Assembly: GCA_015499985.1 (NCBI GenBank)
Contig: JAAAUF010000004.1
Location: 51,626 to 115,625, forward strand
DNA: 64,000 nucleotides
Reading direction: 5' to 3'
Source of the DNA: Haplosporangium gracile
Lineage: Eukaryota > Mortierellomycota > Mortierellomycetes > Mortierellales > Mortierellaceae
Below the pieces are notes generated by a model. It saw only the letters and a list, made by a program, of their open reading frames with translations. It did not search any database and was not told the origin of the DNA. The first letter of the stretch is position 1; each line of letters begins with the position of its first letter. The position numbers and the translations under genes were made by a program. Positions 1 through 64,000 of this stretch are shown in pieces.

Positions 1-115
1 CCGCGCGGTCAGGACGACCTTTCTGTTTATGAATCAATTTTGCAGACAAAAAAAAAAAAGGCACAGATCAGGACCCATGTTGCAAACTAAAGACCAGTTA
101 ACATGCTACCAAGGA

Positions 116-1664
116 TTAGTAGGCCATGCCAGAGAGACGGACAGGGCGCTCGGAGTGGTAGTGAGGCACAGTCGGATCCGCGGTCGAGCGACCCTGTTGA
201 GCCATTACTTGCTTGCTCAGGTCCATAATCTTGTGGGCAAACTTGTTGGCGTTGACCATGTACGATTCCATCGTTCCCAGTGCTAATAGAAAGAAAGTTC
301 GCATGAGTAGCAAGGGGAGAGCAAAAGGATCAAGGAGAGGGATCTAGGTTAGCACACGCCGAAGCCAGAAATATAAAAAAAAAGAAAAAAAAAACGAGAT
401 GAAAAATCCCTCAAGAGAGTTATGGCGAGAGGTAGTAATAAAAACTTACAATGCTGAGGGACGAGTACCATATTCTCGACACCAAGTCGTCGCAGCTGAT
501 CACGCCAGGCGAGTCGTCGCCTCTGGATAGCAGTCGAAGGACGACCATAGCGACCAGTCTTGAAGCAGGCATAGTCTTCAGTTGAGTAGCCCTCATCTCG
601 AATCTCCTCCTCCAAAATCGCCTCCTGTGTCTGACCATCCACCTCATTACACTCGTCAAAGTCGCTCGAGGGCACAACGATAGCCACACCACCCAACTGG
701 ATAGGCTTCTCTGTCTCCGAGGCTGGGGTAACAGCCTTCTCGAGCCAGTTCAAGAATTTTTTAGTTCGCTGGCCATCATCGTCTCCAACGCTGGTATGAA
801 TCAAGATCTGTCCCTCAAGAGACTTGCGGACCTGGACCGAGGCAGGGTTGCTGAGGAGGTCCTGGTCGTCAAGGATGACCATAAAGTCTGCCTGCTGGGC
901 GACGGTGGTAAGGTCCTTGACGTTGGTGGTGCGACCGTAGGTCATCATATGGAGTTGCGGGGTATGGGCGACGACGCGCATGCCAAGAGCCTGGGCGAGA
1001 ATGCCGGTTTGGTGGCCACAGACCTGGTTGGATTCAACTCCGAGCAGTCCCAGGGTCTTGTTGCGGACCTCGTGGCAGTTGGTGTGGTCCTTGTTCCAAA
1101 CACCGTTATGAGCCTGGCGAGAGCGGCTGAGGAGCTGACGGGAAAGGATGATGGTCAGCGAGAGGCAGAGCTCACTGACAGCATAAGGCGAGGGAGTCGA
1201 GTCCAATGCCAAAACAGGGATCTATAGGTGGAAGATATTGGGGTGGGTAGGGAATAGAATTCAAGTATACTGAGGTTAGTGTCCAATGCGGGGTTATTTT
1301 TGGGGATGTGGTGTCTTGTGTCCGTTGAATATGTGTGTTGTTCCAATTGAAAAATAGGTTCACTTGCATGGCTGATAGTGAGGGCCGAGGCAACACCGGC
1401 CTCGAAACAAGCAATAGCGTGGAGGCGAGAGGTGGGCCAGTAGGAGAGCAAGTAGGAGATGATCTCGGCGGTCTTGCGGGTGCGGATGGCGATGAGATTG
1501 CAGTAGCTCATGCGGAGCTGGATCTCGGCGTAGGAGGCCTTGTGGGCGTCGAGGAACTCGAGTTGGATTCCGCCCGAGGCAAGGATATCCTTGCAGGACT
1601 GAGGGAGGTCATCGAGGATGAGCATCGTCGGGCGGAGGGTGGTGTCGAAGGAGGAGAAAGGCAT
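116..1664 (-). CDS. Degenerate D-3-phosphoglycerate dehydrogenase-like protein
   Basis: Exons 1664-1368, 1221-450 and 282-116 encode 411 aa. The fold resembles SerA/SER3-type 2-hydroxyacid dehydrogenases: a short N-terminal catalytic-domain half (residues 12-100), a linker like PGDH (AHNGVWNKDHTNCHEVRNKT, about 136-155), then a Rossmann-like half. The NAD-binding glycine loop is broken: where the family has GxGxxG this protein reads GVESNQVCG (about 160-168). The catalytic Arg segment (family NASRG) reads HTSVG, and the PHIGG histidine segment reads PQHSLG. A 50-residue acidic stretch is inserted before the C-terminus. It is therefore probably not an active dehydrogenase, although expression seems likely because splicing and frame are intact. 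Intron 1 (1367-1222) needs a GC donor (GCAAGT); intron 2 (449-283) is GT-AG. The gene shares its upstream region with the divergent DUG3-type gene. The family call is firm; the role is unknown. Confidence 0.75.
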
Positions 1665-2869
1665 TGTCGTTGAGGGTGGTGGGGCAATATGATGTGTTAT
1701 GTGTGTATGTATGTGTATGTTTATGGGTATGTATAAGTGAGTGAAGAGTAAATGCAAAGAGGAGGGATGATGATGAGGGAGAGTAAGTGGAGAGAGTAAA
1801 GGAGCGAAGAAGTGAGAATCAGCCCCATCACTTTTTTATTATTATTTTTTTGTCGCCTGCATAATATTTAGATCAGTCTCGTGCCTGTCTGTGCCTGGAT
1901 TGCGCACAGGGAGAGCCTTTTCTTTAGCTGTGAACGTTGCCTGCTTGACTACTTGTGTGCTTGTTTGTCTGTCTGTTTGTTTGTTGCCTGCGCCTGGGGT
2001 GGGTTCATTTGCAGCGGGAGAGAGTCGTGTGCCCTATTTCTTTTTCTTTGTGTTCCGTAGATGTCTAACCCATTCATGGTTTTATCAACATGAGAGCGAG
2101 ATGGGATGGAGAGAAAAGACAGAGAGGTTTGAGTGGTGCGAGACACTAAAAGGGTTGCTTTTGAGTAACAAGCAAGAGACAGGAAGAGAACAAGAAAGAA
2201 AAAAAAAAGGTCAACGCCGCTTTTCTTCTCCACAGTTGATGTACAAGGGAAAAAAAACAGCAACTGAGAACATTCCTTCGTGTCCACATATCATGTAAAG
2301 AGAGAGAAAAACAGACAGCATCGACGAAGAGATATACCATTGGATGTGCATCGCAGGCACGGATACACCCTCTTACGATTTGATAAGATAGTCAGGCACC
2401 TTCTGCCCCTGCTCCGTTCTGTCAATGGCTGCAACTCGACCCAAGCCAGCGAGACACCACTGGTGAAAGAAGAGGGCTCTTCTGAGCAACAAATTCGTCA
2501 TTTGGCAGAACTTCTTGCAAGCGAGTCAAATAATTGGACACCACTCTCCGGTGACACACCCTGCAACAGACTAACAGGCTGCAGGTGATGGCTGCTCTTG
2601 CTTCCTCCTCACTTTCTTCTCTTCTTCTTCACTCATCTTTGCCCCTTTCTCTCTTCTTCTTCTTTACTTCTTTTACTTTCCAAGACTTTCCTTCGAACAA
2701 TCATCCCTTCTCCTTTTACTCATTCACTCACAGATATTACTTCACAAGAACTTTCTTTCTCGTCCGCCACACTGTATTAACTTTCCACAACCCTACACTC
2801 ACCCTTTCACCCTCCCCCTTTCCCTCCAAACTGGACTCCTTCAACACTCGTCGCTTCAACACTCCGCCA
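1665..2869. promoter_or_regulatory. Divergent upstream region, PGDH-like gene / DUG3-type gene
   Basis: A 1.2-kb stretch without a supported gene. It holds T- and A-tracts, a TGTT/TGTC-rich segment near 1960-1985, and from 2585 to 2869 a strongly pyrimidine-rich strand of the kind found just upstream of start codons across this window. Open frames here are low-complexity Ser/Leu/Phe translations and are not believed. Confidence 0.5.
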
Positions 2870-5003
2870 ATGTGCCGCATGCTACTCTACAAGGGCAATC
2901 AGCCCATCCAGCTGGCCCATGTACGTTCCTCTCCTTCTCATTGCTGCTGATTCATCCCAAATGCTCTTTCACATTCAGCTAACTTATTCCTTTGACATTC
3001 GTTTCTCTCACCCTGCATACAATCGTAGCTCTTGACAAAACCCGCCCACTCAATCATCAACCAGTCCTTCGACTCGAGGCTGCGTCTCGACACACGGAGA
3101 CCTATCAATGGTATGCATCGAAACAACAACGTGGAGTAACAGTTCCACCATCCATGCAGAGTATGGCGTATGTATGGCTCATAAGGAAAAGAATATTAAT
3201 ATTTGTTTATGTTTTCATTGTTGATCTATTCTAGGCGATGGCTTTGGAGTTGGTAAGGATGGATTCGCAAGGCTAATACACACGCATTCATCACGGTGTC
3301 ACCTATTCTATCGATGGGAGTCAAGGAGCACAACGGATTCTTGTCGGAGAGTGTGAGACTTTATAAAAACTGATGGTGTCCCCTATGGAGTGGAGTGAAG
3401 AAGAGAGAGAGAGATTGGAGGAGTTGTGTGGTTTTAAAAGGAGGTCTTTTCTTTACTCCTAATCCATCACCTTCACCTCATCTCTTCTCTTTTGCCTCTA
3501 TTGTCCCTTTGATCACGACAGGGTCCTTCTCTCTCCTCCACGGTTTTTGTTTACTTCCGGAATAGAAAAGAAGCTAATGGGTGAAAACAAACAGTTGATC
3601 TCAGGGATCAGCGACGGGGATGAATACATGCAAGCAAAAGGAAAACCAAGATAAACACTGGAAAACAAGAGACACTATTGGGAGACTACCACGAACTGGG
3701 CAAGCGAACTGCCTCATTCATCTATTTGTTTCGTGCTTCTTTCGTTGACTTGTTTAGGATGGTATGAATCCGAGCCTGACCTGGAACTTGGAGCTGCTCC
3801 CTGTATTTTCACCTCCGTGACGCCTGCATGGAACAATATGAACTTGATTCGCCTTGCCGACAAGATCAAGAGTCCCCTCGTCTTTGCTCACGTCAGGGCA
3901 TCGACCGCTGGATCCGTCTCAGAAAGCAACTGTATGACGCTACAATTTCTTTTTTCCGAACGCACGAAGTATATTAAAAGAATAATCGGACTATGCAATC
4001 AAAGGGAAAACAACTCACCCTTCATTGCTTCTTTGTTGCTAATAGGTCATCCATGGCAGTACGGACGACTCATGTTTATGCACAACGGCAACGTGGCTGA
4101 CTTCAACCTGGTAAGAACAAGGACTTTCTTGGAAACATAAAGAAGCAATTGGACATTCGTGCTCCTTTCAAAAAAGTTTCCTCGCCCCCGTCTAACTATG
4201 TGTATGCACAACGTGTCTGTCCTTCCTTTGGACCATAGATCAAACGCAAAGTGCAAGAGTCATTGACGGATGAAATCTTTTTGACGGTTAACGGAAACAC
4301 AGATTCAGAATGGGCATTTGCCGTCTTTCTGAGCCAACTGAAGACCCCTCGCCAGGCAGAGCCCTTCTGCTATAGTGTCCTCAAGGAAGCCATGCTCAAG
4401 ACCATCGCCAAGCTGAACGCATGGGGTAAAGAGGCCGGAACCACCGAGGCATCGATGATGAACTTTGCAGTCACGGATGGCGTCAGTGTCGTCTGCTCTC
4501 GGTATATCAGCTCAAGGACACTGGAGGCGGCCAGTCTGTATTTCTCGTCTGGTACAAGGTTTGAGAGCTACAAGCCAGGACACTACAGGATGATCAAGGC
4601 TGACAAGCGGGAGGATATTGTCGTCATTGCGTCGGAGCCCCTGACTTTCGAGAAGGCCGACTGGTTGACGATACCCACCAACACCCTGGTTGTCATCACG
4701 TCCAAACTTAATGTTCTCATGTACCCGATTGTCGATGAGTACCATAATCCTACACCCTTGGGTCGCGCACCGGAGCAGGCGATTGTTGCCGTTGTTCAGG
4801 GAGAGGGTCGTGGCGATGGAGCACGGGATCAGCGTCATCGGGAAGTGGTCTTTGTGGAAGATAATCGAACCATCCCCACAGTGCCAGCAGTGGATTCTCC
4901 TCGGCCTGATAAGGACCAGAGCACGTTGGGTCATTCTGAGTCAGCGACGAGGGATGCTCCAGCTCAAGCATTAACAAGCACAGCGCCTGTCATGGTCGCT
5001 TAA
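2870..5003 (+). CDS. DUG3: Class II glutamine amidotransferase, DUG3 type
   Basis: Exons 2870-2920, 3029-3110, 3235-3252, 3758-3931, 4046-4110 and 4239-5003 encode 384 aa. The product starts MCRMLLYKG, so Cys2 becomes the N-terminal nucleophile of an Ntn-hydrolase after Met removal, which also fixes the start codon. Family blocks follow in order: HSIINQSFDSRLRLDTRRP, NGDGFGVGWY, FAHVRAS and the MFMHNG loop. In yeast, Dug3 with Dug2 forms the cytosolic glutathione-degrading amidotransferase that releases glutamate from glutathione and Cys-Gly is then split elsewhere. Exon 3 is an 18-nt micro-exon encoding the conserved DGFGV segment. The following intron (3253-3757, 505 nt) is long for this window, but the frame and family sequence run straight across it. 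The last about 60 residues are Ser/Thr/Pro-rich and poorly conserved. Confidence 0.88.
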
Positions 5004-5091
5004 TAGAAGAGTTTCTAATACACCCCATTGTACTTTTACAACCATTTTACTCGTACTGCATGTGTTTATAATTGTGTTTATTTTATGCTAT

Positions 5092-6460
5092 CTATGCTGA
5101 GAGATGCTCCTTGCGAACATATTCGCGCCAATGGTACAAGAATGTCGTCTCTCCATCCTCACGGCCCCACTCCTTTGCCTGACGACAGTCGATCAGACCC
5201 ATTTTGTCCATCCAGAAATCAAAATCGGCAATCACGTCGGCGTGTGTCGTTCTGAGAGGAAACATGATATGGAAAGCGGGGCGACGTCGTTCATGTGGGA
5301 TCTGTGTGTTGGCGGAGATGAGGTCCTTCTTGAGGTACTCGTCCACCACATGGGCGACCAACTCTGCATGCCCGTGATCGTAGACCACCTCGGCTCCGAG
5401 GATCAAATCCATGCGATCTGACTCTGTCAGTTCTTGACAGTCAGTCTCGTTGTCGGGCGCCGTACCTGAGGCTGAGGATGGTGCGACGTTATCGTACTCT
5501 GTTGACCGATAAGGAGTTGCTTTTGTATCCTGCTCTTGGTGTTTCTCATTGCCCTTATTCTGCCATGCGTTCCAGCGAAGCTTTCGTTTCCGAAGGATGT
5601 CACGCCAGTCCAGCAATTGAATATCGCACTTGCTGTCGAGATTATTGAGTTTGCTGTTGTGGTGGAGTGTCGAGATGACGTTTGGGTGATAGTCTGAGAG
5701 GATGACTTTGGGACCCTTTGGGTTTGAGTAGAGTGCTGCTGTGAAGCCGACCAGTCCTGTACCGCTGCCGAGTTCCAAGATCTTTGGGAGAGGTAGTGTT
5801 GATGGAGGTGTGTTTGATAATGAGTCGCTTGTCCATGGTTCCAACTGGAGTACATCTCCTTGTGCAATATGTCTATTTGAACAAAGGCGAAGATTGTCAG
5901 AGTATGCATTGAAATTGGCATTCTGCTGAAAAATGCTACATGCTGGACCATTTGCAAATTTACTTGGACAGGAGGTAGGCAGATCCAAAAGTCTTGAACC
6001 CTACATCACCACCCGTAAAACTCGGATCATGAATCTTCAACGACTGTGGGAGGATCGATCGAAAAGTCCAAGTCCTAGTCATGGCACCTGACGCAGCCCG
6101 TCCACAGAAATGGGCCACACAAGCTGAGACTCGCTCCGTCAACCGCTCGTTGTCCTGTCGATACTCCTTCTCCTCCACCGTCTCCTCCGTCAAAACCGTT
6201 CCGTCTTCGTTTTCTTCTTCTTCGGGTGGCGCAGTTTCTTCGAGCTTGACAAGGGTCTTGAAGAGCCAGTTCATGAGTGCCTGGTCTTCATCATCATCAT
6301 CGTCATTTTGTTGAGAGTGGCAATAGGAGTCGATATCGTTTCCGTCCTGATCGAGCCCTTGGTCGATCCTGTCCTGGGAGTACTTGTATGCGATTCTGTC
6401 CTCGATTGTCTTGAGTTTAGCCAGTGATGCCGGTGGGAGGAGTGTCGATGTTGCAGTCAT
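5092..6460 (-). CDS. Family-16 (METTL21-like) SAM-dependent methyltransferase
   Basis: Exons 6460-5964 and 5872-5092 encode 425 aa. The intron is 91 nt and phase 2. The N-terminal 150 residues are acidic, with runs of Asp and Glu, followed by a substrate-side motif KIHDPSFTGGDVGFKTFGSA (about 143-162) leading into the Rossmann core. Motif I is ILELGSGTGLVG, an acidic Asp follows in VILSDYHPNV, and the post-core motif is LILGAEVVYD. This order is that of the seven-beta-strand protein lysine methyltransferases (METTL21/FAM86/Efm group). The IHDP..TG...G.KT.GS segment most recalls the yeast Efm2-type elongation-factor methyltransferase, but I cannot prove orthology. It ends 88 bp from the convergent DUG3-type gene and diverges from the hexosaminidase gene. 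Confidence 0.82.
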
Positions 6461-7225
6461 GGTTCCTGTGGCGGTGAGGGTGCGTTGGTGAAGTGGTTGT
6501 TGAAGGAAGGGAGGACAGAGGTGATCGATCCTGGAAGGAGAAGCAAGTTTTTTTTTCTTTTTCTTTCAGTGGCTTTTTGACCTGCCTACTTTTTTCTAGC
6601 GAATCCCAGTGTGACTGGTCTCTGATCGCCCACCTGGGCTGCAAAAAGTTCATCATGATGCGTAGTGCAAAGCTTGGACCAACTACTGGAACCAACGACT
6701 CAAGAGACACTTCGCTCACACGGCACACCGCTGGTTGAGAGTGTGGGAGAAACCCACCGCCTTCTTCCTTCTTAATCGCCTCTTTACTTCCTGCTCCTTC
6801 TTTGCTCCTTTCCTCCTCTTCACTTTCAAACTGCCCCCTTGCTTTCCTCCTGAGTGTCTTCTTCGATTCATCAACCCTTCGCGCCACTTACAAAGAACAA
6901 TAGGACAGAAACAACCTGTAAAACTTGCTTCCCCCCTTGGACAGTACCTTCTTTGGGTCCCCACTCCCAGGCGCCTTAACGTAACATTTTTAACTCTCAC
7001 GACAGACAGCCCTTACCCTTGTCCTTCTCCTCCTCCTTCTCTAGCTTCCTTCTCTTCAACAGGAACATCCTTTCCCCCTTCCTCCCTCCTCACTCTGACA
7101 CACTCCTACCACTCCTTCTTCGGGAAAACAAGGACAAACATAAGCTTACAAACTCTCGACTGACTCACCACCTTCTGAACTTGACTCATTGACGTCCCAG
7201 TCGGATTCAGGAATCAACACATGCA
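6461..7225. promoter_or_regulatory. Divergent upstream region, methyltransferase / hexosaminidase
   Basis: A 765-bp region without a supported gene. The plus strand becomes pyrimidine-rich from about 6760 to 7170 ahead of the hexosaminidase start. No confident discrete binding site was recognised. Confidence 0.45.
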
Positions 7226-10200
7226 ATGTCGAAAAAGAATGACGCCCGTCCTCCTGGAAAAGGCTCTTACTCTCCCCTGAGTCTACACGACCCTGATACC
7301 ATCCTGGACGACCCCTCTGCTGCAAGACAACAGGTAAGAACGTCTGTTAACACGACCGCTTCTTTCCTTCACTTCTTTCGTTCCTTTGTTATTGCCCTGT
7401 GCTGTCAGTATTGCAGATTTCTACACCCGTTGATTGACCTGTTGGGCACCTCCTCCCCTTCTCATTTGCCCTCTGTTTCTTACCTTCCCTGCTTGCTGCC
7501 TTCATTATATCATAACTAATCATTACACAAAAATAGCGCGTCGCAGCACACGACAACGAAAAAAGCAGCGACAACGAAAACAGCAGCGACAACGACGACG
7601 ACGACGACGACGATATGGACCATAATGGACAGAGACGCACAAGCATCGAAATCGAGCCCACTCCCATCACCGGGGGCTCTTCGTCCTCCTCTGCCATTCA
7701 CGGAACATCAATTCGTCGACCTATTTCTTCTCAACAGCGACTCCAGTCATCCGACGGGGATATTCACAGCTCCGATGGCGATGGTCGTGGAGGAAACGGT
7801 GCTGGTGGCAACAAGAGCACACATTGGGGCCGAAATTGGATTCGCTATGTTGCTTTCGCCTGTATTACTGGAGCCTTGGTGCTGTTGATCACTTTACTTG
7901 TTCTTAGACCATGGCAGCAAAAACAGAGTAGGTTGACCGAAGGAAACTGTGTTACACACATATATATTTGTTACTTGACAATATGTCCGCTCAATTTTGT
8001 TGATCAAATGTCTCTTCAAATTAATACACACATTTAGAGCTGCTGCCGATCACGAACGATGCGGTCAAGGTGCTTCCAGAGAACCAACCCATCTGGCCAG
8101 TCCCGAAATCATTCTCCCACGGCGAAGGCGCGGAGAAGGTCATCCTGTCCCCCAATTTCCAGATTAAAGTCCAGTCCTCTGTGAACAGTCCGCCTATCGC
8201 CTTAGCACCAGATTCCAATCTGGCAAAGGCTATCGCCCGCTGCGTGGACCGACTACAAGTCAAGGGCAACACCACCATCTGGAGCACAACAGACGTTATT
8301 CCCCCTTCTGCAGCAGTAGCTGCTGCTGCACCACTTGCAGAGCTCACTCTTGTTGTCGACAATATGCAGGCCAAGCTGGAGTACGGGATGGTCGAATCGT
8401 ATGCTATCAACATTATGAACAAGGATGCTGGAAACGCAGAGGGTACTCCACAGTCACTTGTGGACCTGGAGAAACGCGCACTTTATCATGTCGCTTCTCT
8501 CAGAGCGAGAGCGGCACCGAAATTTCCACCTGCAATCACTGCTGTCATTACAGCGAGCACACAATGGGGCGCTATTCATGCAATGGAAACCTTCACCCAG
8601 ATCGTTGTCGCAACCAAAGTAACGACCGCCAATGCAGCGCCAGCCTCGCCTCCAAAGACAACCAACAATCAATTGGAGATTCCAAACATCCCTTGGTCGA
8701 TCTACGACGAACCTCGCTTCTCACATCGCGGCATCTTGTTGGATACATCACGTAACTATGTCGGCGTGCCCGACATCATCCGCACCCTTGACGCCATGGC
8801 AGTGGTCAAACTCAATGTCTTTCACTGGCATGTACTGGATCAGCAGGCATATCCTCTTGTCTCTAAGGCTTTCCCAGACCTCGCCGCCAAGGGCGCCCAG
8901 AACCCTGAAAAGATTTACACGCCTCAGGATGTTGCGGCCATTATTCAACATGGATTAGAGCGTGGTATCCGCGTCCTTCCAGAGTTTGATTCGCCTGGAC
9001 ATGCGGCAAGTTGGGGTCGTGCGTACCCAAACCTGACGGTTTGTTTGGATGCGCTCCCTCATGGAACCTATGCTGCAGAGCCGCCAGCTGGACAGTTGGA
9101 CCCCTTGGAACCTTTTACTTACACCGTCCTGGACACGCTTGTCAAGGAATGGTCTGGACTCTTCCCAGATGCTCAGGCGCACATTGGTGGTGATGAAGTC
9201 AACATGAACTGCTGGAAGACCTCCAAGCGGCTCTCGGACTATATCTCTAACGAGAAGCACCGAGCCGAGTATGAGAAGGCCATCATGCCCGTTGTGGATA
9301 CCCAGTCGGATAACACCAATTCGATGGCAAGAACTACTGCGGGCCGTCAGAGTGGCGAGGACAAGTTGTTGGAGTTGTATTTGGATAGGATTTTTGCCAT
9401 GTTTATCGCTCAGGGAAAGAGACCGATTGTGTGGGAGGAGATGGCTCTTGAGCATAATGTTCGACTTCCTGCATCAGCTATTATCCAGGTCTGGAAGGAC
9501 GCTATCAATGCTAAGAAAGGTACCCTACTCGACACATATGTTGGTCTGTTGCTACATGCTATGTGTACATTCGGTAGCTAATCACTCTTTGGCTCGCCTT
9601 TTTCTTCCAAATCACGAATATATAGTCATCGCGCAGGGACGACCGGTCATCTTGTCAAGCTCTGAGTTTTGGTACCTGGATTGCGGAGCAGGTTCATGGC
9701 TTATTGGTTCCCAGGGTCAAAGCTGGTGCAAGTTTGCCAACTGGCAACGAAGTAGGTCTTCTTTTTTCTGTTTCTCCAAATGTTGCAAAAGTAGCCCAGC
9801 GTCTTTGATGCTAACTCAAGAACGGCAAATCACTATCGTTTTTTTCTTTCTAGTTTACTCGTACGCCCTCACGGATGGAATGACAGAGGAGGAACAAAAG
9901 ATGGTCTACGGAGGAGAGATCTGCATGTGGGGGGAGCAGACGGATTCTTCAAACTTGGACTCAAATGTCTGGCCACGCTCTGCTGCTGCCGCCGAGGTAA
10001 AAAATAATATCGTGCTCATGACTATACGCCTTGATATGTGACAAAAACAATGGGCGTGTACTGTACCTAACCATTTACAATGCTTTGCTTTGGTTTCTCA
10101 CTAGGTATTGTGGAGTGGCACAAAGGACGCAAAAGGACAGGCAAGACCATTACTCGACGCTTCCAGACGCCTAAGCGCCGTCCGCGAGAGGCTGGTCCAG

Positions 10201-10275
10201 ATGGGTATCAGGGCCGCGCCCATGTTCCCATCCTGGTGCGCGAAGCACCCTGAAGCCTGTCTCGTAAAAAATTAA
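7226..10275 (+). CDS. GH20 beta-N-acetylhexosaminidase, type II membrane-anchored
   Basis: Exons 7226-7333, 7537-7927, 8038-9519, 9626-9751, 9854-9996 and 10105-10275 encode 806 aa. Residues 1-139 form an acidic, Ser-rich tail with a poly-Asp run. One hydrophobic segment (about 140-160, ending ALVLLITLLVL) is followed by the N-terminal hexosaminidase domain and the GH20 barrel. Signature segments are RGILLDTSRNYV, VLPEFDSPGHAASWG and the catalytic HIGGDE (about 548-553) with the Asp-Glu pair of substrate-assisted catalysis, then ICMWGEQTD and the conserved Trp of VLWSGT. It should remove terminal GlcNAc/GalNAc from chitin oligomers or glycans. With no cleavable N-terminal signal but an internal anchor, it is predicted to sit in a secretory-pathway or plasma membrane with the catalytic domain lumenal or external. 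It ends 85 bp from convergent RFT1. Confidence 0.92.
7557..7613 (+). repeat. GAC/AGC-type triplet run encoding Asp-rich tract
   Basis: Just after intron 1 of the hexosaminidase gene, imperfect GACAACGA units turn into consecutive GAC codons, encoding an Asn/Ser/Asp tract and then seven aspartates. It is a likely length-variable coding microsatellite in the cytosolic tail. Confidence 0.7.
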
Positions 10276-10360
10276 ACCTGTTCATAGTCTTCCAAACACG
10301 CCTCTTAAAACCCCAAAAAAGAAAAAAATGCTAAAATATTCTATTTATTATCGAATGAAA

Positions 10361-12655
10361 TTATCGACGTCGTTGTCGAACAATGCTCTGAATGTCCCTC
10401 AAGAACTGCTTCTCAGAGACAAAAACAACGCCCATGACGACCGCAAACGCCGCAACGCCAATGCCAATATGAACAGCTTTGTTGTACAGTCCTTGCCATC
10501 CGATCCACTGCTCCGTCGCTGCGGTCAAGACAAAGGCTGCTCCGAAGGCAACCAGGACAGTGGGTCGAGGGACAATGTTCTGCCAAGGCACATACGCGAA
10601 CCTGGCGAGGACACTACCATCACTACTCTTGACCCCTGACGATGTTCCTTCAATCGGAATATAACGTCCATAGTACCCCGACAGGAACCACATACTCCAG
10701 ACGATCCGCATGATCAAGTTGACACAATTGGCTAAAACAATGCCCTCAGCCTTAAGACCCAGGGTCCCCATCAAAAACGCGCCTGTAGAACAAAAGACAG
10801 CCGAGAACCCAACCATCCAGTAAGAAAGGACACCCAACTCCTTCTCCGACGCGACAGCCTGGACTACCGCCTCTGTGATACCATTCAGCCCCATGATGGG
10901 AACGTAGTAACAGTACAGGCTCAACACCTGGGGAGCCTTTGTCATTGTAGACCAGTACTGCCCCACGACAAGATCAATCAGTGTTGCGGTGTAGTGGGTT
11001 CCAAAGGCGATAAAGACCAGTCCGAGAAGGACATGGAACTTCATGATGGTTAGCAGAAGGTTGCGAGAGAGCACCAGGTTGCCTAGCTGCGTTTCCGTGA
11101 GCGTCTTGGAGGTAGTAGTAGTGGTGGCGTTGGTCTTTTCTGCTGTGGTATCGTTGTTGCTGGAGGGCGATCCATGCGCAATGTCGCTCAAAAGTCGACT
11201 GAATAAGGTCCTGCTCGTCTCTTCCATTGGCTGGAACAGAATCCTGGCAATTAGCGATCCTATTTTTGCATTGAGAAAAGAAGCAGCAGGAGCATTAGAG
11301 GGGAAGAGAGCATAGAGCATTTCGAATGCAGAGGAGTGTAAGGTTCACGCGTCAAACTCACCATAGTTGACCACAAAGGCATAGACACCTTGGGCTTTTT
11401 CATCAGCGAACTTGGCCATCATCATCTTGTCTCCTTCTGTGAGAATATGCTTGAGTAAGGACTGAGAGGTCAGCGTCTTGGACAGCTTGAGCAGTTCCTT
11501 GTCAAAGTAAAACGACTCAACCCTATTGCGCGTCAAATTAATATAGGTCATAAAGTTAGATTCTCAGTCTTTCTTCAAACTCTAATGACAAAGTACGATT
11601 TGATAGCGAAATATGATTATAACTTACTTTCCGTTCTTGCCGACTTTGGTGAGTCGGCGAGGAAGAAGCGCGCTTATGGAGACAGCGTCGTCCTCCGAGT
11701 TCAGTTGATCCTCTACAGCAATGCCATCCCGCTTCTTTATCGCAGCAGCCATCCTCTTCCTGTCCAGATCCCGTCTCTCAGTGCTCTTACTCCAGAACGC
11801 CAACAAGAATCCTCCAAGCGTCAACAGTCCGTATACAAACTGAGCAATTGCAAATGCCAACACACCCATCGTGTTCTTGTTAGACCCCTCCTCTGATGAT
11901 CCTGTTACCGCCGCGCGGTCTCCATAGATGGTCAGGGCACAGGTGAGGACACACCTCACAATGACGGCGGTTCCTTCGACAGAGACTCGGGTCTTGAACC
12001 ACAGCTTGTACTGAGCGACCATGAACATGGGCTCGGCCAGCAGCTCAATCAGCGCAGAGATACCGTACAAGCAGATCGACAACCTGTATCCCGGAAAGTC
12101 AGCCTCACTCTTGTCGGTCACCTGCAAGAGATAGTATCCGACGGCGAGGCAAGTCATCAAAACACCGACAGGGATGGGCACATAAACCATATTGACTAAC
12201 TTTTGAAGGCGATACGCCTCTGAACCGGGTGCGATCCGCATCTTATTCTTGTCCTTCTCCTTGTTGTCCAATGACGTTATTTCCTCTTCCTCCTCTGCAG
12301 AATCGTCACTGACACGGATGGCTGCACAGCGAACACCTTCTCTGGAGAGGAAGAGGATAGTGTTGAGAAGAAGTTCAAGCTGAACCGAAGCAATACCCAA
12401 AGTCTCGGCAGAGGTGAAACGGAGCAAGACTTGGTTGAGGGTAAAGGTCAGCATGCGAGAGACAAACTGGAGGAGGACCAGGTAAGAAGCGCCCTGGACG
12501 GAGGAGGAGAGGATAGATGAGGCCTGGTCGGTGGACTTGATGTCTACATTGTTCGCTGGGTCGGTTGATGATGTAGGGACGGATGTGGATGATGTTGGAA
12601 GGTGGTCGGAAGTAGGGACGGACCGCTGTCGGAGCGTGGGCCCTGATGTGTCCAT
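10361..12655 (-). CDS. RFT1: RFT1 family dolichol-oligosaccharide translocation protein
   Basis: Exons 12655-11628, 11522-11362 and 11259-10361 encode 695 aa. The protein is polytopic (about a dozen hydrophobic segments) and of the MOP/MATE-like fold family. Recognised blocks are LVLLQFVSRMLTFTLNQVLL, then FLSREGVRCAAIR near the N-terminus, and the family hallmark LLKHILTEGDKMMM in exon 2. RFT1 is needed for use of Man5GlcNAc2-PP-dolichol on the lumenal ER side during N-glycosylation; whether it is itself the flippase is disputed. It is longer than yeast Rft1 because of a Ser/Thr-rich N-terminus and hydrophilic loops (for example SAEEEEEITSLDNKEKDKN and a Thr-run before LTETQLGNL). An in-frame ATG lies upstream at 12721; the start at 12655 was chosen because the extra residues look like translated leader. 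Confidence 0.88.
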
Positions 12656-13793
12656 GGTCGGTTTTTGTGAGAAGTGATGAAGAGGGTGGAGAGGATGGAA
12701 GTATGAAAAGGATGTGAGCATGCAAGATTTAACAGGAGAACTGTAGCCTCTTGAAGAGTTACTGTGACTGCATCATGACATCACAGACGCGTGTGAATTA
12801 AACGTCGTTTTCATCACTTTTGATTAGTTAAAGAAACGCAACGCGTCTCGCGTTTAAGTTGATAGTTGATATTGCGATCAGGGCACCGATCCTAGAGACC
12901 CAACGACGCGGTGGTCACTTGTAGCGTAGAGCCACTTCTGTAGGTTGACTTTATGAAACAGCTTACTACTCACCTACTATGCCATCACTTTCTTCCAAAA
13001 ACAACAGCAATAACCCTTGGTAGGTCGTACAGGAGGGAAGTTGTTACTACGTACAGTTGGGGTAGGCTGGACTTTAGCATTTTCCGATGGTGCGCCTACA
13101 ATCCCAACTAACCAACTGACTTTCCTTCCCTTCTCTAGTAGTAGAAGAAAAACGAGTAGCTAGAACAGAAACACAAAGATAGGATCATTTTGAAAGGAAA
13201 GGGATAGAACCTATTCAACTCATGATCCAAGCTTCCCATTTTAGTGATCGATAGAACCTAATTGGAAAGACGTGACAAGATGAAACAACAACAGGCAATT
13301 TGAACTGAGTGTCCCTCCCTCCCTTCCCCCTTTGCAAGCCTCTCACATACAACTTGCGACCAAAAAAAAAAAGGGAAACAAAATAGCCTATGGGACCTGA
13401 TTTTTGCGATAACAATAAACAAAACGTAGCGGGTAAATGTTTTTCTCTGGCATGTATTACTACCTTCCTTAGTTGCACCGCTTTTTCTTATTACTATTCC
13501 TTCCTTTCGTTTGTTCTTGTTCTTAGTCCATTCGATTTCTTTGTCCATCCTCAATCTTCCTGATCATTATCAATCTGGGCTCTCTTTCTCCCAATCCTAC
13601 TCATTTTTTACATACCTCACTCACCTTAGCCGGTCTTTACTCGACTCATAATCCACATCAAATATTTACAACTCTCGATTGCCTTTGCTTGCATTCCTTC
13701 ACTTTCATTTTTTATTCTCACGCTCTCTTTCTCCTTATCTTCCCAGTACTCTGTCTTGACACACCATAATATATACAAGCGAGAGTTTGCTTG
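12656..13793. promoter_or_regulatory. Divergent upstream region, RFT1 / ATG22-like A
   Basis: A 1.1-kb region with no supported gene. Two ACGCGT hexamers (12787-12792 and 12841-12846) resemble MluI cell-cycle boxes and lie about 130-190 bp upstream of the RFT1 start; their use is unproven. The strand becomes pyrimidine-rich toward the ATG22-like start (13560-13745). Confidence 0.4.
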
Positions 13794-13935
13794 ATGAACT
13801 ACAAAGCAAAGGTAGTGCCAAACAACTTTTCAGTGTCAGCGATGGAGCTTGCACAGTTGGAGGAGAAGCAGCAGCTCCAGAGAGTCCGCCCTCTCAAGAA
13901 ATCCGAACTTTTGGCATGGGTAAGTAACAGTCTAT

Positions 13936-13967
<32 letters not shown>

Positions 13968-16007
13968 ATGCAATGAAATCTGAATTTTGTGTTGCAGTGG
14001 GCTGAGTTAAATTGAAGGCGTATATTCTTCACACCTAACTCCTGGACCTTCGCCCTTCGTAGTACATTCAAAGTGCAACGTAAGTACCCACATCCTTCTC
14101 GCCTTTGTACATTCTGTTACTTTGAAGAGGAGTAAATACTTGCTCGATATCTCACCATTGGTCCCTTCTCTCTCACTCCCAAACTTGGCTACGACAACAA
14201 AAACATAGATATGTATCATACGGATGGGTAGGGGCATGGCTGCTGGTCCCGCTGCTGATCCAAGACATGGCCTCTAAATACGGGGTCGAGGCCTCGAATC
14301 ATGCGATTCCATGCAACACGACCGCCCCTGTGATTCGCTGCGTTACTCCCTTTCTCGGAACCTACATTGATCCTGGTGCCATCTCCCTCTATGTCTCCTC
14401 GCTCTCCTCCATCCTCTCCTTCTTTACATCCCTTTCCATCTCTGCTGTCGCTGACCATGGATGTAAGTTTATTACGAAGAGATAGAGAAATGAAATTACA
14501 CATATTATATTTTTTATTCCTCCGCATCAAGGGGATGAAAAAGTCACAAACCACACATCGTGAAGTCCTTGCCCCCTCTCTAACATTTCTCATTTGTTCT
14601 GAATTCTGGTTCCAACAGCTTACAAGAAGAGTCTGTTGATCGTATTTTCGGTACTTGGGTGCTTTTTCACCATGGGGTTCTTTATCATACAAATACCCAG
14701 ACTGTTCTGGGTCGGCGCAGTCCTCTCCCCGCTCACCTGGACCTGTTACAACCTCTGCGGTGTTTTCTCACATTCATTCCTACCCATCTATGGTCACACG
14801 CATCCGGATGTCCTAGCCGCACAGGCTAAGGGAGAGCCAGTAGGTGTGGTCCGCAAGATTGAGGAACAGGTCGTCAATGATATGTCGGCGTACTCGGGTG
14901 CCATTGCCAACATAGGTTCAGTCATCGTCCATGGTGTCTGTATCGGAGTGTCGTTGGGAATGCATGAGACCTCCCTCAGTCTCCAGATTGCGATTGCGTA
15001 CACGGGTGTCTGGTGGTTGATGTGGATTCTGATTGTTGCACCCTGGTTGGATGCCAGACCAGGACCGCCCATGCCAAAGGGACAGAACTGGGTCGCATAC
15101 AGTTGGAAAAAGAGTAAGCAAACGGCAGTACTGATATAGTACAGTCCCCAAACGTTCGAATGGACGAGATCAAGGAGGGTTATTTTACCTAATCGACCAC
15201 CCATTTACAACGTTTTTTTTTTTTTTTCAGCTTACAGAACTCTCCTATCGTTCAAGCAGTTGCCCGAGATCTTCAAGTTCATGGTCGCATGGTTTATCCT
15301 CTCAGACGGGATTAACACAATGCCCTCGATCATGTTGGTTATCCTCCACCGCGAGATGTCGTTCACGCACGTCGAGTCTTTGATAATGTCGGTCCTCCTC
15401 CACGTGATGGCATGTCTGGGCGCGTACGGGTTCATGTACCTCCGCAAGATTTGGTCCCTGCCAACCAAGTTTATGGTCATTATGTGTCTTGGTTTTTATG
15501 GGATCCAGGCGACTTATTTGGTTGTGGTGCCGTATTTCACGGACAAAGCTGGTCTAAGGACTATTCAGGAGGGGTGGTTTAATATACTCTACTTTGGAAT
15601 CATTGTCAGCACCTTTTTTGGATCCTGCCGAGTAATGCTGTCAGAGTTGTGCCCACCTGGAGATGAGAATGAGTGGTTCTCACTTTACCTGCTTGCCGAC
15701 AAGGGATCATCATGGTATGTTCATGTTCATATTAATATTGAATCAAATCGGCACTCGTAACCTTTATTGAGGCTATTTAAAATCTCTTACTTATATTGAC
15801 AACTCATTTTTTTTTTTTTTTTTGCAATCCTGTAGGATGGGCCCATTTATTACAGGAGCTATCTTTTCGTTGACTGGGGATTACCGCAGAGCATTTTGGT
15901 TTCCCTTGACCATGGTTATCGTTGGCGTACTGGTGTTCTCCCAGGTGGACATGAACAAGGGCAAAGACCAGGCACGTAAGTTTGCTAAAGCAAAGGAACA
16001 ACATTAA
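13794..16007 (+). CDS. ATG22: ATG22-like vacuolar efflux transporter, copy A
   Basis: Exons 13794-13919, 14063-14079, 14209-14462, 14619-15113, 15231-15714 and 15836-16007 encode 515 aa. It is a polytopic MFS-related protein of the Atg22 family, which in yeast exports amino acids from the vacuole after autophagic breakdown. Family features include the ELLAWY entry helix, SISAVADHGSYKKSLL after the first helices, WLDARPGPPMP before the central cytoplasmic loop, FMVAWFILSDGINT and FGSCRVMLSELCPPGDENEW near the C-terminus, and GDYRRAFWFPL in the last pair of helices. The ATG at 13794 gives an N-terminus of similar length to copy B; a second in-frame ATG is at 13842. Exon 2 is only 17 nt (Y-I-Q-S-A-T junction). 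Intron phases are 0,2,1,1,2, the same as in copy B 0.9 kb downstream, so the two arose by tandem duplication. Confidence 0.9.
13937..13968 (+). repeat. (GTT)n microsatellite in intron 1 of ATG22-like A
   Basis: About ten uninterrupted GTT/TTG triplets lie shortly after the first donor site of copy A. The equivalent intron of copy B lacks it, so it arose or expanded after the duplication. Confidence 0.9.
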
Positions 16008-16865
16008 TCTGCCACTGAATACCCACCACATTAGATACGATATAGAATCATAATACACATGTTACTCGTTGCATAGAAACGGCAGCAAGTGAATTCCTTT
16101 CCCCAGCAAAGAGGGTCTACATATTTGACCGATCACCGTTGTGTAACGGTGTCGTTTTCGAGCTCATTGTGCAGACCTTTGTCCTTTTGTTTCACGATAC
16201 TATTTCCTCTGACTGTCTCCTCAGCCGTTATTACACCAGAGATAAAAAAATAAAAAAAAAGAACAGCAAACGCTCTAGACATAGAACTGTCATTCCTTTA
16301 CCTTTTCGCCCCACCCGTCGTCCCTATACAACCGATCACCAGTGCAACATTTGATTAGCAAATTCTCTCCCTTTTTCTTTTTTTTTTTTCTGTCGCTATT
16401 CTCGAATAGTCCATAAGCAGAACATCTTGATCCTGCAAAATCAGTAACTGACAACCACAGCGCTAAAGAAGAGGAAAATAAGGGAGCTGCGCGTCCTAAT
16501 GACAAGATGAATGATAATAAATGGCTGTTTGCTATCAATCCCTCGTACGTTGACAAAGCCGTCTCCTTTTTTTTTTTTTACCTTTTTTTTTGTTTTTGTT
16601 GGCCACTGCTACCGCGCTTCTTTTCCTCCTCCGTCTCCCTTTCATTATACACCCTCGACCCCACTGTCTCTGTCTCCTGTCGACTGTTCTAATCATCCCC
16701 GACCTTCTTATTTATGTTTTTTTTTTTTTCGTTGCATTTCACCCTCCTTCTTATTCCTTTTCTTTCGTTCATTCCCTTTTTTTTTTTATCTTCTAAGACT
16801 AGATTTCACCCGACCTATTCTTCTCACAAACAAACAAAAAATTTAGGGACATAGGTAAAAAAAGA
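16008..16865. other. Spacer between the two ATG22-like genes
   Basis: An 858-bp region holding the 3' flank of copy A and the upstream region of copy B. It carries long T-tracts (16380-16392, 16567-16590, 16718-16730, 16778-16788) typical of nucleosome-poor fungal promoters. No leftover gene sequence or transposon ends were recognised between the copies. Confidence 0.5.
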
Positions 16866-19170
16866 ATGTCCACCGACAAATTTACCATCGCGAACATCTC
16901 CGACACAGACGTTGTCAGTCGTGAAGAGAAGCAAACTCCCCAACAGTCCGTGCAGCCTCTCAAAAGGACAGAACTCTGGGCTTGGGTAAAAACGTTTTGT
17001 TGCCTGCAAACTTTGTTTCTTTCGGCAAAGGTAGTAAAGGTATCATTCCTCTAATCAAGTTCCTTCCTCTCGCCTTTTCAATCAATAGTACATTCAAGGC
17101 TCAACGTAAGTTCGATTGTCATGTCAACAAACTAACAAGCAGGAAAAAGCGCACGGATGCTAACCAAATAGTCTTCCCTTTTACATCTCTTCAAAAATAG
17201 GTACTGTGGGTATGGATGGATTTCAGCGTTCATGCTGGTCCCAGTTCTAATCCAGGACATGGCCTCAAAATACGGTGTAGAAGCATCTGACCACTCGATC
17301 CCATGCGACACCACAGTCGCGGGCTTCAAGTGCGTAACCAATATTTTTGGACACTTTGTCGACCCGGGTGCCTTCTCCCTCTACATTTCATCACTGGGCT
17401 CTATCCTTTCCTTCTTTATCTCCCTCTCTATCTCTGCAGTGGCAGATCATGGCTGTAAGTCTGATTTTCAGAAATAACCCGTTATGCAAAACTTTTGCTC
17501 CTTGGACTTTTTGTTTCCTCCCACCTCCTCGCTCCTTACTTTCTCTCCTTGTGTCCTCTTGCCCTTGCTTTCCTTATCATCACTCCTTCTTTCTCCCTCT
17601 TATTCCTTTGGATTTGCGACCATAACAAAGAATATGGGAAGAAAAGAAGTCGAGATGGACGGACACATGCACATATCTCTCGCGTCAACGCGATACATAA
17701 TAACCATGCGCATATGCACCGACACTAACGCACACTTTCCTACTATTTCTCTCTCTTTTATCTTCTTCACTGCATAGCATACAGAAAGTCGCTTTTAATT
17801 ACATTCTCGGCCGTCGGATGTCTCGCCTGCCTCCTCTTCTTCACCGTTCAGTCCCCAAAACACTACTGGATCGCAGCAGTACTATCACCCATTGGTTGGA
17901 TCTGCTACAACATTTGCAGTGTCTTCGCACACTCCTTCCTACCCGTCTACGGGCGAGTCCACCCCGACGTCCTTGCAGCAGTGGCTCGCGGAGAGAGCAA
18001 GAGCGTTATCAGGAAACTGGAAGAGCAGACCATCAATGATATCTCGGCCTTTGCCTCCACATTTGCCAATTTTGGAACTATGTTGCTCTATGGAGTCTGT
18101 ATTGGATTGACGATTTGGATGCACGGAAATTATATGAGTTTGGAGATTGCGATCGCCTTCACGGGGGTGTGGTGGTTGATGTGGATCGTGATTGTTGCGC
18201 CTTGGTTGGATGCTCGGCCGGGACCTCCTATGCCCAAGGGACAAAACTGGGTTGTCTACAGCTGGAAAAAGAGTACATCCAAAAGCTTGTGACCTATTTT
18301 ATGGGAAAGCATTCATTCAAGCAAAACGCGTCATTAACCCCTAGTTTGCGCGTCATTTTTTTCTTGCCCTACTTGTAGCTTTCAAAACGGTAGCAACAGT
18401 CCACAAACTACCCGAGATCTTCAAGTTCATTGTCGCCTGGTTCATTCTCTCTGACGGCATCAACACCATTACAGCAATTTTGTTTGTCATCCTTTACCGA
18501 GACCTAGCCTTCTCTCATCTCACTTCACTCTATGTGTCCGCCCTCCTTGCTTTCACCGCCAGTCTGGGCTCCTATGTATTCATGATGATCCGCAGGATGT
18601 GGAAACTGAGCACCAGGACCATGAACATGATTTGCCTTGCGCTTTATATTATCGAGCTGGTCTATTTGGTGGGGGCGCCTTATTTTACGACGAGCTTTGG
18701 GTTGAGGAATGTCTGGGAGGGGTGGCTTTTCATGGCGTACAATGGGTTCATTATGAGTACCTTCTTTGGATCTTGCAGAGTGATGCTTTCAGAGTTGTGT
18801 CCTCCTGGTGATGAGAGTGAATGGTTCTCCCTCTACCTCTTGGCCGACAAAGGATCATCCTGGTAAGCTCAACCTTCTCATTTTGTCGCAAATTGGAAAA
18901 CGGAACCTTCTCGTAAAGTACCTCTCTCTCCTCCTATCAAATGCCAACGTTTTTTTTCCGTATTCTCTGATAAACTTGTGCAGGGTGGGCCCATTTATTT
19001 CAGGAGCAATCTTCACGGCGACAGGTGACTATCGGAGAGCATTTTGGTTCCCCTTGGCGCTGACGGTGGTAGGAACGGGACTTCTAGGGACGATCAACAT
19101 GGATCGTGGGAAGGACCAGGCACAGCAATTTGTTAGTGAGAGAGATGCTGTCTCTCCGTCTGAACATTAG
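16866..19170 (+). CDS. ATG22: ATG22-like vacuolar efflux transporter, copy B
   Basis: Exons 16866-16985, 17089-17105, 17201-17454, 17778-18272, 18379-18862 and 18984-19170 encode 518 aa. The same family blocks as copy A occur in the same order (ELWAWY, SISAVADHGSYRKSLL, WLDARPGPPMP, LSDGINT, FGSCRVMLSELCPPGDESEW, GDYRRAFWFPL). Exons 2-5 have exactly the same lengths as in copy A (17, 254, 495 and 484 nt) with the same intron phases. The coding sequence differs by many conservative replacements and the introns are unrelated in sequence; intron 3 has grown to 323 nt. The ends differ: a different 40-residue N-terminal exon and a slightly longer last exon. It is probably a membrane effluxer like copy A, with possible divergence in substrate or expression. 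Confidence 0.9.
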
Positions 19171-19479
19171 TCATTGTATACCCTCCTTCCCCTTCTTTGC
19201 CGTTACCTCACACAATAATAGACAAAGTACAGCTCTGAACTGTTACTTTCTTTTTTACACCTTTTGTCGCGAAAAAAACAAACGAACTCTCAGCTAGATT
19301 ACGCGACCATCCACTACACGTGATCATTCACGACTGCTTTTTTTCCCAACCTTTGTCAGTAAACACAAAAAAGCAAAGTATCAAGCTCTACATTGCCTTT
19401 TTTTTTTTTCTCTTTCTTTTTCTTTTTCTTTGTTCATTCATCAACTCTTTCCTCGCCCTCTTCATATTTTTCATACATC
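19171..19479. promoter_or_regulatory. Upstream region of RPB8
   Basis: A 309-bp spacer between ATG22-like B and RPB8 (same strand). It contains a palindromic CACGTG E-box (19317-19322, in context ACACGTGATC), about 160 bp before the RPB8 start, and a T-tract at 19401-19411. E-box use is inferred only from the sequence. Confidence 0.4.
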
Positions 19480-20690
19480 ATGTCCAGCAAAGACAACGTT
19501 CTCTTCTCCGATATCTTTGACATCAAGGACGTCGATGGCGCAGGAAAGAAGTTCGACAAGGGTAAATGGTCAAAACTACTTGGGTTGGAACATACATCGT
19601 TTTGACGACGACGACGTCAATAACTACTACGCAAACCGAGGACAAGGACAAGCTACAAGGAGGAGGAGGAGCAGGAGGAGAAGGGGGAGGAAAAAGCCGC
19701 TTAACTTCATAAGGGCGCTTTGAGGCTTTTGTCAGTTACAAGGAGAATTGAATTCCTGGATAAAATTTACTTTGCAGCAAAGAAAGACATCATCAAATAT
19801 AAACAACCAAAAACAGGATCGAGCAACTACGCTACAACGCCAAACAACATCCTTCACCCATGATTCCACACCTGCATCAAACACAGGCGCTAATACCATA
19901 CTCGACCTCTTCCTCGCTCAATTCTTTACAATCTACAACTTTAGTCTCGCGTATTAACGCCCGCAGTGAGAACTACGAGATGGAATTGACCTTGGATATC
20001 AACAACGAGCTGTACCCTCTCGAGATCGGCGAGAAGTTCTCTCTCGTCCTCGCCACCTCGCTCTCCCTCACCACCGCCGTCGGAAACGATACTTCGGGAA
20101 CCCAGGAGTCTTGGCGCGAGAAGGTTGGAGGCGAGCGTACCCTTGCTGATGACTATGAGTATGTCATGTACGGCAAGGTTTATAAGTACGATGAGGGCCA
20201 GGGCAGCAAGGTGTAAGTATTTTTTTTTGATTCGTTTTTGTGTTTGTGTTGCTATTTTTATTTTAAGGATGCAAAGGAGCGACAATCATCAAACTTACAG
20301 CATGGACAGCCAGAGGACAAGGAGAAAAAACAAAGACAGAGGAGACGATAGCGAGTCAAATTGAGGGACGTCAGGAAAATGGCGCGGCCAGCACTCGTCA
20401 ATCATATTGCCTGATCCATCAATACTCTGGATTTTGTTCGCTACAACACACTAATGGAAGAAAGGCTCAAGAGGTTACTTGTCACTCAGGACTTTTCTCC
20501 AAAGAACAAGAAAAAACAGCAAAACCACGATCGAAGATCACGAATCTCACATTCCTCGTCCACTCTTTTACAACAAAATAGCTCGGTCTACATTTCATAC
20601 GGAGGACTCTTGATGTGCTTGGAGGGAGACTTTAGACATTTGCAGAGCATCAGCTTGGGCGAGAACTTGTACTTGTTGATGCGCAAGTAA
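19480..20690 (+). CDS. RPB8: RNA polymerase I/II/III shared subunit RPABC3 (Rpb8)
   Basis: Exons 19480-19561, 19945-20212 and 20582-20690 encode 152 aa, close to the 146 aa of yeast Rpb8. The order matches the family: an N-terminal LFSDIFDIKDVD strand, VSRINARSE, ELTLDINNELYPLE, a variable loop, then the diagnostic TLADDYEYVMYGKVYKY, followed by VYISYGGLLMCLEG and a C-terminal NLYLLMRK. It is an OB-fold subunit common to the three nuclear RNA polymerases. Both introns (383 and 369 nt) are longer than most in the window and contain only junk open frames. It converges on the PRM10-like gene, with 269 bp between stops. Confidence 0.93.
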
Positions 20691-20959
20691 AGCTCGGGGA
20701 TACCATGGAAAACAACAAACAACAATCATCGCCCTTTTTTCAGTATCAGCACAACAAAAAAAAAAAGCTCAATGCAGGAGTAATAAACACCAAAAACAAC
20801 AAAGGAAAACATACTCCAGGAGAATGAACAATTGTGTGCTAAGATCACACATGTGAGGATGTATTATGCTAGGAAAATAGTGTGAGAGAGGAGGGGTATA
20901 TGGAGATGGTGCGTCGGAGACGGGGACCATGAGGGATTGAGAAATGAACATGTGGGACT

Positions 20960-23900
20960 CTAAAAGTTCATGAATGTGCTCTTGCGCCAGAAAGGATACC
21001 AGACTAATGCAGAGCAAAACACGCCCAGCTACGAAATCGGGGAAGAAAAGGGGAGGATATTAATATCAGATTGACATTCAGTAGCAAAATGCGTTTAAAA
21101 AGGCGCTAAAACGATAAAAAGACGTACTGTGATGGAGACGGCAATGTTGACCATGCTGAGCGCAAACTGGAACCCCTGACTGGGATCACCCTGAGTAGGG
21201 TCAGCCCCAATGAAAGCCAAGACACCCCGAACACCGACACTTCCGGGGACCAAAAGGAGAACACCACTCAACAGAGGCACATAGCTGAGGTTGCCCGTGA
21301 TGCGTCCATAGGCCTGGCCGGCGATACCAACCGCAAATGCCGCGATGGCGGGGGTGACTTGAGGACCTGCGGTCATGAAATATGAAACGGTGTATCCAAC
21401 GGCGGTGACAAGGGTCATACCCAACCATTGACAAGGATGAGCGTTGAAGACAATGTTGATGGAGGTCGATACTGCGGGAAAGATGAGGAAGAACCACCAG
21501 TGGTTGACGCCGTGTTGGCAGACGTCTGATGAAGGCTCTGCATGATCACGCGACACCTAATGAAGGAATCATTGAACCATAGATGTAAAGTTGTGAGTAT
21601 GGGGAGTACTCATACATAAGCGATATCACTTTTCAGTCATGAGATGAAGAGCAAAATAAGACTTACGAATATCCAAAGCTCGGCACCGAGGGAGAGTCCG
21701 AATCCGAGGAAGAAGGCATACATGAGTGCATAGAACATCCTGACAGATCCCGAGACAATATTCCTCGACGCCAGTTCCATGATTGCCTGAGTCAGTAACA
21801 ATCCCGGCAAGAGGACAACCACACCCGCAAGCGAGACCGCCGCAAAGCAAACACGGTCGCCAAAGGACCGAGCAATAAACCCGACAAGAATACTGGATGT
21901 GACCTCAAAGACGTTTCCGTAGACTGGAAACTTTGCAGCAACAACGCCCAGAAGACCGACGAGGAGACCACAAAGACCCGCCAGCGCAGTGTCCAGCCAG
22001 CTACCGTTGAACGCCAAGGGGGCCACAAATGCGGCCGTGGTCATCCAAGACATCACGGTCACCCAGACAGGATAGTATCCTGGCTCGACGGTAACTCGTT
22101 CCAGAGCTCTGTTGGCCTCCTCGATCCCCTTGCCATGTAAGACGCCCCAGGCAATCTTGTAGACCTTAGAGAGCTTGTACATATCCATTCCTTGGGTGCA
22201 TCGCAAGTGGCGAGTATCACTGGTGTGGGTCTCGGGATCGCTGAAGGAGATGGTCATTAGACCGGGCAAGAGTGCAAACGAGGCATCGACATCCATCTTT
22301 CTCGCCAACAGCGCACAGGTCTCTTCAATCCTGTGTGAGGGTGCACCGTAGAGAATCAAAGCTTTGGCGATCATGATCAAAAAGGACTGACGCGTCAGAA
22401 TCTCCGCAATGTCGCGTTGGATACCCAAGTTGGCGCTTAGAGTAGCCGCTGTCGCCGCGGCACTGATTGCCTCCATCTCCTCGATGTTTTCATGGTGATG
22501 GTGCGGGTGTTGCGGGGTTGGTTTGGCAAAGGGTGAAGCATTGTTGTTGATTGACGTTGATGGTTGAGTCGGAAGTCGAGTGATCGTCGCCATGGGTGCT
22601 AATGGGTCCAAGTCAAAGACTCTTGAGCTCCTGGGTGAGACCTTGGGTGTGGTGGTCACCGAGGGAGAAGCCAAGTCCGCCATCGAGTTATTTTTGGATG
22701 ACGATCGGTAATAAAAGCCCTTCTTTGTCTTCTTGACAGCTGCATGCTGAGCCGATCCTTGTTGTTGTGTTGAACGTCTTGATCCGGAAGAACTTCCTGT
22801 GGATGATGTTGATGCAGCTGCCGCTGCAGCGGCCTCGTTCCTCTGAAGCTTAAGTAGTTGACTGAGAATGCCTCCCTTGGGTTTCCTGCGACGCATTCCT
22901 GACGTAGTGGTGGCGTTGTTGTCCTCTTCGGTCATAATAGTGGGATCAGCTTTAGTGCCAGCAGCGGCTGCAAGCTTACTGTTACTCTGCTCCAATCGTC
23001 TTCGAATCTCGTCCCTTCCACCTCCGTTGGATCGGCTCTCGTTTGGGGCTTCATGTAGAGTTGTTGGGCTGGGCATGGTGGGCAAGAGCATGGGTTGAGA
23101 TGAGTATGAGAGACTCTCCATAAGCGCTACTTGGGCATCCATGTTGGAGTTCGAAGTCGAAGTGCTGAAGGGGTTGGACAGATCCTGGAGTAGGCTGCCT
23201 CTGCGATGGTTTAGATTGTTGTTGTTGGTATGGCTGGTATTGGCATCGTACTGACTGCTGCTGGCGTTGTTGGACTCGAGATCGACCATGGTTATATCCT
23301 GCGAGCGCTTCTTGCCCGAAATGGCCCTCTTGATCGAGTTGAGGTTCAATCCTGTGCTCCTGCCCGTAGCAACATCAGCGGCTGTCCCGTCAAGGGGTGA
23401 CAACATGGATGGGTCATTAGTAGGGACGGGCGAAAGCTTGTCGAGGAGGATATGGGAAGGTCTTCTCTTGGAAGCAATGGGGTGAGACTGGGAAAGTGAA
23501 GGGAGAGGTACGATGCCGGAGAAGGAACCCATGGGTCCGTTATCCTCGATGGCTCTAGCATATCTCTCGACTCCGAGGTTCAGTTTGCGAAACTCTGAGG
23601 TGGGTGATCCGAGAGGGGTTGCCATGGGTGTTTGGGCAGGGCTGAAGGGGTTCAAGGGATCATTGTGGTCTGTGAAGGGATTGGAGGCAGGGAGGGAGAA
23701 TCCTGAAGAAGCGTTGGTGTTGCCAATTGTTGTTTCAGCAGTGCGAGCAGCAGAGGGAGAGGCAGTGGTAATATGTGGAGTGTTGTTGGTGTTGTTGGTG
23801 TTCACGGCGAAGCTGAGGGTGCTGCTGGATGCACTGTTGGTGGTGGTGGAGGTTGAAGGAAGAGCATTGTTGTTGGTGAGTGTTGATGCGGCGGAGGACG

Positions 23901-23997
23901 TGGTGACACTGTGCGTCAGTAGTAGGTGGGATGCAGGTGGTGGCGGTGGTGCACCTGAGGGAGGATTGTTGTTGTTGCTGTTGTTGTGATCCGCCAT
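20960..23997 (-). CDS. PRM10: PRM10/ThrE-like (DUF1212/DUF3815) membrane transporter
   Basis: Exons 23997-21667, 21556-21128 and 21028-20960 encode 942 aa. About the first 510 residues are disordered and rich in Asn, Ser, Thr and Gln, with short basic patches. The C-terminal part is a ThrE-type transporter: a cytoplasmic-facing domain beginning QSFLIMIAKALILYGAPSHR and ending in EPGYYPVWVTVMS, then about ten hydrophobic segments. LVPGSVGVRG in exon 2 is the second-half signature. The last exon, 69 nt, encodes the final helix and tail (LGVFCSALVWYPF then RKSTFMNF); it was added because reading through the donor at 21127 would lose this family C-terminus. Bacterial ThrE exports threonine and serine; yeast Prm10 is pheromone-regulated with unknown substrate. 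The long disordered head suggests regulation by phosphorylation or partner binding (inference). Confidence 0.85.
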
Positions 23998-25352
23998 GGA
24001 CACTGTGGCAGGAGTATGGGGATGTTGAGGGTGTTATGAAGTATAAGGATGAGGAGAAGAGGAGAAGAGGAGAAGAGGAGAAGAGGAGAAGAAGACGACG
24101 AAGATGAAGGAAGATGAAGACGAAGGAAGACGACGACGAGGAAGAGGAAGTCAAAGAGAAGAAGAATGCATGAACGGACTGGCAACCTTGTTTGATGTAT
24201 AAAAAAAAAATAAAAACAGAAAAAATTCTTTTGTCACTCCTCTTTTGGCCGTTTTGTTCTCATAGAAAAATAAATAAATATGGACCTGACCGTTGGACAG
24301 TCAGTCTGTCATCTCTGACATCGGGTCACTGACCATGAGAACGTTGTCCGACTGCTATCCTTACCCCACCCCCTAGTGCAGCAGCTCAGTGCGCCACTTC
24401 CCCTTTTTTTATTATTCGCTACAGTTTTCTATGATCCGACTCTTTCTCCTTCATGCACGCCAGTCTCCACTTCATATATATATACACCGCTTACTCTTTT
24501 CCTCTGCACCACTAAAAACTCTCTCTGCTCCCTTCCTCCATCATCCATCCTCTTATTCACTTTTTATGTGCTCCGCTTTCTCCGCTAAGGCGCATCCAAG
24601 AAGTAAGCTCATTCTTCGTCCACCACCATCACCACAGCCAACAACAACTTGCATGCTAGGAACAGAGCACTGAGGCTCATCCACCCATTCATTCTCCTCT
24701 TCCCTTTCCTCTTCCTCTTCCTCCCATCCATTCACTCACTCAACCAGCCAACCAACTATCCTCAACTCTGAGTTTACCTCCACTTGTTCTGGACCGTTGA
24801 TCGAAAACTGCCTACTCGCGTGAGCACTGAGACCCATAGGAAGGACATCCGAATGAATCAATCGATTCTCAGCTCGATGGCCACAACTCAGCTCAAGGGT
24901 TCTCTTCTTCTTGTTTTCTCTGTTCAGAACCGTGTGTGGCAGAAAGAGAGAGGGAAAAGGAAAGATGCAAGAATGAACAAATTTGATAATAAAACACCGC
25001 CATCTTGGAACTTCCTTTAGTCCCTTTCCCGGTCGGATCCTGATCGGGTTCTTGACCCCTCCCCCCCCCCCCTTTTTTTTTGTTTTGCGCGGGAATTGTG
25101 TGGATCGATCTTTCATGCATTCGCACTACTACTACCTTTCCTTCATTGACCGTTGTTGGGCGCAGCTGCAACAATTTTTTCGTTCACACGCATACACATG
25201 CATTAACAATCAGAAACCAGTCGTTGTACAGTGCACTCCGTGGGATATAAAGTGGAATGAACCAACAAAACAGAAAAACAGGAAATAGGTTCAGCAAGAA
25301 AAAAAAAATTCACTTGCCTCTTCAAATTCAAGAGTCGTGTTGTTGTTTTTAA
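23998..25352. promoter_or_regulatory. Upstream region of PRM10-like gene and 3' flank of thioesterase gene
   Basis: A 1.35-kb stretch with no supported gene. Its left end is an almost all-purine tract (24050-24150, plus strand) that would be a pyrimidine-rich leader of the PRM10-like mRNA. C-rich and T-rich homopolymers occur at 25061-25083. Open frames at 24376-24735 are low-complexity Ser/Leu/Pro translations. Confidence 0.45.
24051..24090 (+). repeat. GAGGAGAA x5 tandem repeat
   Basis: Five head-to-tail copies of an 8-nt purine unit lie 54-93 bp upstream of the PRM10-like start codon, in its presumed leader. They merge into further GAA/GAC triplets to about 24150. Confidence 0.85.
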
Positions 25353-26686
25353 TTAAGCCTTGGCCATGACAGGCAGCTCTTCAGGAATGACTTCGTTGAA
25401 GAATGACAGTAGGTCTCCCAATTCCTGAGGACAGGCACTGTGGCCCATACGGGGGTATGTATGGAATCGGACAGTGTACTTGTGCTCCTTCAAGAACTCG
25501 ACCGACTGCTCGCCGTACTTGTACTTGACCACCTATTTTTCAGTGAATACAAGAACGTAGCATATAGATGACGTGGGTTGAATAATCCCGTTAATGAAGG
25601 TTGATTCTCCAACTTAAACCATTCTGGTAGCTCTTTTCCTTTTTGTTTCGTTCATGACAACGACAAAACAATGACAAGGACAAGATAAAGCCATTCAAAA
25701 GCGATCGGTAGATATACACAATACGACTTACTTGATCTGCATCGCCATGGCCCCAAAAGATAGGCGTCTTGCGGTTGGCATCAGAGACCATAGTCATGAT
25801 CTTGGAATGCAGGGGAAGATAGCCACTCAATGCTGTCACGCCTGCAAACCTGTACTCTGAGGTCAGTGTGGTCAGCAGACTGAGAACACATCCTTGCGAG
25901 AAACCTCCCAAAACAATCCGGTTGGCAGGAATATTGTTCTTGTCTACTTCCTCGCGTACCAACTCCATGACTACGCAAAGTTGCAATTGATAGATTATCA
26001 AAAGGCAGGGGGCCAATTAAAGCAAAGCATCGATGGCGTTGACAAGCAAAGACGCGAACGAGAAAGGGAGAACTGTAGATGGACATTCTACTATGCATAC
26101 CTTGCTGCCGAGACCGGAGCAGACCTAGCTCGTCCTGCTCGTGTTGGATGGTCGAAAGAGACTTGATGTCGTACCAAGCAGGAGAACGCATTCCTCCGTT
26201 GGCAGTAATGGGCAATGCGGGCGCATTAGGAAAGATAAACTTGACATGAGGCACATACTCACTAAGCTATTGGTGGAAGGAGGGCAGTAATTGAGCATCG
26301 CGCAAGGTAACACATTCAGAACGGGTTGTTCATTTAGTAACCTGTTAAAAAGAAGTATGTCTTGGTCGCGAGCGTACCGGTCAACTGATGATGATGCCAA
26401 GCAAAAGTACCTGCTCACCCACTAGGGCCCTATTGGTGCATAGCCATAAATTGGCAACGAGGAAAAAGGAGGTGAATGTTAAAAAAAAAAGGGTAGGGTG
26501 GAGTTGATTAGCACAGTATCCCTGTCGCCTGAAATGAATGTAAATGAGTCTACAAAAGAGAAAGGGCATGGTTCTTTACCAGCCGGCTCCTGAATCGCCA
26601 AAGCCATGCAAAAAGATCACGGTGGCAGTGTGTTTGGTGGTAGCATCATGTACGACGGTTGTCAGTTTGGCGAATGTTGAAGCCAT
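25353..26686 (-). CDS. Acyl-protein thioesterase 1 / lysophospholipase I family
   Basis: Exons 26686-26580, 26429-26411, 26266-26101, 25970-25732 and 25532-25353 encode 236 aa, a normal length. It is an alpha/beta-hydrolase: the oxyanion segment FLHGFGDSGAGW, then VPHVKFIFPNAP, NGGMRSPAWYDI, and the nucleophile elbow GFSQG with Ser about 122. The acid is Asp about 174 in HGDADQ and the base His about 208 in RMGHSACPQEL. It should depalmitoylate proteins such as Ras or G-alpha and may hydrolyse lysophospholipids in the cytosol. Exon 2 is a 19-nt micro-exon (W-ALVGEQ) that restores the frame between the GAGW motif and the LSEYVPHVKF block, so a gene finder that skips it will truncate the protein. 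Confidence 0.9.
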
Positions 26687-26861
26687 TGTCTCTACTAAGA
26701 AATGAGAGCGTTGTCAACAAGAGGAGCGATGATGCCGGTTCAAGAAGGTCAATGAAAAGAAAAAAGAAAAAAATGAATGCAACAGCGAAGTGATTTGTCG
26801 TTTTAAGCAAAGGTAAAGCACGTGCAAGTTTTGTGTTGGTCATCTTCTCCCCTCCTTTGGC

Positions 26862-27125
26862 TCAACGTTCATCCTCATTCCGTCCATCGCCATAGAAGGT
26901 AGGCATCTGTCCACACATACCGGTTGGCGGGCCATCCTTGGAGGCAGGGGTATCAACTGAGGATTGAGGTTGTGCCGGTGTCGGTGTTGTTGTTGTGAGA
27001 GTAGTTGTTGGTAGCGAGAAAAGCGGCGTCTCATTCAGGGACGAGTAGTGGATAGCCAGGCCGATAGAACAGACGAAGACCGGCCAGAACGACCAATGCC
27101 AACGAACCTTGCTACTGCTCCACAT
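26862..27125 (-). CDS. Small single-pass membrane protein, unrecognised
   Basis: A single open frame of 87 aa without introns. A short basic N-terminus with several Trp residues (MWSSSKVRWHWSFW) leads into one hydrophobic segment (about 12-27), then a Thr/Pro/Ser-rich stretch and a hydrophilic acidic C-terminus. The start at 27125 was chosen because the frame upstream is a pyrimidine-rich leader-like translation. It could be a small ER or mitochondrial membrane protein; I know no family for it. It sits between the thioesterase gene (same strand, 175 bp) and a divergent unknown gene. It might be a chance frame. Confidence 0.42.
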   Translation of the reverse strand: MWSSSKVRWHWSFWPVFVCSIGLAIHYSSLNETPLFSLPTTTLTTTTPTPAQPQSSVDTPASKDGPPTGMCGQMPTFYGDGRNEDER

Positions 27126-27753
27126 CTTTCTTATGTGAGATTGAGTGTGTGTTGTGTGTAAGAAAGGGAATAAGGTGAAAGGAGGTAAGGAGGGCAAGCA
27201 AAAGTAAGCGTGTGAGCGCCGAGAGAATCTAGATGTCAATAGAAGGAATAGATATCCATGCATTTGACCAATGTGTCGGGAAAGCGGGACAAAGGCAAGT
27301 AAGGATGGGTCCGATTGGAGTATTGGGATAATGGTGGGCAGGATCCCCTTTGGTGGTACTGCAGTGTGTACGGTAAAGGAGGGTAAGAATAGAAAAGCAA
27401 AAAGAAAAAAGCGTGCTTACTTGAATGGACAAAGTGAGTATCGTGTTGCGTTGTGTTAGTATATGTTTACCGAGCGAAAATTGGTTTTTGGACTCGTTCA
27501 TGGACCGATGGATTATTATTTTATTATCTTGAAAGGAAACCAATCACTTGCGGCCGGGGTCACCGATGGCCCATTCCCACGATGATAGAAAACCCCCACT
27601 TTATTAGCTTGCTCTCTCTCCTCTTCCTCTCCTTTCCTTTCTCTTCTTTTCTTTTGTCTCTTCTCTCTACTCCACTCCACTTCCTCTTTCCCTCCTACAC
27701 ACACCTCCCGTCCCCTCCTCTCTCTCACACACAAGAGCATATCAAGAACAAGC
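27126..27753. promoter_or_regulatory. Divergent upstream region before the 338-residue gene
   Basis: A 628-bp region with a strong CT-rich tract (27605-27735) running up to the start codon at 27754, typical of leaders in this genome. No other gene is supported. Confidence 0.45.
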
Positions 27754-29509
27754 ATGGACGCCTTGACTCCCATCCTTCTCAACTTTCTCGAGGAGCATGC
27801 CCGCCCTCACGTCCAGGAAAAGGTCACCGAGGAGCTCGACGAGACCAAGGTGGACCTCAAGAAGGATCTGCCCGACTCCATAATGGAGTACATCCAGGGT
27901 GACCAAGGAATCCCCATGATCGCCAATATTATCTCCAACCTCGGCGATGACTTTATGGAAAAAATCCGCGCAGTGACCGATGCAACCATCGAGACCGCTT
28001 CTGAGGGCATGGACCTGTTGTTGACCAACGGAGTGATGAACATTTCCAAGGATGTTTTGACAAACGAGACCAATGGCAAGGGCTCGTCTGGATTCAACTT
28101 TGATTTCTTGAAGAGCGGTAAGGAGGGTATGGTCATGACCACTATGGCTGCCTCTGCCCCCGTTATCAAGCAGGTCAGTGACAACATGGGCCGTAAAATC
28201 AGGTAAGCAACAACTTCTTTTTTCTTTTCTACTCCTTCCTTCCTTCTCCAACCGCTGGCTTTTCTTTCTTCGTTTGCGCCCCACAGAAACAGATGAGCAA
28301 AAAAAAAAGGGAAGGGGCGGGTCTGGACTCGAACAGTCACACCTCGGACATGTTCCATGGAAGCTCACTATGCTGTGCGTGCATTCTGTGCATGATAACA
28401 TCCCTTTTCCCCCCTCTTTCTTTTCTTATTCAAACGGCAACAACATTACTCACTCAGAGGGCATGCTAAAAAGAATAAGAAAAAAAAGAAAAGATAATGA
28501 GAAAGAGAGAGAAAATGAAGAAGACAAGTACAAGACTATGAGAACGAAAGAGAGAACGAGAAAGAACAAGAACAACACCACAACCTTACTAACTTATACC
28601 TTCCTTTTTTCTCCTCCGCCCCCCTCTCCCCCCTTTTTTTTTAATAAATTCAACTACATAATAGTGCTCACTTCCCAGCCCAGATTGGCGGTACGATCCA
28701 GGAAATGATTGACGACCACGGCGGAGCCGACGGACTATTCGGCAAGGCTGCAGGATTCCTGGCCAACTTTTTGGTTTCGGACAAAGACGGTCCCGGTGAG
28801 CACACCGTTGCCGGAGGTGGAACCGACCGTGATGTCGAGGCCGTCGGCGGTCACACGGGTAAAATCCAGCATATGCTCCAAAAGTTCTTGGCCCCCAAGG
28901 TCCTCCTCATGATCCAGCCTTACCTCCAGAGGTTTGAGGCCAAGATGGTAAGTAATTCTTTTGCTCATTACGAGATGGAGTGTTAACAGAAGGGAGCGCG
29001 GTTGTGCAATTAAATTAGCACTGGCTTATTTTTATTGGGGTTTTTTTGCCCGTCGTGTCAAAGTGATGATGAAAGAGGGCGAGAAAAAAGGGAAAAGAGG
29101 AATGACAAAGCATTGGGAGAACATAGTCCGCTAGCTAATCAAATCCACATTGACATCGCAGCTATATCATCACACTAACACTTTGCGCGTCCTAAATTTT
29201 CATCATCGATCTTTCGTGTCATAGACTAAGACATTGGAAGGAGAGCTTCGTGAAAAGGTCTTCAACATTGAGTACATCAAGACCACCGCCCTCGCTGCCA
29301 TCACCGGTATGGGTGCCCTCGGTGGCGCCGCAGGTGGCTTTGGCGGTATCCTTGGCTCCCTTTTGGGAGGAGGCGGGCGCAAGGACGATGATGACGATGA
29401 TGACAATGGCGGTGGAAAGGGACGACGGAATGACAATGACGGTGGTGGAGATGCTATGAGTGCCCTAACCAACCTGGCAGAACAGTTCCTTAAGAATCGA
29501 GAGGGTTAG
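27754..29509 (+). CDS. Conserved-looking protein of unknown function, helical with Gly-rich C-terminus
   Basis: Exons 27754-28202, 28665-28947 and 29225-29509 encode 338 aa. I do not recognise the family. The protein is mostly predicted helix: MDALTPILLNFLEEH, IPMIANIISNLGDDF and VLLMIQPYLQRFEAKM look amphipathic, and there is no clear signal peptide. Near residue 260 a Gly/Ala-rich hydrophobic segment (MGALGGAAGGFGGILGSLLG) could insert in a membrane or form a glycine hinge. It is followed by a basic-acidic tail with seven aspartates and a C-terminal helix (SALTNLAEQFLKNREG). The introns are long (462 and 277 nt). The model is supported by phase-matched splice sites and good coding character in all three exons. 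An AATAAA lies at 29661-29666, about 150 nt after the stop. Confidence 0.7.
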
Positions 29510-29718
29510 GATCGACAACGACACGAGGAGGGACAATTATATCAATACCTTCACGCCGACATCTACATCAAGGCCGCTATCCCATCGCCATTTATCCAAC
29601 AAACAACACAAAAAAAGGGGATGGAGCAACAGCCACTGTACAAAGTTCAAACAACAAAAAAATAAAGATGTATTTTTGGGCGACAATGTTATTCTAACTG
29701 ACGAATGAGACATGCATT

Positions 29719-30075
29719 TCATTGTAAGGATTTACGAGTACGACGACGCATACAGCACCAAACAATGAACGCAGGAACGATCATAAGACAGAGCATGAAG
29801 GCCAAGGCATTCAATGGTCCTCTGATGGTCAAGATAGGGGTTTCGGTTATATCTGATGAGATGTTGGGTCCTGGGGTTTGAGTGGGAGTTGGGCGAATGT
29901 TGGGTCCAATGGACGACCAAGTCCATCGAGGAATACGGCTTGTTGATGTTATCGTTATTGATGGCATTGTTATTGATTTGGAGATTACTGTAGGCGTTGG
30001 TTGTGTTGTGGGTGATGCGGGCGGGTCCAAGGTGAGCCCTGGTTGTGGGATCGGTGGTAGGAGTAGGAAGAGCAT
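29719..30075 (-). CDS. Putative small membrane protein with Pro/Thr-rich ectodomain
   Basis: An open frame of 118 aa. The start MLFLLLPPIPQPG is short for a signal peptide. The middle (20-80) is rich in Pro, Thr, Ser and Ile, like an O-glycosylated stalk. One strong hydrophobic helix (ALAFMLCLMIVPAFIVWCC, about 88-106) is followed by a basic tail (MRRRTRKSLQ), which fits a type I or tail-anchored protein by the positive-inside rule. No family was recognised. An upstream exon with a fuller signal peptide is possible. It diverges from EMC3. Confidence 0.4.
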   Translation of the reverse strand: MLFLLLPPIPQPGLTLDPPASPTTQPTPTVISKSITMPSITITSTSRIPRWTWSSIGPNIRPTPTQTPGPNISSDITETPILTIRGPLNALAFMLCLMIVPAFIVWCCMRRRTRKSLQ

Positions 30076-30520
30076 TTCAAGGACAAGAAGGAGTTGAGAG
30101 TAAGATAGGTAATAATGTCGCTAAAAAACCAATGGAAAGGCCAGAAGAAGCGAAAAGTTTTATCTTTCTTCCTTTCTCTTTGTTTTTCTATCTCTCATTT
30201 TATATAAACTCGTCAGCTTTAATAACAAAGACCCTCAATGTTTTGAAGACGCGACAACAGGAACGCAGAAAAGGGCGTTGTTGTTCTTTGTGGGATAACA
30301 ATCGCTTTTTGATGGGAGGCACAAAAAAAAAATAAAAGCCCATTTTCGAAAGTTCGCTCTTGCTCCTTTTGTGTGGATTAATGCTTTCAGTCAGGTGACA
30401 TGCCGTTGCGCTGGCACACTTTCGCATCATCACTTTTTTTTTTCTTTCTCCTGCTCCCTTTTCTCCTCTGAAACTACCATCACTTTCCAGGACATCCTTT
30501 CAGCACAACATAAAACAACA
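30076..30520. promoter_or_regulatory. Upstream region of EMC3
   Basis: A 445-bp region between the divergent small membrane-protein frame and EMC3. It is pyrimidine-rich at 30420-30470 just before the EMC3 start. No other feature was identified. Confidence 0.4.
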
Positions 30521-32285
30521 ATGGGCGCATGGACTGTTCTTCAGGAAAGGTACCTTTCTACTTCTTTGTCGCAGTATCTTCACCATCTATTGTCATCAAC
30601 CGACACTAGTTGACACAAAGAAAAAAAAAGCGATGAAGCAGACGCGTGGACAAAAACGACGGCTTAAACTAACCCCGACCCTCCCCTTCTATGCTCTTTG
30701 TTCGTTCTTGTTGTTGCGGATGACCACCGCCATGCTAGGCAAGCAATGCTTCTCGATCCAGGTATGAAGCATTTCATCATCATCCACTACCCTCAACATC
30801 TATGTTTCAGGAACTCACAGGAAGTAACAAAAAAGGCTGCTTTTACAGGACCGTCCTCTAACCACCAGGGCGTTTACCTTTGACTGAATATACAGCTATT
30901 AGGGACTGGGTCTTAATCCCTATTATGATTGTCATGGTTCTCGTTGGTGTGGTCCGTCACCAGGTCACCGTCCTCTTAAACGGGACCCCCAAGAAGGCCG
31001 ATCTCAAGTCTGCCCGTGAAACGTAACGACCTTTTTTCCTCATTTTCCCACCCGTCCTCGACAGATCAAGGCTGCTTCTATCTATTGTATACAACGACCT
31101 TGCAACCACCCCTCAATTGACACCTCCTCTCTCCTTTCTTTCTTTCAACATACCCACTCTCCTCAAATAGTAAGGCACTACAGCGCTGCGGCCTTCTCCG
31201 CGCACACGGAGTCCACATCCCCGAACACGCCTTCCACGGTCGCAAGGCCTTTATTTCCGAAGCCTTTGAGAAGGGTACCTACTTGAAGGAGCCTATTACA
31301 GGAAACAAGCCCCGAGGAAACGTCATGCAGGATCCCGCCTATGTCGAGACCATGATGGACGGCATGAAGAAGAACATGATGAATATCGTCCCCCAGACCG
31401 TCATCATGGGCTGGATCAACTTTTTCTTCTCTGGCTTCGTCCTCGGTACGCGTTTTTGTTTATGTTTGTTTCTTTGTTATTGAAGTTTCTTATTACTTGA
31501 GAACGTCGTCGAAGTGGTATCGCTTGAGAATCTTTAGATGATCTAAACAAATTCCGTTTCCACAGCTGTGATCCTCGTGTACTAACACATTCATGTGGTT
31601 TCTGTATCTTCGCTATCGTTATTAGTCAAGTTACCTTTCCCTTTGACGGTCAGATTCAAGGGTATGTTGCAGCGTGGCGTTGAAACTCACGATATGGACG
31701 TCTCTTGGGTCTCGTCCTTGTCGTGGTACTTCCTCAACTTGTTTGGTCTCCAGAGTGTCTTTACCCTCATCTTGGGCAGTGGACATGGTAAGCACAATTA
31801 ATTGTTCTCTGCATTTTTTGTCTTCTGCTGATTCGTCTGCATATTCTGTGCCTTTATTCTATATCAGCCATTTAACACTACGTTAACCAAACCTGCACCT
31901 ACGATATTTATTTCCCCTTCCCAACAACACAGCTGCGGACGCAATGCGTGATATGCAAGCAATGTCGACCATGGGAATGGGCAATGCCGCAGGTCCCAAC
32001 TTGTCCCCTACTGGTCAACCCCAGGACATGCACAAGATCTTTTTGGCCGAGAAGGAGAATTTGGATTTGACCGAGCATGAGTGGGGACTGGAGAATGTCG
32101 AAACCCGTCTGTTGGTCAAGTATGGCAAAAAGCCTGCCTCTGTTCTTTTGGATCAGAAGAAGGCCAAGATTGCCAAGCTTGCTGGGCGTCAGGCTTCCTC
32201 GAGTGCTTCGTTGCCTGCTGCGGCTGCTGCCCCCTCGGCTGCTGCTGCTGCCGCTTCTAGGAAGAAGGGCAGGAGACAGGTTTAA
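30521..32285 (+). CDS. EMC3: ER membrane protein complex subunit 3
   Basis: Exons 30521-30549, 30739-30761, 30896-31022, 31171-31445, 31626-31787 and 31933-32285 encode 322 aa. EMC3 is the Oxa1/YidC-like core insertase subunit of the EMC, which places tail-anchored and multipass proteins into the ER membrane. Family blocks run in order: [15 protein letters not shown] with the first membrane helix, the coiled cytoplasmic region, [20 protein letters not shown], then [18 protein letters not shown] and [14 protein letters not shown]. Exons 1 and 2 are very small (29 and 23 nt). The C-terminus carries an Ala-rich tract and a basic end (SRKKGRRQV), an extension compared with yeast. Confidence 0.93.
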
Positions 32286-32416
32286 AAGAAAAATGATCAG
32301 GTCTCATGATGTGAGCAGGTAGTTAAGGGAGGATATATTACGAGTCGAACTCGGTCAGGAGAACTATTGCTCCTTGCTGTTTTACATAGATACATGAATG
32401 AATATTTGGAAAAAAA

Positions 32417-32449
32417 NNNNNNNNNNNNNNNNNNNNNNNNNNNNNNNNN
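32417..32449. other. Assembly gap (33 N)
   Basis: A run of Ns in the 3' flanks of EMC3 (ends 32285) and isocitrate dehydrogenase (ends 32483), bordered by poly-A on the left and poly-G on the right. It is likely a homopolymer-related sequencing gap and touches no coding exon. Confidence 0.99.
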
Positions 32450-32482
32450 GGGGGGAAATGATAAAATGGTGTAGAATCGAAT

Positions 32483-34775
32483 TTACTGGCCACGGGCCTT
32501 GTTGAAGTTCAAAGTAATAGCATCCATGAACTCGCTAGTGTTGGCATAATGCTCGCGCTTCAAGTTAGCGCCATGGATAGCAAGGGCCAAATCCTTGGTC
32601 ATGATCCCCGAGACATCAACAGTGTCCACACAAGCCTTCTCCAAATCCAACGAGAACTTGAGCAACTCCTGGTTGTTGTCCAGACGAGCACGGTGGGCCA
32701 ATCCACGGGTCCATGCAAAGATCGAAGCGATAGGGTTGGTTGAGGTCTCGCGGCCCTTCTGGTGCTCGCGGTAATGACGAGTGACGGTGCCGTGGGCGGC
32801 CTCGGACTCGAGCGTCTTGCCGTCGGGAGTGACCAGGACCGAGGTCATCAGACCGAGGGAGCCATAGCCCTGGGCGACAATGTCTGATTGGACATCTCCG
32901 TCATAGTTCTTGCAGGCCCAGACGAATCCTCCCGAGGACTTGAGTCCCTGGGCAACCATGTCATCAATCAAGCGGTGCTCGTACCAGATCTTCTTGTCTT
33001 CAAACTCCTTCTTGTAGTTCCTATCCATCATGAATGCACCCGACAAATAATTACGCACAGATCAGTTAGTTCACTCTGTGTTCCTGGGAAAAGGGTTGTG
33101 TGTTTCTTCTTTTCAAAACAAAAAGGGAAAAACTTACTTCTGGTAGATGTCCTCGAAGATGTCCTTGAAGCGTCCATCGTATCTCTTCAAGATGGTGTTC
33201 TTTGTGCTGAGGTACAAGGGCATATCCTTGGAAAGAGCCATCTTAAAGCATGAGTGAGCGAATCCGATAATGGACTGTTGAAAAAAAAATGGCACACACG
33301 AAAGATGGGAGATTTTGCGGGGTTAGCGAATCAAATTGTTCCAATATGTGACCTTATCATGATCTCAACCTCTTTTTTTTTCAAAAATTCATTATTGCCG
33401 TCAAAGTCGTCGCTTTTACCTCATCGGTGTTGTACATGCCCATGCCGACACCGGCACCATCGAAATCGTAGACGACCCACTTCTTGGCTTCACCGCCGTT
33501 CTTGGGCGTGAAGGTCATCTCGAAGCGACCGGGTCCCTCTGCAACAAAGTCAGTGGCCTTGTACTATTTAAGATGTCATCCACCCAACCCAAGATCCGAT
33601 CAAAAAAGCAAGTCATGGAACGACAAAAAATGAACGTGTTAGTGGGGTTGCTGAGGCTCAATTGGTTGACTCAAGGTTTATCGGCTGGCGTCGTGTTGGT
33701 TGGTTTCCTTCGCATCAAAGAACCAACAAAGAAAAAAAAGAAAGAATGGAACCCAATTACAGAAACCAAAAATAAAGGATAAAGAACTCATCAACAATAG
33801 GACAAAAAGACAAGTAAAAGGGAGAAAAGAAATAAACGGTACCTGATCACCAAAGGCGTGACGTCCGATAACGATGGGTTTGTTCCATCCAGGGACAATC
33901 TTGGGAACGCTCTTAAGGAGAATGGGCTCCCGGAAGACGGTTCCGTTGAGAATGTTACGAATGGTGCCGTTAGGGGATTTGTACATCTCTGAAAGGTTGA
34001 ACTCCTTGACGCGCTGCTCGTCGGGCGTAATGGTCGCACACTTGATTCCCACGTTATATTTGAGGATCGCTTGCGCAGCGTCGATTGTCACTTGGTCCTT
34101 GGTCTGACGTTGAAAAATAATACGTAGGAGAGAGGAGAGAGAGAAAGAAATAAGGTATGATGATGAGTCTTCTTTTACCATGGCGGGTGAAAAGCAGGTG
34201 CCTTTGTTCAGTCTGCAAAGAAAAAGGGCTGTTCCTGATTTTGTTTCCTTCATTTTGCTCACCTTCTCACGGTACTCCATGCCCAGATCGTAGTACTTGA
34301 TATCGACGTTGACGTGGGGCAAGATCAACTATAATTTATGAAATAAAAGAAGAACAAAAGTGTCAGTTAGTGGGGAAATGGACAAGCCATCCAAGGCTTT
34401 TCAATCGAGACACCGTTTCTGTTGACAAAAACAGAGGAAAATATATTACCTTCTCCTTGATAGACTGCCAGATAATGCGGGTCATTTCATCACCGTCGAG
34501 ATCAACAACGGGGTTGGCAACCTGAATGCGAGCATCCTTTGAGTCTAGAGAAATGAAAGTGAATGCAAAAATGACATGAGGTTAAATTACTGAAGGTGCT
34601 CGTGTCTTTCCCCTTCTTCCTTGAATGAGAGTGAGGTGCTGAATGAGAGTGACAGAAGTGATACAAGAGTGTGTCACTTGCATGCGCGAGTTGCCTGGGA
34701 GTTGGCTGTGGCGAGGGTTGCGGCCCTAGAGAGGGTAGGGAAGGCGCGACGGGTGGAGGAGGCAAGCAAGGACAT
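32483..34775 (-). CDS. IDP1: Mitochondrial NADP-dependent isocitrate dehydrogenase
   Basis: Exons 34775-34682, 34544-34450, 34328-34263, 34103-33843, 33563-33420, 33274-33138 and 33020-32483 encode 444 aa. The enzyme oxidises isocitrate to 2-oxoglutarate and makes NADPH. Hallmarks are [71 protein letters not shown] and [16 protein letters not shown]. Exon 1 encodes a classic Arg/Ser/Ala-rich presequence ([20 protein letters not shown]) and the junction reads TRAY-SKDA, fitting the R-x-Y|S mitochondrial processing motif. This places the enzyme in the matrix. Joining exon 1 to exon 2 in frame requires a GC-AG intron (34681-34545) with donor GCAAGT; the nearby GT would shift the frame. All later introns are GT-AG. 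Confidence 0.92.
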
Positions 34776-35751
34776 GGCGCGATTGGACGATATAAACAAA
34801 GAGAGGGGAGAGAGTGAAGTGACAAAAAAGAACAGAAAGGAGAAAGGAGAAAGGAGAAAGGAAGGAAAGCAAGAAAAACGTGCAAAGTAGGTAAAGGTTG
34901 CTGAGATAAAGAGAGTAGTAGTGGCGTCAATTGTGGGAGTGGACTGTCTTCTTTTCACACGCGACGAGCACGAATGAGTAATTTAGTATCGATGCCCGGC
35001 CGACTCTATTTGGATTGTCTGCCACTTGTATCTCTCTCTCGCGTACCCTAAAGGGCAGGCACAACACACACAAAAAAAGATAAGATTTGAAAACATAACG
35101 TTGCCTTAATCCTTTAAGGAAGTCGCATCTTATCCATCTCAAAAGAGAGCCAAACAACCCTAGCCCCACATCGATCATCACTTTGTGCCTAACGGTCCCC
35201 TTTTTTTTTCGCTCTTGTTCCTCTTTTCCCCTTGCTCTCTCCTCTCCTCTCCTTGATTCCTGCAGTTGCCGAAGTATTCTTTCCTCCTCTTTCCGAATCA
35301 CCCCTGTCCTTGTCCTACTACCACTGCTACAACTGACAACTGGCACTACTATCTTTCACTCCATCCTTGTACATCCCTCTCATCCTTCCGACCCATCATT
35401 TCCTTTTTATCACATCGATATGGTTTTTTTTATTCAGTCGTGCCTTTGCTATTCATAATGCTGCTGTAGTGTAAGTGTATACAATGATGCGTTGAATGAG
35501 CTGCCGAGTATGCAAGATACCATAAAAGAGTGCTACGGGCAGAAGAGTTGTATGTTTGTGTGCAAAGTAGATGCAAGTGTGTATATTCACAGTATATGCA
35601 AGCTGGCGTGTGCGAGAGAGAGATAAAAGTGACGTGTGTATGTGCTGGTAGTGTTGATGGCGATCTCTGAAGCCAGATGGTTTTTTGTTTTTGTGTTTGG
35701 GGAGGATGAAAATCGTGGTCGTTTTTTCAGGGACGCTTAAGGTTCATGGTT
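34776..35751. promoter_or_regulatory. Upstream region of isocitrate dehydrogenase / 3' flank of Argonaute
   Basis: A 976-bp region without a supported gene. On the minus strand it is pyrimidine-rich just before the IDP start (34790-34890), and the plus strand is CT-rich at 35195-35300. A TG/GTAT-rich segment spans about 35550-35650. Open frames are low complexity. Confidence 0.4.
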
Positions 35752-38700
35752 TTACATGAACCACATGACTAAAAGGAAGGTTGTGAATAAAAGAAAATAA
35801 AAGAAACATTAGTACCGAATCCTAAGCAACCTTGAACGAAGACCATGATCAGAATATCCAAGTAAAATGAATTGGTAATTACCTCGCATGAGCTCGGGCT
35901 TGACAGTGAGGTAACTGCTAGCCTCACCGGCACCGGACTCGGACGACGTGGTGTCGCTCCAGCGTTCACCGCGGGCATGGAATCGGGCTCGGGCCGCGAC
36001 AATGTGCGCATAGTACGCGGGAGGCACATAGGAGACCGTTCGGGTGCATCGAGCGTACAGGTGACACAACTTGTAGCTCAAATCTTGAAGTTCATCCGAG
36101 GTGAACTTGTTGTCGTCATAGAGCACATAGTAGTGTGCAGGGCGCGAGGTACCGAGAAGACCGGCGTGACTTTGAAGGTAAAAGTCAAACTCGACCGGAT
36201 GTACGATTTCCTGATCAACCACGGTTCCGGGCATGCAATTACCAATACGATCACCTTCTTCACGTCGCATCGGGAAGAAGCGCGTGTGATGTCGCTTCTG
36301 AACGACGACAAAGGTTATTGTTGGCTTATACCCAGCCTCGAGTTTCTGACAGGCTGCCTTCAGGTCAACCACCTCGGTCTTGAGAACTTCCGCGAACTGA
36401 CCCTCGGAGACGCCGTCGCGATAGAACAGGATTCGCTCAGGCTTGCGGCCGCAGCTATTATGGACGAATGGGACATGGAAAGGAGAGATGAGGTTAGCTC
36501 AGCATCAGAATATAAAAAAGGAGGAGTCGTTTGTGTTCTGACACGCAGTCATCAAAGTCAAGCAGAAATAGGAGAGCAAGGACCTACTTTTGGTAGAAGG
36601 TTCTCAGCAGCTCCACAGTCATGTCACTGAGATCAGCGATGGTCTCGGTTCTCGCCGTCTGGACACGGACAGTTGCTGCATAGCGTGCAGCCTTGTTGTC
36701 CATCGACCCGACAAGAGAAGCAATGGACGGTCTGGTGTTATCACCTATTGATACATGGTAAAAGAATGACAGAATAAGAATGAGTGAGATGCTGAGCACG
36801 TATAACAAAGAGTCATTTCCTCCATACCATTCTCGTGTAACAGACATTCGATAAGAGATGTATGTAAAAGGTTACCTGGTTGAGGGTGAGAGACATCTCC
36901 ACCCAACACGAGAGTGGGCTTGGCCAGGAAGGGCATCATGCCGGTAGCGAGATGCTGGTTGACGCCACCAAGTTTGACGTTCATCTTGAGGCAGACGTTC
37001 GAGCAGTACTGCTTCTTGGGATCGCGCGTGTGCTTCGTTTGCACACACTGGGAGGACACACCGAGGACCGTGTCGGTTACGCGCTTAATTTCTGCGTAGA
37101 GAGGGACGCCGGTATTCGGAAGGATGCAAACCAGCAGCTGGGGCTGACTCTTGACCGCGTTGCCTGTCTGAATCCAGGCGTTCTTGAGGTGGCTCTCGAT
37201 ATCCCCGTGCGGGTTGTTGTACATGACTGGAGGGCTCTTGTTTGGAATGATCATGCCAGTCTCGGTGCACGACACGATGAGTTCTCGAACAAACTTGTTG
37301 ACCTGGGGAAAAGGGCAGTCTCGCTCGTTGCCAAAGACCACGATGCCCCAGGAGCCGAGGGTGGTGCCCTGGGTGACCTTCTTGTTCATCAGGTTCCAGG
37401 CGCCGTCACGGGGGATAAAGTTTGCATCGCGAGACTGGGGGTGGTAGCAGACGGTGGGTGCAGGAAGCGCTCGGGCCTTGATCTGGACCATCTCATTAGA
37501 GACCTTCATTCCGAATTCCTTGAGGTACTCGTTGTCGTCGTACTTCAGGATCTTGAGGCCATCCTTGATGTTGTTGGCACGCGCATGAGGAGGCTGGCTG
37601 GTGAATTTGATCATGTCGGCCGTCTGGCGTTCATCCAGTCTCTTCATATATCGCTGACCCTCGATGACGGAGCACAACTCGATCGGCAAGGTGATGTTCT
37701 TGCCAGCCTGGACACAAGGCAGCATAGGAAAGTTCAGGTTGATGTTGTACGCCTTTTTGAAGTAAGTGACCAGGTCGGTCTCGACCTCTTCCCCTTGCGA
37801 AGCGGGATCGTCGTTGCCTCTGGACTGCAGCTTGAACTTGGTGTCCTTGGCTGCGGTCTCTGTTAGAGCAAAGATCTTGAAGGATCGCTTGGCTCTCTCG
37901 CGATGGGACACGGTGAATCGAAGACCCTTGATGGTCTTTTCGATCTTCTTCCAATTGATAGGAGGCGATGTTCGACGGAGGTCATCTACAAAGTAATGAA
38001 TGTGAGACGCAAGGGTAAAAAATAGACGCTGAACGTTGAATATGTGTGATCTTTTTGTCTCTTACTGAGAAAATCATTGAGATGCAGTTTGGTGGCGTAA
38101 CATACCGACACTGCGCACGTTCGCGACCTTGACAACCAGTTCGAGCAGCGAGCCTGAGCGGAAGAACGCGGTAGCCGACACGTCCATATTGATCATCATC
38201 TTGCCTATAGATACGTATGTAGCCAGAGGAGAGGCGAGGTAGTTGGTCAGTAACAAAGCTTTACAAGACAAGGACAATGTAGAACCAACAAAAGTTGATC
38301 CTTGCACATACCAAAACATGTCACGGAAGAACGCTCTGAAGAAAAGACGTACCAATGGCAGGACGAGCAGACTGGTAAAAGCCTCTCCAGACATCCAAGG
38401 GGCCTGCGAGAGCCTGCTTGCCGATGGGGGTGTAGAAGGAACGACCGACTGTGGCGTAGAGCATGGCAGGTTGGTGACGGATTAGAATATCGAGGGCCAT
38501 GATGGCGGTGAGGCAGTTGTTGGTCAGAGCTGAGCGACCGTTGAGGAAGCGATGGAGTTCCTCGAGGTTGATGGTTGAGGCCTTCTTGACCTTGACCTTG
38601 AACTTTGGCGGAGGTCGGGCTGGGTTGGGGCTGGGCGTGATGTCGCTTGCGAGCACGATCTAGAGGTATTCAGACGTTGTAAGGTAATTAAAGTATTGAT

Positions 38701-39153
38701 CAGTATCCGTCATCAGTGGTCAGTTGTCCATTGTCAATCTATCGCTCATCAGCCATGCCAGCAAAAAGTCAAAACAATGACAGGCAATCAATCTAACATA
38801 CTCAACGACTATATTCAAAAAGGAAACAGCAGACAGACCAACATGGTGCTTACCTCGAAAGTGCGGCTCTCAAAAGGAAATGCTTTTGGAGAGAACATGT
38901 TCTTGCGACCATCAAACACAGGCCGGGCACCGTTCAAATCAGACTCGCGGTAGAACGTCGTGAGCTGTTCAAAGATCTTGCGGTTCACGGGAGGAGGCAC
39001 ATCGGGGGTGACGGTGACATCGTAATGGTGGATCGTGATGTTGGGGAGTTGCTTGACTTCAAAGAAGTTGGAGTGGACGTTGACAGTCTTGCCCATCTTG
39101 CCTGGAACTGGTCGACGGACGTACTCCGTGACTTGAGTCGGCGGAGCGGCCAT
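35752..39153 (-). CDS. AGO: Argonaute protein, slicer-competent by sequence
   Basis: Exons 39153-38854, 38659-38353, 38204-38106, 37985-36876, 36744-36588, 36454-35883 and 35768-35752 encode 853 aa. The domain order is N (1-100), linker L1 with GRSFYTP, PAZ (about 205-330), MID and PIWI (about 500-850). The PIWI catalytic tetrad is intact: Asp599 in GGDVSHP, Glu639 in ARTETIADL, Asp671 in [10 protein letters not shown] and His808 in [17 protein letters not shown] has the guide-phosphate pocket block [16 protein letters not shown]. It should load small RNAs and cleave or silence complementary transcripts. The last exon is only 17 nt and gives the C-terminus VMWFM, matching the usual Argonaute end. 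It shares an upstream region with SAM50. Confidence 0.95.
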
Positions 39154-40056
39154 CGCGGGGGATAGTTCTTGTTCCGTTGTTCGAGTTGTTGAGAGAGGGA
39201 GAGAAAAAGAGTGGAGAAGGGATGGATAAGTTGATCAAGGTTTAAAAGTTGAAGAGAGACGAGCTATGTGCTTTATCAGGCGTATCGCTCCAAGTGGACA
39301 AGGTACACGCAGACGCGAAGAACGAGCAAGCAATGAGTGAGGTAATTACAGTCGAGTGTGTTTGTTGTTGTTTGCCGAGACACGAGAGGAGGTGGAAAGT
39401 AGGCTGGCTGTGTCTTGTTGCCGCTTGTGTGTGAGTGTGTTGAATAAAGTGGAGTTTAGCTGCAGTAGAGACACAGTGGGAGGAGTTGTGTCTGGAGGAG
39501 GGCGAGGAGAGCCAGAGAGGAGGAAGAAATGTGGAGATGCGGACACCCGCCCTTTTTACGCTCTGTAGACTGTAGTCCGTTCACAGCAGACGACTTCCGC
39601 TTTTTCCTTTACTCGTGCTGAGACTGTACATTACTGGAGCTTGTTTGATGAGGGGAAAACGCGTTGATCAAACAACTCCACTCACTCGCGCGACTTGCTC
39701 CCCGTGGATGATGTAACCTGGTGCCATCGCCATGCTTTTTAATCAGTGCTCCTCCTAGGGATACCTCAATCTATGCCTCGTCTCGACGCGATCCTCTCCT
39801 TCTCATGCTTTATATATGTATGCTCTTGCCTGGTTGGTGTGCCTGTCCGTGCTTTTTCTCTCTAAGTGAAGCCATGACTTCATTCATTTTATTTATTTCC
39901 TCTTCCGTTAAAGGTTATTCAGCCAATGAGATGCGAGCAAAATGCATCTCTCGCGCCCTGTCCCTTTCTCTCAGACCCGCGAAAAAACAATAAAGGGATC
40001 AGACCCTTTGCTCATCCAAATCACCTCTTTACACACAATCCCCGATCCTCATTACC
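39154..40056. promoter_or_regulatory. Divergent upstream region, Argonaute / SAM50
   Basis: A 903-bp region without a supported gene. On the minus strand the first 100 bp upstream of the Argonaute start are CT-rich. No distinct binding sites were recognised. Confidence 0.4.
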
Positions 40057-42312
40057 ATGGCCGCTGTAAGCACTCTTTCGCCGACACATCGCCCTTTAAA
40101 CTGGCTTGTGTTCTCCGCCATTGTTTATCAACCTGCATTCTTACACAAGTTATCCTCATCGTGGCATTCCTTTCATGTACTAACAATACGCTTCTCGTTC
40201 TTTTTTTTTTTCTTGGCATGTGAAATCTGATTTAGAGACAACATACCGAGGAAGAGTTTGCCACTCACAGGAAGAGACAGCAGGAATTTGAGGAGGCTGC
40301 TTTCAAAATCCAAACCTTGGTAATACGTCGCACTCAATTGTAAAAACAGCTCGTTCGAGGAGCACTTGATACTCGGCTTGAGACTTTGCACCAATCTTAG
40401 AGACTTTGCACCAATCGTACAGGAGCAGTTTACTCCTTTTACATTCTACTAATGATAATTATTGCACCATCGCAATAGGTTGATAACGTCCGCCATGACC
40501 CTATGAAGCTTCGCAAGATCACCCTGCACGGAGTCGGCAAGACAAGAGAAGACTTCTTGCGTCGCATTCTGGCGCCCGCTTTTCAGGCCAGATCCCTGCA
40601 CGAGGTCATTGGTCTGAGCAGACAGGCTGTTCGTAGGATGGAACGTTTCGGCATCTTTGAGGACATCAAGATTCAGTTGGACAGCCCCAGGGACAGCCGG
40701 CTTCAGGATCGCAAGGATCTGGTCGACTTGGGTATCTGGGTCAAGGAGGGTAGCCGCATCCAAATCAGAACAGGAACTGAGGCTGGAAACGCTGAAGCCA
40801 GCATGGTAAACCAACATTTCTTAGAATCGTTGTGGCAATTTTTTCAATGTGCCATTGGGGTGTCTTTGATTCGTCGGATACGTTGCTAACGCACACGGCG
40901 CTTATTATACATCATCACTCTTTAGTATGGTGCATTGACGGTCAAGAACGTGTTTGGCGGTGCCGAGACTTTGAGCACCAGCATGGCATTCGGAACTCGC
41001 ACCTCATCTGCTTTCCAGGTATGGCTCAGTTACAGGAAAAACGTCTTGACCATGGATTTTCAAAGAGATAATCTTGCAGTAAATTAACTGGCGCGTATAT
41101 TTTCTGGACTATACTAGTTTGCTCTTGCTACCCCACTGCTCGCGGATCCCGACAAGAACTTGTCGATCAACCTCTATAGCCAGACAAGGAACAATACCCA
41201 GTGGAGCTCTTACGAGGAGGACCTCAAGGGAGGTGCCTTGAAGTACACCGTAAGTTATTTGGCGTGCTTCCTTAAAGTGTCACGCGTGTGCCACGCCAAA
41301 TTATACGATTGCAGATAGAATATTCGAACGCTCACTCAACAATTATCCTTATTTCTTGGTGCTGAATAGACTCTTTCGCCTTTTGGTTACCATGAGTTTG
41401 CCTACGAGGGTCACTGGAGAGAGGTGTGCCGTCCTTCCGAGAAGGCATCCCTCACGTAAGTTTTACTCCGTTCAGTTATCTACAGGAGTAATTGGCATCT
41501 CTAGGCTGGTCAACTAACAATATTATTTGCTTCGATTTGTAATTGAATAGTATCCGCGAGCAGTGCGGACACAGCTTGAAGTCTGCACTCACGCACATGT
41601 GGGTGCACGATATGAGAGATGAGCCTCTGCTGCCCTCAACTGGACACTTTGTGCGTGTTATTCAGGAGTATGCTGGACTCGGTGGAGATGTCAACCATAT
41701 TCGTCAGGAAGTCGAGGCTCAGGTCGCCCGCTCTAACAACACTGGATACGTAAGGCATATGTTTTCTTTCATGCCGCATCGTGTTTCTGTCCAGTGGAGA
41801 TTAGATTGTCTTAATGAAAGTTATTGACTTTCTTTGATCTTGACGAACAATAGATTTTGTCCGCAACCGTCAAGTCGGGATACTTGCACTCTTTGAACGG
41901 CAAGCCCTCCAAGATCTCGGACCGCTTCTTCTTGGGAGGCCCCATGTCCGTCCGTGGTTTCAAGTCCAACGGCCTGGGCCCTCGCGAAGGAGAGGATTCT
42001 CTCGGAGGAGATGCATACATGTCGGCTGGTGTCAGCTTGATGACCCCCTTCCCTGGCCTTGCTGGTCGTGATTCATTCAAGGCCCACTTTTTTGCCAATG
42101 CCGGAACCTTGGTCAGCGTGCAGCCCGGCCAGTCTGCTACCAAGACGATTGACGATTTGACAAAGGCACCCAGTGTCTCTGTCGGAACCGGTATTGTCTA
42201 TCGCCATCCTCAAGTCCGCATTGAGCTCAACTTTGCTCTCCCCCTGATGGCTGCCAAGTCCGATGCCGTCTCAAGAGGATGGCAATTGGGACTCGGTATC
42301 AGCTTTCTGTGA
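40057..42312 (+). CDS. SAM50: SAM50/Tob55, mitochondrial outer-membrane beta-barrel assembly core
   Basis: Exons 40057-40065, 40236-40319, 40479-40805, 40926-41018, 41118-41249, 41370-41455, 41551-41749 and 41854-42312 encode 462 aa. This Omp85-family protein has a hydrophilic N-terminus, one POTRA-like domain (KLRKITLHGVGKTREDFLRR to about 145) and a 16-strand barrel. The L6 loop signature is present as GPMSVRGFKSNGLGPRE and the last strand ends QLGLGISFL, a fitting beta-signal. It folds and inserts porin, Tom40 and similar proteins in the outer membrane. The first coding exon holds just Met-Ala-Ala (9 nt); the frame and the HTEEEFATHRKRQQEFEE helix of exon 2 support it. All introns are GT-AG. 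Confidence 0.92.
40380..40416 (+). repeat. 17-nt direct repeat in SAM50 intron 2
   Basis: The sequence GAGACTTTGCACCAATC occurs perfectly at 40380-40396 and again at 40400-40416, a 20-nt period. Each copy contains CCAAT. It lies inside the intron between exons 2 and 3. Confidence 0.9.
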
Positions 42313-42471
42313 TTCCTGGTCTCCCTCCCTCTTTTCCTTGTGAAGATACTTCCTCAACCCAAATTAAACGAACACAGAAAAAAAAAACAAAAAACAAAGC
42401 AGCATTTTTTATCGACGATAATAAAATAAGTAGATATCAACAACAGACGTGTCCATTGACACTGACAGTGC

Positions 42472-43025
42472 CTATTTGATGGGATTGAAAGCAATGAGTT
42501 CACGGACCTCCGTCAACTCCTTCTCTAACCCACCCAACCGCTCTTGCAAGGTATTCATTTCCTGCTTCGAGACCGAGATCTGTTGCTGCATTTTCAAGAA
42601 ATCCGTGGCAACTTCATATCCGTTCTCGACTACTCCTTCCTCCCGCTGACTCTTCTCTGTCGACGCGCGGAACTTTTCAAGCTTCTCCTGGCTGCTGGCA
42701 ACACTTGAGGAGGAGGAAGGTACTGGCATTGGAGGGATGCCTAGCGCTGTATTGTTTTTTTTTGTGTTTTAGTTAGAGTGGGAGGGAGAGTATGAGGTGA
42801 GAGTGAGAAGGATAAGTATAGTGAGCGTGAGTTTAGGTGACAAGCGCCATTGGACTATACAAAGCGGAGCAGCGAGAGCTAATGGGGTGAGAAAGTACCG
42901 TTGTTGAGTGCATTGTCGGTGGGTTGTGAGAGGGAGATGGATGCGGAGCGGAGGGTGGTGAGGTCGTCGAGGATGTCGTTCAGGCTTGGCAGTGCCACTG
43001 AGGATGAAGTGGCGATGTTTGTCAT
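42472..43025 (-). CDS. Small coiled-coil protein, unrecognised
   Basis: Exons 43025-42899 and 42746-42472 encode 133 aa. The N-terminus (SLNDILDDLTTLRSASISL) is helical, the centre is Ser/Pro-rich, and residues about 95-130 form a heptad-like coiled coil (QISVSKQEMNTLQERLGGLE and onward). The size and layout resemble small subunits of multi-protein coiled-coil assemblies such as BLOC-1/BORC, Mediator or DASH, but no specific family is clear to me. It converges on SAM50 (159 bp between stops) and lies downstream of PMM on the same strand. Confidence 0.68.
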
Positions 43026-43277
43026 TATAGTGGTTGTGAACGTGTGAATGGGGAGTTCTGTGTTTGACAAGGAGATGTGGAAGAGAAGCAAATATGCATG
43101 GTTGTGTTTCATAGGCGAGTCAGTTTGCAGCTACTCGTGTCAAAATTTCAGTGCGCCACGTTCAAAATTGTCACTTCTCCTTTCATGCACCAGCATTTTA
43201 AAATGATTTAATGTTTAATAGTATTAGAGTCGTTGGTTTGGGAGGGATGAGATGAGGTGAGGAGAGGTGAGGGTGGT

Positions 43278-44747
43278 TTAAAAGAAGAGCTCCCTCAAGA
43301 TCCTCTCAGTGTCAAGAGGGCTCTTGACGGCATGGCCGGTGACGATGGGGTGGGTGAAGATCTCATAGTCGTTGCCACCCTTGAAGGTCTTGTCGCCAAA
43401 GAAGTGAATCGTCTTGAAGTTCTCGTGCTCAATATGACGGAGGCAGTAGGTCTTATCCCAGCCAGTGGGGAAGACATCGAATGAGATCTGGCCACCGATC
43501 GAGTAGGTCAATCCATAATCGGGGAACTCGTTCTGGAGGGCAGCAACAAACTTCTCGCGTAACTTGTGCTCCAAGTCAAACTTCTCGAAATCATTACGCT
43601 CGAGATGGCTGCAGTTACGTCCAATGGGTGAGATGTTGATCATTCCGTTGCGGAACTCGACGAACGTTCCACTAATCGATTCGAAGGAAAGACAGTAAAG
43701 TGTCAGATGTCATGTCGATAGCCTATTGAAACTCGTACAAGAAAGGTTCCAAGAATCCTTGCTGAATACATACCGCTTGATGGGGATATCTAAGTCGGCG
43801 ATGTAACGGAGGACAAAGTTGACGAGCTTCTTGTAACGGTCCTCGCCCAAGTATCCAATGAAGCTCTACAATGGTTTTGTTAAGTAAGAGAAGGAATGTT
43901 TGTGTTAACTTTCGTTGTTGTCGTCAACGTATCCAATTGCAATCTGAACACCAATGGAGAAAGTGACAGCGGCATGTTGTTACCTGAGAGGCAAGCTGCT
44001 CACCCAACTTGTAGGCAGTCAAGCCGTTCTCGGAAAAGCAGTAGTCAAAGTTGTTGAGGACTAGATTTTTAAATGAAATATGACAAGGTTGAATGGTTAG
44101 CCGAGGATGGGCCACGTTTACATTGCGATACAGAGGAGGGGCTATAATTATCAAAAGAAATTAATTTTAGAGCCACAATGCTCGATATTCATTGGAAGAT
44201 CGCATAAACACACAGTCCAGGTGCCCCCCGACTCATCTCTCCACAAGACAGGACATAACTGGGAGTGTAAGGGCTGAAGCTAGGTGGGTAACACCCTTTG
44301 TGCTCATAACTTCTGCGTGAAGGATCAGTTGATCTAAGGAAACGAAACAACAGGGGTCCCCTTCGTAGAAACGAACTGTCCAATAGCGTTTCTGTAATAT
44401 CATTCAGAAAAAAAGGGGAGCAGAGACACGTACCGTTGGGTCCCAACTGCTCAACCTGCTTGCTCAAGTCAGATCCACCAACAAAGCCGATAACACACTT
44501 CTTGCGGAGCTCGACAAGGGTCTCCCCCATCTCCTTGGACATATCCTACGAAAGCATTGGAGTATTCAATTGACACAGAAAGGCGATGTTAGTTGTCATT
44601 GAACAGCAGTTTCAGGAATAGAAGGATCAAATAGAAAATAGCGAGAAGTGGATGTACCAAGCGGGCAGGGGAGAGAGTGCCATCGACATCGAAGAGGCAG
44701 ATGGTGTCGGGGTGGGTACGGTCAGCGAAGCTAGTAGCGGGAGACAT
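43278..44747 (-). CDS. SEC53: Phosphomannomutase
   Basis: Exons 44747-44658, 44545-44434, 44060-43984, 43865-43774 and 43671-43278 encode 254 aa, the usual length. It is a HAD-superfamily mutase: the nucleophile and acid/base aspartates are Asp20 and Asp22 in [13 protein letters not shown]. Later blocks are [74 protein letters not shown] and [17 protein letters not shown]. It converts mannose-6-phosphate to mannose-1-phosphate, the precursor of GDP-mannose for N-glycosylation, O-mannosylation and GPI anchors. Intron 2 (44433-44061, 373 nt) is the longest. It shares a short upstream region with SEC61-beta. Confidence 0.94.
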
Positions 44748-45092
44748 GATGTGTGTGAATGCAAGTGTGTAAGGGAAAGTGTTAAGTTTGATGGAAAAGA
44801 AGAGATGGGAACCTTTTACTTTTGACTTTTTCTACTTTTTTCGTCCCTGACTTGTCGAACCAAGAAAGGAAAAAGCTAATTCCAGTTTAAGAAAACAATC
44901 GAGTGTGGAAATAAAGATGCCATATCACGACGCGTGCCCTGATTGGTCGCTGATCGCAATGTTCTTTCCTTTTCGCTCTCACCTTTGAAGGTTGTTGGTT
45001 CCCTTCAAAGACGCTGTCGCCCTTCGTTCTTTTTTTCTTTTTTCTTTCCTTCTCTCTCACACACATCTCTCCCTCAACCCATACACTCTACA
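44748..45092. promoter_or_regulatory. Divergent promoter, PMM / SEC61-beta
   Basis: A 345-bp region between two secretory-pathway genes. It contains an inverted CCAAT box (ATTGG, 44942-44946) roughly midway and a CT-rich tract (45010-45090) before the SEC61-beta start. Co-regulation is plausible but only inferred from the shared position. Confidence 0.5.
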
Positions 45093-46051
45093 ATGGTAAA
45101 CTACAGCAACCACGACATACACTCACTTGCACGCTCGTCCGAGATATCTGCTATTCTCAAAACAAACTTCAGTGATCAGCTTAGGAAGACGCTCTTTGGA
45201 CACGACAAAGCAGTTAACGTTCAGTGCCTCTCTCACACCATCTTAACCACTCTCTGATGACTTTGCTTCTTCATCTCCATAGTCTGACGCTTCCCCCAAC
45301 CCCGCCGGTGCCTCCCCTCGTGCTGCTGCCATCAGGTGCGTTCATTTCATTAACCGTTGGCGACTGCCTTTCTCCACTTTTGATTTCTTCAGGATGTTCG
45401 TTCAGGAGTGTCTGCCTTGGACAGACTTGCGAGATGATGGCTGATCAGCCCAAGAGATGAACAACGCAACAAACCTTCCTCGCCTGCCTTCTGCCTTGGA
45501 TTGGATCGCCCTGGATAACTACCTTACCTTACAGCAAGATGAACTAACCCCTCGATCTCACGTTTCGTAACCATAGGAGACGCACCACCAACTCCTCGTC
45601 TAAGGAGAAGACATCCCGCGCCCCTGGTCCCAGCACTGCCGGTATGATGCGCATCTACACCGACGATTCTCCCGGGCTCCGCGTGTAAGTCCACCTTGTC
45701 TTGCACTTCTAAGAGCTCACTTTTTTTTGTAGCAGTTAGCAGTTGGGCCTATGAGGAGTAGGGGCTGAGAATATCGGAAGTCAAAAGGGACGAGGATTCT
45801 TCGAGATCCCACCCCTTGCTTTTCATTTTTGGCGCCTCGAACGAAACTATCTCCCACCCATTTCGCCTATACATAGCTCTCGTTGCCTCGGCCATTTGAA
45901 CTCTCTGGAGTAAAAACTTGACCTAACAATTGCTATTTTTTTTTCTTGCTTCTTTCTGATTAGTGACCCCGTCGTCGTCCTTGTTTTGTCGCTGGCTTTC
46001 ATTGCCTCCGTCTTTGCTCTCCACATCTACGGAAAATTGACCAAGGCCTAA
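45093..46051 (+). CDS. SBH1: Sec61 translocon beta subunit
   Basis: Exons 45093-45095, 45283-45335, 45577-45684 and 45964-46051 encode 83 aa. It is a tail-anchored protein: a disordered N-terminus (SDASPNPAGASPRAAAIR then RRR and a Ser-rich stretch), the family motif GMMRIYTDDSPGLRVDPVVV, and one C-terminal membrane helix (LVLSLAFIASVFALHIYG). It is part of the ER protein-conducting channel. The initiator ATG alone forms the first coding exon; the donor GTAAAC follows directly and the acceptor at 45281-45282 leads into SDASPN. Reading through instead gives an unrelated frame that stops early. An AATAAA lies at 46122-46127. Confidence 0.92.
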
Positions 46052-46238
46052 ACAATTCCCCTATCGACAAACTACCTCCAACCCCTCTCTCTCTCAGGCG
46101 ACAACCTTGTACCATAACAGAAATAAACAACTAATTACCCCAGGATTCAACACTGGAACACAAAAGTTTCATTCATATGGACAAGACGCTTGTTATGCTT
46201 GGCACGTTCGATTGTGTATATTATGACGAGTAATTCCA

Positions 46239-48122
46239 CTATGTTCTGGACTCCTTGCGCATCTTGTAGGTGCAAATGGGACGCAAGATGGCGACGACCT
46301 TGACAAAGGGACCCAAGTCATCAATGATATCCGTAATTTCCTTGTAGGCGCCAGGCTGCTCCTCAAACAACAGATCAGTATCCTCACAGATCACGCTAGA
46401 TCCCAGATTGGTGGTCTGGAGGGCAGAGATCGAAGCCTGCTTCGAAGTTTGAGGACGTTTCTGGAGAGCCTTAGCACGAGGCAACAGACGTCCTGCACCA
46501 TGAGCAAGCGAGAGTCCGTTCTTGTCCTGGTCACCGTGCGGCATCACCAGGTATGAGAAATGGCCACGACTGCCCGGGATGACGACGAGACCGCGGTCGC
46601 TGGGTGCTGCTCCCTTGCGGTGGATCCAACAGGGCCGCTGAGGATCGATGGATTCAATGGTCTTTTGTTCGACGTTGTTGTGCCAGATGTCGAGGATCTT
46701 TGTGGCGTCCACTTCGGCATTCAAGCGGGATAAGACACGGTGTGCGATCAATTCACGGTTGGTACGCGCCCAGGCGCAGGCAAGGTCATGCTGCTTCAAG
46801 TAAGCCTGGCCAACCTCAGATTCCGCATCAATCCCCAGCAGCTTCTTCTCGGCCTTTGTCTGCATACTATTCGAGGTCTCCAAAACAGTCTGTCCAAACT
46901 TGCGAGACCCCGAGTGAACGATCAGGTACGTGTTGGCGTCTGTAAGTCCGATAGAATCACAGAGGTCCAGGTCCAATCGACTTTCGATGGTAACAAATTC
47001 CGCGAAATGGTTCCCACCGCCTAGGGTGCCCAGTTGGTCCAGGTGGGCCTTGCCAGTCTCGGTGTGCTCCTCGCCCAACTGGGAGATCAGGAACGCGTGA
47101 GGGTCACCCTCGGTCCAACGTCCCTCGAGACCGTGCAGTTTGTCGACAATCTTTTGGGGCTTGATTCCAGACGACAACTTCGTCCTATATACGGCCATTC
47201 CGCATCCCTAATTCAATTTTTACATATGACAAGTCAACGATTTGTTTGTTTGCTGTAGAAATAGCGCTCGACAAGGGATGGTTTCTGGTAGACTTACGAT
47301 GTCGTTTCCAATTAATGCTGGGTAAATGAACTTTTGCGTGATAAAAGTCGCGCCAATTGGGTACTGGTTGCCTATGAGTATGCAATCGAAAGAAAACACG
47401 TCGTCAATATCATCATGATCAGCTTAAAACGTCAACAATAGAACTAGAAACAAATAGTCACTCGTATACCTGGGTGAAGATCGGGTTGACCGACAACTTT
47501 GCGCATCCCGGGGAGCATGGCAGTCCTGTTCAATTGGGCGTTAGCCTCAGGGTCGACAAAACTTTTCTTGGCGAGGATCGATATCGTGGCAGAGACTTCC
47601 GAGTTGATGAGTAATGATTCAAAGTCCAAATCTGCTGCTGTTGAGGCAGTACTGTTCTTGTTGGCGTCTGTGGATGTTGAGGTTGTGGTATCACCGCTTT
47701 CCTGAGCTACTGATGATGTTGTTGATGCTGCTGCTGTGGCTGGTAATGACTCCTGTCGTGTCTGACCGACATATCCCTCTCCGCAAGAAACGTAGATAAG
47801 ACTATCGTCATCATAACGAATAACAAAAAGTACATTAGCCGTATGAAGTAGAGGAACACATGCGCCAAATTGACAAACAAATGTGTGTCTAAAAAATAGA
47901 ATACCTGTCCTGCGCAACCTTGCCGTTCTTCAGCCATGATGCATCCGCGAGCTCGATGCCATGGTTCAGGTAGAGAGTCTTTGCCTTCTTGAGCCGCAGC
48001 TTATTCTTGGCCAAGGTCAAGATATCGGCCAATGGATCTGAGGCGTCGTCTACTTTGAGAATTACGGCGGATTTTTGTGTCTGCTTGGCGTTGTTGACGA
48101 GTGTGAGGCGAATCGAGGGCAT
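46239..48122 (-). CDS. rtcB: RtcB-family RNA ligase with N-terminal ubiquitin-like region
   Basis: Exons 48122-47905, 47801-47470, 47371-47298 and 47207-46239 encode 530 aa. Residues 1-90 look like a beta-grasp fold related to doublecortin or ubiquitin domains (strands SIRLTLVNN and KSAVILKVDD, then KTLYLNHGIELADASWL and DSLIYVSCGEGYVG). A Ser/Thr/Ala-rich linker (about 91-130) follows, then an RtcB core. The RtcB active site is complete: Asp207 and Cys210 (NDIGCG), Asn274 and His275 (GGGNHF), His306 (VHSGSRKFG), His404 (HRKGAAP) and His444, the expected guanylate acceptor (LAHGAGR). RtcB joins 2',3'-cyclic phosphate to 5'-OH RNA ends with Mn2+ and GTP, in tRNA splicing or RNA repair. The GAAPSDRG and VIPGSRG wording is closer to a bacterial subgroup I remember than to animal RTCB. 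Fungi normally use Trl1. Confidence 0.9.
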
Positions 48123-48464
48123 TATGGATGTGTAATTAGTGGCGATTGGAGATAGTGAGGGTGTTATTATAGGGTAACTGGAAAGAAAATGGGGGAATGA
48201 TAAAAAAGAGAAGAGGCAAACAAAACCTTTATATAGGGGCGGCAAAGTCCAAAGTCAGAAAACTGCGGGCACAGACCTTTGGACTTCGTCATATCACATG
48301 ACCGTCTGCGGTTTTTCTTTTAATTGCAGCTGCGACAGTCGGATGTTCTCAACGTCATAGTAACTGACTGAAGGGCAGGCAGCCCCCCTAGATCTTTAAC
48401 ACCTCGCAGCTGATTCGCTTTTTGCATTCTACACCAGCCAACATCATTTGCTTTGCCACACATC
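48123..48464. promoter_or_regulatory. Divergent promoter, RtcB-like / MAGO
   Basis: A 342-bp region shared by two RNA-metabolism genes. It contains a perfect 10-nt inverted repeat, AAGTCCAAAG (48245-48254) and CTTTGGACTT (48277-48286), with 22 nt between the arms, about 125-165 bp upstream of the RtcB start. Confidence 0.55.
48245..48286. repeat. 10-nt inverted repeat in RtcB/MAGO promoter
   Basis: The arms AAGTCCAAAG and CTTTGGACTT are exact reverse complements. The position, between two divergent start codons, suits a dyad site for a dimeric regulator; if transcribed into the RtcB leader it could form a stem-loop. Confidence 0.85.
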
Positions 48465-49883
48465 ATGCCAGCAGAGGAATTCTACGTGAGATACTAGTAC
48501 GTCGACTACTTTACTCGCATTCACGAATTTCAAGCATGGACGACAGGACGGGACAGGAACATTCACGCTTTTTTCTGGCGAAACAATCGCCAGCAAGCCA
48601 TCTACTTTTTTGGACTGGATGCAGGGTTGAACGGGTGAATTTTTGGTGGCGACATGAAGACGCTGGACGTTATTTTGAACCTCCCCCTCCAAATCATAGA
48701 CAATATCTGTTAATTCAGTAAGTAAATCCTGCGGGAAGTCAGCATTAGATTTTAACCTGGCCCTCCACTTTTACCTACAACTGTTGCTAGCTCCGGCCAT
48801 CAAGGACGATATGGACACGAGTTCATCGAGTTTGAATTCCATGCCGATGGACGCTGCCGTTATGCCAATAACTCCAACTACAGGAACGACTCTTTGATCA
48901 AGAAGGAGAGTACGTTCCTTTGTTTTTTTTCTCTTTTTTGCTATGCGCCCTCTGATACTTTTTCCGCAACTACACTATCTGCCTTCACAAATATACACCA
49001 TGAAAAGGATCAACATAACTCAAGCGTGTACACTGACATTCTTGCCTATTTTCTCGTCTTTTGTTGCTGCAGTGACGGTGAGCCCATTGATGATCAAGGA
49101 GTTGAAGAGGATCATTGCAGATTCCGAGGTCATGAAGGAAGACGACCACAAGTGGCCAAAGAAGAACGTCGTCGGAAAGCAGGAGCTTGAGATTCGTTTC
49201 GGAAATGAGCACGTCTCCTTCGAGGTAAATGACTCTCTCACGGTTTTTGCTTCTGGAGGAAAAAAAAGACAATAATTACGCCTTTTCAGCTCAGGATATC
49301 AGATGGAAAGAGGAAATGGACAGCGGGACCATGGAAACGGGAGGAAAGCTTGCGTCGCCGAGAGAGGACATTTTGACAGGGGATCCTTTGTTCGGCTGAG
49401 GACTAGACTATACAATTGAACGTGTTAATCTCTGAAGAACAAGCATCTAAAAGCCTTGGAGCTGGATACCGCTCAGCACTAGATGCAACGCATGACCACA
49501 ACATCGCAGTGCAGGATACACTTGAGCAACACTCCACATACACAGAAATGGCAAAGACTGACAAGTTTTCGTTTCCCTTGTCTTTGTTTATGTTATTTAG
49601 ACCGCCAAGATCGGATCGTTGGTGGATGTCCAAGGCAGTGAAGACCCCGAAGGTCTCCGCGTCTTCTACTATCTGGTCCAGGATCTCAAGTGCCTGGTTT
49701 TTTCACTCATCACTTTGCACTGGAAGGTAAGAAAAAGACAGTTTAAGACAGACCCTGTTGCTGTTCCTCCAAGGATTGTGCTTGAACCTAGATTTTAAAA
49801 GTGAACAAATTTTTAACTCATATGTCAATGTTTTTTTTTTTTTTGTTTTTCTGCTGCTATTCCGACAGATCAAGCCCATCTAA
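48465..49883 (+). CDS. MAGO: MAGO NASHI, exon junction complex core subunit
   Basis: Exons 48465-48496, 48791-48909, 49073-49224, 49601-49726 and 49869-49883 encode 147 aa, the family's standard length. Near-universal blocks appear: [88 protein letters not shown] and [20 protein letters not shown] ending KIKPI. With Y14/RBM8A it locks eIF4A3 on spliced mRNA. The last exon is 15 nt (IKPI and stop), and intron 3 (49225-49600) is 376 nt. It diverges from the RtcB-like gene. Confidence 0.95.
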
Positions 49884-50131
49884 ATGTTCAAACGCGAAAG
49901 TGCACAAAAACAAATTTTTGAATAAAATAACGAGTCAAAAAGCCTAAAAGTTTTGAAAATTGTAAAACGTGTTGATACATTTCTAGAGATGATGTGAGTG
50001 ATGGGTGACTATGGTACAATTAGAGTGAGAAAGATGCAAAGGAGCACACTAAGTTAAAAAAATGGATAAAATGAGAATGGAAAAAAAAAAAATATGAAAA
50101 AAGAATGACTGCAAAACGAAAAATGTTTCAT

Positions 50132-53100
50132 CTAAAAGCCCTGGGTCCTGATTTTCTTCTTCTTAGGCTTGGGGTTAGGATCTATAGCCTTGCCGCCCTT
50201 TATCATCGTCCGCTTGGTCGCAAACGGGCCCGGCACAGGCTGGCTTGCGGCAGCAATTAGCAACTGTTCTTGTGATGGTAATGGTGATGGCGATTGTGTT
50301 TCTGGTTTAAGGGTACTACCCTGGCTTGAACCCTGGCTCTCGACAACATCCGTCCCCTGACTGTTACTCGATTTCCAATCGCCGCCTGATGATTCCCGTT
50401 TTCTGGCTGGAGAGAAGAATCCTGCAGGCTGGGACTTTGACTCGACGGGTGACAGCTCGCCCTTGAGCTTAGGATGGCTACTACTGCTGCCGCTCTTGGT
50501 AGTAGAAATCCTTCCTGCGATGGAAGCCGGCTGCGAGAACGAGAACGAGTTCCTAATAGCAGTCGTCGTCCGGCCAGAGTGCTGTTGCGATCTAGCTTTC
50601 AAGTTTTCTCTCCGAAGCTGCGAAGCTGCGACAATCGTAGGGGCCGAGAACATACCATCCTCATCCGCATGCCCCATCTGACTAAACAGCGGGATATCCT
50701 CCGTAATAATCCCCGTGGGTTGTGAGGCGGACCCCTTGGCGCTAATGTTGTACGATGAGTCCTGCATCCTGGTACTCCGAAGCTTGTTCTCCTTCTTCTC
50801 TCGCCTCGCGCGCTTCTTCAACAGCGTCTCCGCCTGTGCTTGCTTGGCCTCGTCTGTCTCGAGTGCCGCTTCCTCTTCCGTCAGACTGAGATCGCGATAG
50901 GTAAACTCCTGTGTGATGTCGCCTGTGTACCACTCATCCAACACACCCTGCGCGCGGGATGACAATATGACTCTTGGCGGTTTGAATGATCCGTCTTTAG
51001 TATCCTGAAACAAGTATTTGAATGCAAACGGTGGCCTTGTCGATGTCGATGTCGAAGATATCGTTTCTGGTTCCTCTTCCAAAACGTCAAGTTCCATAGT
51101 CTTGACAATGACTGTCGTCGTCAAAGCGAGCTCCTGCGCCATTCGTCGAATAGTCGTGGCCCGAATCTGTCGAGATTCCTGAGAAGGCCACACATGAGCA
51201 TCGTCCTCCTCCTTGACATTCTCCGACTCAGACGTATCCATGGCCTGTGAACTCCTCGAATGTCCTGCAGACCGACTCTGGCTGCTCCCAAAGTCCAACA
51301 CGCGCGCTTTAGGGAGAGGATACAGGTGTTCCAGATACTTTTGAATCGCCTGGACAGTCGCTTCTGAGCCTTGGATCGTGCTGCTGATATCGTGGTCGAA
51401 GTTGGGCCATGTCCTGATAATCTTCTGTCTAATGATGCGGTTGTTGGAGGACGTAATTAAGGGATCAAGCTCGATCCTGTTCTGGATCTGTTGCGAAAGA
51501 GTGCTCCGGGTAGCCATGGGCAAATGGGCGCACTTGATCTTGTGAAGGATCTCGTACCTAAAAAAACCTCACAGAAACGCCATAAGTCCAGTTAAGAGCT
51601 TATTTCAATAAAAGAGTAAAAATGAAACGATCAGAAACCGGACAAGATTTTGCTTACATTGTAACCGAGGCGCCAGATTGTCTAATAAACTCCATGGCCT
51701 CGGTGACCTTGTTCTCGAGATTGGTACCGCCTTCATTCGTCTCCCGGTCCAAGAGTAGATACATTCTCAAACCCTCCATCAATTTCCTAACATCGACCGT
51801 GACATGTTCCCGCACGTTAGATTCAGGAACAGTAGGTTCATCCGCAGTAACCTGGGCCTCTTTGACACCTCTCTTCCATGGCGCAACCCAACCCTGAGAA
51901 GCCTTAAATATCTTCTCCACCATCTCCCACTGCCGAGAATCCTCCTCCGAGTCAGCCTCTGACTCGACTTCTCCTGGGTATTCCTGTGCAATGTTGATCG
52001 CCAGCTCATTTCCAGACGTCAGAATGCGGTCTGACGAAGCATCATGGTCAGACTCTTGCCTCTTGATCATCTCAATCTCCTGTGCGTAGACAGCGCCAGT
52101 GGCGGCGTACTGGAGCAATGAGAACTTGATGGAGCTGCTGCTGCCGTTGTGATTCTCCGACGACACTGAGCCCTGACTTTGTCCGCCGTTGTCATCATCC
52201 TCGTAGCTCAGTATCGAAGATGACAGTACAGCCAATCCCATCAGTGGCGGTTTGATCCCCTGGTACATTCGATCTCCAAGCGCTGCCGTGTCACTCACGC
52301 GTTTCAGTGGATTCCTGAGTTCGCTGGTGTTGGTATAGTGAGCATGCGTGTGGAAAGATGGAAGTTCCCGAGCGCCACCACTCATCGATGGTGGTTCCAT
52401 TTCTGTTGTGTTTGATCCATGCGAAAAGTTGTATGTGGTGATGCCTGCATTCCGCATATCCCAAGTGACGACCGTTGCTACATGAACAATGCATAGAGGC
52501 GAGTGAATATTAGTAAATACATCGATAAGGGTGGTCTTGCGGCTTAACGAGTCAATTGGGACTTACTATATCGAGACCCGTCGGCGGTGGTGTCCATTGT
52601 TTTAAGTCCACAGGGCATTGCGCGACCCATTTGGTGGGATGTTGAAATAAGTGATCGTTTAGGGAATCTTTGGTCGACACACGCAATTTGATGTGAGGTG
52701 GCGACGTATGTGTAGAATGGTGTGAGTGATGAGACACTGTCCTCTTGAAGTGCTTGGAACGTTTCGCCTTCCCGTAGCTCGAAGAGCGAGGTCGTTGCAG
52801 TCGGGCCCTATTCAAGTAAAGCAAGTATACCATGGTTAGTTTCCTGCTGGATGACAATAATCGCCAAGCAGTCTTGCTAGTAAACGAAGAACATACTCTA
52901 TAATCGACTAGCTCCATCTGAGTCCTGGACGCAACAATCAGATTTGAGGGGTGTGCAGACCAGATGCAGCTCCGCCAGGGATCTTTCTGGTCGTTTGACG
53001 AGTTGTCGCGTTTCCTGATGATTGTTACAGCGTCTTTTATGTTTTGACGGCGTTTTGAAGCGTTATTGTCTGAACTTCGTCTTGTCCAGATTGCGACTCG

Positions 53101-54302
53101 GCCTTGATCTCCAACAAGTGCATAGGTATTCGGGATATATGGCGAGATGGTGGCGTGGATTGTGTGGTCCCGACAATTGGTTGGTCTGCTTGGCATGCTC
53201 CCTACTGTCCGGATGTATTCTGGCTGCATCCTTGCGAGCGTCAAAGGAACTCCCGATTGAGGAGCGACGATCGTCACAGTTTCTCTTGTGCGAATCAAAA
53301 TTTGCTCTATTAATACAGGGGGAAAAAACAGGTTTTAACATCAAAAGTAGAACGCCCTCCTTCTGAGGAAGAGAATCCTGACTCTAGCGCATGTTACGTA
53401 CCATCGGCTCCGTTCTTGAAGGATAGTGGAGGCGTCGCAATTTGCAAAATGGGTGAGAGAAACGGCATCAGAGTCGATTTTGGTCGGATAAGGGCGAATG
53501 GTGGTTGTTGTTCTGGTTTGTGACCGACAAGGATAATGGAGAGATCTGATCCTGTGGGTCCACTGGGTGTAGCAATGACAGGAAGCCCAATGAAACTACT
53601 GGCCGCGCAAACATTTCCTTGGAACGGGTCGTAGATCGATAACGCAAAGTCTTCATATGCGGATTCTGCCAGACCTTCCTGCATTGCTGTGTCGTGGAAC
53701 CATTCATGTGGGTTATTTGCCGTTAGGTATGACATCTAATATGGTTACAGACAAAAAATGGCCATGTTGTTGTTAGTTATCACCCCGTCAGCCCGTTGAA
53801 GATGTTGGTTCATCTAGTTCTTTTACCAAGACTTACGCCTCGGGACATCTCCGCGTGGACAGAATTTAATTGAACAGACTTGGTCTCGGCCGCCCGCTTC
53901 ATGATAGCCCAGCCTTGTGGTGGTCGAGGTTCCCATGGTCGCTCTCTTGATAACATCTGCGTCAATGGCGATGAGCTGGTATACCGGAAACCTAATATTC
54001 ATAATCACCAAACAATTGAGTTTGTTGAATATGCAACCAATGATCTGTCGATAATGCAATAAAAAGCCAATATCTCCTCAGTCATATCCCACAAGTAAGG
54101 CTAGAAGAAATAAGCAAAAAAAAATTGAGAAAGGCTTAGCTCTCTCACCTTCGCTCTCTCTTGCAAACTTCCATGAGTTGCGGTCGGGGTCGTATATTGC
54201 GCCGCCGAGGAGGCCGATATCCAATATTCCAGCATGCTTTGCATCCCGAGTGGGCCAGAACATTGGCGCCGTCATCATGCTGTGCTCGTGTCGTCGTTGC
54301 AT
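50132..54302 (-). CDS. RRN6: RRN6/TAF1C-like RNA polymerase I core-factor subunit
   Basis: Exons 54302-54149, 53991-53837, 53735-53402, 53306-52897, 52807-52567, 52477-51658 and 51557-50132 encode 1179 aa. The central part reads as a degenerate WD40 propeller: YIPNTYALVGDQGRVAIW, CIWSAHPSNLIVASRTQMEL, YVATSHQIACVDQRFPKRSL and TVVTWDMRNAG. This pattern and order match TAF1C of metazoan SL1 and yeast Rrn6. A helical part follows, then about 350 disordered Ser/Gln-rich residues ending in a basic tail (PNPKPKKKKIRTQGF), as in Rrn6-type proteins. It would bind the rDNA promoter with TBP and Rrn7 to recruit Pol I. In exons 2 and 5 the frame used is not the longest open one; it was chosen because only it joins in phase and gives propeller-like sequence. 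Confidence 0.68.
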
Positions 54303-54462
54303 GGCATGGCGTGGTGGAGCTGTATGGGTTTCTGAAGCAAGAGCTGAACGTCAGGTTTTTGTTATGAAAAAAATGATATTAGCAGTCACCCGCACGTGGT
54401 TTTTTTTTATTAGTGGCGTTTTAAGGTATGATACAGGAAAAAATACAAGGGAAGTGCTATGT

Positions 54463-57400
54463 TCAAAGGTCCATCAGATCAGACGAACTACTGTCAGAAA
54501 AGTCGCGCACACGGTCCTGGTACTGAATCATAGCTCGAATATCCTTAAGAAGGACTTCTTGCTCTGAGCGCTGGGGACGGATGGAGCGTCTTTGGTAAGG
54601 GTTGAAGTGGGCAATGACTTGAACAGTTCCTCGCTCTGAGCTTTGAAAATCGCGAGTCTTGCGGTCTGTGGAGCCTTGTGATGTCTGGCGAGTGGTGGAT
54701 TTTGCGGACAGTTCTTCATCGCTCAAAGCGATTTCGGGGTGCATCTTGGCCGTGTGTGTCTAGAGTCCAGATAAAAAGGTAATGAAGTAAGTTAATAATA
54801 TCAAGATTTCACATCCAACAATGTGCAAGCGCTTGAGTCCAAAGTTTTACCTTCAAGTTTCCGAGCTGACTAAATGACTTGCCGCATCCATCCAGGCGAC
54901 ACATGAAGGGCTTGACCTCGTCATGGATGCGTTCGTGCGTCTTCAGGTTTCCGAGTTGAGTAAAGGTCTTGTCGCAGCCTGGGTGGTGACACTTGTAGGG
55001 TCTCTCGCCGGTGTGCTTGCGTTCGTGGGTCTAGATAGTCGACATGCAAGCACGTGCGTAAGTAATATGGCATATGACGAACAATAACTATGGTTTAGAA
55101 CATGCTGAAAAGAGAATTCAGTTATTACCTTCAGGTTTCCGAGTTGCGTGAAGGACCGTTCACATCCGTCAAAGCGGCAGACCTAGATTGCATGAATATG
55201 TAAAAGAAGAGAAAAAAAAGATTTCCAAAGAGCGCAACCGTCATAGATGCAACCAAGAGTCGATGCCAACCCGCACAATACCAATGCAAATTGATTTTGT
55301 TGACACGGTTGCAGGAGGCCAAAAAAACGGTAACAAAGCACAAGAGTTGCGTGGGAGGCACACAAAGCGACAGCGCAAAGAACCAACAGCCAAACAGCCA
55401 ACCAAAAAATGTCAAAGAAGCCCACAGATCACCAGCCAGCCAAATTGTAGAATGGTTTTGCAAAGGTAAAGTGGGACAAAGAGTGGCAAGGTCAAAGGAG
55501 CAAAAGCGCAAGGAACCCAACAGGACCCAAAAAAGAGGAAAGCGGACAGAACCCAACAAGCAAACGCATCAAGATCCAAATAAGAATTTGGAGGTTAAAG
55601 AATAAGAGAGAGAGACCGTGAGTCGTCAAAATAAAAGTACGCTCGTCATTAAACATTACTTGAGAGGAATCGAAAAAAACAACTCGAGAAGATAAAAAAA
55701 TGAAAGTGAAAGAAAAGGATAGTCGAAAGGAAAATTGACAACACAATAAGGATCGACAAAGAAAGGCATTGTCGCTCGTTCATTCTGCTCTTCCATTCGC
55801 ATCCCTAGCTCCTCCTCCTCCACAAAGTTCTTCTCTTCATAATCGCTTTTTTCTTTCTAACTCTCCCAATGCACTTGGGTAAATAAATGCTGTGCTCGAA
55901 CTGACGGATGTACCAAACTTTTCGTCACGGTCGATATCGCGTGGTAAAACAGGTCGTGTTGCCAACAGTAATGTCATCTCAAATATCCATATAACCTGTC
56001 CAATACTGAAATCCATTCGCGCCGCTCGCTCTTTTCCATTTGATAATGAACCGCCGCCACTCTTTCGCATCGCCTTCTATCCTTGCCGCCACTCTTCATA
56101 GTCCATGAAAAAAAAATAGAAAAGGTGCTCCACCCCCCAAAAACAAACAATAACAAGGAAAAAGTGAACGAAGCAAAATCACCGAATAGAAAACTGGCAA
56201 AGAAGAGAGATGTCAAGTTCCGTCAAATGTGTGGGGCCACCTTTTCGTGCGTTTGATATCAAGCAGAAATGCATAGGAATCAGTCAGCATTTGGGGACAA
56301 GGCAAAGAAATTGCCTAAGCGGACAAGGGCAAACAGTGCGACGGCAAATGGGAGACCGGCTGCAACATGGATGGGTCAATACCAGAACAAAAAGACGGCT
56401 CTAACTCCGGCCTTGGTGAAAGAGATCAAGAACGCGCTTGACATGATCCGCAAGGATCATCCGGTCCATCTGCTCGGTTGAGGAGAGCCACGGAAGAGAG
56501 GGTGCGGTCCAAAGGTAAGCAGAGCCGAGATGCTTCGTCTTGGATTAGTGTGTGGTAATGGCTCCCGTGTCTTGCCTCGATTGCCTCGTTGCGTTGTGCG
56601 TGCATTCATTCAGCGTTGGTCTCCCTCAGTCGTGATCGTGGGCGTCATTGATTCCAACATTTCCATCGGACGAAAAAGTGGGCCCCAACTCCTTTATCTC
56701 TTCTTCTTCGCTCCATTTTCATGTCCAAAATTCAATCTTTGCAACAGAGTACAGAAGGTATAAATTCAAGGAGCAGAAAGTAAGACGAGGTGTGCAAGAG
56801 AGGTAAGGAAAGGACTTACAAATGGACGTGTCCCCGTATGGCATCTATTGAAGGTAGGTATGACAGAATTTCAAATGCGTGAGATAGGAATGAGTATGCC
56901 TGTGATTTTCTTGTCTCACATTTTCAGGAACCAATGCAAGACAAAAAAGATAAAACTAGTGGCGCTGCTAGTCATTATCGATAGGCAACGATGGAGTACA
57001 AAAGGACTTACCGCTCGTGAATACGGAGATGGGCGACCTGGTAAAACTTCTTCTGGCAGGTTCCAATCATGCAGGCAAACGACTTTGTGCGCTCACTGCC
57101 CGATCCCGAAGAAGAGACAGAGCTCTGGCTGCACACAGACATCTTGCGCTGAGGGCTCGTTGTTGTTGGGACGGTCGACATCTGACCGGGAAAGGTGCTC
57201 AGAGGAAGGGTAGGAGAAACAGGGGAAGGCGGGAAGGAAGCCTCGCATGGCATTGATGGGGCAGGTGGAGCCGGTGCTTGAAAGGAAACAACAGATTCTG
57301 GGAGGAGTAAAGTGGGAAGCTGGTGAAGGGATGGGGTATCGTCAAGGTCGCTGGACTTTTTCATGAAGAAGGTTGGCGAGGAGGGAACAGTAGCATTGGG

Positions 57401-57724
57401 GTCCTCGACCTCGTCGTCGTCTTCAAAGTCGGTTGAGGTGGCTCGTCTATAGTGAGTGTATTCGAAGCTGCCTTCCAGCTCTTCAGCTGTGGCTTCCAAA
57501 GCGAGAACAAGGGCGTCGAGGGAAGTGGCAGGAGGGTTTCTCTGACTCATGAGACACTGGGCGGATGAGCGGCGGCGGTTATCTTCAGCAAGTGAGTCCA
57601 TGGTGGCGTGAAAAAGAGCGACAGGAGAGAGCGAGGGGGAAGGATAGACGTAGTTGCTGTGGATGGGACCCGAGCCGAGCGAGTCCTTGTGAGGGGTATT
57701 GTGGAAGACAGAGGAGGCGAGCAT
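54463..57724 (-). CDS. Four-finger C2H2 zinc-finger transcription factor
   Basis: Exons 57724-57012, 56844-56820, 55182-55129, 55030-54851 and 54759-54463 encode 422 aa. Residues 1-230 are disordered (Ser/Pro/Thr with an acidic EDDDEVEDP patch that could activate transcription). Fingers follow: [60 protein letters not shown] and [20 protein letters not shown]. Linkers are HTGTRPF, HTGERPY and HDEVKPF. Fingers 2-4 have the same helix residues QLGNLKT, predicting repeated A-rich (NAA) subsites. The C-terminus is charged, ending [13 protein letters not shown]. The finger array is cut by introns, including one of 1637 nt (56819-55183). The closest named relatives I can suggest are Azf1-like fungal factors; orthology is not established. 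Confidence 0.85.
55183..56819 (-). other. Exceptionally long intron within the zinc-finger gene
   Basis: It separates the 25-nt exon carrying the first finger's end from the exon of finger 2. At 1637 nt it is over ten times the common intron size here. It contains A/AG-rich plus-strand sequence (55188-55740) and a plus-strand frame of 70 codons (56269-56481) with ordinary amino-acid composition. No transposon ends, tRNA or snoRNA boxes were convincing. Confidence 0.6.
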
Positions 57725-60245
57725 TGTGGAGTATGGCTGTTGATATTGTTGTTAGTTAATGACGTTTGGTGCAAAAATACAAGGTAGATGATGATGCTGG
57801 TGAGGACGATGAGCAGTGGTAGGGTAAGGAGTGGAGAAAGAGGAGAAAAGGATGGGTAGGTAGGCAAGCAAGGGGGGAAAGAACAAAAAAAAAATGTAAA
57901 CAAAAAAAAATCGAATTCGATGAGCCACCAAAAGAAGGGGTCCCTGCGCAAAAACAGTGACAAGGGCTTTGCCCCTGACCACTTTGTTGGCATACTATAT
58001 CTGTACAGGTGACTTGTTTGTTGGTTTTTTTGATCCCAAATATCCACAAAAAAATAAACTAGGGCAAGTCGACTCTCTCTACCTCGAACAACACGAAATA
58101 CCCTATTCCCACAACCAAACACTCATTTTGTCCACCAACAACCCAATGAACGTTTTTAATGAATGCAAAAGAAAGGTAAGGAGAGAGAGGATCTGGAAGG
58201 GGAAGAGGAGGAGGAAGGGGAAGGGGAAGGGGAAGGGGAAGGGAAAGGGGAAGAGAAAGAAAGAAAGTGTAGAAAGGATGGTGCAGGGATGGAAAAATAG
58301 GGCAAAGATGCCCGTCCTGGGGCACACCCCCGAGCGCCATGGCATATCGACCTCGTGCAATTGAGTTTGCCTTATTTATTGAGACCCTCCTTCCTTGAAG
58401 AATATATTCATGATGGGGCGTGCATAAACACGGGTGAAGAGAATACGTAAACAAGCTCCCCTCGCTCGATAATCAAGGATATGCTTTCAAACCGAAACCC
58501 TTGCGGCTTCAGCGGTGTCCTGTAAGCTACCTCCACCGCTAGCGAGGGGCATTGTAATCATACAGGTCTTGATGATCAAAGACGAAGAAGAAGGAAAAAA
58601 AATGGCACGTTCTTGTTTTCGATCTCATGTTGCATTGTAGCAAAAGATCGATCCTAGAGTTCCTGATTAGAAAAGGAAGAGGAGGAGCAACCAGACCAAT
58701 AAAAGTATGAAAGGAGGATATCTACGGACTCACTTTTCCGTGTCCTTTTTTTTACTTTTTCAAGGAGAAGCAGACGCGCTTTCGTGTCTCTCTCTCTCTT
58801 TCTCTCTCTTTGTTATTCTTTCATAGTTCCTGTCGCCTTCTCTCTCTTTTCACTTTTCATTCTCCTTCACTCTCTTTCTCTCTCTGTCTCCTGCTTCTTC
58901 TTGGTTACAGGAGGGAGGCCAGTATTTCTCTTCGACTTATCAGAACGGGTATTGAACTGGCTTATTTGTGCAAAACGCTGACCGGCTGGGCCATACACAA
59001 ATAATGTTGACACGAGAACGTTGTCGTTCACCCGAAGTCGGGGCGAGACGCACGAAAAGTGAGAACCAAAGTAGCAGGGCAAGAAGGCTCTGAAAGGTCA
59101 TAAGAGAATAAGGGAACACACCAAAAAAAAGGATGTACACAAACAAAATAAAAATACCAAAGGATGCCGCCATGGATACGGAAAAAGGAGAGTGTCTGAT
59201 GTTGCCACCCAGTACCACCATGTGATCGTTTGTTGAATTATATGATTATTATTATTGGTCTGCATCCGATGAAGGAATGAATGGATTATGGTAGTTGTAT
59301 GATCCCCTTTCGCTCCTGTTCTCTATTGTTTTTCCTACTCTTGTTTGCCATGATCCTCCTTTAGGGTCGTGCAGACTAGACAGACATACAGACAGGCAAT
59401 CCTTTCTGCACGGCGTATGGCATGAACAGCTGCTCCCTTTTTATCCTTCCTTTCCTCCGCCTCCTTCTCCATCATCATCCTCGTTTTATTCTTGTTCCTC
59501 TTCCTCTTTCTTATTCCTCTTCTTCTCTTTCCGCCTCCGTGAGCTTTATACTTTTATTCACTGCATGCAACAAAAGGTTGAATTGCTTTTATTGTTTGTT
59601 TTCAGTCTCTCCTCTATCTTTCCTGGGGCGGTAGTGTCCTCCGTTTCCCTTTGGTCAGCATCGATCTGTCCCATAGCCATCTGCATTGCATCCTGCTCCG
59701 TATGTGAGCGTCACTCAACCTTGAATGCTTTTCCCTCTCTCCTTCTCGTCTTCATCCGTGCCTTTTTTGTTTTCTCTCCCTCTCTTTCTCCCTCTCTCTT
59801 TCTCTTTTAATCCCTCTCGCATACTCTTTCTTTCACCTTTTTCGCGACTTTTCTTTTCTCGCCTCTTTTTTTTTTCTTTTATATATTATTTCGTTCCTTG
59901 GTCCACCGTGCGCTCACTTGCCGCCAACTGTCTTTTCTTGTGCGATTGCTTTTTTTTTCCCGCTTGTCTAAGCCTCTCTCTGACCAACGTAGCTCCTCTT
60001 CTTCCACCGCTCCTTCATACATACACAAAGAAGAACACAAGGACTTTTATCCATCCCCACTGGCATACTTCAAATCGACCTTACCTTTTTTTTTTACTCA
60101 AAGAGCACATACTCCCTAGGGGACACCCGACATTCACTTAATTTGACGCTAGTTTTTGCGATATTGTTTTTTATTTTTCTGTTAAACAGCTGCAATACAT
60201 TCTCGATCCCCCCCCCCTTCGCACTAACCCCGCTCCCTCCCTCAA
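57725..60245. promoter_or_regulatory. Divergent upstream region, zinc-finger factor / PH protein
   Basis: A 2.5-kb region, the longest non-coding stretch between genes here. It contains a G-rich AAGGGG repeat (58217-58250), long CT tracts (58785-58890, 59420-59900) and T-tracts. Frames within it are Ser/Leu/Phe-rich translations of pyrimidine tracts. Long leaders or leader introns are possible for either gene; no separate gene is supported. Confidence 0.45.
58217..58250 (+). repeat. AAGGGG tandem repeat with G-quadruplex potential
   Basis: Runs of four G at 58217-58220, 58223-58226, 58229-58232, 58235-58238 and 58247-58250, plus GGG at 58241-58243, are separated by 2-3 A residues. This exceeds the usual four-tract quadruplex rule. 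Confidence 0.85.
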
Positions 60246-62977
60246 ATGCCCATTGTACTTCCGAAATCGGATCGTCCGGCGCAGTGGGGCCCTCGCCCTG
60301 GTCAGGACAGTGGTTCGCTACCATGTCCACTCTACAGTGGTAATCTCCTGAAACTAGGGTCTAATGACCGCTGGCAATCCCGTCTGTTCACTTTTGACGG
60401 CTCAGGTAATTACGCAGCAAAAAAAATTCGCGTCAAGGGTACACAGTTTTTGGTGCTCTTACCCGCGTGCTTCACTTTTTTTTTGCATTCTCAGTCCGTC
60501 GTTTCTCACGCACTCACATTCAACGCATTTTTTTTTCCTTCATCACATTCCCCTTTAAACATATCTTTACTACTCACCACACACCATCCGGATTACTATG
60601 AATAGTTTTGATCTGCGTCGGCAAAAAGCCCAAGGCGCCTGTGATTATGACCTATGATCCGTACGTCTCGTCGCCTTTTCAATCTCCTTCCTGCCACCCT
60701 CGACCACTGAACCCCAACACAAAGTGGTACATCGAGATTGCTTCCATTACTGCCATCAAACTCTTGCCCGTCACAAAGACCCACAGATGCTTCCCCTGCA
60801 GCGATACCTCCAAAGAGCTGTCGATTCAGACCAACGATGGCCGCAGCATGACTCTTCGGGCAAGCAAGGGTGTCGAGCTCGAGCGCTGGTACTTTGTCCT
60901 CTCCAAGCTTTGGGAACTTCGGCATCAAGCGGAGCACCCCGTTGCTGCTGTTGCGGAAGATGCGACCTCACCCTACGCGACAAAGAACCTTGCAGCACAT
61001 CAGCAGTCGGCTCAACTCTTCCAGCGATACCTCCAGAAACAATACCATAGCAACCAAGGGAGTGCCGAAAAATCACCTCTGAAATCGCTTCCATTCCGCC
61101 ATCATCTCCGACCACAACAAAAAAAGAAGCCCCGAGAGAGCTTTCTTCCTTATAAAATCCCACCGCCTCCCCGTGTATCCACATTTTTGCCCCAAGGATT
61201 CGAATGGTCCCTTCAGGAGCAGGGTGACGAAGACGACTTTCCTATCGGCTATGATAATAATTATGGAGGCTATTCAAACACTGGATACACTGGATCCGCA
61301 TCTGGAGAGCAACAGGATCATCGACCGATGGAGCGCCAAACTTCATGGAGTCACTATTCTCAACAACAACATCAAAAGCAGCAACAACAAGTACAACCAC
61401 CTCAGATTCAGGGATCCGTCGCGATGACTGTCCCAGGAAATCGACATGCAGGAGAGGTGCTGCATGCTGTTGCTCCAGCAGAGATGTATCACCAACGCTT
61501 CGCGTGTCCGGCAGCGAGCTCGATGGAGCCAGGAAAGGCGGCCATTATTGACAATTGGCGCCGGAGTCTTCACGTGCCCTTGCCCGTCGATGACGCTGCC
61601 TCGCCTCACGTGGGTGAGTCTAGTCAACAACAACAACAGCAACCACAGATGCGCGCACGGGCCAATGATCAAGACCTGGCTGATTTGCAAGACCCATCCC
61701 TGCTACTGATGAGCAGTCGCGCCCTGGAAGCGACACTCAAGCGGTCGTCCCTTCTTGGCCTCAACATAACGGTCTGCAACAACACCGAGAGCGGCGATCT
61801 CCATTCTGCCACCATTGTACCCTCCCCCATCGCAGACTTGACCTTGACTCACTGGGCCAATCACGCCCACGAGAACTACTCCTATGCGAAGAATGATATC
61901 TTTACTCAGGTCCACCAGGAAAACCACCACCACCACCACCAAATACACGACGACATTAATAAGCGTCTTTCCAGCATTACGGGTAATAACAGTTCCAGTG
62001 CTGTCGCCAAAGAAGAAGATGAACTCCCCCTGAGTCCCCTTCAGTCCAACCGATACTCGCGATGGCTGAACACCCAGCTCTCCTCCGAGGACGGTGCCTC
62101 AAACACTCCAGGGGAGCAACAGCCCCAACCAACAGGTACCCTCACAACCACTCATCAACTCCTCCCTTCAGAGCCGTGCACACCTGAACGAACACCAGCC
62201 AAGAACTCAAGTGCTCTGAACCAGCTCAATAGTCTTGCCCCCGTCGCCCACCTCGACGGTAACAGCAACTTCTGCTACCTCCCTATCACTATCTCCTCCT
62301 CCGCCTCTTCTTCCAAGATCGAACGCGCTCCATTCACCGTCCATGTCCCCTTCCGTCAACTGCGACGATGTCCCAGTATCCCACCCTCCTCAGTGAACAC
62401 CACTGGCAATAAACCCAAGAAGTACATCCCAATTGACACCACACCTTATACCACCATCAGCTCCTCACTTCCTCACCATCCTCCTTCTCGCCCTCCACGA
62501 CCCCCAAGCGTTGGCCTCAACTCTCTGGCCGGTCCAGACGAACTCAATAACGCCACTGTACGACCCATCTATAACATTAATATCAACGGTCTTTATAACA
62601 ACAATAATGACAACAATAACAAAAACGACCCCAGCCAGAACAACAACAACTCGCCTCCTCCCCCTCCACCCGCCAACTACACCAGAAAGCGCTCCCAGAA
62701 CCACCTTTCCCTCTCGCAGTCTATCTCGGCAAAGTCTATTCAAGCTCTTCAGCCACAGCAACAACAAGACTTTTCTATTTATCTATACCAGACAGCACCT
62801 CTTCCTATTAGCGATGATGACGATGAGGACAAGAATGAGCCATTGGCTTTGACTCTATCTCGTCAACAGTCTTTCCGACAACGCCAAAGCCGTTCAGATG
62901 ATGAAACACCAGCAGCAACAGCAGCAGCCACCCATGCCCATGTACAAGGGAACACTAGCAGTCTCGGGGAGCATTAG
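60246..62977 (+). CDS. PH-domain protein with long low-complexity tail
   Basis: Exons 60246-60405 and 60606-62977 encode 843 aa. Residues about 30-160 form a pleckstrin-homology domain: YSGNLLKLGSNDRWQSRLFT, VLICVGKKPKAPVIMTYDP, WYIEIASITAIKLLP, ELSIQTNDGRSMTLRASKG and the C-terminal helix ELERWYFVLSKLWE with the invariant Trp at about 147. The rest is disordered, with Gln, Asn, His, Pro and Ser runs and many Ser/Pro sites. PH domains bind phosphoinositides or proteins at membranes; specificity cannot be told by eye. A segment in the domain (about 73-91, YVSSPFQSPSCHPRPL) is a loop insertion. The orthologue is not identified. Confidence 0.8.
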
Positions 62978-64000
62978 CCAGCCTCCTGTGTCGCATTGCA
63001 ATGCTACGAGCAGGTGACTCCCATAGAGTCGAGTGAAAGTGTCAGCTATCACTAAGTAAAAAATAAAAGGATCTATCGCCTTCCTTGCTTGCCTTTTCCC
63101 CACTTTTCCCGCTCTGTGAACAGTTGTCATCAGAAAGAAAAGGGGGTGGAGGCAGGATGAGAAATCAAGTTCTTTTTCGTTGTGGTGAAATCCTTACTTG
63201 CTCCTTCAGTCAATTGGTTTCTTTTTCTTCTATCTGCCCCTTCATTCTCACCCCCTCCCCCCTCCCCCCTCCCCACCCGTTTTTTTAAGTTCTATCATTG
63301 ACCCCCAATTGATATTCGCTTTTCAGTTCATTTCTTGCGAGGATTAGGGAAGGGATGAGGAGGTTAAAGGGGAGAGAAGAAACGAAGTAACCGATGGTCA
63401 AATACCTCGAGGTAACTATTTAGAAGAAAGGCGAAGGGAAGTACGTTTCATGCGTGCATGCGTGTCAAATATGGCACTGGAACAATGGCAAAGGAAGAAA
63501 AAAAGAAAAAGTGTGCCGTTTACGAAAACAAATGTGCGCGGAAAAAAGATATCAAGGAGTCATGAGCAAGGCGAAATAGGATAGTTGTGAAAGAACGGAG
63601 TGGTTGTAATAACCATCGTCTTCTTTCTGTTTGCCATTCTTTTTCTAACAAAAAAAAAAAAGAGCTACAGTCGCACTATATCCATGTTTGAGGCCAAAAT
63701 GCCTTTATTTTTCAGATAGGATAGGAGAGCATTCATCATCAGACCATGCATAGCTGGTACCTTTTATTTGTAGCCTTTGTAGATGCCTGGTTCTAGATAG
63801 ATGAGTGGTGTCGCTTTCATGCACCAAAGAGAGGTGACCAAGTGAGTGAGCTGGCTCAAAGCTGGCTCATTTTTTTTTTGATATGAGACACACTTGAATG
63901 ACAGTTCATTGCTCAGGAACCAGGAGTTTTGAGATAGATAGGGAGTCGCATGAGGAATTGGCACAAACAAACAAACAGACAAACAAAAAAAAAAAAAAGA
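62978..64000. other. 3' flank of PH-domain gene to window end
   Basis: A 1.0-kb region with no supported gene. It has a C-run array (63251-63274), A-rich tracts (63650-63660 and 63985-63998) and a few weak frames without recognisable features. A gene beginning beyond the right edge cannot be excluded. Confidence 0.4.
63251..63274 (-). repeat. C5-T-C6-T-C6-T-C4 array (minus-strand G-quadruplex motif)
   Basis: Four long C-runs are separated by single T residues about 275 bp after the PH-gene stop. The minus strand thus has four G-runs with 1-nt loops, the most stable kind of quadruplex pattern; the plus strand could form an i-motif. Confidence 0.85.

What the first reader, a model, noticed from the sequence alone, without database searches (positions are those of the whole stretch)
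46239..48122. RtcB-type RNA ligase in a fungus, with complete active site
Seen: all RtcB catalytic positions are present (Asp207, Cys210, Asn274, His275, His306, His404, His444). The gene has three phase-matched spliceosomal introns, so it is a native eukaryotic locus and not contamination. Known: fungi typically ligate tRNA halves with the unrelated Trl1 enzyme, while RtcB serves animals, archaea and bacteria. Inference: the HRKGAAP and VIPGSRG wording suggests a bacterial-type RtcB gained by transfer, perhaps for RNA repair and not for tRNA splicing.
Basis: partly seen in the sequence, partly recalled or inferred. Interest (0 to 1): 0.75.

Follow-up and report, generated by a model that had tools for sequence, protein, structure and literature searches.

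The report
Fungal RtcB2 ligase with added domain
A soil fungus carries, next to its normal tRNA-splicing ligase, a likely RNA-repair ligase of the bacterial RtcB2 type; it is not a recent import but belongs to an old family found in fungi, amoebae and algae that has an extra domain at its front end.

Summary
A four-exon minus-strand gene (48122-46239) encodes a 530-aa RtcB-fold protein with an intact active site; one residue was misassigned (the H329 equivalent is His384, not His404). It passes the cut-off of the "release factor H-coupled RtcB" family (RtcB2) and separates from human, archaeal and canonical bacterial RtcB. The same genome has all three Trl1 domains and Tpt1, and no second RtcB, archease or above-cut-off PrfH was found, so a role outside tRNA splicing is likely. 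The transfer idea needs correcting: relatives occur in Mortierellomycotina, chytrids, some Basidiomycota, Nuclearia, Capsaspora, amoebae and green algae; 39 eukaryotic rows stand apart from 26 bacterial/viral rows (100/99). All 39 carry an N-terminal ubiquitin-fold domain, nearest in predicted structure to CIDE-N and then doublecortin; none of 29 bacterial/viral rows does. So this is an old fusion spread over several eukaryotic groups, not a gene newly acquired by this fungus. Best reading: a 3'-phosphate/5'-OH RNA-repair ligase related to bacterial RtcB2, without PrfH and with an added interaction domain. Ligase activity, substrate, localisation and assembly are untested; the direction of the ancient transfer is unresolved.

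The parts
46239..48122 (-). RtcB2-type RNA ligase gene, 530 aa, four exons
47905..48122 (-). exon 1: residues 1-72, most of the N-terminal CIDE-N/doublecortin-like ubiquitin-fold domain
47802..47904 (-). intron 1 (GTATTC..GATAG)
   Evidence: junction matches P0001
47470..47801 (-). exon 2: end of the N-terminal domain, Ser/Thr-rich linker, start of the RtcB core (to PDLHP)
   Evidence: in the P0001 model residues 89-141 have pLDDT below 50
47372..47469 (-). intron 2 (GTATAC..CATAG)
   Evidence: junction matches P0001
47298..47371 (-). exon 3: includes Asp207 (metal site)
47208..47297 (-). intron 3 (GTAAGT..ATTAG)
46239..47207 (-). exon 4: Cys210, Asn274, His275, Glu278, His306, His384, His444 (equivalent of the guanylylated His404 of Pyrococcus), Tyr496
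45220..46051 (+). neighbour: Sec61-beta gene; bounds are those of the stretch scanned
48465..49300 (+). neighbour: Mago nashi gene; start read by eye, end is that of the stretch scanned

Best explanation
The gene encodes a GTP- and metal-dependent RNA ligase of the RtcB2 branch. By the RtcB mechanism it would guanylylate His444, transfer GMP to an RNA 3'-phosphate (after opening a 2',3'-cyclic phosphate), and join it to a 5'-OH end. Shown here: gene structure, active-site residues, predicted fold, family and phylogeny. Inferred: activity; a role in repairing RNA cut by ribotoxin-like nucleases rather than in tRNA splicing (Trl1 and Tpt1 are there for that); a location outside the mitochondrion; and use of the N-terminal CIDE-N/doublecortin-like domain to self-associate or dock on a partner, bringing the ligase to damaged RNA in place of PrfH. 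The gene is an old eukaryotic one, probably inherited vertically within Mortierellomycotina, its family most likely from one early bacterium-to-eukaryote transfer followed by fusion with the N-terminal domain (inferred).
Against: No activity, expression or localisation data. The missing PrfH and archease rest on six-frame searches that ignore introns, and the archease control genomes that rang were all prokaryotic. Trl1 and Tpt1 matches include stop codons read through (presumably introns); no gene models were built. Intact Trl1 does not prove that this enzyme has no part in tRNA or HAC1-type splicing. Direction of transfer unresolved: with the canonical outgroup the free tree puts the bacteria inside the eukaryotes (eukaryotes one clade in 8% of bootstrap trees), though a eukaryote clade is not rejected (p-AU 0.54). 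The sequence evidence for the N-terminal domain's kinship is weak: no Pfam cut-off reached in the query, Drep4 at E 0.079, best Foldseek E 1.6e-3.
Confidence: 0.72

Rival explanations
1. It is a back-up or specialised splicing ligase (tRNA halves or a HAC1/XBP1-type mRNA), working beside Trl1.
For: PMC9223846 states that E. coli RtcB can stand in for Trl1 in yeast, including mRNA splicing (passage). All catalytic residues are present.
Against: The genome has Trl1 domains and Tpt1; no archease was found. RtcB2-PrfH gave no protection against the tRNA-cutting colicins E5 and D in E. coli (PMC9223846, passages).
Confidence: 0.15
2. A recent horizontal transfer from bacteria into this fungal lineage.
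For: The family model it passes is one named for bacterial RtcB2.
Against: Eukaryotic rows form one side of a branch (100/99); shared N-terminal domain in 39 of 39 rows; three introns; relatives in several eukaryotic groups.
Confidence: 0.04
3. The ligase is an ancestral eukaryotic gene, and the bacterial rtcB2-prfH operon took it from eukaryotes.
For: With the canonical outgroup, the bacterial rows fell inside the eukaryotes in the free trees.
Against: Long-branch warnings on that root; a eukaryote clade has a slightly higher likelihood than the free tree (p-AU 0.54). It would need loss of the N-terminal domain.
Confidence: 0.1

Closest known systems
Bacterial RtcB2 of the rtcB2-prfH operon (TIGR03073, release factor H-coupled RtcB)
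   Same: Homologues of about 375 residues are about 44-49% identical over 71-74% of the query; same active site; above the family's cut-off
   Different: No PrfH above cut-off in the genome; N-terminal domain and linker of 146 residues before the core
Animal/archaeal RTCB (HSPC117)
   Different: 24-27% identity in the structural alignments; separate clade; no archease found
CIDE-N domains (FSP27, DREP2-4) and doublecortin domains
   Different: Sequence similarity marginal (CIDE-N model matched 3 of 19 members, best 0.033); fused to an RNA ligase
Fungal/plant tRNA ligase Trl1
   Same: Also an RNA ligase; its three domains are present in the same genome
   Different: Unrelated domains (PF09511, PF08303, PF08302) and a different chemistry (chemistry from PMC3400036 passages)

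Membership tests
RtcB 3'-phosphate/5'-OH RNA ligases | Metal ligands and guanylylated histidine | tested here: met
   D95, C98, H203, H234, H329, H404 equivalents present; kept in 39 of 39 eukaryotic rows, and in 24 of 24 bacterial rows but for one Tyr at C98
RtcB 3'-phosphate/5'-OH RNA ligases | RtcB fold | tested here: met
RtcB 3'-phosphate/5'-OH RNA ligases | Ligase activity | not testable with these tools
   needs recombinant protein
RtcB2 (PrfH-coupled RtcB) | Score above the curated cut-off of TIGR03073 | tested here: met
   335.4 against 271.8 bits
RtcB2 (PrfH-coupled RtcB) | Score above the curated cut-off of the equivalog NF007153 (RNA ligase RtcB family protein) | tested here: not met
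   384.1 against 407 bits
RtcB2 (PrfH-coupled RtcB) | Falls with bacterial RtcB2, apart from canonical RtcB | tested here: met
RtcB2 (PrfH-coupled RtcB) | PrfH partner gene | tested here: not met
   No match over cut-off (best 77.6 against 166.65 bits); the two weak hits are an RF1 with PCRF domain and a short RF-1-domain protein, both scoring higher on RF1/RF2 models. The partner is not universal in bacteria either: 7 of 10 RtcB2 genomes
Canonical RTCB/HSPC117 tRNA-splicing ligase | Clades with human and archaeal RtcB | tested here: not met
Canonical RTCB/HSPC117 tRNA-splicing ligase | Archease partner | tested here: not met
   0 matches in own genome; introns could hide it
Canonical RTCB/HSPC117 tRNA-splicing ligase | CGI-99/RTRAF subunit (PF10036) | tested here: inconclusive
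   no match, but no control rang
CIDE-N domain (N-terminal domain) | CIDE/doublecortin ubiquitin fold | tested here: met
CIDE-N domain (N-terminal domain) | Pfam CIDE-N sequence match | tested here: inconclusive
   3 of 19 members, best 0.033; Ubiquitin_DCDC1 7 of 19, best 5.7e-6; KHA 4 of 19, best 2.5e-4
CIDE-N domain (N-terminal domain) | Opposed basic and acidic faces for head-to-tail assembly | tested here: inconclusive
   Of 39 rows, Lys/Arg at position 5 in 28, at 17 in 32, at 41 in 39; Asp/Glu at 57 in 32, at 60 in 21; surface geometry not computed

The most novel reading that the evidence does not exclude
Eukaryotic RtcB2 is a filament- or assembly-forming RNA-repair enzyme: its CIDE-N-like domain polymerises head to tail, concentrating the ligase on ribosomes or tRNAs broken by ribotoxins. 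This would be an old eukaryotic RNA-repair defence, kept in early-diverging fungi, amoebae and algae, in which a polymerising domain does the targeting that PrfH does in bacteria.
Probability: 0.2. Interest if true: 0.8.

Novelty: new variant of a known kind. Interest (0 to 1): 0.52.

Why it matters
[quoted passage not shown] The data here show a distinct RtcB2 branch in many early-diverging fungi and some Basidiomycota, beside Trl1 in the one genome tested. If active, it means these fungi have two chemically different ways of sealing broken RNA, one of them likely for repair. The shared N-terminal domain gives a handle for asking how an RNA-repair ligase finds its target in a eukaryotic cell.

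Tried and rejected
Canonical animal-type RTCB: rejected by trees. Contamination: rejected by introns, host neighbours and orthologues 54-94% identical in other Mortierellomycotina. Recent transfer: rejected. The N-terminal domain carried by viral homologues: not seen in the 5 viral rows tested (of 28 loci fetched).

A search by the N-terminal part alone (residues 1-100 of P0039) found only itself among 98 candidates. Monophyly of the 30 fungal rows without Selaginella was not rejected (p-AU 0.241). CIDE-N elsewhere in the genome: no hit, but no control rang. The fold searches were run on the whole protein; the N-terminal domain was not folded alone. In one search the bootstrap had not settled.

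Rows left out of the trees: 41 of the 165 fetched proteins were used (left out: unnamed metagenomic proteins, congeners, and some named ones such as P0123, P0129, P0144, P0152); 21 of 37 bacterial loci and 5 of 28 viral loci; of 12 canonical loci tried, L085 was dropped because my motif filter found no frame; L042, L047 and L048 were dropped from the careful trees for their long branches (they lay in the bacterial/viral clade).

Literature: nine searches (RtcB with PrfH, fungi/Trl1/transfer, release factor H-coupled, CIDE, Mortierella, chytrids/Basidiomycota, doublecortin, RtcB2/eukaryotes; and CIDE filaments). Passages of seven papers were read (PMC6514570, PMC13247085, PMC12699882, PMC9223846, PMC1586002, PMC3400036, PMC8647176); no paper was read whole. 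None of the listings or passages seen describes this eukaryotic RtcB2 group or its N-terminal domain. This is weak: the library is open-access only, three listings were cut (20 of 29, 20 of 78, 10 of 2,501, the last without RtcB in the ten shown), and the 1,183-sequence RtcB tree of PMC12699882 (diplonemids) may already hold members of this group, which I could not check. Two key papers were not held.

Full report
The gene. Splicing 48122-47905, 47801-47470, 47371-47298 and 47207-46239 gives 530 residues; introns fall in phases 2, 1 and 0, and the junctions agree with the annotated Linnemannia elongata protein (94% identity; sequence). It is the only RtcB match in the 37.5-Mb genome. Sec61-beta lies on one side and Mago nashi on the other.

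The active site. An alignment with Pyrococcus RtcB, canonical RtcBs and RtcB2s gives D207, C210, N274, H275, E278, H306, H384, H444, Y496 for D95, C98, N202, H203, E206, H234, H329, H404, Y451. The Pyrococcus numbering follows from the segment coordinates printed; the roles of these residues are recalled from the RtcB literature. All 39 eukaryotic rows and all 14 canonical rows keep this set, and so do the 24 bacterial rows but for one Tyr at C98.

The family. NCBIfam TIGR03073 (release_rtcB) is passed, 335.4 against 271.8 bits; the equivalog NF007153 is not, 384.1 against 407. In a quick tree of 82 rows with 14 canonical rows, RtcB2 and canonical RtcB are split by a branch with SH-aLRT 99; with six canonical rows and core columns of the RtcB2 rows only, 100/100, the bootstrap not settled. 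The relation to bacterial RtcB2 is thus firm.

Distribution and origin. The 120 best hits of two searches name many Mortierellomycotina, Basidiobolus, Calcarisporiella, Jimgerdemannia, many chytrids, Basidiomycota (Rhizoctonia, Ceratobasidium, Botryobasidium, Punctularia, Cantharellus, Rickenella, Calocera, Phenoliferia), Nuclearia, Capsaspora, Planoprotostelium, Arcella, Bryopsis, Ostreobium and Selaginella. The lists are capped, so absences from them mean nothing. In the RtcB2-only trees 39 eukaryotic rows lie on one side of a branch from 26 bacterial and viral rows, 100/99, with the N-terminal part included or cut away. With canonical rows as root, the free tree instead puts the bacteria (96/99) within the eukaryotes, and only 8% of 200 bootstrap trees have the eukaryotes as one clade; but the best tree with a eukaryotic clade fits slightly better than the free one (p-AU 0.54) and the program warns of long branches. 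So the family is old in eukaryotes, and the first transfer and its direction cannot be settled here.

What else the genome holds. Trl1's ligase domain (246.7 bits, with a KENG motif), kinase domain (119.4) and cyclic phosphodiesterase domain (43.7 and 28.6) lie in that order on contig C1078; Tpt1 on C343. Some of these matches read through stops, presumably introns. Archease is not found. PrfH is not found above cut-off; the two weak hits are an RF1 with PCRF and RF-1 domains and a short RF-1-domain protein, both scoring better on RF1/RF2 models, and I take them for mitochondrial factors (inference). In bacteria 34 of 37 RtcB2 loci have a GGQ frame overlapping or directly after the gene. Of 10 of these genomes searched, 7 pass the PrfH cut-off; the three failures hold the three loci without the neighbour.

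How it probably works. RtcB chemistry is inferred from conserved residues. The bacterial RtcB2-PrfH pair protects E. coli from colicin E3, which cuts 16S rRNA, and did not protect against tRNA-cutting colicins E5 and D (PMC9223846, passages). With Trl1 and Tpt1 available, repair of RNA bearing 2',3'-cyclic phosphate and 5'-OH ends is the best guess for the fungal enzyme, targeted by its N-terminal domain since no PrfH was found. This last step is a hypothesis.

Prior print. [quoted passage not shown] Databases already label such proteins "release factor H-coupled" or "tRNA-splicing ligase RtcB-domain". I found no paper on the group in the searches listed under Tried and rejected, with the limits told there.

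Noticed in passing
P0038 (Selaginella moellendorffii protein): A lycophyte RtcB2 lies inside the fungal rows of the tree and sits on a 1.13-Mb contig: fungus-to-plant transfer or contamination. A fungal clade without it was not rejected.
   Followed up: partly
P0026 (Basidiobolus ranarum): 66% identical to the window protein and placed inside Mortierellomycotina (99/79), nearer than Actinomortierella: possible fungus-to-fungus transfer or contamination.
   Followed up: no
L013, L019, L043: Bacterial RtcB2 genes with no GGQ frame beside them and no PrfH above cut-off in the genome, so RtcB2 without PrfH seems to exist in bacteria too.
   Followed up: partly
L047, L048 (viral contigs of 40 kb and 608 kb): Divergent RtcB2 genes on contigs labelled viral, without the N-terminal domain.
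   Followed up: partly
OR850930.1 (phage record of 4.8 kb): A record named as a Salmonella phage holds an rtcB2 53% identical to P0092; probably bacterial DNA (guess).
   Followed up: no
window 36745-38061 (-): Argonaute gene piece with PAZ, Mid, linker and Piwi domains.
   Followed up: yes
P0150, P0123, P0144: Some eukaryotic RtcB2 proteins are annotated with further domains (PF07690, PF00339, PF00850); could be gene-model errors.
   Followed up: no
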